A DNA stretch of 33,469 bases from Candidatus Liptonbacteria bacterium. GTDB taxonomy: Bacteria > Patescibacteriota > Minisyncoccia > UBA6257 > JACOXY01. Under the pieces are notes generated by a model. That model worked only from the letters and a program-made list of their open reading frames with translations. It had not been told where the DNA came from and did not search any database. Where the stretch lies: contig JACOXY010000016.1 in NCBI GenBank assembly GCA_016182095.1, positions 1 through 33,469 on the forward strand, in the 5' to 3' direction. The stretch's first letter is position 1. Each line of letters begins with the position of its first letter. A program made the position numbers and the translations under genes. This document shows positions 1 through 33,469 of this stretch, piece by piece.

Positions 1-1604
1 GCGGTGAGCATATTGTTTACAAGTTCTCCGGTCTCGGTCGGATGGAATCGCCCGGCAATTTTTTCAACATAATTTCTGCCCAAAATAGTGGCGATAGTCG
101 GCGCGTAAGTTGAGGGCCTGCCTATGCCGTTTTTTTCCAAAGTTTTTATAAGACTTGCTTCATTGAATCGCGGCGGCGGTTCAGTTTCATGTCTCTCGCT
201 TTTAATATCGGCCGTGCTTAAGCTTTCGCCCTCTTTTAAATCAGGCAATTCTTTCTCCACAAATTGTGTCGGCCAAATCTTCAAGAAACCGTCAAATTTC
301 AATGTATTGCCATTTGCCGTAAAAATATACGCGTCGCCGCTTTTGCCAAGAGCATTAAATTCAACGTGTTTGGCATAAAAGCTGGCTCTGGGCATTTGAG
401 ACGCTATAAATCTTCTCCAGATAAGTTCGTAGAGCTTATTTTCATCTTTACTCTCAAAACTTGCTTGCCCCCCAAGAATTTGCGGGACAAAAGCCGGGCT
501 AGTTGGCCTCACCGCTTCGTGGGCTTCTTGAGCCAGACGCGATTTTTTCTTAAATACCCTGCCGGCTTCCGTCGCGTACTTTTCACCAAAAGTTTGGTAG
601 AGCCACTCCTTGGCGGCCGCTAAAGCCTCGGATGAAATATTCACCGAGTCTGTCCTCATGTACGTTATAAACCCGTTTTCATACAATCTTTGAGCAAGCA
701 TCATCGTCTTTTTTGACGAAAAGCCGAGACGATTGGCCGCCGCTTGCTGTAGGGTACTGGTGATAAATGGCGGCAGAGGATTTTTGAAAACTTCTTTTTC
801 CTGTAAAAGAGAAATCTGCATGCTCCCGCCGCGCAAGTCGTGAACTATTTTATTAGCGCCTTCTTCGGTCTTTATCCCAAGCTTCGGGATCACCTCGCCG
901 TTTATTTTATATAATTCAGCATCTACAACATTTAAGATTTCAGATTTAAGATTTGAGCTTTTATGCAGGGTTGCAGAAATTGAATAGTATGTTTCCGGCT
1001 TAAAAGCCCTTATTTCACCTTCTCTGTCCGCGATAAGCCGCAAAGCCACAGACTGCACCCGACCAGCCGATAGGCCGCCCATAATTTTTTTCCATAGGAA
1101 TGGCGACAGCTTGTAGCCAACTAGCCGGTCTAAAACGCGCCTCGCCTGCTGGGCGTGAACCAAATTCATGTCTATCGCCCTCGGATTCGCAAGCGCCTCT
1201 TTGATGGCTTTTTCGGTTATCTCATGAAAAACGATACGCTTGAAATTAACGGCTGGCGTGATTGGCTGTTCGGCGTATTTCTTTTTGGTTTTTTGTTTTT
1301 TATTTTTGGTTTCACTCAATACTTGAGCGAGATGCCACGCGATCGCCTCTCCTTCACGATCTTCGTCGGTAGCCAGTATTATTTCGCTGGCTTTACTCGC
1401 CTCTTTTTTTAGTTCTTTAACACGCGGGCTTGCCTTCCTGGGAATTAAATACTGGACCTCAAAGTCTTTCTCCGGTTCCACGCCCAATTTGCTTCTCGGC
1501 AAATCCCGCACGTGTCCATATGAAGACGTGACTAAATAATCCTTACCTAAGAATTTGGAGATGGTTTTTGATTTAGTGGGGCTTTCAACTACAACAAGTT
1601 TCAT
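1..1604 (-). CDS. topA: DNA topoisomerase I, 3' part beyond window
   Basis: Type IA topoisomerase that relaxes negative supercoils through a 5'-phosphotyrosine intermediate in the cytoplasm. The ATG is at 1604 and the frame stays open to base 1, so the C-terminal part lies outside. Visible parts: the TOPRIM start MKLVVVESPTKSKTI, the acidic TOPRIM motif ATDEDREGEAIAWH near residues 78-91, the segment GRVQSVALRLI, and the catalytic Tyr in GFITYMRTDS near residue 315 (codon at 660-662). The family assignment is secure. An in-frame short-word repeat at 931-954 encodes SSNLKSEILN, inserted in a variable region. Upstream lies an AT-rich spacer with the motif AATAATTTTATAT directly before the ATG, so a leaderless start is possible. 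Confidence 0.96.
   Translation of the reverse strand, partial: MKLVVVESPTKSKTISKFLGKDYLVTSSYGHVRDLPRSKLGVEPEKDFEVQYLIPRKASPRVKELKKEASKASEIILATDEDREGEAIAWHLAQVLSETKNKKQKTKKKYAEQPITPAVNFKRIVFHEITEKAIKEALANPRAIDMNLVHAQQARRVLDRLVGYKLSPFLWKKIMGGLSAGRVQSVALRLIADREGEIRAFKPETYYSISATLHKSSNLKSEILNVVDAELYKINGEVIPKLGIKTEEGANKIVHDLRGGSMQISLLQEKEVFKNPLPPFITSTLQQAAANRLGFSSKKTMMLAQRLYENGFITYMRTDSVNISSEALAAAKEWLYQTFGEKYATEAGRVFKKKSRLAQEAHEAVRPTSPAFVPQILGGQASFESKDENKLYELIWRRFIASQMPRASFYAKHVEFNALGKSGDAYIFTANGNTLKFDGFLKIWPTQFVEKELPDLKEGESLSTADIKSERHETEPPPRFNEASLIKTLEKNGIGRPSTYAPTIATILGRNYVEKIAGRFHPTETGELVNNMLT
931..954. repeat. in-frame short-word repeat inside topA
   Basis: Two copies of tttaagattt (931-940, 945-954) separated by caga. 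The same word type recurs at 20808-20840. Here it sits in the topA reading frame and adds about eight residues without disturbing it. Confidence 0.6.
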
Positions 1605-1615
1605 ATATAAAATTA

Positions 1616-1645
1616 TTCATTAACGAATTAGCGGATTAACGGATT
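1616..1645. repeat. word repeat flanking four-helix gene, left copy
   Basis: Reads attcattaacgaattagcgg and continues with attaacggatta. Its reverse complement closely matches the block at 2034-2077 (caatccgttaatgcgctaat and following), so the four-helix gene lies between imperfect inverted copies of the same word cluster. Confidence 0.55.
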
Positions 1646-2030
1646 ACTTTTTAAAAAATTGTTTATTAGCTCGTTTATTTTCCAGATAAACAATAAATCC
1701 TCCAATTTGCCTAGACAAATCTTCTAACTCCGAATTAACAGCGCGAAATTCATCTTCGGTAATATAACAAACAATTAACGCGAGGAGTTGGTTCCTGACC
1801 TCTCCAACAGATCCTTTAGAAATTTTAAGAAATCTAATAAATTCATTATTATTATTTTTTTCAAAACCCTCAACTATATTTGAACTCACAGATATAATTG
1901 CTCCCCTGACTTGGTCTCGCAACCCAAAATCTACGGAAAAGTCCTTTTTAGAAGTTAAGTTGTAAACTTTTTTAGTAATGCTTAGTGACAGATTCCAAAT
2001 TGGTAAATCCTCAAATTTTGTTATTTTCAT
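1644..2030 (-). CDS. four-helix bundle protein (23S rRNA IVS / Avd-like)
   Basis: A 128-residue protein that looks like the four-helix bundle family first known from 23S rRNA intervening sequences and also used as accessory protein (Avd) of diversity-generating retroelements. Seen: the N-terminal FEDLPIWNLSLSITKKVY, the central LRDQVRGAIISVSSNIVEGFE, then SVGEVRNQLLALI, which is the family's usual order. No reverse transcriptase or template repeat is present here and there is no rRNA around it, so it is a stand-alone copy whose role cannot be told. The start is ATG 2030 (a TTG lies one codon earlier). The gene is flanked on both sides by attaacggattag-type word repeats (1616-1645, 2034-2077). 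Confidence 0.8.
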   Translation of the reverse strand: MKITKFEDLPIWNLSLSITKKVYNLTSKKDFSVDFGLRDQVRGAIISVSSNIVEGFEKNNNNEFIRFLKISKGSVGEVRNQLLALIVCYITEDEFRAVNSELEDLSRQIGGFIVYLENKRANKQFFKK

Positions 2031-2033
2031 CAA

Positions 2034-2077
2034 TCCGTTAATGCGCTAATCCGTTAATTCTTTAATTCTTTAATCGG
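2034..2077. repeat. word repeat flanking four-helix gene, right copy
   Basis: Words atccgttaat and attctttaattcttta in near-tandem. This block forms the spacer between dprA and the four-helix gene and is the partner of the block at 1616-1645. Confidence 0.5.
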
Positions 2078-3051
2078 TACCCTAATGATGTTTCCTCCAC
2101 TATACCACAAATGGTTAAATCTGTAAGAATTTGGTTTACCTCTTGAGGCGTAAGTTTAGTTATTTCTAATATTTTGTCAATGGAAAGAGGGGTTTTGGAA
2201 TCTGCAAGCGCATCAAGCACGAACCCTGCCTTTGTTTCACGAAAAGACGGGGTCTTGCTCTCCCAGCCGTTCGCTCGCCCACTTGGCTCTTGGCCTCGCT
2301 CTTTTGGCTTCGCCAAAAACCATGCTCGCTCGGCCTCCGAGACACTTTTCTTAGAAACAAAGGCGGGGCTCTCCGCAAGCTCGGCACCAGAACATCCGTC
2401 CATAAGATCCTCCAAAATATCCTGCGTAGAGCTTACGAGGCGGGCGCCGTCACGAATTAAGGCGTGCGACCCCTTATAGTTCGGATGCCCGGCTGGACCA
2501 GAAAAGATAAAAACTTCTCTGCCAAATTCCGCGGCCAAACGCGCGGTCACAAGCGCCCCTGACCTTTCCGGCGCTTCAATTACAACTGTAGCAACACATA
2601 AACCGGCCACAATGCGATTCCGCTCTAAAAACTGCCACTTAAAACCTGGGGCATTTGTTTCATATTCAGATATGATGGCTCCGCCAGCTAAAAGAATTCT
2701 ACCAGCTAAATTTTCATTTTGTGCCGGATAAATTTTGTCAATTCCAGTCCCCAGAACAGCCACGGTTCGGCCGCCGCCTTTTAAAGCTCCTTCGTGCGCG
2801 GCAGTATCCATTCCCATGGCCAAGCCGCTCACAATAACAAAACCTTTTTCGGCAAGCTCTTTGGCGATTTTTTTAGCGAGTAATCTTCCGCCCTCCGTCG
2901 CTTTCCTGGTACCCACAATCGCGATAAAAGGCAAATTGTAATTCGGCAACTCTCCTCTTACAAAAATTTGCTCCGGAGGATTCGTAATTTCCCTTAAAAG
3001 CGGCGGATAGCTATTATCCTCTAGCTCTATTGCTGTTGCATTTGATTGCAT
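2062..3051 (-). CDS. dprA: DNA-processing protein DprA (Smf)
   Basis: Cytoplasmic single-strand DNA binding protein that loads RecA on incoming DNA during natural transformation. Seen: the Rossmann-type core with IAIVGTRKATEGG (near residue 43), VSGLAMGMDTAAHEGAL, AVLGTGIDKIYP, and FLERNRIVAGL, and a C-terminal winged helix (TPLSIDKILEITKLTPQEVNQ). Between core and winged helix is a low-conservation linker that contains an imperfect palindrome (2224-2367). The start is taken as ATG 3051 because a TATAAA box ends six bases before it, with TTGACA 18 bases further up; a TTG-initiated extension to 3087 would lie on top of that promoter. It diverges from rpmE and shares its -35 box. Confidence 0.93.
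   Translation of the reverse strand: MQSNATAIELEDNSYPPLLREITNPPEQIFVRGELPNYNLPFIAIVGTRKATEGGRLLAKKIAKELAEKGFVIVSGLAMGMDTAAHEGALKGGGRTVAVLGTGIDKIYPAQNENLAGRILLAGGAIISEYETNAPGFKWQFLERNRIVAGLCVATVVIEAPERSGALVTARLAAEFGREVFIFSGPAGHPNYKGSHALIRDGARLVSSTQDILEDLMDGCSGAELAESPAFVSKKSVSEAERAWFLAKPKERGQEPSGRANGWESKTPSFRETKAGFVLDALADSKTPLSIDKILEITKLTPQEVNQILTDLTICGIVEETSLGYRLKN
2224..2367. repeat. palindrome inside dprA coding sequence
   Basis: Perfect 11-base arms gcctttgtttc (2228-2238) and gaaacaaaggc (2354-2364); with a few mismatches the arms extend to about 24 bases. The block is in frame and supplies the DprA linker. Confidence 0.7.
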
Positions 3052-3057
3052 TACACC

Positions 3058-3109
3058 TTTATAGTATTTCCCCTGCATTATTGTCAAACCAATAAATATC
3101 TGCTAATAT
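3058..3109. promoter_or_regulatory. divergent dprA/rpmE promoters sharing one -35 box
   Basis: Minus strand: TTGACA (3087-3082), 18-base spacer, TATAAA (3063-3058), then six bases to the dprA ATG. Plus strand: TTGTCA (3081-3086), 17-base spacer, extended -10 TGcTAATAT (TAATAT at 3104-3109), then 21 bases to the rpmE ATG. Both -35 hexamers use the same seven base pairs (3081-3087), so only one polymerase should be able to bind at a time. Confidence 0.75.
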
Positions 3110-3130
3110 AGGAAAATTAAGCTGATATCA

Positions 3131-3397
3131 ATGAAACACAAAATACATCCACAATATTATAAAAGCGCCAAAGTCCGCTGCGCCTGCGGGGCAGAGCATG
3201 AATTCGGCGCGCCTTACGAAAAAATGAGCGTGGAAATCTGCTCCAAGTGCCACCCCTTTTATACCGGCGAGGAAAAATTGCTTGACATTGCGGGACGCGT
3301 AGAAAAGTTTAAAGCAAGACGCGTTAAGGCCGCGACTGCGACTACAAGGAAAAAGAGTGAAAAGAAGGCGGCAAAAAAGGCGAGAAAGGCGAAGTAA
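3131..3397 (+). CDS. rpmE: 50S ribosomal protein L31
   Basis: Large-subunit ribosomal protein of 88 residues. It opens with MKHKIHPQYYKSAKVRCACG, and the zinc-binding cysteines CAC and CSKC are present (zinc-containing form). A Lys/Arg/Ala-rich tail after about residue 66 is longer than in most L31 proteins and is likely disordered and rRNA-binding. Transcribed from the extended -10 promoter shared with dprA. prfA follows 65 bases downstream on the same strand, the rpmE-prfA order known from many bacteria. Confidence 0.95.
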   Translation: MKHKIHPQYYKSAKVRCACGAEHEFGAPYEKMSVEICSKCHPFYTGEEKLLDIAGRVEKFKARRVKAATATTRKKSEKKAAKKARKAK

Positions 3398-3400
3398 AAC

Positions 3401-3434
3401 AAGTATCACGTGTCAGGTATCAAGTATCAAATTA
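3401..3434. repeat. short-word repeat between rpmE and prfA
   Basis: aagtatcacgtgtcaggtatcaagtatcaa: imperfect tandem copies of aagtatca/ggtatca. It fills the spacer just upstream of the shortened prfA. Confidence 0.5.
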
Positions 3435-3462
3435 AAAGTGAGCCTCGCCCCAATCAATTTTT

Positions 3463-4194
3463 ATGAATAACAAAGTTATTATAGAAATAAGAGCGGGGGC
3501 GGGCGGCGATGAAGCCGCCCTTTTTGCCGGTGATTTAGTAAGGATGTATCAGAAATACGCCGCAAAGCAGGGATGGAAATTTTCCACAATTGATGCCAAT
3601 CAACATGATCTTGGAGGTTATAAAACTTTTGTCGGGAAAATTGAGGGCGCGGGAAGTTACGAAGAATTGAAGCAGGAATCGGGAGTGCATCGCGTGCAAC
3701 GGGTTCCGAAAACCGAAAAATCGGGACGCGTACACACCTCAACCGCGACCGTTGCCATTCTACCCGAAGTAGAACCGAAAGAGGTTACCATCAATCCCAA
3801 TGACTTGGAGGTAACTTTTTCGCGCGCCGGAGGCCCCGGAGGACAAAATGTAAATAAGGTGGAAACGGCTGTGCGCGTCTTGCACAAGCCATCAGGCATT
3901 GTAATAAGTTCCCGCGTTGAACGCTCGCAACACGCGAACCGTGAATTAGCGATGAGTATTTTGCGCGCCAAACTTTACGAAATCCAAAAATCAAAGGAGT
4001 TCGGAAATATAGATGAGGCGCGTCGGGAACAAGTTGGTTCCGCTGACCGAAGCGAAAAAATAAGAACCTATAATTTCCCCGACGATCGAATTACCGATCA
4101 TCGCATTGGAAAGAAATTTCATAATATTGAAGGTATCCTTGAAGGAAATCTGGAGCCCATTGTGAGGGCATTTTCCAACAAGGCAAGTCACTGA
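3463..4194 (+). CDS. prfA: peptide chain release factor 1 without domain 1
   Basis: Terminates translation at UAA/UAG. The protein (243 aa) starts at the residue that in full-length RF1 (about 360 aa) begins domain 2: [19 protein letters not shown]. The [20 protein letters not shown] segment holds a PxT-type tripeptide (PKT) of RF1, not the SPF of RF2. The GGPGGQNVN motif with the GGQ that triggers peptide release is intact, and so is the C-terminal [18 protein letters not shown] in frame 24 bases upstream excludes a longer product from ATG/GTG/TTG. Domain 1 is known to be dispensable for peptide release in vitro and contributes to the RF3 interaction, so the protein is probably functional. 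The stop codon is TGA, so UGA termination (RF2) is also needed in this cell. Confidence 0.92.
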
Positions 4195-4216
4195 TAAAAA
4201 GCCCTAAAAACGGGCT
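4195..4216 (-). terminator. terminator of small membrane gene, shared with prfA
   Basis: Stem agccc (4200-4204) / gggct (4212-4216) with a T-tract on the minus strand (4196-4200) and a weaker one on the plus strand. It lies between two convergent genes and covers the stop codon of the minus-strand gene. Confidence 0.6.
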
Positions 4217-4413
4217 TTCTGCGAAGAAAGAAACAAGAGAAAGAAAAGCGTGGTTATGAGAGTAAAAATTAAATAGAAAGTGATGCTTTGGAAATACAGT
4301 GCGGAGATAAACGATAGTATTAAAACCGGCAAGGAAACAAACCAGAATTTTTTCACCAAAAAACAGAAAAGGACAATAAACCCCGTCCATCGGGGAATAA
4401 AATGCTTTATCAT
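4204..4413 (-). CDS. small hydrophobic membrane protein
   Basis: A 69-residue protein made almost wholly of two to three hydrophobic stretches (GFIVLFCFLVKKFW, VSLPVLILSFISALYF, FYLIFTLITTLFFLLFL), so an inner-membrane protein. No family recognised. Support for a real gene: AAGGGG nine bases before the ATG, a fitting terminator at its end, and nothing else in this gap. It is convergent with prfA. Confidence 0.5.
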   Translation of the reverse strand: MIKHFIPRWTGFIVLFCFLVKKFWFVSLPVLILSFISALYFQSITFYLIFTLITTLFFLLFLSSQKARF

Positions 4414-4482
4414 GATGCTTTCCCCTTAAATAACTTGCTTAATTATACAATAAAAAAACAAAACGTGGTAATTTAAAAACCT

Positions 4483-5976
4483 TTAGCCATTTAGCACTTC
4501 TATGTCCTCCTCAAAGCTTGCCGAGCGCTCGGCCACCCTATAGCCATACCGCCCCAGAGCAGTATAAGCACGCCAGTTGCCGCCAGCATAGTATTTCGCC
4601 GCGGCACAGTTTTCCTGCGAAAAAATAGTTGAATAAATAGTTTTGCATCCCTTCAGGCCATCGCTCAAATAAACAGCCGTCGCCGTAAAAGCATCAAGAT
4701 TATTAAAGGGTGATGGCGGATTGCCGCCGGTTATATCACCCACTTTTTCTTGGTAGAGCTCCCATGTCAAAGGCATAAATTGCGCCGGGCCCATAGCGCC
4801 GCCATAAGCTCCATCTGAAGCAATGGGGCAAGAAACCGGGGTTGTATCCGGATTTAAACCAAGCTCCGCGATAAGCGCAATAAATGCCGGCTTTTGGGCA
4901 TTGCTCATTACCGTGCCGCTGGGATTATCTCGCGGAGTATTATAATAGCACTTGCCTAAATTCCGGCCGATAACTCCATCAAGAGAAGATTCCTGGGTTA
5001 AGACCGAGAGGATTAAGGACGCCCGAACGCCAGTTGCCCGTTCCGCGACCTGCGCCAATTTTACCGCCTCGCCAAAAGGCAGTTCTCCTCCGCCAAGAAG
5101 CCTGAAGATCCTGTTTCTAATTTCAGCGGCTGTCGCCCTGGTCTGCTTAACAAGTTCCTGATATTTCATCTCCTGCCCTTTGGTAACCGCCAAAAGTTCG
5201 TCTTTCTGCGTTTTAGTGGACTGAATAGCTGTTTTTTGCGAATTTTGATATTTCTTGATCGCCTCCGCGTCGTTCCTTTGCAGAGCTAATTTTTCTTTCT
5301 GGCCCAAAAGATCGGTCCGCAGGGAGGTTACTTTGGCAAGTTCTATCCTTAAATTATCCTCAATCAAAAGAATGTTGTTGATGTTGCCAAAGAAATCGGA
5401 AAGCTTTGGGTTTGCAAGAAGTATTTCAATAATAGAGGCGGTCTCGTTTTCATTGATATTCCTAATAAGCTTAGTTATAGCGCTTTTATGTAAATCTATC
5501 TCGTCTTCGGTAACGGATATTTCTTTGGAGGTTTTAGAGATATTTTTATCAAGCTGGGTGATGCTTAAGTTAACAGCCTTTATTTGTAAATTAAGCTTGG
5601 AGATGTTGGCGCTTAGCCGATCAATTTCGGATTTTAAGGTTTTGCCTTGGCTTTTGTAACTAACAAGTGTCGCTTCATACTTCGCAATTTGCTCCTCCAA
5701 GTCCCTTAATTCCGCCTCAAGTTCTGCTCGCTCTTCATTATTTTGAGCGGCCAATATGGAATTATTGGTTGGCGCAAAAAGAGAAAAAGAGTTAAAAAAC
5801 ACCGAACTTAGCGTAAAGTATAAAACAGCCGTAATAGTTATCGCGGGTTTAAATATCTTCTTTAGGTTTATGTGGCGGGGCCTTAATTTATACAGATTAA
5901 CTATTTTGGGCCTGTGCTCAAAGGCCTGCCCCCTTGCCGCCATTATGTCAACAAGATTCTTTGGCTTATTCAGCAT
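4483..5976 (-). CDS. membrane-anchored coiled-coil lytic transglycosylase
   Basis: Likely cleaves peptidoglycan glycan strands outside the membrane. Layout (497 aa): short basic cytoplasmic N-terminus, one membrane segment at about 43-64, a long coiled coil at about 78-290 like that of PcsB/EnvC-type hydrolases and activators, then a lytic transglycosylase domain at about 300-490. Catalytic motif: SVLTQESSLDG with Glu near 329; then GAMGPAQFMPLTWELY and NNLDAFTATAVYLSDG, which are MltB-family signatures. The start ATG 5976 is chosen because TATAAT lies exactly seven bases upstream (leaderless). A TTG at 6045 would lie upstream of that promoter. The coiled coil suggests control by a membrane partner, which is not encoded nearby. 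Confidence 0.9.
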   Translation of the reverse strand: MLNKPKNLVDIMAARGQAFEHRPKIVNLYKLRPRHINLKKIFKPAITITAVLYFTLSSVFFNSFSLFAPTNNSILAAQNNEERAELEAELRDLEEQIAKYEATLVSYKSQGKTLKSEIDRLSANISKLNLQIKAVNLSITQLDKNISKTSKEISVTEDEIDLHKSAITKLIRNINENETASIIEILLANPKLSDFFGNINNILLIEDNLRIELAKVTSLRTDLLGQKEKLALQRNDAEAIKKYQNSQKTAIQSTKTQKDELLAVTKGQEMKYQELVKQTRATAAEIRNRIFRLLGGGELPFGEAVKLAQVAERATGVRASLILSVLTQESSLDGVIGRNLGKCYYNTPRDNPSGTVMSNAQKPAFIALIAELGLNPDTTPVSCPIASDGAYGGAMGPAQFMPLTWELYQEKVGDITGGNPPSPFNNLDAFTATAVYLSDGLKGCKTIYSTIFSQENCAAAKYYAGGNWRAYTALGRYGYRVAERSASFEEDIEVLNG

Positions 5977-5983
5977 CTCCTTT

Positions 5984-6012
5984 ATTATAACGGAAAAGAC
6001 GGAAAATTGTAA
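5984..6012 (-). promoter_or_regulatory. promoter of the transglycosylase gene, leaderless
   Basis: TTACAA (6012-6007), 17-base spacer, TATAAT (5989-5984), then AAAGGAG and the ATG at 5976. The predicted first transcribed base is 5976-5977, so the AAAGGAG cannot act as a ribosome binding site. Confidence 0.75.
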
Positions 6013-6096
6013 CTCTTGACCGCCGGCTTTCCAAAAAGTTAACAAAAAAAGAAGTCCCTTTGGAATTCTTTTTTGTTTAGCATCAAATCAGACCTG

Positions 6097-6354
6097 TTAT
6101 GAAAGATGCTTTGACACCAACTTTGTCATTTCAAACATGTTGACAGTGCTTTTGCCTCCGAAAACTTTTTTAAGATTTTCGTCGGCATTAATATTGCGCT
6201 TATTATTTGGGTCTTGCAGGTTATTTTTCTTAATATACACCCAAAGACCTTTAACAACTTCCGACCTTGGCATTGGACCCTTGCCGACTATGACCGCCAA
6301 CTCGGAGCTGACGTTCATCGGCTTCATAAAAGCCGAATTGGATTTTTTATCCAT
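6097..6354 (-). CDS. SWIB/MDM2 domain protein
   Basis: An 85-residue protein consisting of one SWIB domain: NSAFMKPMNVSSELAVIVGK, MPRSEVVKGLWVYIKKNNLQ, DPNNKRNINADENLKKVFGG. Bacterial SWIB proteins occur in Chlamydiae and widely in CPR; the role is unknown, with chromatin or nucleoid functions suggested by the eukaryotic relatives. Family assignment is secure, function is not. Two TATAAT-like boxes lie upstream (one at 6383-6388). Confidence 0.9.
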   Translation of the reverse strand: MDKKSNSAFMKPMNVSSELAVIVGKGPMPRSEVVKGLWVYIKKNNLQDPNNKRNINADENLKKVFGGKSTVNMFEMTKLVSKHLS

Positions 6355-6417
6355 ATTTTTTAATTTTAATAATTATACTTATATTATACACGCATCGGTG
6401 TTTTAATGCCAGTAGGG

Positions 6418-6530
6418 GCAAGTACCGCTGGATTTTGGTGAAATTTTGGACAAAAAAGCCAGTTGTGGGTGATAGTTGGCAACCTCCTGTTTTAACCATC
6501 GCGACAATACTACATTTTTGCGGTACTTGC
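6418..6530. repeat. inverted-repeat module between tRNA-Trp and SWIB gene
   Basis: Perfect 11-base arms gcaagtaccgc (6418-6428) and gcggtacttgc (6520-6530) close a 113-bp block. It follows the tRNA-Trp CCA end by four bases. The interior has no ORF. Same architecture as the modules at 8248, 12973, 17267, 22169 and 25828. Confidence 0.65.
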
Positions 6531-6534
6531 AAGT

Positions 6535-6609
6535 TGGCGGGGGCACTAGGATTTGAACCTAGAAGTCGGGATTTGGAGTCCCGCAGTTTGCCGTTGAGCT
6601 TATACCCCC
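6535..6609 (-). tRNA. trnW: tRNA-Trp (CCA)
   Basis: Acceptor GGGGGTA/TGCCCCC, discriminator G and encoded CCA (6537-6535). Anticodon arm CGGGA-CTCCAAA-TCCCG, anticodon CCA. T-arm CTAGG-TTCAAAT-CCTAG. The D-stem has one mismatch. The stop codon of the upstream gene (6600-7259) lies within its first ten bases. Confidence 0.95.
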
Positions 6610-7259
6610 TTATTAAAAAACGCTTTCCCAACAGCCAAAAGCTGTCGAGCTAAATCATTGGAATGATACCTGATATTGATACATCCGGGATAATTTTCGC
6701 GAATTCGTTTGCCAGTATTTTGCTTTATATAAGGTCTGATAAATTGACTCTTATTAATATGAGTCACTTTTGACCAAAAATCAATCTGCTTTTGTATGTG
6801 GTGATATTGGTGAAGATGTAAACAGGGGCGAAATTTTTTCTCGTCTAAAATAAAAGTTGATCTCAATAATTCTAAAAATTTACGAATCACATCAGGATCA
6901 GAATTGATAAATGATATGCCGCCTCTGGGATTTTTAATACCCTCGCACCAATACATAATTCCACACAATAGCGCATGGGCACCCAATATATCAATATTTT
7001 TTAAATTCATGAGAGCGTTTTGCAAATACCTCTTTTCTAATAAATCTGTTTTGCGCTTTTTATTTTCAGAAGATACCAGTTGCCCCTTCGTAATTTTTTT
7101 AAGAAGTCGCTCTCTCGCAACATCTGAAAGTTCAACATCTCTTAACCAGCCCGACAAATTACCCTTGGATACGCCAAATTTCGCGCTCAATTCATTTAAT
7201 GAATGGCCCTTCTTTCGATAAAGAACAACTTTTTCCTTGAATTCAACAGTATATGCCAT
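6600..7259 (-). CDS. tRNA-edge HTH + YWxEG protein, copy 1 (homing-endonuclease-like)
   Basis: A 219-residue protein, one of three relatives in this window. N-terminal helix-turn-helix (HSLNELSAKFGVSKGNLSGW, residues 19-38), a basic linker, then LLCGIMYWCEGIKNPRGG (98-115), FINSDPDVIRKFLELLRS, a second block FWSKVTHINKSQFIRPYIK and a C-terminal NIRYHSNDLARQLLA. The G-x-M-Y-W-C-E-G block can be laid over a single LAGLIDADG helix with its acidic residue, which would make it a homodimeric homing endonuclease; this is my inference. Its TAA lies inside tRNA-Trp, so RNase P cleavage of the tRNA would remove the stop from the mRNA. A leaderless -10 box TATATA (7267-7272) and the palindrome TGTTATATAACA overlap at the start. 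Confidence 0.8.
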   Translation of the reverse strand: MAYTVEFKEKVVLYRKKGHSLNELSAKFGVSKGNLSGWLRDVELSDVARERLLKKITKGQLVSSENKKRKTDLLEKRYLQNALMNLKNIDILGAHALLCGIMYWCEGIKNPRGGISFINSDPDVIRKFLELLRSTFILDEKKFRPCLHLHQYHHIQKQIDFWSKVTHINKSQFIRPYIKQNTGKRIRENYPGCINIRYHSNDLARQLLAVGKAFFNKGV

Positions 7260-7263
7260 AATG

Positions 7264-7275
7264 TGTTATATAACA
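7264..7275 (-). promoter_or_regulatory. palindromic promoter of tRNA-edge gene 1
   Basis: Perfect 12-bp palindrome tgttatataaca that covers the -10 box TATATA (7267-7272), seven bases before the ATG. Binding by the gene's own HTH domain would give autorepression; inferred. Confidence 0.55.
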
Positions 7276-7327
7276 ACAATAATCTGTTCAAATATATTCT
7301 GCAAGTCAGTCAGAATTTTCACAATTA

Positions 7328-7356
7328 AAAATCCACCTTTTTAAAGAGCGGATTTT
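7328..7356 (-). terminator. terminator after the 91-aa gene
   Basis: Stem aaaatcc (7328-7334) / ggatttt (7350-7356), followed by a T-run on the minus strand. It separates the 91-aa gene from tRNA-edge gene 1. Confidence 0.5.
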
Positions 7357-7401
7357 GTTCCTGTTTTTCCTGATTCCTATTTATCAATTACTGGTTACTA
7401 A

Positions 7402-7677
7402 TTATTCACTGCCTTTCATCCACTCAAAAAATTCCTGTCTTCTTTTGCTTGCCTGACGAACAGTTAGTTCATAACCTTTTTCTGCACAAAACTTTTTAAA
7501 CTGTTCCATGGACAAAACCTCAGCGTTAGTCATGTCCTCAAAACCTATTGGCGGCCTATTCGCGTATTCTTTGCGCTGTCGATCCAAAATTTCCCGTTGT
7601 TTTTCCGGAGAAAAACTATTCCACGTTTCAAGATTTTTTCGGAGTTTCTCTTCTTCTTTTTGAAATCCTTTTTCCAT
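7402..7677 (-). CDS. hypothetical protein, charged, 91 aa
   Basis: Not recognised. A Glu/Lys-rich, largely helical soluble protein without cysteines in motifs or membrane segments (EKEEEKLRK-type start, DRQRKEYANRPPIGFEDMTN in the middle, Lys/Arg-rich end). It lies between rpmG and tRNA-Trp, which are neighbours in many bacteria, so it is probably an inserted gene. Terminators lie on both sides. Confidence 0.6.
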   Translation of the reverse strand: MEKGFQKEEEKLRKNLETWNSFSPEKQREILDRQRKEYANRPPIGFEDMTNAEVLSMEQFKKFCAEKGYELTVRQASKRRQEFFEWMKGSE

Positions 7678-7698
7678 ATATTAGGTAATTTATCATAT

Positions 7699-7729
7699 AA
7701 AAAAGACCCTGCCAAGCGGAGTCTTTTTT
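7699..7729. terminator. bidirectional terminator
   Basis: aaaaaagac (7699-7707) / gtctttttt (7721-7729) around a GC-containing loop. It has T-runs on both strands. It ends the transcript that runs through the decayed rpmG copy. Confidence 0.75.
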
Positions 7730-7734
7730 ATGAT

Positions 7735-7800
7735 TTAGCGCTTTGCTTCTTTGTGCGTGGTGTGTTTCCTGAACCGATTACCCTTCAGCAAAGTTTACAC
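7735..7800 (-). pseudogene. decayed rpmG (L33) 3' end
   Basis: Read on the minus strand, the last codons give RFRKHTTHKEAKR and TAA, parallel to CRKHTKHKEAKK of the intact rpmG just upstream. DNA identity is about 27 of 35 bases over the end, with an eight-base insertion and an in-frame stop before it. The zinc-finger cysteine codons are lost. It is a leftover of a tandem duplication. Confidence 0.7.
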
Positions 7801-7834
7801 TGAACGTAGTTAAGGTGTTCAGGATAGTTGGTGT

Positions 7835-8005
7835 CTACTTTTTAGCTTCCTTGTGCTTGGTATGCTTCCTGCACCAATTGCAAAATTTACTGTATTCAAG
7901 CTTCCGCTCAACAAGCTTTTTATTCTTTCTAGTCCAATAATTATTGCGCTTGCAGGATCCGCAGCGCAACTTAATCAGATTTTTTGAAAACTTGGATTCT
8001 GCCAT
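7835..8005 (-). CDS. rpmG: 50S ribosomal protein L33
   Basis: A 56-residue large-subunit protein: MAESKFSKNLIKLRCGSC start, KRNNYWTRKNKKLVERKLEY, then CNWCRKHTKHKEAKK. The two CxxC pairs (CGSC, CNWC) make the zinc-binding form. Upstream are a perfect terminator (8049-8087) and a structured 300-bp region. In many bacteria rpmG is followed by tRNA-Trp, secE and nusG; here the decayed copy, a 91-aa gene and tRNA-edge gene 1 have come between rpmG and tRNA-Trp, and secE is absent. Confidence 0.95.
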   Translation of the reverse strand: MAESKFSKNLIKLRCGSCKRNNYWTRKNKKLVERKLEYSKFCNWCRKHTKHKEAKK

Positions 8006-8048
8006 ATTTTATTTAAACTTAATTAAACTTATAATAATTCAAGGAGAC

Positions 8049-8087
8049 AAAAAAAGCAAATTTTGCCGGTCAATATAGAAATTTGCT
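8049..8087 (-). terminator. strong terminator upstream of rpmG
   Basis: Nine-base perfect stem agcaaattt (8055-8063) / aaatttgct (8079-8087) with a run of Ts on the minus strand. It sits about 45 bases before the rpmG start, so it ends an upstream transcript or acts as an attenuator in the rpmG leader. Confidence 0.7.
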
Positions 8088-8247
8088 ACAATATTCAAAC
8101 CCACTAAAATCATCTTGGCCCCAACTTCCCCGCAGCGAAAAGAGGAAAGATGTAAAAATCTTCCCATGTAAAACCTGGCGAGATGTGTATGAAAAAGTGA
8201 AGCGCTCCACAGCCTAAAAGCCGCGGCTTCTATACTTAGGAGCGCGG
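8088..8247 (-). other. gene-free, structured region; possible small RNA
   Basis: No coding signal. It contains gcgctcc/ggagcgc arms (about 8200-8245) around the inner palindrome aagccgcggctt. With the TATAAT at 8299-8304 upstream and the terminator at 8049-8087 downstream, a transcript of about 240 bases on the minus strand is possible. I do not recognise tmRNA, RNase P RNA, SRP RNA or a known riboswitch in it. Confidence 0.35.
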
Positions 8248-8358
8248 AACCCCGCACCAAGCCCCGGCCAAACATGGTGAATATTGCCCGATACAAATAT
8301 TATATCTTGATTCTGCTTCATCCCTCGTACTGAAGCGCGGAGCTTGGGTGCGTGGGTT
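8248..8358. repeat. inverted-repeat module downstream of MazG-like gene
   Basis: Arms aaccccgcaccaagc (8248-8262) and gcttgggtgcgtgggtt (8342-8358), complementary apart from two single-base bulges; 111 bp in total. The interior holds the hairpin gcttca/tgaagc and a minus-strand TATAAT (8299-8304). Confidence 0.6.
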
Positions 8359-8382
8359 AAGAAATATAAATTTTAAGACCGA

Positions 8383-8724
8383 CTACTCTTTTTTTGCCCA
8401 AGCACGTTTCTTATTTACTTTCTCTTTTTTTCTAATTGCTTTTTCCAGATCAATTTCAAATTTGTTGGCAAGACTTACCAAATAAATAAGGACATCATTA
8501 AACTCCTCTTCTAATTCAAATTTAGCGTGCTCCTTACCGCTCTTTCCAACTTCTTTGTATAGTTTTGTTTCATTTCTAATGGCTTTCGCCAGTTCTCCCA
8601 CTTCTTCAGAAAACAATAAAAATTCTTCCAGATGAGAATTTTTATCAAAACCTCTTTCTTTGCAAATTTCTGCTACAAACTTTTGCAAATCTTTTAGCGT
8701 TGGGTTTTCTTTGAGATTAGCCAT
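8383..8724 (-). CDS. MazG-like nucleotide pyrophosphohydrolase
   Basis: A 113-residue all-alpha NTP pyrophosphatase of the MazG/HisE superfamily, expected to hydrolyse (d)NTPs to NMP and PPi. Seen: LEEFLLFSEEVGELAKAIRN with the EExxE pair that binds Mg2+, and FELEEEFNDVLIYLVSLANK with the second E/D cluster (ExxD). It is single-domain, half the length of E. coli MazG. The ATG follows the CCA end of a tRNA fragment by four bases (TTTC), so the mRNA 5' end could be made by tRNA 3' processing. Confidence 0.85.
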   Translation of the reverse strand: MANLKENPTLKDLQKFVAEICKERGFDKNSHLEEFLLFSEEVGELAKAIRNETKLYKEVGKSGKEHAKFELEEEFNDVLIYLVSLANKFEIDLEKAIRKKEKVNKKRAWAKKE

Positions 8725-8728
8725 GAAA

Positions 8729-8775
8729 TGGAGCCACCTCCCAGATTTGAACTGGGGACCTTCTCTTTATCCCAT
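8729..8775 (-). pseudogene. tRNA 3' fragment (T-arm, acceptor, CCA)
   Basis: Intact T-arm CCCAG-TTCAAAT-CTGGG, acceptor 3' strand AGGTGGC, discriminator T and encoded CCA (8731-8729). No matching 5' strand GCCACCT exists upstream, where tRNA-Thr(UGU) ends about 20 bases away. The T discriminator and the AGGTCC before the T-arm would suit a tRNA-Thr, but the identity is open. It may be a true 3' half whose partner lies elsewhere. Confidence 0.6.
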
Positions 8776-8794
8776 ACAAAATATGCCTTCTCGG

Positions 8795-8866
8795 AGCCGA
8801 TGGAGGGATTTGAACCCACAACCTACGCATTACAAATGCGTTGCTCTGCCATTGAGCTACATCGGC
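8795..8866 (-). tRNA. trnT: tRNA-Thr (UGU)
   Basis: Acceptor GCCGATG/CATCGGC, D-arm GCTC..GAGC, anticodon arm ACGCA-TTTGTAA-TGCGT with anticodon TGT, T-loop TTCAAAT, discriminator T. CCA is not fully encoded (CCG follows). One T-T mismatch in the T-stem. The upstream tRNA-edge gene 2 stops seven bases before it. Confidence 0.93.
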
Positions 8867-8872
8867 GGAACA

Positions 8873-9487
8873 TCAATGTGTTAACTTTATCCTATATTCT
8901 TCTATCCACGCAAGTATTTGCTTCAATAGCAATTTGTCACAATAACTAATAGCTAATGTCCCATAAATTGATTTATTCTTGTAAGTTCCTCCTTTGCCAC
9001 CGTGTACGAACGATTTATAAAAATTTGTTTTGGGTATTTTTGTAACCTTAGACCAAAATTCTAAAAGTTTCTCTTCATTAAGATCTGGATACATATGAAT
9101 AAGCGCTTTCATCCTTCTTTCAGAAATACCACAAATAGTTCTTAAAAATTTTAGGAAAACTTTTATCATTGCCGGATCGCTGTTCGCGAATTTTACGCTG
9201 TTATTGGTTTTGGAGCCCTCTCCCCAATACAACATTATACCCGCCACTTTAAGCCTTTCGTCGTTCCTGCTCAAGTGATTTTTTAATATAAATTGTTTCT
9301 TCCCAAATTTATTGGTATATAAAATATTAATTGCCTCACTAATGGATCTGCTTTTTATGCCAGCCTTATCCAACCAATATCTAACTCCTGATGGTCCCAT
9401 ACCCAAACGTTTGGCAATTTGATCCATTGAGAGATGTTCCCCAGTATACATCCCCACAATTAAGTCCTGTTTTATTTTATGTGACAT
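8873..9487 (-). CDS. tRNA-edge HTH + YWGEG protein, copy 2
   Basis: A 204-residue relative of the products at 6600-7259 and 10197-10814. N-terminal HTH (LSMDQIAKRLGMGPSGVRYW, about 19-38), then KVAGIMLYWGEGSK (80-93), VKFANSDPAMIKVFLKFLRT, LLEFWSKVTKIPKTNFYKSF and ISYCDKLLLKQILAWIEEY. The domain order and the spacing from HTH to YWGEG match copy 3 residue for residue (YWGEG at 87-91 in both). A single LAGLIDADG-like unit is inferred. The TGA lies six bases before tRNA-Thr(UGU) on the same strand. Start ATG 9487, because TGtTATAAT ends seven bases upstream (leaderless). Probably a mobile gene that now supplies the tRNA promoter. Confidence 0.82.
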   Translation of the reverse strand: MSHKIKQDLIVGMYTGEHLSMDQIAKRLGMGPSGVRYWLDKAGIKSRSISEAINILYTNKFGKKQFILKNHLSRNDERLKVAGIMLYWGEGSKTNNSVKFANSDPAMIKVFLKFLRTICGISERRMKALIHMYPDLNEEKLLEFWSKVTKIPKTNFYKSFVHGGKGGTYKNKSIYGTLAISYCDKLLLKQILAWIEEYRIKLTH

Positions 9488-9494
9488 TGTACTA

Positions 9495-9530
9495 ATTATA
9501 ACAAACCAGTTGTTAGATAACAACTGGTTT
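9495..9530 (-). promoter_or_regulatory. palindrome-overlapped promoter of tRNA-edge gene 2
   Basis: Extended -10 TGtTATAAT (TATAAT at 9495-9500) with TTGTTA at -35 (9523-9518). A perfect inverted repeat, aaaccagttgtta (9503-9515) and taacaactggttt (9518-9530), covers spacer and -35. It is a likely operator. Confidence 0.6.
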
Positions 9531-9540
9531 GAGTTGTGGG

Positions 9541-9670
9541 ATGAGCCAATGGCCGGAAATTGAACAATATTCGCCTATCTAGCGAATATTTTGAAACCCA
9601 TCGGTTTCAATGCTTCCGCCACGGGGAAACTACCGTTTCCCCGACCCCCTTCCCGGTTCAAATCCGGCGC
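9541..9670. repeat. tRNA-Thr 3'-end copy plus three perfect hairpins
   Basis: 9541-9557 repeats the 3' end of tRNA-Thr(GGU) (atgagccaatggccgga, also at 9671-9687). Between the two copies lie hairpins aatattcgc/gcgaatatt (9566-9590), ttgaaacc/ggtttcaa (9591-9610) and cggggaaac/gtttccccg (9622-9643), two with four-base loops, and an inverted T-arm copy ccggttcaaatccggc (9653-9668). No coding signal. Confidence 0.65.
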
Positions 9671-9673
9671 ATG

Positions 9674-9943
9674 AGCCAATGGCCGGATTTGAACCGGCGA
9701 CCTACTCCTTCATTTGCACCTCCTTTTTATTAAACCTATTGAGAAGGATTAGACTGTATCTTTGTCCCTACAGGACACCCTTGTCAGTCGTTCGGGCTAA
9801 AACAGCTTGTGCTGATTCGCCACGGTCTCTGCCTAGTCTGGGCCTTTAACCGTTATTCGGGATTCACCAAAGCGTTGCCACTTTGGTGGGCATGAGTTTT
9901 TCGCTCTACCATGGAGTTGCTCTACCAGCTGAGCTACATTGGC
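9674..9943 (-). tRNA. trnT: tRNA-Thr (GGU) interrupted by a group I intron
   Basis: 5' exon 9943-9908 and 3' exon 9710-9674. The joined exons give acceptor GCCAATG/CATTGGC, D-arm GCTC..GAGC, anticodon arm ACTCC-ATGGTAA-GGAGT with anticodon GGT, T-arm GCCGG-TTCAAAT-CCGGC and discriminator T; CCA is not encoded. The intron lies between positions 36 and 37. The mature length is 73 bases. Confidence 0.9.
9711..9907 (-). ncRNA. group I intron in tRNA-Thr (GGU)
   Basis: 197 bases, no ORF inside. The 5' exon ends in T and the intron ends in G (omega-G at 9711). P1 can form between GGT-AGAG and CTC-A-TGCC with the U-G pair at the splice site. The P7 strands are AGACT (in CAGACTAGGC) and AGTCT (in AAGATACAGTCT); P8 is tgtcc-tgta-ggaca-like. 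These are group I core hallmarks. Confidence 0.8.
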
Positions 9944-9962
9944 AATTATTCTTATTTTAAAT

Positions 9963-10062
9963 AACCGCTGCTCTTCCGGTGCGCCTCAAATTATTAGACA
10001 TTTTGGTAGGCGCCCGTTAAGAATGCCATCGGGCATTCTTAACCCAACTGAGCTACATTGGA
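9963..10062 (-). pseudogene. broken tRNA-Thr 5' copy with hairpins in its D-loop
   Basis: TCCAATGTAGCTCAGTTGG (10062-10044) matches the 5' end of the intact tRNA-Thr(GGU) in all but two bases, then a perfect 12-bp hairpin with a four-base loop (10043-10016) and a second stem GCGCCT/AGGCGC follow. GAGC, the partner of the D-stem GCTC, appears only after both hairpins. The intact tRNA starts about 20 bases further on. Confidence 0.6.
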
Positions 10063-10161
10063 TTATATTTTATTTTCAAATACTTATAGATAGTAACTAA
10101 AAAAACAAAATAATTCAAATTTGTGTGTATCGGCATATACGTACAAACAAATGGGGACTGC

Positions 10162-10190
10162 TTGTACAGTCTATTGCGTTATGGTATGCT
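10162..10190 (+). promoter_or_regulatory. promoter of tRNA-edge gene 3
   Basis: TTGTAC (10162-10167), 17-base spacer, extended -10 TGgTATGCT (TATGCT at 10185-10190), then six bases to the ATG. gtacaa at 10141-10146 and ttgtac form an inverted repeat over the -35 box. Confidence 0.6.
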
Positions 10191-10196
10191 GATTAA

Positions 10197-10814
10197 ATGT
10201 ATGTTATCAAAGATCATCAATTAAAGTTAGTAAAAGAATTGTATTATGATAAATTACTGCCGGCTTATGAAATTGCGAAAATACTTAGGGTGTCCGTTGA
10301 TGCGGTTTATGGTTTTATGAATCGCCATAATCTAAAAAGACGCACATTGGCAGAGAACAATAAAATACAATTTGCAAATAAAAAACCGTCTTTTAAACTT
10401 AAGGGCAATCTAAATGAGTACGAGAAAGAGTTGAAAGCTTCGGGAACGATGTTATATTGGGGTGAGGGCTTTCAATCAGAAAAGGCTATTGGTGTGGATT
10501 TTGCCAATTGTAAACCTGAGATGATAAAATTATTTCTTGAATTTTTAAGAAAAATTTGTGGAATAGATGAATCTAGATTGCGAGTCTATTTATACTGCTA
10601 TGCCAATCAGAACATAAATAATATTATTAACTTCTGGAGCGCTCTAACCAAAATTCCCAAAAGTCAGTTTACTAAGCCATACATAAGAACTGATTTTGAT
10701 ATCAAAAAAATAGATAAGATGAGATATGGCTTGATTCATATTAGATATCATGATAAAAAGTTGTTAAACTTAATACGAGGATGGATAAGTGAATACAGTG
10801 AAAAGTTTAGTTAA
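10197..10814 (+). CDS. tRNA-edge HTH + YWGEG protein, copy 3
   Basis: A 205-residue member of the same family as 6600-7259 and 8873-9487, on the opposite strand. HTH at about 22-46 (LPAYEIAKILRVSVDAVYGF), ASGTMLYWGEGFQ (81-93), VDFANCKPEMIKLFLEFLRK, IINFWSALTKIPKSQFTKPY and HIRYHDKKLLNLIRGWISEY. The Asp of the NSDP motif of the other copies is Lys here (NCKP), a possible loss of an acidic residue. The TAA lies four bases before tRNA-Tyr, which carries a group I intron. Leaderless promoter as in its relatives. Low GC and codon use like the host, so it is not a recent arrival from a GC-rich source. Confidence 0.82.
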   Translation: MYVIKDHQLKLVKELYYDKLLPAYEIAKILRVSVDAVYGFMNRHNLKRRTLAENNKIQFANKKPSFKLKGNLNEYEKELKASGTMLYWGEGFQSEKAIGVDFANCKPEMIKLFLEFLRKICGIDESRLRVYLYCYANQNINNIINFWSALTKIPKSQFTKPYIRTDFDIKKIDKMRYGLIHIRYHDKKLLNLIRGWISEYSEKFS

Positions 10815-10818
10815 AAAC

Positions 10819-11122
10819 GCGCAGGTGGCGGAGCGGCCAATCGCACGAGACTGTGTTAACGCAGCTCTTATAGGAAACTGTAAGATAAACTTTCCGGGAT
10901 AACGGTGAACCCTTCGACAAACTCACAGCAAATGCTCTGGTTAGTAAAGGTAATACCGTGGGAACCCTGCAAAAGCGGGGGCTCCGTAGAGACTAGATAC
11001 CGGAATACCTAAAGCCATTATGGCTATGGTAAAGATATAGTCCACACCTTAAGGAAACTTGGGGGTAAGTGAAATCTCGCGCCCAATGGGCTACGCAGGT
11101 TCGAATCCTGCCCTGCGCACCA
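10819..11122 (+). tRNA. trnY: tRNA-Tyr (GUA) interrupted by a group I intron
   Basis: Exons 10819-10854 and 11072-11122. Acceptor GCGCAGG/CCTGCGC, discriminator A, CCA encoded (11120-11122), anticodon arm CGAGA-CTGTAAA-TCTCG with anticodon GTA, long variable arm GCCC-AAT-GGGC, T-arm GCAGG-TTCGAAT-CCTGC. The class II shape and the anticodon agree. The intron lies between positions 35 and 36. The mature tRNA has 87 bases with CCA. Confidence 0.93.
10855..11071 (+). ncRNA. group I intron in tRNA-Tyr
   Basis: 217 bases, no ORF. The 5' exon ends in T; P1 pairs exon CTGT with internal guide GCAG, U-G at the splice site; the last intron base is G (11071). The P7 strands are GACTA (in AGAGACTAGATA) and TAGTC (in AAGATATAGTCC), with P8 agccattatggct between. 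These are clear group I core signatures. A cccttcgacaaactcac word lies in the 5' part. Confidence 0.88.
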
Positions 11123-11289
11123 TTTAGGAAATTGCAAGTTTGAGACAGCCGCCTCGCTTCCTAGAGCGTCCGTGCGGACGCAAGGAGTAGCTCGCTCGGC
11201 GACTAATTCGTATTCAATTTTGGGGGTAAAAACGAATTCACGATTCCGCATTTTGGGGGAAGAAAATTTTTTAATCCAATACTGAAACC
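11123..11289. other. gene-free spacer after tRNA-Tyr
   Basis: No coding or RNA signal recognised. It holds the small perfect hairpin gcgtccg-tg-cggacgc and two words, ttttgggggtaaaa and ttttgggggaagaaaa. Confidence 0.4.
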
Positions 11290-11321
11290 CAGAAAAAGCC
11301 TCTATTTTAAGGCTTTTTCTG
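11290..11321. terminator. perfect-stem terminator
   Basis: cagaaaaagcct (11290-11301), loop ctatttta, aggctttttctg (11310-11321): a 12-bp perfect stem with T-runs on both strands. Confidence 0.75.
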
Positions 11322-11327
11322 TTGGGC

Positions 11328-11356
11328 TTGACTTCCAAGCCCATATATGCTATATT
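11328..11356 (+). promoter_or_regulatory. promoter of the GC-rich membrane ORF
   Basis: TTGACT (11328-11333), 17-base spacer, extended -10 TGcTATATT (TATATT at 11351-11356). The start site is near 11363, giving a leader of about 78 bases, unlike the leaderless genes around it. Confidence 0.7.
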
Positions 11357-11440
11357 AGTAATGTTATCGGAATCGCAAGAAACTGATAATCTCTGCGGTA
11401 GTAGTGCCATAGAGAACTGTACCTAAAAGGAGAAAAGGCG

Positions 11441-11719
11441 GTGGGAGAGCACGACAACATCATCAATATTGATGTGATCAAGCTGGTTGCTATGTTGCTG
11501 ACGCTGGTGGGCTGCGCGCTCATCCTCGTCGGCCTGACGGACCTCGCACAGTGCAAGATGTTCCGCTTCGTCCTCGGCGAGATGGCAATGGTTACAGCCA
11601 TTGCTTACAGCTTCCAGATGGCGCGCGAGGCAAGCAAGTTCGCCGCTTTTGGAATTGCCATCTTCTTCATTGTCGCCTCGATGAACTTCGCGCAGGCCAC
11701 TTGGCTTGTTGCGTGGTAA
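11441..11719 (+). CDS. GC-rich small membrane protein, foreign-looking
   Basis: A 92-residue protein with three hydrophobic stretches (VIKLVAMLLTLVGCALILVG, FRFVLGEMAMVTAIAYSF, FAAFGIAIFFIVASMNFA). No family recognised. GTG start at 11441 with AAAAGGAG eight bases upstream, its own extended -10 promoter and its own terminator: a compact self-contained cassette. Codons are GC-rich (CTC, GTC, GCG, GGC third-position C/G), unlike the AT-rich neighbours, so recent transfer is likely. It sits next to tRNA-Tyr. Confidence 0.7.
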   Translation: MGEHDNIINIDVIKLVAMLLTLVGCALILVGLTDLAQCKMFRFVLGEMAMVTAIAYSFQMAREASKFAAFGIAIFFIVASMNFAQATWLVAW

Positions 11720-11743
11720 CTCGGACGACCCGGACCATCCCAC

Positions 11744-11785
11744 GAGCCCCCGGTAGAATACAAATCTGCTTGGGGCTCTCACTTT
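11744..11785 (+). terminator. terminator of the GC-rich ORF
   Basis: gagcccc (11744-11750) / ggggctc (11772-11778), 21-base loop, followed by tcacttttt. Confidence 0.65.
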
Positions 11786-12028
11786 TTCTAAAATTGAAAT
11801 TTTCATAAAAATGTCTTATTCTTTAGGTATTCGCTTTGCGAATTCTGAATTGAATGCCGCCAACCTTCGACAGGCTCAGGTCAAGAAGAAAAACTTGCTT
11901 GTCCGCCGTAGCTCAAAGAGCGTAGGCGGAAAATTGTCCGGTTCGCAACGAAGCCGCCATCTCATGGGGCGAAATGCGTTCGGCTTGTATTGGGCTTGCC
12001 GAAGTGACTAATTCAAGAATACTGCACC
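11786..12028. other. gene-free stretch with palindromic words
   Basis: No convincing gene. It contains ccttcgacaggctcagg (about 11868-11884), a member of the palindromic ttcgRcaRgctcagg word family also found at 17428-17466 and 18678-18716, and a nested hairpin tccgcc/ggcgga with inner gctc/gagc at about 11902-11932. Confidence 0.4.
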
Positions 12029-12064
12029 AAATCTAAAATCCCGCGTACGCGGGATTTTAGATTT
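12029..12064. terminator. 36-bp perfect palindrome, terminator
   Basis: 18-base arms around gcgtacgc with A/T-rich outer ends, so it can end transcription on both strands. The stop codon of the next gene (12057-12059) lies inside it. Confidence 0.7.
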
Positions 12065-12434
12065 CTACTTCTTTGTTTTCTGCATTGCCACTACTGCCGT
12101 TTCCGTTAAACAAGCTTTTCTGCTTATCGTGGCCATTGCCATTTGATTTAACCCTTCCCAAATAACCCATTAAGCTATTATCAATTCTTAAGACCGCCAC
12201 TCTTGCTTTGCGAAGTGTTTTCTCAAGAAAAGACGCGAGGGCCAGATCAAGTTTGTGGGTAGGAATATAGGCCATAAAACTTTTGACAAATTTGATGTCT
12301 TGGTTCTCGCCATCATCCAAGCGCGGTATGGCGCGCGCCACAATATAAGCGATAACGCCCAATGATCCAAAAAGAATAAGTTGAAGAATAAAATCCTGCA
12401 CTTCGTGACATATGACATCCAACATCTGACACAT
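12057..12434 (-). CDS. small membrane protein downstream of tsf
   Basis: About 125 residues. One hydrophobic segment (FILQLILFGSLGVIAYIVAR), then a soluble, basic C-terminal part ending in an Asn/Gly/Ser-rich tail (GNGHDKQKSLFNGNGSSGNA). No family recognised. The start is unclear: the first codons (ATG 12434, ATG 12425) are made of tgacatatgacat-type word repeats; a GTG at 12401 directly before the membrane segment is also possible. It follows tsf in the same direction and may share its transcript. Confidence 0.6.
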   Translation of the reverse strand: MCQMLDVICHEVQDFILQLILFGSLGVIAYIVARAIPRLDDGENQDIKFVKSFMAYIPTHKLDLALASFLEKTLRKARVAVLRIDNSLMGYLGRVKSNGNGHDKQKSLFNGNGSSGNAENKEVEI

Positions 12435-12482
12435 GACCTGCAAAATCTTTTTGGTCAATTGTCAGTTGTCAATTGTCAATTG
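12409..12482. repeat. short-word repeats upstream of the small membrane gene
   Basis: Two word families side by side: tgacatatgacat / atctgacacatgac and caattgtcagttgtcaattg. The first supplies the start codons of the gene at 12057. Confidence 0.55.
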
Positions 12483-12488
12483 TTTTAA

Positions 12489-12920
12489 CTATACTTCTAT
12501 CCTATAAAACTGCCCGATCTCAATATTTTCACCGACCTTAGCTATTAGTTCATTAACCAAATCTTTTATGTTTTTCGTCTGATCTTTCTGGGCAAGCAAT
12601 TCATGGGTATCCTTGGGGTCCATAGCCGCAACATGCATCGCAAGATCATGGATAAGCTCGCGGAACGGCTCGGACCTCGCGACAAAGTCCGTTTCGGCGC
12701 GCATCTCAATTATAACGCCCACTCTTTCGTTGTGCACATAAGTATGGACAAGTCCGGCGCCGGTTTTTCTCCCGGCTCTTTTCTGAACCTTGGTCAACCC
12801 TTTTTCGTGAATTATTTTAAGAGCCCTATCAAAATCACCCCCAGCCTCTTCCAGAGCTTTTTTGCAGTCCATTACTCCGGCACTCGTGGCTTCTCTTAAT
12901 TTTTGGACATTGGAAGTCAT
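12489..12920 (-). CDS. tsf: elongation factor Ts, reduced form
   Basis: Nucleotide exchange factor that releases GDP from EF-Tu. Only 143 residues: N-terminal UBA-like domain with KLREATSAGVMDCKKALEEA (6-25), then one EF-Ts core with the EF-Tu contact RAETDFVARSEPFRELIHDL (near 74-93). The second core half, dimerisation and coiled-coil parts of the about 280-residue E. coli protein are missing, as in other CPR members and short organelle forms. TAGAAT eight bases before the ATG suggests an own leaderless promoter. It lies downstream of rpsB, the usual order, separated by an inverted-repeat module. Confidence 0.94.
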   Translation of the reverse strand: MTSNVQKLREATSAGVMDCKKALEEAGGDFDRALKIIHEKGLTKVQKRAGRKTGAGLVHTYVHNERVGVIIEMRAETDFVARSEPFRELIHDLAMHVAAMDPKDTHELLAQKDQTKNIKDLVNELIAKVGENIEIGQFYRIEV

Positions 12921-12972
12921 GCAAAATTATTCTAATTTCTCTAATTAACCTGATTATTCTAAAAAAGTATTC

Positions 12973-13077
12973 GGGTAAGGGTTAAGATGCCTGTTTGGTA
13001 AAAAGTTTTGGGGTTAAGTGTTTTTAAGACTAATAACCAGAGTCCACTAAACCAAACTGGCTTCCTAACCTTAACCC
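12973..13077. repeat. inverted-repeat module between rpsB and tsf
   Basis: Arms at 12973-12999 and 13051-13077, complementary at about 22 of 27 positions (gggttaag and tgtttggt against accaaac and ccttaaccc); 105 bp. No T-tract and no ORF inside. Confidence 0.6.
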
Positions 13078-13091
13078 ATAGACACTGGCAT

Positions 13092-13931
13092 TTATGTCAA
13101 ATTGTCGGAATTGGCTGTGTTTGGTTTTGCCGGTATCGGCGCTACTCCCGGCTTGACATTCTTCAATGACTCATGAACTTTAGCCAATACCCACTTAATG
13201 CTCATCGGAGCGGAATCGTTTCCGGGAATCGGGTAGTCTATACCATCAGGATTTTGGTCGGTACTCATAAGCGCTACGACGGGTATTTTAACGCGCTTTG
13301 CTTCTCTAACCGCTGTATCCTGCAATTTGGAGTTAATAACGAGCAGGGCATCCGGCAGTTGATTCATTGATTCAAGCCCCGAAAAAAGCAGCGTGAGTTT
13401 TGATATTTCTCTGTTAAAATCGACTCGCTCTTTCTTGGTATATTTATCCAGGGCGCCAGACTTTTGATCTTCCTTAAGCTTCTTAAAATAGGCGATCCTC
13501 TTGCTAATAGTGCCAAAATTGGTAAGCGTTCCTCCAAGCCAGCGGGTTGAAACATAAAGCTGGTTTAAATTTTTAGCGGTTTCTACGATACTTGCTTTAG
13601 CGGCAGGTTGAGTTCCCACAAAAAGAATCTGTCCGCCCTTTGCGGCAACGCCATTCAGAAAATCCAGGGCTTTCCGCAAGTATTCCACGGTTTTCACCAA
13701 ATCTATAATCTCAATATAATTTCTGGTAGTAAAAACAAACTGCTTCGCGCGCGGATGTGTTTTGCTCTTGGCCTTGCCATAAAGCAAACCAGCCCTGATC
13801 ATTTCCTGAATTAGAGCTTCGTCTTCCTGGTTTATGGCCGGGAAAGACACGGGAGTAGTACCAGCGCTATTTTCGCTATCTTCGACTAACTGTGCTGAAT
13901 TTGTTTTTTCTATTATTGGATCATTAGGCAT
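13092..13931 (-). CDS. rpsB: 30S ribosomal protein S2
   Basis: Small-subunit protein of 279 residues. Family signatures: MIRAGLLYGKAKSKTHPRAK in place of the usual GVHFGHQ region, LNGVAAKGGQILFVGTQPAA, RWLGGTLTNFGTISKRI, and DTAVREAKRVKIPVVALMST with DGIDYPIPGNDSA. An acidic, likely disordered N-terminal extension of about 35 residues precedes the fold. Start ATG 13931; a TTG at 13970 is possible. The promoter lies at 13992-14020. Confidence 0.95.
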   Translation of the reverse strand: MPNDPIIEKTNSAQLVEDSENSAGTTPVSFPAINQEDEALIQEMIRAGLLYGKAKSKTHPRAKQFVFTTRNYIEIIDLVKTVEYLRKALDFLNGVAAKGGQILFVGTQPAAKASIVETAKNLNQLYVSTRWLGGTLTNFGTISKRIAYFKKLKEDQKSGALDKYTKKERVDFNREISKLTLLFSGLESMNQLPDALLVINSKLQDTAVREAKRVKIPVVALMSTDQNPDGIDYPIPGNDSAPMSIKWVLAKVHESLKNVKPGVAPIPAKPNTANSDNLT

Positions 13932-13991
13932 TAGATTATTCTGGAAAATATCACTTAAAATACCAAGCAATCTGCTTAGCGTTTGAAGAGA

Positions 13992-14020
13992 ATCTTAATA
14001 TATACAGAGAAGAGAGTCAA
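13992..14020 (-). promoter_or_regulatory. rpsB promoter
   Basis: TTGACT (14020-14015), 17-base spacer, TAAGAT (13997-13992); start site near 13985 and a leader of about 50 bases, longer than for most genes here. Autogenous control of rpsB acts through its leader in many bacteria; no motif recognised here. Confidence 0.55.
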
Positions 14021-14029
14021 GCACAAGGA

Positions 14030-14935
14030 CTATATTCCAATGTCCGCTTCGCCGGAAACATCCACCCCCTTGTCACTAGAATTTACACGTAGAGTGCCGC
14101 TGGCATTTGGCTCTTTAGAATTGTTATCCGGCCTGTCTTTATCCTCCAGCCCAATTTTAGCGCTCAATAAAGCTTGTGCCTCCGAGGCAACGCGAATTGA
14201 TTTTTGGAAATATTGGAATGCCTCTCCATATTGAGCCGCGTTTAGCTTAACCTTCCCGGCCTCCAGGGTATTTTTAGCAACTTGCAGGCGGGCTTCGGCA
14301 TCAAGTGTTGTTTCCGGTTTTGACTTGGCCTTGCTTTTTGCTATAAAGCTTTCCACTTCCTTAATTTTACTCTCGGTAGCTTTAAGTTTCCCTTTGGCGG
14401 CAGATTCAATTTCCGGTCCGCCCGCGGCAACAAGCTTCGCCTCCACTCCAATACTCGCGGAGTTAGCGGTACTGATATTATTTCTGACCAGTTCTAAAAG
14501 AGCGCTCACCTCTCCTTGAAGCTCGGGGTCTGTGACCCTAAACTCCGCCAAAACTCTTTCATGGGCTCTCAATCTGGCTTCAAACTCGGAGTTCACTTCG
14601 CCGACCGACTCCAATTTGTTTTTCGCTTCAAGATCGCTGCTAATTTTGACAATTTTATCGGCATGTTTTTTGAAATTGGTTTTAATTTTAAGGGCAAGTT
14701 CGGCGTTTAGGCGAGACTCCGCTATTAATTGCTCCGCCTCGGCAAGGCGCCTATCTGCCAATTTCCCGCTAAGTGTGCCCCGAGACTCTTCGCTTATAGC
14801 AAGCGCAAGCCGCACATTTTCATTTACTCCTACCTTGACACCATAAAGCGCGTCCCCAGGCAGAGAATTATCGGCCACAATCGAAACCCCCGTCCCGCCA
14901 GCAAACAGAATCAGAACAATAAGTATAATGGGCAT
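14030..14935 (-). CDS. DUF5667 domain surface protein
   Basis: A 301-residue protein with an N-terminal hydrophobic anchor (MPIILIVLILFAGGTGVSIV) followed by the DUF5667 signature: NSLPGDALYGVKVGVNENVR, then LADRRLAEAEQLIAESRLNA. The rest is Ala/Glu/Lys-rich helix (coiled-coil-like) to about residue 255, ending in a polar tail. DUF5667 proteins are membrane-anchored and common in CPR and Actinobacteria; function unknown, some linked to anti-sigma or surface roles. It lies between the ribosomal genes and the cohesin locus. Confidence 0.85.
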   Translation of the reverse strand: MPIILIVLILFAGGTGVSIVADNSLPGDALYGVKVGVNENVRLALAISEESRGTLSGKLADRRLAEAEQLIAESRLNAELALKIKTNFKKHADKIVKISSDLEAKNKLESVGEVNSEFEARLRAHERVLAEFRVTDPELQGEVSALLELVRNNISTANSASIGVEAKLVAAGGPEIESAAKGKLKATESKIKEVESFIAKSKAKSKPETTLDAEARLQVAKNTLEAGKVKLNAAQYGEAFQYFQKSIRVASEAQALLSAKIGLEDKDRPDNNSKEPNASGTLRVNSSDKGVDVSGEADIGI

Positions 14936-14962
14936 ATTTAAAAAATAATTTTAATATATATT

Positions 14963-15142
14963 AGACCTTTTTCATAATTCATTTTCTACTGCAATTTCCA
15001 TATTTTGCCTGCCTGCGCAGGCAGGGCTACGGCTTTCCTAAAAATTTCTTGAAATATACCGGTGTTTATTACTTCAAAATTTTTATTTCGCCTCGCCTAA
15101 AATCTGGGAATTTCGTTACGAAAACAATTATGCAAAAGGTCT
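14963..15142. repeat. inverted-repeat module upstream of the DUF5667 gene
   Basis: Arms agacctttttcataatt (14963-14979) and aattatgcaaaaggtct (15126-15142), 16 of 17 complementary. Inside lies the perfect palindrome cctgcctgcgcaggcagg (about 15008-15026). 180 bp, the longest of the modules. Confidence 0.6.
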
Positions 15143-15190
15143 ATTTATTATACATCAATATTGTTTTTGGCGCAAAATCAGCGAGGGGCC

Positions 15191-17254
15191 CTAACCGTGC
15201 CCATGCCCCTTAAACTCCAGCTCAACATCCGCAATTTCTTTGCCTATATGCTCTTTGATAATTTTAAGATCTTCCAGAATTTTCTCTTCTTCCTCTACTC
15301 TTTCTTTGCTAGATTTTGTTTTTCTCAAATGTTCCAACTCCTTTAAAACATCACGGTATAGAACCTCAAACCCCTCTTGCAATGAACGCTCCGCTCCTTC
15401 AATCTCCCTCGCAAGCGCGCCTTTCTTTCTCCGGCCGTGAGCATAATGATAAACGATAAACACCGCGAGCCCGAACGCGACAGAACCCATTAAAAGCGCG
15501 AGGATGAGATAGATTGATTCAAAACTTAATCTTCGGGCCCCAAGCGAAACAGCGGTTCGCGTAACCGTAATTTCATTCTGGGGACTGGGTGGGCTTAAAC
15601 TATCTCCGATTTTGGTTTGCGCCCAAACAAGATAGCGGCCACTGGGCAAAGCTTTATTGTGTGAATAGAACCAATCTCCGCGCTTTGATGTATATATGAC
15701 CTCCGAAAAAGTTTCGCTAGTTTGCGTATTTTGGAAATAAATCACTATCGCGCTATCCTCCACGTCACTTTTGCCGCCAACATAAAACATTTCTTCATTG
15801 GAAATTCTTTCCGAAATAACGGTAATGATTGGTGGCGTAAGCCGTACCTCCTCGGCTTTCACGGAACCAAACATGGCCGTAAGCGCGATCCCGATCGCAA
15901 ACAAAATAACCAAGCTTTTCGGCAAACCTGTCGGATACTCCATCCTTTTCCCCTTTAGCTGTTCCAGCCGTTTCGAGATAACCGGATCGTTTAAGGCGCC
16001 CTCCAATAATTTGCTGTGGACCCTACTGTGCCAGCTCCATGTCCGCCACGCGGCGTATGCTAAAACTGCTATTAAAATTGAGGACAAAATAAAAAGCCAT
16101 AATAGCGGTATTACAAAAAATTCTCCCACACGAAGCTTGATGCCGGAAACAATTTCAAAAAATTGCCTGACGATCTCCAGCTTTGTTTTGGCTTCTGTAA
16201 AATTACCGGCATTATCATATGCTCTCACCGTTACTTCATAATTCCCTAGTTCCAGAGTGGTGACGAATGGGCTGGATGCCTCTATAAAAAATGACTCTTC
16301 ATCTTCGGCCTCGTGAGTGTCGTTTAATTTCACAATTTTAATTTCATAGTGCTCTATGCCAGAATCTCTATCTGTCGTGGAAAATGATATAACCACATTT
16401 TTTCTGGAAGATCTCGTCCCGGGCACAACCTCAATGGGAAAACCGGCCGGAGGCGCGGCATCAATGTTCAGCGCAAAATGAGTAACCCCGCCCCACGAAC
16501 TCTCGCGCAAAGCCTTAATGTGAAAATAGTGAATGCCGCTCGGCAAGTTCCTATAAATAACCTCATTCTTAGTTCCCTCTGAAATATCGTCCGGCAAATC
16601 AATCGGAGAGGTATTAAGCACGTAACTGTACCCTTCAAGATTCTGATCGGCCGTCCAGTTCAAAATGGCCGACGCGGAATTATACCAGCTCGACTGATTT
16701 GGATGAGACGGGGAGGCAACTATCGGACCTGCCGGCGGCGGCAGAACCAAATCATATATGGCTTGTTTTGCCTCGCCCAGAACATTAGTGCCAAGCCCAT
16801 CATTTAAGAAAACTTTGGTTTCGTCGCCAAATCTTATAACTGCCTTGCCGGTAGATTTAACACGAAAAGTTATAGTAGAAATAACAGCATTTTCTGTCTT
16901 TATGCCGGGGCTAGGTATCCCTCCCTGAAAATGAATCCTCCCGTTCTGGTTATCATAACTTGGTTGAGCGGTCCAGATTTCAATAATGGATTTCCCAGCG
17001 GACGGAGAAACTACCTGAAGCTTATCAGGCGGAAATAAAATATAGGTATCTACGGCATTTATTGACTCTCCGGCAGTCTCCAGAAAAACAGAAACATTAA
17101 AAGTGCCGCCGACCGTAAAAGCGCCTGATGACGGACCAATTCTCAAAGATGAGAGGTTCGCGCCATGCGCTCCGTTTACGAAAATAAAAAATGCGGCAGC
17201 CGCAAAAAAACTTGCCGCGAAGTAAAAAGCGAAATTCTTAAACTTTGAAATCAC
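15191..17254 (-). CDS. cohesin-like membrane protein with second Ig unit and coiled coil
   Basis: 687 residues. Order: signal peptide (1-32), cohesin-like domain (about 33-170: GGTFNVSVFLETAGESINAV, FPPDKLQVVSPSAG, GRIHFQGGIPSPG, FRVKSTGKAVIRF), two Ig/FN3-like beta domains (about 175-370), membrane segment near 390-412, a short basic loop, a second signal-like hydrophobic stretch (LVILFAIGIALTAMFGSVKA), another beta domain, a third membrane segment (YLILALLMGSVAFGLAVFIV) and a cytoplasmic coiled-coil tail. The internal signal-like segment suggests that two genes were fused. The cohesin would hold a dockerin partner, such as the product of 18879-19781. GTG start; TGGTATAAT ends six bases before it. 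Confidence 0.82.
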   Translation of the reverse strand: MISKFKNFAFYFAASFFAAAAFFIFVNGAHGANLSSLRIGPSSGAFTVGGTFNVSVFLETAGESINAVDTYILFPPDKLQVVSPSAGKSIIEIWTAQPSYDNQNGRIHFQGGIPSPGIKTENAVISTITFRVKSTGKAVIRFGDETKVFLNDGLGTNVLGEAKQAIYDLVLPPPAGPIVASPSHPNQSSWYNSASAILNWTADQNLEGYSYVLNTSPIDLPDDISEGTKNEVIYRNLPSGIHYFHIKALRESSWGGVTHFALNIDAAPPAGFPIEVVPGTRSSRKNVVISFSTTDRDSGIEHYEIKIVKLNDTHEAEDEESFFIEASSPFVTTLELGNYEVTVRAYDNAGNFTEAKTKLEIVRQFFEIVSGIKLRVGEFFVIPLLWLFILSSILIAVLAYAAWRTWSWHSRVHSKLLEGALNDPVISKRLEQLKGKRMEYPTGLPKSLVILFAIGIALTAMFGSVKAEEVRLTPPIITVISERISNEEMFYVGGKSDVEDSAIVIYFQNTQTSETFSEVIYTSKRGDWFYSHNKALPSGRYLVWAQTKIGDSLSPPSPQNEITVTRTAVSLGARRLSFESIYLILALLMGSVAFGLAVFIVYHYAHGRRKKGALAREIEGAERSLQEGFEVLYRDVLKELEHLRKTKSSKERVEEEEKILEDLKIIKEHIGKEIADVELEFKGHGHG

Positions 17255-17260
17255 TATTTT

Positions 17261-17266
17261 ATTATA
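17261..17266 (-). promoter_or_regulatory. extended -10 of the 687-aa cohesin gene
   Basis: TGgTATAAT, six bases before the GTG (17254). The TGG is the last part of the inverted-repeat arm (17267-17286), so module and promoter are joined. Predicted leaderless. Confidence 0.7.
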
Positions 17267-17395
17267 CCAGGTAGTGAAAATGCGAGTAATGTTTATAAAT
17301 CACAAGGTCATATAGCGAACAAAGCAGGATAAATTGGGATGAAATAATATTCGGAATAAAGCCCGCTCGCATTTCTACTACCTGGCTATACCAGG
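17267..17395. repeat. inverted-repeat module, family A copy 1
   Basis: Arms ccaggtagtgaaaatgcgag (17267-17286) and ctcgcatttctactacctgg (17366-17385), 119 bp, followed by ctata-ccagg. The interior (79 bases) can be aligned without gaps to copy 3 (19795-19913). Lies directly before the 687-aa gene. Confidence 0.8.
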
Positions 17396-17407
17396 TAAAA
17401 AAATATT

Positions 17408-17481
17408 TAAAAAATTAATCCATTCGGCAAGCTCAGGATTAATGCTGAGCCAAGCCGAAGCATTAAAAATCAAAATGCAAA
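17408..17481. repeat. 74-bp perfect inverted repeat, left arm
   Basis: Identical, as reverse complement, to 18663-18736. Each arm contains a hairpin built of ttcggc..gctcag / ctgagc..gccgaa. The pair encloses the cohesin-like gene at 17554-18669 and includes an ATGCAAA start sequence in both arms. Confidence 0.85.
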
Positions 17482-17553
17482 ATTTTTGATTGTCCCGCTT
17501 GGCGGGACTCCATAATTTTAATCTTTGATATTTACATTTTACATTTGGCGAAG

Positions 17554-18669
17554 CTACAGTCTTTTTCTTAAAATTAACCCGATAAGACCAGAAACAGCAA
17601 GGGCAAGCAGAATATAAATATACTTTTTACCGCTTGTTTTTGGACTTAACTCAATTATCTTGGCGGTTTCGTTGCCAGCCCTGTCAATCGCTTTTAAGAC
17701 TGCAATTTCCGCGTCTTCATCAACTAAAACGTGCGGGGATTCCACCGGCTTAAATCCAGAACTATCAACTGAAATCTCGTAGCGATTTACTCCCGAGATA
17801 TTATCATTGGCGATAAAGCTCACAAATTTCTGCGATTCGGTTTCTGGAATTCCCTCGCTTACGTGAGCGGAGATCCAGACCGGTGCCGTCAAATCTATCA
17901 TCGCCCTAAACCTGGATACGGTGCCACAGGCGCTCTCTCCAGTTTCATTTTTATGAAGTTCGCAAATAGTAAAATAATATATCCCATCTTCCAGGCCTTC
18001 AAACTTAATATCTCCAGCCGGAAGATCGGGGGTCGCGTCCGGCGCGTCAGCGGGAGACTTGGATAATCGGTATGAGTACTCCTTCTCTTGCTTCGCATCC
18101 CATGCAATATAGAGAGTTTGGTGCGTATCCCACTTATCCTCACTGTGCGATTTTGAAGAAAGAGCGATATAATCGGCGGCTTTTGGAGCCATTAAAAGTT
18201 TTGCCGATCCAAACTTGGGAATAATTTCTTCCGGATTTTCTGAATTCAAGAACAGGCGCGCTCCGGCAAAACTCAATTCGGAGGCGCCCTCTCCCCTTGC
18301 CCTCACAATCAATCTCCCTATTATGCCATCCCCGACAAAACCATTGGGAACGCCTCCGACAAAGCGGAAATTGCCATCTTTAAATTCCGGTTTTTCCACA
18401 ACTACCGGCAAAAACGACCCGGAGAACTCCGCTTCTAAAAATTCCAGAGGATCCATAGCCACCCCGGAAACTTCAACCGCATTTATTGATTTACCCTCGG
18501 TATTTAGCCGAACTTCCACTATCGCAGTCTCTCCGGTAACCAAAGTTTGCTCCGCCGGGTAGAAATAAAGCTCGGCGGCGCCGACAAAAGTGGGTGACGC
18601 GAATAACTCAAACAACGCCAGAGCAAAAACAAGAAGTTTAATTTTAATATTGAAATATTTGATTTGCAT
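17554..18669 (-). CDS. cohesin-like surface protein with C-terminal anchor
   Basis: 371 residues. Signal peptide (IKLLVFALALFELFASPTFV), cohesin-like domain (LYFYPAEQTLVTGETAIVEV, LNTEGKSINAVEVSG, FRFVGGVPNGFVGDGIIGRL, ELSFAGARLFLNS), Ig-like domains (about 165-335), and a C-terminal membrane anchor (YIYILLALAVSGLIGLILRK) with positive end: exposed outside, anchored in the membrane. The cohesin part parallels that of the 687-aa protein (SINAV shared). Start ATG 18669 is chosen because the signal peptide follows directly; it lies within the 74-bp inverted repeat, so inversion of the enclosed segment would keep the start codon. Confidence 0.82.
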   Translation of the reverse strand: MQIKYFNIKIKLLVFALALFELFASPTFVGAAELYFYPAEQTLVTGETAIVEVRLNTEGKSINAVEVSGVAMDPLEFLEAEFSGSFLPVVVEKPEFKDGNFRFVGGVPNGFVGDGIIGRLIVRARGEGASELSFAGARLFLNSENPEEIIPKFGSAKLLMAPKAADYIALSSKSHSEDKWDTHQTLYIAWDAKQEKEYSYRLSKSPADAPDATPDLPAGDIKFEGLEDGIYYFTICELHKNETGESACGTVSRFRAMIDLTAPVWISAHVSEGIPETESQKFVSFIANDNISGVNRYEISVDSSGFKPVESPHVLVDEDAEIAVLKAIDRAGNETAKIIELSPKTSGKKYIYILLALAVSGLIGLILRKRL

Positions 18670-18736
18670 TTTGATTTTTAATGCTTCGGCTTGGCTCAGC
18701 ATTAATCCTGAGCTTGCCGAATGGATTAATTTTTTA
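18663..18736. repeat. 74-bp perfect inverted repeat, right arm
   Basis: Reverse complement of 17408-17481 without mismatch. Contains the start codon (18669-18667) of the enclosed gene. Confidence 0.85.
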
Positions 18737-18764
18737 TTTTTGATATAAATTACTATCCGGTCCA

Positions 18765-18886
18765 CCGGGTAGTAGAAATGCGAGTATTTCTTTCCCGCCA
18801 ATAATCACTTGATAATATTCCTATGTATTTTATTGATAGCGTTGCCATATTTTTTAAAAAACCCCACTCACATTTTCACTACCCGG
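18765..18886. repeat. inverted-repeat module, family A copy 2, inverted
   Basis: Arms ccgggtagtagaaatgcgag (18765-18784) and ctcacattttcactacccgg (18867-18886), 122 bp, opposite in orientation to copies 1 and 3. The a/g change in ccagg/ccggg is matched by t/c in the partner arm, so pairing is kept. The interior differs from copies 1 and 3. The dockerin gene's TAG (18881-18879) lies in its right arm. Confidence 0.75.
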
Positions 18887-19781
18887 TCCATAAATACATT
18901 AGGATTGATATATCCGCAATATCAACCGTCGCGTCAAAATTTAAGTCAGAACACGAATTTTCCGGATTCTGCCGATGCCAATAGAAAAGAATAATAGAGA
19001 GATCCGTGACACTGACCTTTCCGTCAGCATTGCAATCGCCCCTCTTTGGCATCTTTTGTAAATTTATTGAAATTTCTTCGGAAAGCGGCGATAATAAACC
19101 GCGATCTGGCAGGCGCCCCCGCACTTTAATTTTATATAATCCCTCGTTTAAGGATTTTGTCAGTAAAACATGTTCCCAGTTGCCGTTGCTGTCGGTTTTA
19201 ATTAGACCATTTTGTTCGTCATCAACTATAAAGTAAATATCTGCTCCTGGGAAAGAAGAGCCTGCAAAGCGTTGCGGGATTCCCCTATAAGACGCCGTAT
19301 TTAAAAGCTTAATGGTGGGACTTATAAAAATATCTTTAACCGTTGTAGTGGCTCTGCCGGGTAAGGTTAGAGAAAAATTAGAGGTTTGGGAAATAAGAAA
19401 TGAAGAATCGCGCGCCCATACGGCAAAAACAGCATTCCCAGACTCCGTTTTGATTGTTTTCACAAATTTTCCGCCATTATCCGAAAGTCCGGTCCCCATA
19501 ATTGATCCGTTCCTTAAAAAAGACAAGAAAGAGTTTGGCGAGGTAAATCCTTCCATCACTATAGTCGCCTCATCCCTTAGCGGAATAATGACCTCATCTC
19601 CGCTCCCCTGGCCGGGAGATGGAGTCGGGCTTGGCGCTGGAGAAACATCTCCAATTTGAACCGATATACCGACGGTTGTGGTAACAGTTTCGGCAACAGC
19701 AAGCACTTTTAAAGCCGCGCCCAAAAAAAGAGCCGATGAAACCAAACAGGCCAAAACAGCAAATTTGCGCCATGCTATCAT
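18879..19781 (-). CDS. secreted dockerin protein
   Basis: 300 residues. Signal peptide (FAVLACLVSSALFLGAALKV), Pro/Ser linker (SPAPSPTPSPGQGSG), a beta-rich middle part (Ig/carboxypeptidase-regulatory-like: NGGKFVKTIKTESGNAVFAV, ADIYFIVDDEQNGLIKTDSN), and a type I dockerin at about 246-300 with two calcium-loop repeats, DCNADGKVSVTDLSIILFYW and DLNFDATVDIADISILMYLW. A dockerin binds a cohesin, and two cohesin-like proteins are encoded next to it. No catalytic domain is seen, so a structural or adhesive role fits better than polysaccharide breakdown. Leaderless start: TATAAT seven bases before the ATG. Confidence 0.88.
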   Translation of the reverse strand: MIAWRKFAVLACLVSSALFLGAALKVLAVAETVTTTVGISVQIGDVSPAPSPTPSPGQGSGDEVIIPLRDEATIVMEGFTSPNSFLSFLRNGSIMGTGLSDNGGKFVKTIKTESGNAVFAVWARDSSFLISQTSNFSLTLPGRATTTVKDIFISPTIKLLNTASYRGIPQRFAGSSFPGADIYFIVDDEQNGLIKTDSNGNWEHVLLTKSLNEGLYKIKVRGRLPDRGLLSPLSEEISINLQKMPKRGDCNADGKVSVTDLSIILFYWHRQNPENSCSDLNFDATVDIADISILMYLWTG

Positions 19782-19788
19782 GCATTTA

Positions 19789-19794
19789 ATTATA
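19789..19794 (-). promoter_or_regulatory. extended -10 of the dockerin gene
   Basis: TGgTATAAT, seven bases before ATG 19781. As at 17261, the TGG is the end of the module arm. Confidence 0.7.
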
Positions 19795-19913
19795 CCAGGT
19801 AGTGAAAATGCGAGTAATGTTTATAAATCACGAAGCCGCATACCACACAAAACAGGATATATTTGGATAAAATAATATTTGGGATGAAACCGGCTCGCAT
19901 TTCTACTACCTGG
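19795..19913. repeat. inverted-repeat module, family A copy 3
   Basis: Same arms and same 119-bp length as copy 1; the interior is aligned without gaps, with most differences in the middle. Lies between the DUF916-like gene and the dockerin gene. Confidence 0.8.
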
Positions 19914-19984
19914 CATACCAAATGGGAGGATACAGAAAGCGCCCCATTATCTGGAGCGCTATTAATCGCAACTTGTTTTTATTA

Positions 19985-20827
19985 CTATTCCCCCCTAAAC
20001 AATACTTTAAACGCCATCCCTACCCTGCCCTTAGCTTTAAATAAGAAACCAAATAACAGAAGCAAAACCAGTGACGCTAATCCGACAATCTTCCAGGGAA
20101 TAACCCAGAAGCTAACGCTCGCAGAGAGCGGCTCATTGGCGCTGCCGTATATTCCCAGGGCCAATTTTTCAACTTCATTGCCGCGCCAATCCTGAAAAAA
20201 CACATATCCCGCAGGTTTTAAATGAACGGTCCCCCTATTCTCCAAGCGCAGGACGAAGCTAACCGGCCCATTTTCCAAAAATTCCGGGGATTCGAAAGAC
20301 CTAACAGCCAGGGATTCCTGAACAACTCCGGTTACCTTAATCAGTAGCAAGCTGGCTATCTTTTGAGCTATGGCTGGGCCGCCCCCACCAACACCAGGGG
20401 TTGAAGAAAACACTACCGAAGTGTACTTACCGCCCGGATCGGCATCTAATGGAACCTGTAGAGTAAACTGGATAGTCGCGGATTTCCCGGGCTCAACAAC
20501 AAAACTGTTTGGAGAGAAAGTAAGCCAGTTTTTAGCCGACAGCTCTGGCGATACGCTGTCAGAGAGCGCAACTCCGCCACTTTCGCCCACGGCCGTAAAA
20601 TCTTCAGCTTCCACATTAAAGCCAATAGGAGTTCCTTCGGTGTTAAAAATTGTTATGTAATTGGAGACAACCTGCCCTGGATCAACCGTAACATCAAAAG
20701 TTAGCGGAGAAACTGTCGCAGCGCTAACGGCGCGAAACATGAACATTGAAAACAAAGCCATAAATACCAGGGCAATAAAACCAATTGCTGTTATATTCGT
20801 AATTTTCAATCTGAAATCTGAAATCAT
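19985..20827 (-). CDS. DUF916-like membrane protein 1
   Basis: About 280 residues. Signal segment (AIGFIALVFMALFSMFMFRA), first beta domain (SPLTFDVTVDPGQVVSNYIT, WLTFSPNSFVVEPGKSATIQ, PGGKYTSVVFSS), second beta domain (GPVSFVLRLENRGTVHLKPA), membrane segment (VGLASLVLLLLFGFLFKAKG), short basic tail. The P-G-x3-x-I-N/E pattern and the C-terminal anchor are those of DUF916/WxL-interacting proteins. Paralogue of 22365-23495: both have VSFW(V/I)IPWK before the anchor and FKVL after it. The start ATG 20827 is made of the tttatgatttcagatttcag word repeat. It follows the Ser/Thr-rich gene by 14 bases. Confidence 0.78.
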   Translation of the reverse strand: MISDFRLKITNITAIGFIALVFMALFSMFMFRAVSAATVSPLTFDVTVDPGQVVSNYITIFNTEGTPIGFNVEAEDFTAVGESGGVALSDSVSPELSAKNWLTFSPNSFVVEPGKSATIQFTLQVPLDADPGGKYTSVVFSSTPGVGGGGPAIAQKIASLLLIKVTGVVQESLAVRSFESPEFLENGPVSFVLRLENRGTVHLKPAGYVFFQDWRGNEVEKLALGIYGSANEPLSASVSFWVIPWKIVGLASLVLLLLFGFLFKAKGRVGMAFKVLFRGE

Positions 20828-20840
20828 AAATCTTAAATTT
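20808..20840. repeat. short-word repeat at a gene start
   Basis: aatctgaaatctgaaatcat and aaatcttaaattt words; covers the start codon and first codons of the DUF916-like gene (encodes MISDFRLKI). Same word as inside topA. Confidence 0.6.
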
Positions 20841-20841
20841 A

Positions 20842-22044
20842 TTAAAATGACGGGCTCGCAACCCAAGTAACTACGGTATTGTAAGATCCCGCTTGTTGAG
20901 CCGAATCCACCGCTACCCTATACAAAATTCTTTGTGTATCACCAGCCACCGCCGTAGCGCTTGTGGTTGACGCAACCGACACTGCCGTTGAAGAAGAGAA
21001 CGGCCTAAAAACAGTGCTGGTAGAAAACGTAGAGTTACAAGCGTCAGTGGTGCCACCGGGATCACACGAATAACCAAAACCTGAATCAGTAGCGGTAGTC
21101 CATGTTGTCGCAACAGCAGTAGTACAATCCTCGCTGTCACAGTCCGTGTCCGGAATTGAATTATTGTTGGCGTTAATTAAGGAAGAGCTAGTGCGCGTTG
21201 TTAAATTAAAGCCGCTTGGCGCGTTGGTTTTTACCAATATGTCTTGGCACCCCTGTGTAAACGTATCTGCGGTCAGTTGGCCGAATGGCACGGTTGATGA
21301 CGTAGTGGATGTCGCGGTATATCCGTTCCCACCCTTGCCCTGAACACAATTTCCCGAAGTAACTCCGGTAATGGTAAAGGTCAATGACTCTGCGACTGTT
21401 GCCGATACTGTTACACCTTCAATAATAGCAACCAACGTATTGCCAGAGTCTCCAGAGGTGCCGGCAATTGCCATTGTATAAACATCAGACGTGCCGACTC
21501 CGGCTGATTTCGCTGGATTAGTAATGTTATTGGCGCCGGTTGTTCTAAATGTCGCATTGCCGCCAATTTCAATCTTCACACACCTATTGGCAGTAATAGT
21601 AGTTGTGGAGTTCGAGGGGTAAATAAATGTTATTACATCAGTTGTCAAATTAATGCCAATGCCCCAAGCACCCGAACTGGTAGCGACTGCAACATCATAG
21701 TCAGTATATGAAGCAGTGTCACAGTTAGAACTGTCGCCAACCGCAAAATCAATGTCAGTGGATGTGACATTAGAAAGATCGAAGGCCGTTCCTGAAGTAT
21801 CAAACTCAATTGTTATAGTTTTATCCCCGTTGGCTTGAGCAATGCCAGTAGTGTGAACGAAAGTAATTTGATGAGTAGAGGTGGCGCTGGGCTGTGAAGA
21901 AGACAAAATATCCCTAACACTTGTTAGGGCCGCTGCCTTGGTATCACTCAAGGAAAAATAAACGCCAGCCGACATCGCCAAAAGCGCGATAATTAAAACC
22001 GAACTAATCTGCAATTTACCGATCTTATAAAAGTTTCTAATCAT
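20842..22044 (-). CDS. Ser/Thr-rich surface protein, WxL-like C-terminus
   Basis: 400 residues. Signal or anchor at about 12-38 (ISSVLIIALLAMSAGVYFSL), then a long Ser/Thr/Ala-rich extracellular part with cysteines in likely disulfides (CVQGKGGNG, CDSEDC, CDPGGTTDAC) and beta-strand patterns, ending AGSYNTVVTWVASPSF. The end resembles the TWxL motif of WxL-type surface proteins, whose known partners are DUF916 proteins; such genes flank it on both sides. Low-charge, high Ser/Thr composition suits a main cell-surface (S-layer-like) protein. The WxL relation is inferred. TATAAT about 22 bases before the ATG. Confidence 0.75.
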   Translation of the reverse strand: MIRNFYKIGKLQISSVLIIALLAMSAGVYFSLSDTKAAALTSVRDILSSSQPSATSTHQITFVHTTGIAQANGDKTITIEFDTSGTAFDLSNVTSTDIDFAVGDSSNCDTASYTDYDVAVATSSGAWGIGINLTTDVITFIYPSNSTTTITANRCVKIEIGGNATFRTTGANNITNPAKSAGVGTSDVYTMAIAGTSGDSGNTLVAIIEGVTVSATVAESLTFTITGVTSGNCVQGKGGNGYTATSTTSSTVPFGQLTADTFTQGCQDILVKTNAPSGFNLTTRTSSSLINANNNSIPDTDCDSEDCTTAVATTWTTATDSGFGYSCDPGGTTDACNSTFSTSTVFRPFSSSTAVSVASTTSATAVAGDTQRILYRVAVDSAQQAGSYNTVVTWVASPSF

Positions 22045-22364
22045 GCCGTTTTAGTTTTATTCATTTATTATATTGCGAATGTTGGCAGACGTAAAATTCC
22101 AACCTGTGGATAACTCCCATCGCTCTATGCGTCTATGCGAGTGTGGCCGAGCATCTAGAGCGATGAGGACCCCGCACTAATTCAATCGGTAACTGCTGTT
22201 TAGAAACAAATAAAGCCATAGGCGATAATGCAGTATAGATTTAATTTGAGCGCAAACTACAAGAGGAATTAGTGCGGGGTGCGGAGTACAGGGAAATATG
22301 CTTTGCTATAACCCGTGACACTCATCGGGAACCGTCATAAAAAAACCGGAATATTTTGGGTATA
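22045..22364. other. gene-free stretch with two inverted repeats
   Basis: 320 bases without coding signal between the 376-aa gene and the Ser/Thr-rich gene. Holds catcgctcta/tagagcgatg (about 22128-22166) and the module at 22169-22280. Promoter for the Ser/Thr-rich gene at its left end. Confidence 0.5.
22169..22280. repeat. inverted-repeat module upstream of surface protein
   Basis: Perfect 15-base arms accccgcactaattc (22169-22183) and gaattagtgcggggt (22266-22280), 112 bp. Arm sequence unrelated to family A. Confidence 0.7.
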
Positions 22365-23495
22365 TCATGCCGACTTTCCTGTTAAAACTTTAAATACAGT
22401 TCTTAATCTGTTTCGTTTTCGCCAAACAAAATGCAAAAGTAGAAAGACGATTAAAATAGGAATAAGCCAAAATTTCCAGGGAATAATCCAGAAAGAAACC
22501 GTCTGTTCAATAAGAACGGCTTTATTATCGGGCGCCGATCCAATATACAGCGTATCGTTATCCGAAGATACGCTAATGGGATTCTGCAAAACCAAAGTAG
22601 CCGTGTAAGGACCAAAATAAGAGTTGGCGTACAGCAAATCGCGAATCACAAATGGCGCGCGTCTAAAAAGAGAAGTTGATTCCGGCAGCGAGGATTCCGG
22701 AATAATTTCAATCTCTATTTTTCGATCGTGCTTTGGTAAAATATATCTTGACGGCAAGTCTTTTCTCGCAACCAATCCGCCATACCAGTTTCTAATTTCA
22801 ATGTATCCACTCGCGGCAAAATGATAGAGCCCCTTATTAGATATGGAGGCAACTATCTTCCGCACTGCGTCATCAAATACTCCGGCATTTGCCGTCGGCA
22901 AAATAAAATCTCTAATTAAAGAGCGCTTGTCGCCGAACGAAATCAATTCCAGTTCCAAAAGATCGGCTTTATATAGCGATACCGTTTCATTAAGCGACAA
23001 ATCATTGACGCGCAAAAAGAAAAGCGACGCTATTTCGGGAATAACCCTGGAACTGCCCTGCTCAAAGTAAGATGGCGGCAAAACCGGCTGAAACCTCATG
23101 GTAACGAGATATGTTCCGGGGGAAACATCGCGCGGCGGAGTAATTGAAAATTGAATTTTTTTCTCTTCACCGGGAGCAAGAATGTAGTTATTAGAATTCA
23201 AGGTAAACCAACGAGTGGCATTCAGCGTGGGCTCCACGAGCACGAATTCAATATCTTCGGAGCCTTCCTTTAAATCCCAAAGGTTTAGGACAATATTTAC
23301 GGGCAGTGGCAATTCCCGGCTGCGATTCACAATAATAACGTTATCGGAATGCCTACTGCCGGGCAAGAGCGTAATGTCAAAAATAGACTTAGAAATTCCG
23401 AGTCCAATCTCCTCGGCATTAACCGGGATTAAACTGAAAGCCAGAAACAAAAAACAAGGTATTAAAACTCGCAAAAAAAGACGCTTCTTATTCAT
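22365..23495 (-). CDS. DUF916-like membrane protein 2
   Basis: 376 residues. Signal peptide (FLRVLIPCFLFLAFSLIPVN), first beta domain (ISKSIFDITLLPGSRHSDNV, NYILAPGEEKKIQFSITPPR, PGTYLVTMRFQP), second beta domain (VRKIVASISNKGLYHFAASG), C-terminal anchor (WLIPILIVFLLLHFVWRKRN), basic tail. Larger paralogue of the 19985 product. Expected to sit in the membrane with the beta domains outside, possibly holding the Ser/Thr-rich protein. Leaderless: TGtTATACT (23507-23502) six bases before the ATG. Confidence 0.78.
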   Translation of the reverse strand: MNKKRLFLRVLIPCFLFLAFSLIPVNAEEIGLGISKSIFDITLLPGSRHSDNVIIVNRSRELPLPVNIVLNLWDLKEGSEDIEFVLVEPTLNATRWFTLNSNNYILAPGEEKKIQFSITPPRDVSPGTYLVTMRFQPVLPPSYFEQGSSRVIPEIASLFFLRVNDLSLNETVSLYKADLLELELISFGDKRSLIRDFILPTANAGVFDDAVRKIVASISNKGLYHFAASGYIEIRNWYGGLVARKDLPSRYILPKHDRKIEIEIIPESSLPESTSLFRRAPFVIRDLLYANSYFGPYTATLVLQNPISVSSDNDTLYIGSAPDNKAVLIEQTVSFWIIPWKFWLIPILIVFLLLHFVWRKRNRLRTVFKVLTGKSA

Positions 23496-23558
23496 TTAAT
23501 TAGTATAACAGTTACATGTTCTGCGTTCTACATAATCATCTGCCACTTGTCGCTTATA

Positions 23559-24272
23559 TTATCTTCCGTGTCCCCGCCACTCTTTTATGTATTTATGATG
23601 GCCGCGAAGCAAGACCTTGGGAACATCCCAAGATTTTTGTTTTTTGTTTTTAAGAGAGCTCGACCGTCTAAATTTTTCGTAAAAAAATTTAGACGGTCGA
23701 GTATAGACAGGATATGAACCCTTTATATCCTCTAAAGAAGCGAGTTTGCCTAAAAATCCAGGAATGTAACGGCTCACTGCTTCAATTAATATGGCAGCCG
23801 GCAGTTCTCCCCCGGATAAGACATAATCACCTATTGATATTTCCTCGTCCGCGACGTATTTTGCCACGCGCTCGTCAACGCCCTCGTATCTCCCGCAAAT
23901 CAAAATCAGCTCATCATATTTAGACAAGCGCTTAGCTGTTTTTTGGTCAAACTTTTTTCCTCGAGTGCTGAAAAGAATAACCCTAGTTTTAAGTTTATAA
24001 GTTTTTAAGTTTTTAAGTTTTCTATCCGAACTTACCAACTTAGAACTTAACAACTTATTAACTGCTTTAAAAATTGGCTCAATTTTAAACACCATTCCCG
24101 GTCCTCCGCCAAACGGCCTGTCGTCAACTTTGTGGTGCTTGTCGGCCGTGTAGTCACGCAAGTTATGAACATGAATTTCCAAAATTTTATTTTTCCTGGC
24201 GCGATTAAAAAGCGATTCGGCAAAATAAGAATCAAGAATTTTCGGAAATATAGTAATGACGTGAAAACGCAA
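23559..24272 (-). CDS. trmD: tRNA (guanine-37-N1)-methyltransferase
   Basis: Methylates G37 of tRNAs with G36 using SAM; SPOUT trefoil-knot enzyme, cytoplasmic homodimer. Motifs: [50 protein letters not shown] and [16 protein letters not shown] (the knot). 237 residues. Two unusual insertions in frame: an 18-residue Lys/Leu/Ser stretch ([20 protein letters not shown]) encoded by a short-word repeat at 23987-24062, and [14 protein letters not shown] encoded by a 19-bp perfect palindrome at 23659-23701. Start TTG 24272 sits at the edge of gtttagg repeats; no ribosome binding site is visible. Confidence 0.93.
23659..23701. repeat. 19-bp perfect palindrome inside trmD
   Basis: Arms ctcgaccgtctaaattttt (23659-23677) and aaaaatttagacggtcgag (23683-23701), five-base loop, in frame within the C-terminal domain. 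Confidence 0.8.
23987..24062. repeat. short-word repeat inside trmD
   Basis: aagtttataagtttttaagt and acttaccaacttagaactta words, in frame. Confidence 0.65.
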
Positions 24273-24275
24273 GTT

Positions 24276-24327
24276 AGGGTTTAGAGTTTAGAGTTTAGGG
24301 TTTAGGGTTTAGAGTTTAGGGTTTAGG
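24276..24327. repeat. gtttagg/gtttaga tandem words upstream of trmD
   Basis: About seven copies of the seven-base word gtttagg/gtttaga. A shorter block of the same word lies at 25988-26014. Confidence 0.7.
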
Positions 24328-24385
24328 CTAAAGCCCGATGGGCTCGCCCATTTAGGGGTTTTAACTATACCCAATACCCAAGACC

Positions 24386-25828
24386 CTATACCCCTTTAGT
24401 TTTTTCATCGTCATCTGAAAATGGCGGCCTTGGAATCTTCGGCAAAGGGGGTTCTCGTTTTGCGGTTCGTTCGCTCAAAAATTTCCGCAGATCCGGTAAG
24501 TTTGTTTTTGAGTTCTCTCCTCCCTGGTTCGGACGTGGGGGCCGATTATTTCTCTCCGGCCATATTTCTTCGCGCCTTCGGGGCAATAGCCTATTGGTTT
24601 GGTCCCCGCCGACCTGGTTGTAATCTCGTATAAATGGTGATCGTTTAATGGGTTCGCTCTGCCCCCCTAACACGCTTCGCAAAGGCCTTTCGTTTCTTCG
24701 CACAACTTTATCCATAAGTTTTATATAAACGCTCCACTTCGGTAAATTCACCAAGTCGCTTGCGGTAAATTCCGGCATAAATTCCTTTTCCAAAAACTCC
24801 GCGTCAAACGCTCCAACCCTGAAAACAGCAAGGGTCCCGACGTTCCCGAATACAGCCGGCCTTACCTTCTCATCAAGCTGTTCAATATATTGATGCCCCA
24901 AAGTAAGACTTAAGCGATATTTTCTTGCCTCTGATAAAATGCTCGCGAAGGAATCGGTCGCGAAGTTTTGGAACTCATCGACATAAAGATAAAAATCGTT
25001 GCGCTCGCCCTCGGGTATATCAACCCTGGACATAGCCGCGAGTTGCAGACGGGTAATAAGCATGGCGCCCAAAAGCCGCGAATTGTCCTCGCCGATCTTC
25101 CCCTTTGATAGATTGGCTATGAAAATCTTTTTCTCGTCCATTATCTTCCGCATATTTATGGACGAATGATGCTGGCCAACGATGTTCCTGATTAGCGGGT
25201 TTGAAATAAACTGGCCGATTTTATTTTGGATCGCGCCCAAAGCTTCGGTTTCATAACGCTCCGAGTAGCGCCCGAACTCATTAACCCAAAAGGCCTTGAT
25301 AACAGGATCCTTTAGGCTATCCACAATTTTTTTACGGTAATCTTTTTCCGCCATCATACGCATAACGCCCAAAATAGTCGCGCCCGGATATTCAAGAAGC
25401 GCCAAAAGCGTGTTATTCAAAATGTATTCCATCCTCGCCGACCAGGCATCAACCCAGATTTTTTTGAAAACTCCCATAAGCCCGGAGGCAATAAGATGCC
25501 TGAAGTCGGAGGAAACCTGCTCCATGGGATTAAAAGCAACCGGGTATTCGGTATCGGACGGATTAAAATAAATCGTGTCCTGTACTCTCTCTTCCGGCAC
25601 AAACTTCAGCATTTTTTCCGCGAATTCTCCGTGAGGGTCAACAACGGCAACTCCATGACCCGCGCGGATATCGTTTATAGCCATAACCTCCATGAGATTG
25701 GTTTTGCCGGAGCCGGTTTTCCCGATAACATAAACATGCCGGCGCCTGTCGTCGGTTTTAATGCCAAACTTAACATTCTCTCCGCGAAAATTAGAAGTGG
25801 CAAATATATTATCAGCAGTGTTATTCAT
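24386..25828 (-). CDS. TraG/VirD4-like ATPase (type IV coupling-like)
   Basis: 480-residue P-loop ATPase of the HerA/VirD4/TraG group, expected to move DNA or protein through the membrane. Walker A GKTGSGKTN at 36-44, VAVVDPHGEFAEKML, Walker B with FYLYVDEFQNFATDSF, then SEARKYRLSLTLGHQYIEQL and VGTLAVFRVGAFDAEFLEKE, the core of VirD4-type ATPases. No membrane segment at the N-terminus, so it would need a partner, plausibly the DUF8128-type membrane protein encoded upstream. The C-terminal 90 residues are Pro/Arg-rich and likely disordered. No relaxase or mating-pair genes nearby. Its start lies at the edge of an inverted-repeat module with an internal promoter. Confidence 0.88.
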   Translation of the reverse strand: MNNTADNIFATSNFRGENVKFGIKTDDRRRHVYVIGKTGSGKTNLMEVMAINDIRAGHGVAVVDPHGEFAEKMLKFVPEERVQDTIYFNPSDTEYPVAFNPMEQVSSDFRHLIASGLMGVFKKIWVDAWSARMEYILNNTLLALLEYPGATILGVMRMMAEKDYRKKIVDSLKDPVIKAFWVNEFGRYSERYETEALGAIQNKIGQFISNPLIRNIVGQHHSSINMRKIMDEKKIFIANLSKGKIGEDNSRLLGAMLITRLQLAAMSRVDIPEGERNDFYLYVDEFQNFATDSFASILSEARKYRLSLTLGHQYIEQLDEKVRPAVFGNVGTLAVFRVGAFDAEFLEKEFMPEFTASDLVNLPKWSVYIKLMDKVVRRNERPLRSVLGGQSEPIKRSPFIRDYNQVGGDQTNRLLPRRREEIWPERNNRPPRPNQGGENSKTNLPDLRKFLSERTAKREPPLPKIPRPPFSDDDEKTKGV

Positions 25829-25950
25829 CCCTCACTCAAGAAGGAGCATTTTCCGCTTCTTCTCAAAATTAATTATATCTTAATAATTTATTGTTGGTAA
25901 TTAATGTTACGATTTCCAGAACCAACCCAAACTCCTTCTTGAGTGAGGGA
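25828..25950. repeat. inverted-repeat module before the TraG-like gene, with promoter
   Basis: Perfect 19-base arms tccctcactcaagaaggag (25828-25846) and ctccttcttgagtgaggga (25932-25950), 123 bp. The inner arm carries GAGGG directly before the ATG (25828). Inside lies a minus-strand promoter TTACCA (25900-25895), 17 bases, TATAAT (25877-25872). Confidence 0.8.
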
Positions 25951-25987
25951 TTTTTTATTTTTGGTTTTTGGTTTTTTATTTATTTTG

Positions 25988-26014
25988 GGGTTTAGAGTTT
26001 AGAATTTAGAGTTT
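25988..26014. repeat. gtttaga words at the end of the DUF8128-type gene
   Basis: gtttagagtttagaatttag, same family as 24276-24327, directly after the stop codon side of the gene at 26021. Confidence 0.55.
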
Positions 26015-26020
26015 GCTAAT

Positions 26021-27223
26021 TTACCCAAGAGGTAAATTAGCTGGCGGTGTTCCTTTTTTGGCCTCAATCCGCTCCAGGCGCGGAGCCGCGACTACTGATG
26101 CCGGAAAGTGGTAGAGAGTCGCTAATTCTTCCGTGTTAACAAGAAATCCCCGCGACCAAGCGTTAACACGAGCCCTATCATCCGCAAACCACCTTTTTTT
26201 ATAAGCATTCCAAAGCCTCCTTTTTTTCAAAAATAATCTTTGTTGCTTGAAAAATGGCCACTTGGCAATTGTAAGCGTCTTCTTTAATGGCTTAAGCCCA
26301 TTCATGTTTCTCGTGTTAAACTGCTGAAAAGCTCCGGCTATTGCCGACGCGTTAGACCGCGTAAAATTGGCGCGATGGTCAACATAGATAAACCGGAGAT
26401 TGGCTTCCAGTAAAATTTTTGAAAGCTTTTCTTCAATGCCCTTTACCACATCCCGCTGTCCGGGGGTTACGGAAATTATGCTGGCCATTGCGCCCTCAAC
26501 ATCAGCGCCGATCTTTTTTTTGCCCATCATCTCCTCAATAATTTTTTTTGCTTCTTCTTTAAGATTGCGCACTGTGGGACGAACGAGAAGTTGTATCAAA
26601 ACCACTTCCCCCTCGCGCAAACGAGACATGACTTCGGTAATCGCGGCAAGTGGATCAAGCCGCCGCTCCTCTTCAATGTCTTCAAAATAAGGATAGGTCC
26701 GTATCGGATATGGCTCCTCTTTGGATAGTTTTAAGTTAAGGCCAAAAAGGTCATATGTTTGGTTGGGAAGATTTTCCGGCAGGATATTTAGATAGTCGTC
26801 CGGAGATTCTTTTATTTCCGCTCCCGGATATTGCGCGTAAATCGCCGCCTCAATAAGGTTCCGATATTTAGTGGGAACGCGGATAAAAAAGTGGACACTG
26901 CGAGCGATACCCACCATCTCAAAACTTATCCAATCCACAATTAAACCCTTCCACCATTTTTCTGTAAGTGTGATCGTAGGATCTATGCCGTTTACCGCCG
27001 CAAAAACTTGCTCCATGGCTTTGGGCGTGCGGAGTATTTCGCGAGGAACACTAACCTCTAATAAGGTCCAAGTGAATTTTTGAAGATACTGAAGTTTTAA
27101 ATAAAAGACCCACAAATCTCTAAAGATTAAAAACAAAACAATGGGCAGTAATAACCACCAAACCTGCAAGAGCATGTTCCAGGCAAAACCAAAAGTGGTG
27201 AATAAAGTTTCAATCGGCGACAT
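26021..27223 (-). CDS. DUF8128-type membrane protein, partner of TraG-like ATPase
   Basis: About 400 residues. N-terminal membrane segment (LQVWWLLLPIVLFLIFRDLW, about 18-37), then a large cytoplasmic part: WTLLEVSVPREILRTPKAME, VAGIDP-like loop, FFIRVPTKYRNLIEAAIYAQ, PFFKQQRLFLKKRRLWNAYK. The pair membrane protein + TraG/VirD4-like ATPase is common in CPR genomes; the function is unknown, with DNA uptake or transfer as possibilities. I assign DUF8128 from memory of that pairing. Start ATG 27223, since TACAAT ends six bases before it; the -35 TTGTCA comes from the caattgtcaattg repeat. Confidence 0.75.
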   Translation of the reverse strand: MSPIETLFTTFGFAWNMLLQVWWLLLPIVLFLIFRDLWVFYLKLQYLQKFTWTLLEVSVPREILRTPKAMEQVFAAVNGIDPTITLTEKWWKGLIVDWISFEMVGIARSVHFFIRVPTKYRNLIEAAIYAQYPGAEIKESPDDYLNILPENLPNQTYDLFGLNLKLSKEEPYPIRTYPYFEDIEEERRLDPLAAITEVMSRLREGEVVLIQLLVRPTVRNLKEEAKKIIEEMMGKKKIGADVEGAMASIISVTPGQRDVVKGIEEKLSKILLEANLRFIYVDHRANFTRSNASAIAGAFQQFNTRNMNGLKPLKKTLTIAKWPFFKQQRLFLKKRRLWNAYKKRWFADDRARVNAWSRGFLVNTEELATLYHFPASVVAAPRLERIEAKKGTPPANLPLG

Positions 27224-27234
27224 GCTTATATTGT

Positions 27235-27265
27235 ACAATTGACAATTGACAATTGACAATTGACC
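27235..27265. repeat. caattgacaattgac repeat in a promoter
   Basis: Four near-tandem copies of caattga. On the minus strand each gives TTGTCA, on the plus strand TTGACA, the -35 consensus. One copy is placed 18 bases from the TACAAT box of the gene at 26021. Confidence 0.6.
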
Positions 27266-27339
27266 TTAAAAACAAAGGCCTCAAAAATTTTCGGGGCGTT
27301 ACTTGTCAAAGGTCAAATGTTAAATGTTATTAAATGAAG

Positions 27340-28341
27340 CTATGCTTCATTTAATTTGTACCTGCCATCAGAAGCCCTGGTAAAGTGCTTTTTATTCTGC
27401 AAATTCAAAAGAATGGTGTTTTCTTTAAACTGCCTTTCGGAGCGGACTAGCTTTACGATTTCGCCGGAGTTAAGCGCGCCATTGTTTTTCAAAATACGCT
27501 CAATGACTTCTTTGGTTGTGCCGGGTTCAAAACCCTGATCAGTAAGGGCGTAAACTCCGCGGCCGACCAGCACAAACCTTGCGTCCTTAATAAGCTCGTT
27601 ATGCACGGTTGAGGCGTGAACTTTTTTCTCGTCAAATTTTTTCTGCTGAATAAGAGTCGCTATCTCCTTGAAATGAACGGGTTTGCCGAATTTTTTAAGC
27701 ACCAAATATGCCCTGTCGCGCACTGTTTTGGGATTCACCTCCGGCCAGTCATTTAATCCAAAATCCCCATACGCGTTAAAGCCGAATTTCTTGGAAATCA
27801 CAAGGTGGTTTTTATCCTGCGAAGAAAGCTCATCGTAAGAATTTTTTTCTAAAACATTTTCCTTGGCCAAAGAGAAAGATTTATAAGTATTACTTATGGC
27901 CGCTTTGGCATTTTGTAGCGACATGTCGTCAACATACCAGAAACTGTGAAATTCCTTATCGTCGGGATAAAATGAAAGCTTGCGCTCCGCTTCCAATATG
28001 AAGTGAAGTTGATCGGCGTTTAGTGTGAACCCAAAGCTTTCTTTAAGCAGAGAGATTATGGAGGATTCAGCGGATAATCCGCCGTCCTTCTCAACCTTCT
28101 TATGGACTGCCGCTAAAATTGATTTGACCGGCTCGGAACCAATTCTTTTTCTCACGTCTTGAAGAGCCGCGGCTTCAATCTGCCGTATTCTTTCCCTTGT
28201 AACCCCATATTTCCCGCCCAACGCCGCGAGCGTTAAACTGCCTCCTTTGCCGTCCAGGCAAAAGCGCTTATTTAAAACCTCTTTTTGCCGATCACTTAAG
28301 CCATCCGTTAAAACCTTGATAATAGCGCTTAGATTGAGCAT
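27340..28341 (-). CDS. sigma-70 region 4-like / HARE-HTH transcription protein
   Basis: 333 residues. N-terminal sigma-70 region 4-like HTH (about 14-66: LSDRQKEVLNKRFCLDGKGG, LAALGGKYGVTRERIRQIEA), where RERIRQIE is the sigma 4.2 recognition-helix pattern. The middle part is of unknown fold (about 70-205). C-terminal HARE-HTH domain (about 208-275: AYLVLKKFGKPVHFKEIATL, VHASTVHNELIKDARFVLVG, GRGVYAL), as in RNA polymerase delta. No sigma region 2, so it cannot be a full sigma factor; more likely an RNA polymerase-associated regulator. Promoter TTGACA-N18-TATACT at 28370-28399 with a true leader. Confidence 0.85.
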   Translation of the reverse strand: MLNLSAIIKVLTDGLSDRQKEVLNKRFCLDGKGGSLTLAALGGKYGVTRERIRQIEAAALQDVRKRIGSEPVKSILAAVHKKVEKDGGLSAESSIISLLKESFGFTLNADQLHFILEAERKLSFYPDDKEFHSFWYVDDMSLQNAKAAISNTYKSFSLAKENVLEKNSYDELSSQDKNHLVISKKFGFNAYGDFGLNDWPEVNPKTVRDRAYLVLKKFGKPVHFKEIATLIQQKKFDEKKVHASTVHNELIKDARFVLVGRGVYALTDQGFEPGTTKEVIERILKNNGALNSGEIVKLVRSERQFKENTILLNLQNKKHFTRASDGRYKLNEA

Positions 28342-28369
28342 ATTTATTGCTTAATTCTTATATTGATAC

Positions 28370-28399
28370 AGTATAATATAACACGCTATACCTTGTCAA
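28370..28399 (-). promoter_or_regulatory. promoter of the sigma4/HARE gene
   Basis: TTGACA (28399-28394), 18-base spacer, TATACT (28375-28370); leader of about 23 bases. Confidence 0.7.
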
Positions 28400-28411
28400 G
28401 TCAACGGGCGC

Positions 28412-28502
28412 TCCTGCCCCCCCCTTTGTCCCAGTCACGCTAAACTGTAAGAAGCGGGCTCGCCACCTTTCGGCGGGTTCTACAAACTCACTGCGGGCAG
28501 GA
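28412..28502. repeat. short inverted-repeat module after secF
   Basis: Arms tcctgccc (28412-28419) and gggcagga (28495-28502), 91 bp, with an inner gcgggctcgcc/ggcgggttc hairpin. Weaker than the other modules; may be the secF terminator region. Confidence 0.4.
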
Positions 28503-28503
28503 T

Positions 28504-29427
28504 TCAGTGTCGCTTCGCTACATCATGCCACACTGTTAAAAGAGGCGAAGCGACAAAAATTGAGGAGTAGGTGCCGGCGACAACTCCCAAAAGAAGCGCC
28601 AGTATAAAATAAGTGAGCGTATCCGGACCAAGTATTAGGAGGGTCAGTAAAACGATGATAAGAGTGAGCGATGTATTGATTGACCGGAACATGGTGTCGT
28701 TTACACTCATATTCACGATTCTTGTGAGCTCATCTTTGTTTCTTTCATGCATCAAATTTTCCCTGATCCTGTCAAAAACAACAATGGTGTCGTGAACGGA
28801 AAATCCTAAAATAACTAAAATCGCCACCATAAAATTAGTGTCAATCTCCGCTCCATAAAATTTACCAAACACCGCCATCATGCCAGTGGGGAGAGCAATG
28901 TCATGAAATAAAGTGACAAGCGTAACAACTCCATATTTCCAGGAAGCAACCGGCTTTGATGCTTTCCGAAACGCGAAAGCGATATAAAGCGAGATGCCGA
29001 CTAAAACCAAAAGCACGGCCGTTATGGCCCTCTCGCGCAATTCATGGCCAATCGTCGGACCAATAGACTGGAACGACAACTCGTGAAGATCTCCATATTT
29101 AGTTTTTAGTTTCACCAAATAATCTTGGTGTTCTGCTTCACTAATGCTGGGAGCGCGTATTATAAAATCTCCCGCGGAACCCAAAACCGCGAGCGTCTTA
29201 AGTCCCAATTCGCGATCCATAAAATTCTGAAGCCCAGAGACAGATGGGACATTATCTTCGGATGGATTCGAAGCGCTCACAACAGGCAAAAATTTAATCT
29301 GCCAAAAAGTCCCACCCTTAAAATCAATCCCTTGGTTGAAGCCGAAAATAGCGATGGCTAAAATGCTCGCCGCGACCAACAAGCCGGAAATAGTCAAAAA
29401 GATTTTGCGTTTAGCTATAATGTTCAT
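28504..29427 (-). CDS. secF: protein translocase subunit SecF
   Basis: Membrane partner of SecYEG that uses the proton gradient to help release secreted proteins. 307 residues, six membrane segments expected. Signatures: GIDFKGGTFWQIKFL in the first periplasmic region, GPTIGHELRERAITAVLLVL, MVAILVILGFSVHDTIVVFD with the conserved DRIREN, and NTSLTLIIVLLTLLILG. The ATG overlaps the secD stop (ATGA), so the two are translationally coupled. Confidence 0.96.
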   Translation of the reverse strand: MNIIAKRKIFLTISGLLVAASILAIAIFGFNQGIDFKGGTFWQIKFLPVVSASNPSEDNVPSVSGLQNFMDRELGLKTLAVLGSAGDFIIRAPSISEAEHQDYLVKLKTKYGDLHELSFQSIGPTIGHELRERAITAVLLVLVGISLYIAFAFRKASKPVASWKYGVVTLVTLFHDIALPTGMMAVFGKFYGAEIDTNFMVAILVILGFSVHDTIVVFDRIRENLMHERNKDELTRIVNMSVNDTMFRSINTSLTLIIVLLTLLILGPDTLTYFILALLLGVVAGTYSSIFVASPLLTVWHDVAKRH

Positions 29428-30722
29428 TTGTTCTTTATAAATAATCTCAACATTGTGCGGGTCACAATAATCGCGCTAAACATGCTGGTTAAAACACCAA
29501 TAAATAAAGTCAGGGCAAATCCACGCACAAAGCTTGAAGTATAGAAATATAAGATAATTGTTGAAATTATGGTTGTAATATTCGAGTCGCGTATGGAAGG
29601 CCACGCTCTCCTAAAACCCTCTTCTATCGCCGAAAGGCGCGATAAGCCCCGCCTAAGTTCTTCTTTGGTCCTCTCAAAAATCAGAATGTTTGCGTCAACA
29701 GCCATGCCAATAGATAGGATAAAACCAGCCACGCCGGCAAGCGTCATGGTTATAGGAACAAACTTAAAAACAGCAAGCGTCACAGTAAGATATATGAGTA
29801 GTGCCAATCCCGCGAAAGCTCCAAATTGACGATAATAAATAACCATGAAAAGCAAAATCAAGAGAGAGCCGATAAAGCCGGCATAAATCGCCCTACTTAA
29901 AGAGTTTATGCCCAGTGTGGCATTCACGGTTTGCTGGCTTATTAAGTTAATGGGGGCCGGGAGCGCGCCCGCGCTAAGAAGTCCGGCCAACGCCTTTGTT
30001 TCGGGGAGAGTAAATTGTCCGGTTATGACAGCGTTTCCTCCAACTATTTTTTGGTTTACCACCGGGGCGGATATCAACGCTTCGTCTAAAAAGATGGCTA
30101 GGGGGCGGCCGACATTTTTATCCGTTATCTCCTCAAACAGGGCCGCGCCTTCGCTATTAAATGAAATGGCAATTTGCGGTTTGCCGAGCTGATCAAAATC
30201 AACTCTCGCGGTTTTAAGAAATCTGCCGGTTAAACCGGTTTCTTTATATTCAAATTTGGGGGTTGGGACGCTTCCCACATCAAGCGAAGATGTTCCGGAG
30301 GTTTCCGTCTCGGGATGCGTTGAAGTTCCCACTTCAACCACTTCCCGAAAATCCAAAAAGGCGGTGCGGCCGATTTGCCGAATCGCCTCGGCTGAATCTT
30401 TAATACCGGCAATTTCGGCTATAATTCTGTACGAGTCCCCCTCTTTTGCCGTATAGACAAGCGGTTCAGAAACACCAAAGGTATTAACACGACGCTCGAT
30501 CACATCGCGCAAGCCATCATGTACTGGAGATCTATCGCCACTCTCCACTTTTGACATATCAACCTCAAAAATAAGATGGCTGCCGCCTACCAAGTCCAAG
30601 CCCAATTTCCACGGCTTATAGGAAGCGCCGTATCCGGTAGGATAGACAAAAACACCGGCCGCGACAGCCAAAATTACTATTCCTATAAAGACCAATAAAT
30701 ATTTTTGACGCGCTTCGGACAT
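29424..30722 (-). CDS. secD: protein translocase subunit SecD
   Basis: Forms the SecDF complex with the product of the next gene. 432 residues. Signatures: WKLGLDLVGGSHLIFEVDMS (D1), VNTFGVSEPLVYTAKEGDSY, GRTAFLDFREV, ISFNSEGAALFEEIT, and the membrane part with GMAVDANILIFERTKEELRR. The periplasmic part is shorter than in E. coli (615 aa), as in many Gram-positives. A Ser/Thr-rich loop (GTSTHPETETSGTSSLD) is inserted in the periplasmic region. secD-secF order as usual; no yajC is seen. Confidence 0.96.
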   Translation of the reverse strand: MSEARQKYLLVFIGIVILAVAAGVFVYPTGYGASYKPWKLGLDLVGGSHLIFEVDMSKVESGDRSPVHDGLRDVIERRVNTFGVSEPLVYTAKEGDSYRIIAEIAGIKDSAEAIRQIGRTAFLDFREVVEVGTSTHPETETSGTSSLDVGSVPTPKFEYKETGLTGRFLKTARVDFDQLGKPQIAISFNSEGAALFEEITDKNVGRPLAIFLDEALISAPVVNQKIVGGNAVITGQFTLPETKALAGLLSAGALPAPINLISQQTVNATLGINSLSRAIYAGFIGSLLILLFMVIYYRQFGAFAGLALLIYLTVTLAVFKFVPITMTLAGVAGFILSIGMAVDANILIFERTKEELRRGLSRLSAIEEGFRRAWPSIRDSNITTIISTIILYFYTSSFVRGFALTLFIGVLTSMFSAIIVTRTMLRLFIKNK

Positions 30723-30973
30723 GATGGCAAATCGCTTAGCGCTAATAAACTAATGAGTAAAATGGTAGCAGGATTTGCCAAGATCGGCAAATGCAGCAAA
30801 ACTACTTCAAAAAATTTGCGCTTTGGGTTAAAATAAGATATATTAAGTAATCAAAAATCGCGCCCATAGCTCCCTCCTTCGCATTACCAAATCGTAATGC
30901 TTCGGAAGGGCAAGCAGTATCATTTACACGCTTGCTCATCCGAAGCTTTGTGATTAAAACAAAGCGCAGGAGA
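30723..30973. other. gene-free stretch with tRNA-Lys promoter and hairpins
   Basis: Promoter TTGCGC (30816-30821), 17 bases, TATATT (30839-30844). At about 30867-30880 stands gcgcccatagctc, a one-mismatch copy of the tRNA-Lys 5' end (gcacccatagctc), then three perfect hairpins (gcattac/gtaatgc, gcaagc/gcttgc, gctttg/caaagc) before the intact tRNA. Confidence 0.55.
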
Positions 30974-31047
30974 GCACCCATAGCTCAGTCCGGTAGAGCA
31001 GCTCCCTTTTAAGGAGATGGTCCCAGGTTCAAATCCTGGTGGGTGCA
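30974..31047 (+). tRNA. trnK: tRNA-Lys (UUU)
   Basis: Acceptor GCACCCA/TGGGTGC, discriminator A, D-arm GCTC..GAGC, anticodon loop CTTTTAA with anticodon TTT, T-arm CCAGG-TTCAAAT-CCTGG. CCA not encoded (CAG follows). Confidence 0.95.
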
Positions 31048-31115
31048 CAGTTGGATAAAGTCGCCGTCCCAAGCCTTTTGCAGTCTCCTCCAAGGGCGTG
31101 TTATCATTTGATCAT

Positions 31116-32012
31116 ATGCTATTCGTTCGCCATCGTGTTCTGACACTCTCTGCGCTGCTTGCGGCGTCACTCGTCGTCCTGGCAATGGCCCTCGTTTGGC
31201 CGCCCCAGGCGGCGCCGGGAACGACCACGCCGCCGATCAGCTGGACGCCGAATCACCTTGTCGTCACCCTCACGCCGGGCGACTCGGAGAGCATCCAGGC
31301 AACAGCCTCCTTCCTAAGGCCGGTCCCCGCTATGACTGCAGGCGTGGTCCCAGCACTCACGCCCTACATCTCCGTTAGTCCTGCGGCCATCACTCCCATG
31401 AGCGCCGGGTCGTCGCAGGTCTTCGACCTCTCGTTTACAATACCCGAGGGGACTCCCTTTCAGACGATCGAGGGAACCCTTCACCTTCGGTCTGAAGCCG
31501 ACACGGTCGCGCGACCGCTACCGATCACTCTGAACATCTGGCCTGAATTTTCCGATGCCACTACTGGAGTTTCCATCGGTTTTCCCCCCGATCTCCTTCC
31601 TGAAGAGATGGCCGTTCCTCCGGCACCTCTCGGGCCAGGCCAGGCTTACACCATTGCGGTATTCGGTCCCGCTCAAGCCACGGGCGCCTCTCCGGACGAA
31701 GCCCCCCAGACTGGCTGTCATTTGTCCCTCGGCCTCGAAGATAACTCGATGCAGATGGCGCTTGACCAATGGCTTCTGCTGCACAATCCTCCATCAACCA
31801 GTGAGATAGACGTTCTGTCTACACTAGCGAATCGACCAGCGATCCGCCGCCACGGTGTGGATGCTCTATTCGCCGCCCCTTACGAAATGGCCTTCGTGCC
31901 CGATACGGGCGTTGTGTACGTACTGTCAGCCGTAGCTTATGGCGATCCTATAGATCAGCAATCGTGCCTTACAGAGTTCCACGACAGCTTAGCAACCTTC
32001 GCAATACCTTAA
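31116..32012 (+). CDS. GC-rich secreted protein, foreign-looking
   Basis: 298 residues (304 from a GTG at 31098). Signal peptide (LTLSALLAASLVVLAMALVW), then a beta-sandwich-like region (VVTLTPGDSESIQATASF, ISVSPAAITPMSAGSSQVFD, FQTIEGTLHLRSEADTVARP) and a second part without a recognised family, with two cysteines. Probably extracellular. Base composition is clearly higher in GC than in the minus-strand neighbours and the strand is opposite; it lies 70 bases after tRNA-Lys and is followed by a gene remnant, so arrival by transfer at a tRNA site is likely. An extended -10 TGtTATCAT stands eight bases before ATG 31116. Confidence 0.72.
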   Translation: MLFVRHRVLTLSALLAASLVVLAMALVWPPQAAPGTTTPPISWTPNHLVVTLTPGDSESIQATASFLRPVPAMTAGVVPALTPYISVSPAAITPMSAGSSQVFDLSFTIPEGTPFQTIEGTLHLRSEADTVARPLPITLNIWPEFSDATTGVSIGFPPDLLPEEMAVPPAPLGPGQAYTIAVFGPAQATGASPDEAPQTGCHLSLGLEDNSMQMALDQWLLLHNPPSTSEIDVLSTLANRPAIRRHGVDALFAAPYEMAFVPDTGVVYVLSAVAYGDPIDQQSCLTEFHDSLATFAIP

Positions 32013-32025
32013 GATGATGAGGTAA

Positions 32026-32208
32026 ATTAGTGGCGCTTGGCTATACCCGGTAACCTTATCAGAGCTTGGCAAGACATACGAAGTAAGCGCAACGGTTGAT
32101 TCAGATTCAGAAATTCGCGAATCAGACGAGTCCAACAACGTCCTAACAAAGCATTTCGAACTTTACCAGGATCTCGGCGGAGTTCTTAACGCTCGGGCCA
32201 TTGATTAG
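32026..32208 (+). pseudogene. 3' remnant of a CARDB-like surface gene
   Basis: Sixty codons open from a TAA (32023) to TAG (32206-32208) with no start codon: VTLSELGKTYEVSATVDSDS and EIRESDESNNVLTKHFEL, the end of a CARDB-type Ig domain (ESDESNN is typical). The 5' part is missing; the GC-rich gene lies directly upstream, so its insertion may have replaced it. Confidence 0.65.
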
Positions 32209-32240
32209 GCAAAGAACATGGGCAGTGTTTTTGAGCTATT

Positions 32241-33371
32241 TTATCTCATCTCATCCAGCAATTTTTTCAATTTAGGATCCATCTTGGACGGCTTCAAAAC
32301 ATTAAATGACAAAAATAAATCCCCTCGCTTGCCTTCCGTAGAGCCGAAGGAGTCGTGGCCGCCGAAGCGAGGCATGCCTTCTCCGGCAATTTTTACGGAT
32401 TCAGCGAAGTTAAATCCGGGGGTAAGACTGACCTTTATCTTATTGCCGCGAAGACCGGTTATCAAGATTTCATCCTTAAGCAGGGCTTGAACCAAGTCTA
32501 TGTCATGCCTAAGTAGTAAATTTTGTCCCTCTCTCTTAAATAGGTGGTGCGGCTTAATCACAATTCTTACATAAAGATCTCCCTGGCTCGCGCCTCTCTC
32601 TCCAGACTCTCCGGCCCCCTGAACCTGGATCAATTGGCCGCTGCTTACCCCCGGCAAAATATTTATGGTAACTTCTTTCTCGCCCTTAACGCGCCCCACG
32701 CCTCCGCAAGATCTGCAAATTTTATTCGGAATTTTGCCGGTAGCATAACACTGGCCACAGGTTTTTACCTGCGAAAAACTGCCGAAAAATGTTTTGCGGC
32801 TTTCCTTGACTTCTCCCTGCCCGCCGCATTTTTCGCAAATTTTCGTGCCAGCCGAAAGTTCAGCGCCCTCTCCCCCGCAAGTCTCGCATTTAATAAAAGT
32901 TTTGAATTGAATTTTTTTGGTTACGCCATGGAGAGCGTCTTCAAGCGTGATCACCTCGCTAATTTCCAAATCTGCGCCGCGGCTGTAACTCTTACGTCGG
33001 GGTTTTACGCCCAGCCCTTCAAAAAAAGCGTCAAAAATATCGCCGATATCTCCCGCATCTCCGGGAAAACCGAACCCAAATGATTCACCTTGAGCGGAGC
33101 CAAAAGGTTCGTTCCCGTGAAAAGGAAAACCGCCCCAACCATAAGCCGGGCCGCCTCCGCCGGGAAAATCAGCCGTCCCAAAACGGTCATAATTAGCGCG
33201 CTTCTCCTTGTTTGATAAAACCTGATAGGCCTCGTTTACTTCCTTGAATCTTTTCTCGTCGCCGCCCTTCTTGTCTGGATGGTATTCGTGAGCCATTTTC
33301 CTGTAAGCTTTTTTTATCTCCTCTTCGGTAGCTCCCTTATGTAGCCCTAAAATTTTGTAGAAATCCTTCAT
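32241..33371 (-). CDS. dnaJ: chaperone DnaJ
   Basis: Hsp40 co-chaperone that stimulates DnaK ATPase. 376 residues: J-domain (1-70) with HPD at 31-33 (EYHPDKKGG), Gly/Phe-rich region (FPGGGGPAYGWGGFPFHGNE), four CxxCxGxG-type zinc motifs (CETCGGEG, CEKCGGQG, CGQCYATG, CRSCGGVG; the third is CxxCxxTG), then the C-terminal substrate-binding domain (GLRGNKIKVSLTPGF). Full length for the family. A gene-free 98-base stretch upstream holds ctacaaat words. Confidence 0.97.
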   Translation of the reverse strand: MKDFYKILGLHKGATEEEIKKAYRKMAHEYHPDKKGGDEKRFKEVNEAYQVLSNKEKRANYDRFGTADFPGGGGPAYGWGGFPFHGNEPFGSAQGESFGFGFPGDAGDIGDIFDAFFEGLGVKPRRKSYSRGADLEISEVITLEDALHGVTKKIQFKTFIKCETCGGEGAELSAGTKICEKCGGQGEVKESRKTFFGSFSQVKTCGQCYATGKIPNKICRSCGGVGRVKGEKEVTINILPGVSSGQLIQVQGAGESGERGASQGDLYVRIVIKPHHLFKREGQNLLLRHDIDLVQALLKDEILITGLRGNKIKVSLTPGFNFAESVKIAGEGMPRFGGHDSFGSTEGKRGDLFLSFNVLKPSKMDPKLKKLLDEMR

Positions 33372-33375
33372 ACTG

Positions 33376-33469
33376 CGAACTTTTATTCAAATTCTACAAA
33401 TCGCTACAAATAAAAGACTGGGTTATTCGTAGCCATTGGTAGAAAATTTGTAGTTATTTTAGTAGTACT
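33376..33469. repeat. ctacaaat word cluster upstream of dnaJ
   Basis: Words ttctacaaat, gctacaaat, ttcgtagccat, ttgtagttat in both orientations. No promoter with good spacing recognised. Confidence 0.4.

Follow-up and report, generated by a model that had tools for sequence, protein, structure and literature searches.

The tRNA-Trp locus

The window considered here is the whole stretch of DNA that was analysed, 33,469 nucleotides in length; it comes from a genome assembled into 23 contigs that total 893 kb. On the minus strand of the window, positions 6535–6609 are occupied by a gene of tRNA-Trp(CCA), which was called at 6609–6535 by ARAGORN and at 6609–6538 (48.5 bits) by the Rfam model RF00005, so that both methods agree on the 5′ end at 6609 given in the earlier note. 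An open reading frame of 219 codons, HEG1, runs on the same strand from 7259 to 6600 and encodes a protein with a helix-turn-helix (HTH) and a LAGLIDADG-like part. Its last codons are AAT AAG GGG GTA TAA, and the TAA at 6602–6600 coincides with nucleotides 8–10 of the tRNA, which confirms the initial observation that the gene stops within tRNA-Trp.

In a covariance search of the genome, the assembly of which was rated 97.5% complete, this was the sole tRNA-Trp found. Its anticodon arm, CGGGA-CTCCAAA-TCCCG (6567–6583, minus strand), has a stem unlike the GGT/ACC stem usual in genomes without an adjoining gene of this kind, and it may represent both the target region of the enzyme and an immune allele. 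A weak promoter-like sequence, TTGAAC-15-TATAAC (7265–7291, minus strand), which alone is not significant, lies just 5′ of the HEG1 ATG and is a candidate start of a joint HEG1–tRNA-Trp transcript. Downstream of tRNA-Trp, a small protein with a SWIB/MDM2 domain (Pfam E 1e-32) is encoded at 6097–6354 of the same strand.

Two more genes of the same family are present in the window. HEG2 (8873–9523, minus strand; its start is probably the ATG at 9487) stops 6 nt short of a tRNA-Thr(TGT) gene (8793–8866, minus strand), and HEG3 (10197–10814, plus strand) ends 4 nt before a tRNA-Ser(TGA) gene (10819–11122, plus strand; locus L003), in the anticodon loop of which an intron was called by ARAGORN run with introns. 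At 8730–8769 (minus strand), just downstream of the HEG2-linked tRNA, another tRNA-Thr(TGT) is represented by its 3′ half, possibly a remnant of a replaced resident gene. The start region of HEG2 contains a near-perfect 30-nt inverted repeat (9502–9531), which may serve as an operator bound by the HTH of HEG2 itself, and a similar one is found in L007. A tRNA-Thr(GGT) gene with a called anticodon-loop intron (9673–9943, minus strand) has no endonuclease of the HEG1 family directly upstream.

The HEG1 protein

HEG1 consists of an HTH (residues 1–44), a helical linker and a single-motif LAGLIDADG-like domain (residues ~89–216). Residues 1–44 match transposase-type helix-turn-helix models, and only HTH models score well: no Pfam LAGLIDADG model is listed for the proteins of the window, and the models displayed for 29 family members include none either. 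Pfam, NCBIfam and plain Foldseek gave no identification of the C-terminal domain, and plain Foldseek with the HEG1 model returned no significant match. A profile of the 29 relatives matched I-DmoI (E 0.005) over motif II of this enzyme. Residues Y103, E106, G107, N119, W162 and G192 are invariant in the family (for Y103, E106 and G107 this was established on the 29 members), and the pair E106-G107 aligns with YVAEGDK of the second I-DmoI motif, the LAGLIDADG helix bearing the catalytic acid.

An AlphaFold2 model of HEG1 was obtained with a pLDDT of 94.8, and its best counterpart in VIA-align was again I-DmoI (Z 6.5 over 82 residues), with an intein endonuclease second (Z 5.9); the predicted fold contains one additional helix. 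The profile match and the VIA-align result suggest that the C-terminal domain is LAGLIDADG-like, a name chosen because the catalytic motif was found and the fold partly so, with no Pfam LAGLIDADG model listed. The assumption of the earlier note that the enzyme is potentially harmful is supported by its prediction as a homing endonuclease of the HTH and LAGLIDADG-like type.

Distribution and placement at tRNA 5′ edges

Relatives of HEG1 were found in 47 of the 101 genomes of the order and in 101 of 379 genomes across the phylum Patescibacteria, with a patchy distribution among host families. By annotation, the named relatives of the Trp clade nearly all belong to Patescibacteria/CPR, and a search of IMG/VR with the Trp-clade alignment found no relatives there. 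As a rule, these genes are placed at the 5′ edge of a tRNA gene of the same strand: 58 of 68 order-level copies end between −76 and +72 nt from the tRNA 5′ end, and the endonuclease stands at this edge in 28 of 30 fetched loci phylum-wide. Flush placement is thus found in about 85–93% of family members, and at most about 6% would be expected by chance, according to a rough count of ~45 tRNAs and ~800 genes per genome.

The exceptions are mostly still located beside tRNAs, as in the Val-TAC and Glu-TTC clades, where the gene is downstream or divergent; a few members are downstream of, divergent from or convergent with a tRNA, and two exceptional copies end at contig ends. Degenerate copies also exist, including the remnant L011/L116. 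Other nuclease-like open reading frames end inside tRNA 5′ ends too (L113 and L131 at tRNA-Trp, −10, and L043 at tRNA-Leu, −1), so other nuclease families may share this niche; their HNH-like and GIY-YIG-like labels come from motifs recognised by eye only. A search of the open-access literature revealed no description of tRNA-edge endonucleases in CPR/Patescibacteria.

Anticodon-specific clades and replacement of tRNA genes

The maximum-likelihood tree of the family follows the anticodon of the linked tRNA: it needs 17 label changes, where 16 is the minimum and shuffled labels give a mean of 44.7. The members linked to Lys-CTT, Trp-CCA, Gly-GCC, Ile-TAT, Gln-TTG and Val-GAC form one group each, and these groups extend across many host families. 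Two residual mismatches are explained by mis-called intron-containing tRNAs, L063 being Thr and L023 probably Phe. Such sorting by anticodon is the signature expected of site-specific homing.

Three comparisons within single genera (Ile, Ala and Trp) gave the same picture, in which neighbouring tRNAs or flanks are conserved and the endonuclease-linked tRNA is foreign. In the Ile case, the carrier G052 was compared with the non-carriers G034 and G012 of one genus; the flanks are 81% and 72% identical, and the adjacent tRNA-Val is essentially identical in the carrier and non-carriers. Here an 895-bp block (L013:1401–2295), comprising the promoter region, the endonuclease, tRNA-Ile(TAT) and a spacer, replaces a 72-bp tRNA-Ile gene. 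The tRNA-Ile genes of G034 and G012 differ from each other at one position, and the copy of the carrier differs at many. The Ala (G076/G024) and Trp (G079/G003) comparisons likewise show a linked tRNA that has diverged much further than the sequence around it.

The tRNA-Trp genes of carriers are outliers within their own host families, with a mean best identity of 0.71 vs 0.87 (p 0.008). Particularly, tRNA-Trp of the window is 94% identical to one from another family and 56% identical to that of its own. The distances between the endonucleases correlate with those between the tRNA-Trp genes (Mantel r 0.35, p 2e-4). Because the linked tRNAs are foreign or outliers and the distances correlate, the endonuclease gene apparently travels with its tRNA, at any rate in the cases compared.

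Anticodon stems and introns

The GGT/ACC anticodon stem of tRNA-Trp was found in 0 of 8 carriers and 57 of 77 non-carriers within the order (p 6.5e-5), and a group I intron in the anticodon loop of tRNA-Thr(GGT) in 6 of 7 carriers and 6 of 58 non-carriers (p 7e-5), both p-values being optimistic, as the carriers are related in sequence. Across the wider phylum, none of 28 distinct carrier tRNA-Trp sequences has this stem, compared with 55 of 75 from non-carriers. Positions 30:40 and 29:41 of the anticodon stem are the most discriminating in tRNA-Trp. All Phe-group tRNAs called beside an endonuclease contain an intron, and for Gly and Lys a weak trend in the stem was seen by eye in an ascertainment-biased sample.

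These associations point to the anticodon region as the probable target, with carriers presumably protected either by recoding of the stem or by an intron. The stem difference could partly reflect lineage rather than immunity, because the carrier tRNAs are foreign overall. The locus L058, in which a Thr-clade endonuclease stands beside an intronless tRNA-Thr with an ordinary anticodon arm, contradicts this, since the enzyme should cut its own locus.

Introns in most Thr-GGT carriers and in the called Phe-group carriers also agree with another explanation, according to which the endonucleases are former group I intron enzymes, or serve anticodon-loop introns in trans by collaborative homing, their placement beside intronless tRNAs being a relic. 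We consider this unlikely, as most clades (Trp, Lys, Gly, Ile, Gln, Val and Ala) are located beside intronless tRNAs and no copy among those examined is inside a group I intron; even where the tRNA contains an intron, the endonuclease gene is outside the tRNA and 5′ of it.

A proposed homing cassette with a rescue tRNA

In our opinion, HEG1 is best regarded as a free-standing homing endonuclease directed against one tRNA anticodon region and travelling with an immune replacement tRNA, a reading to which a probability of about 0.7 may be assigned. In a genome without the cassette, the enzyme, probably a homodimer, would recognise the matching tRNA gene at its anticodon region and cut it there. 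Repair from donor DNA would then replace the resident tRNA by the endonuclease gene together with its linked tRNA allele. This allele would be immune owing to a recoded anticodon stem (Trp) or a group I intron in the anticodon loop (Thr-GGT and Phe), and the cassette would rescue the cell that it damaged, because the linked tRNA supplies the essential function. The endonuclease gene, flush with the tRNA 5′ end, is probably co-transcribed with the tRNA from a promoter upstream of the gene, and at the HEG1 locus the tRNA would supply the stop codon as well.

The stop codon within the tRNA and RNase P

The earlier note proposed that relatives be examined for the same overlap, and it proved recurrent: 31 of 58 order-level members adjoining a same-strand tRNA stop inside it, 21 of them exactly at nucleotides 8–10, and the overlap is met in the Trp, Ile, Val, Thr, Lys, Arg and other anticodon groups. 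In a comparison set, 6 of 63 open reading frames outside the family that lie near a same-strand tRNA also stop inside it. The sequence U8-A9-G/A10 is nearly universal in tRNAs, and any open reading frame entering in that frame therefore stops at nucleotides 8–10, so that the codon is a built-in trap. Thus, the overlap is explained more simply by a gene family lying flush against tRNA 5′ ends, with nucleotides 8–10 supplying the stop; the remarkable part is the tight placement of the family at these edges, and not the stop codon.

Joint transcription of the endonuclease and the tRNA, also assumed in the earlier note, is likely, because −10-like hexamers are commoner before endonuclease starts than before linked tRNAs. 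They were found at 84% of endonuclease start codons (60-nt windows), in 39% of 45-nt stretches before linked tRNAs and in 29% of random intragenic 45-nt stretches, a comparison that is suggestive only, the lengths of the windows being unequal. On a joint transcript RNase P would cut at 6609 and leave a non-stop message at the HEG1 locus; a tmRNA gene was found in the genome.

In one rival explanation, the stop codon is placed in the tRNA as an adaptation, so that maturation of the tRNA destroys the message and limits a harmful enzyme. The geometry stood up to examination, and the process is physically possible at the HEG1 locus, with the stop at nucleotides 8–10, an overlap recurring in several anticodon groups, plausible co-transcription and the tmRNA gene all agreeing with it. 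As a trait of the family it did not hold: 27 of 58 relatives, or nearly half, stop before the RNase P site, so that the overlap is dispensable for function. Moreover, nucleotides 8–10 are the default stop in that frame, and some unrelated genes have the same overlap. There is a parallel in bacteriophage T4: RNase E acts on the segB and segG transcripts, which in the view of reviewers may reduce the amount of endonuclease message (PMC2988022). Taken together, the adaptive brake is improbable, somewhat more so than an intron origin. The overlap nevertheless offers a testable case for mRNA decay coupled to tRNA maturation.

A still less probable explanation regards the HEG1 protein as a domesticated HTH-LAGLIDADG regulator, like WhiA, which controls the adjacent tRNA and is not a mobile nuclease. 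The N-terminal HTH would suit such a role, as would palindromes in the start regions of a few members (for example, L004 and L007), but these are not general, and the idea of a common operator palindrome upstream of the endonuclease gene found no support. Several observations speak against regulation: the E-G of the catalytic motif is invariant, the family is patchily distributed and includes degenerate copies, foreign alleles have taken the place of the linked tRNA, and the genes are associated with anticodon-loop introns. That an ordinary gene runs by chance into a downstream tRNA is hardly credible, for although almost every tRNA has a stop at nucleotides 8–10 in one frame and other genes do overlap, the frequency of overlap in the family and its flush placement are far above this background.

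Comparison with known systems

Group I intron-encoded endonucleases aimed at the tRNA anticodon region resemble the HEG family in their target and differ in that their gene is inside the intron. The intron around such a gene restores the tRNA by splicing, and the fold of the nuclease is different from that of the HEG family.

The closest system in setting is SegB of phages T4 and T6, a free-standing GIY-YIG homing endonuclease in a phage tRNA cluster, which cuts the tRNA region and drives its inheritance; its transcript is processed, and it was reported to have no preference for particular tRNA isotypes (PMC13096335, PMC2988022). In both cases a free-standing homing endonuclease gene stands beside tRNA genes, and the seg genes of T4 exemplify intronless homing. 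SegB is, however, a phage-borne GIY-YIG enzyme, whereas the HEG family is of the HTH-LAGLIDADG-like type and resides on cellular chromosomes, has anticodon-specific clades, lies flush with the tRNA 5′ end and carries a linked tRNA that replaces the host gene.

I-ShaI and other LAGLIDADG enzymes of CPR rRNA introns are single-motif proteins that spread at conserved sites of RNA genes and form clades following the insertion site (PMC11270868). The HEG family shares with them the single-motif type, the CPR hosts, conserved RNA-gene sites and site-following clades; in contrast to those intron-encoded rRNA enzymes, which match Pfam LAGLIDADG, its members are free-standing, contain an HTH and have no LAGLIDADG Pfam match. 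In collaborative homing, a free-standing endonuclease cuts the insertion site of an intron (PMC3984707). The Thr-GGT and Phe clades, in which the free-standing gene adjoins a gene whose intron contains no ORF, are similar to this system, but most HEG clades lack an intron, and immunity apparently comes from a recoded tRNA stem.

Cleave-and-Rescue and home-and-rescue drives are synthetic, Cas9-based systems of insects, in which a nuclease is linked to a recoded resistant copy of an essential gene (PMC7951863, PMC7968924). The HEG cassettes would likewise link a nuclease to a putatively resistant copy of an essential gene, an analogy drawn from sequence only.

Nested tRNAs and spare tRNA copies

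When all tRNAs were compared with the fetched loci by BLAST, 48 orphan tRNA pieces emerged, mostly 5′ halves ending and 3′ halves beginning at the anticodon. In several loci a broken tRNA contains, within its anticodon loop, a complete tRNA with inverted-repeat arms, the two tRNAs being identical or similar in isotype; such nested arrangements occur in L291 (G000:C18) and L296 (G000:C5), both in the HEG1 genome, and in L124, L254, L105, L058, L251, L259 and L021. Inverted-repeat arms, for example CCCCGTTAGATAT/ATATCTAACGGGG, are shared between isotypes and between genomes, and the same inverted repeat is also present elsewhere without a tRNA. Apart from tRNA itself, the nested insertions gave no convincing match to an RNA family in Rfam.

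The half-tRNA pieces were considered as scars of endonuclease cutting, and this was rejected: they are not evidence for a cut site, because several of them are explained by insertions of spare tRNAs flanked by inverted repeats and an old tRNA 5′ half was found upstream of none of 92 endonuclease cassettes. A possible old 3′ half was seen downstream in a handful of the 92.

A wider and quite tentative proposal is that Patescibacteria harbour natural anticodon-specific home-and-rescue elements displacing essential single-copy tRNA genes, that the inverted-repeat-flanked spare-tRNA insertions are their non-autonomous counterparts, and that tRNA genes of the phylum therefore turn over by selfish replacement and not by descent. 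If so, essential tRNA genes of a huge bacterial phylum would have been repeatedly swapped by selfish cassettes with their own resistant copy, in a natural parallel to the engineered cleave-and-rescue drives. This would explain the odd tRNA sequences and anticodon-loop introns of Patescibacteria and provide a ready set of nucleases with differing tRNA-gene specificities. Such tRNA-specific homing cassettes would be the larger finding at this locus, outside the scope of the earlier note.

A structured noncoding element (GGGGAAAC..GTTTCCCC, AACCGATGGGTTT) was noticed after tRNA 3′ ends at 9543–9675 of the window (minus strand), in L028 and in L061. At its start is a T arm in reverse complement; the elements of the window and of L028 are followed by a duplicate of the tRNA 3′ end. 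In the locus L310 (G000:C10), five tRNA genes are clustered within 3 kb, with further copies of tRNA-Ile(TAT) and tRNA-Thr(TGT).
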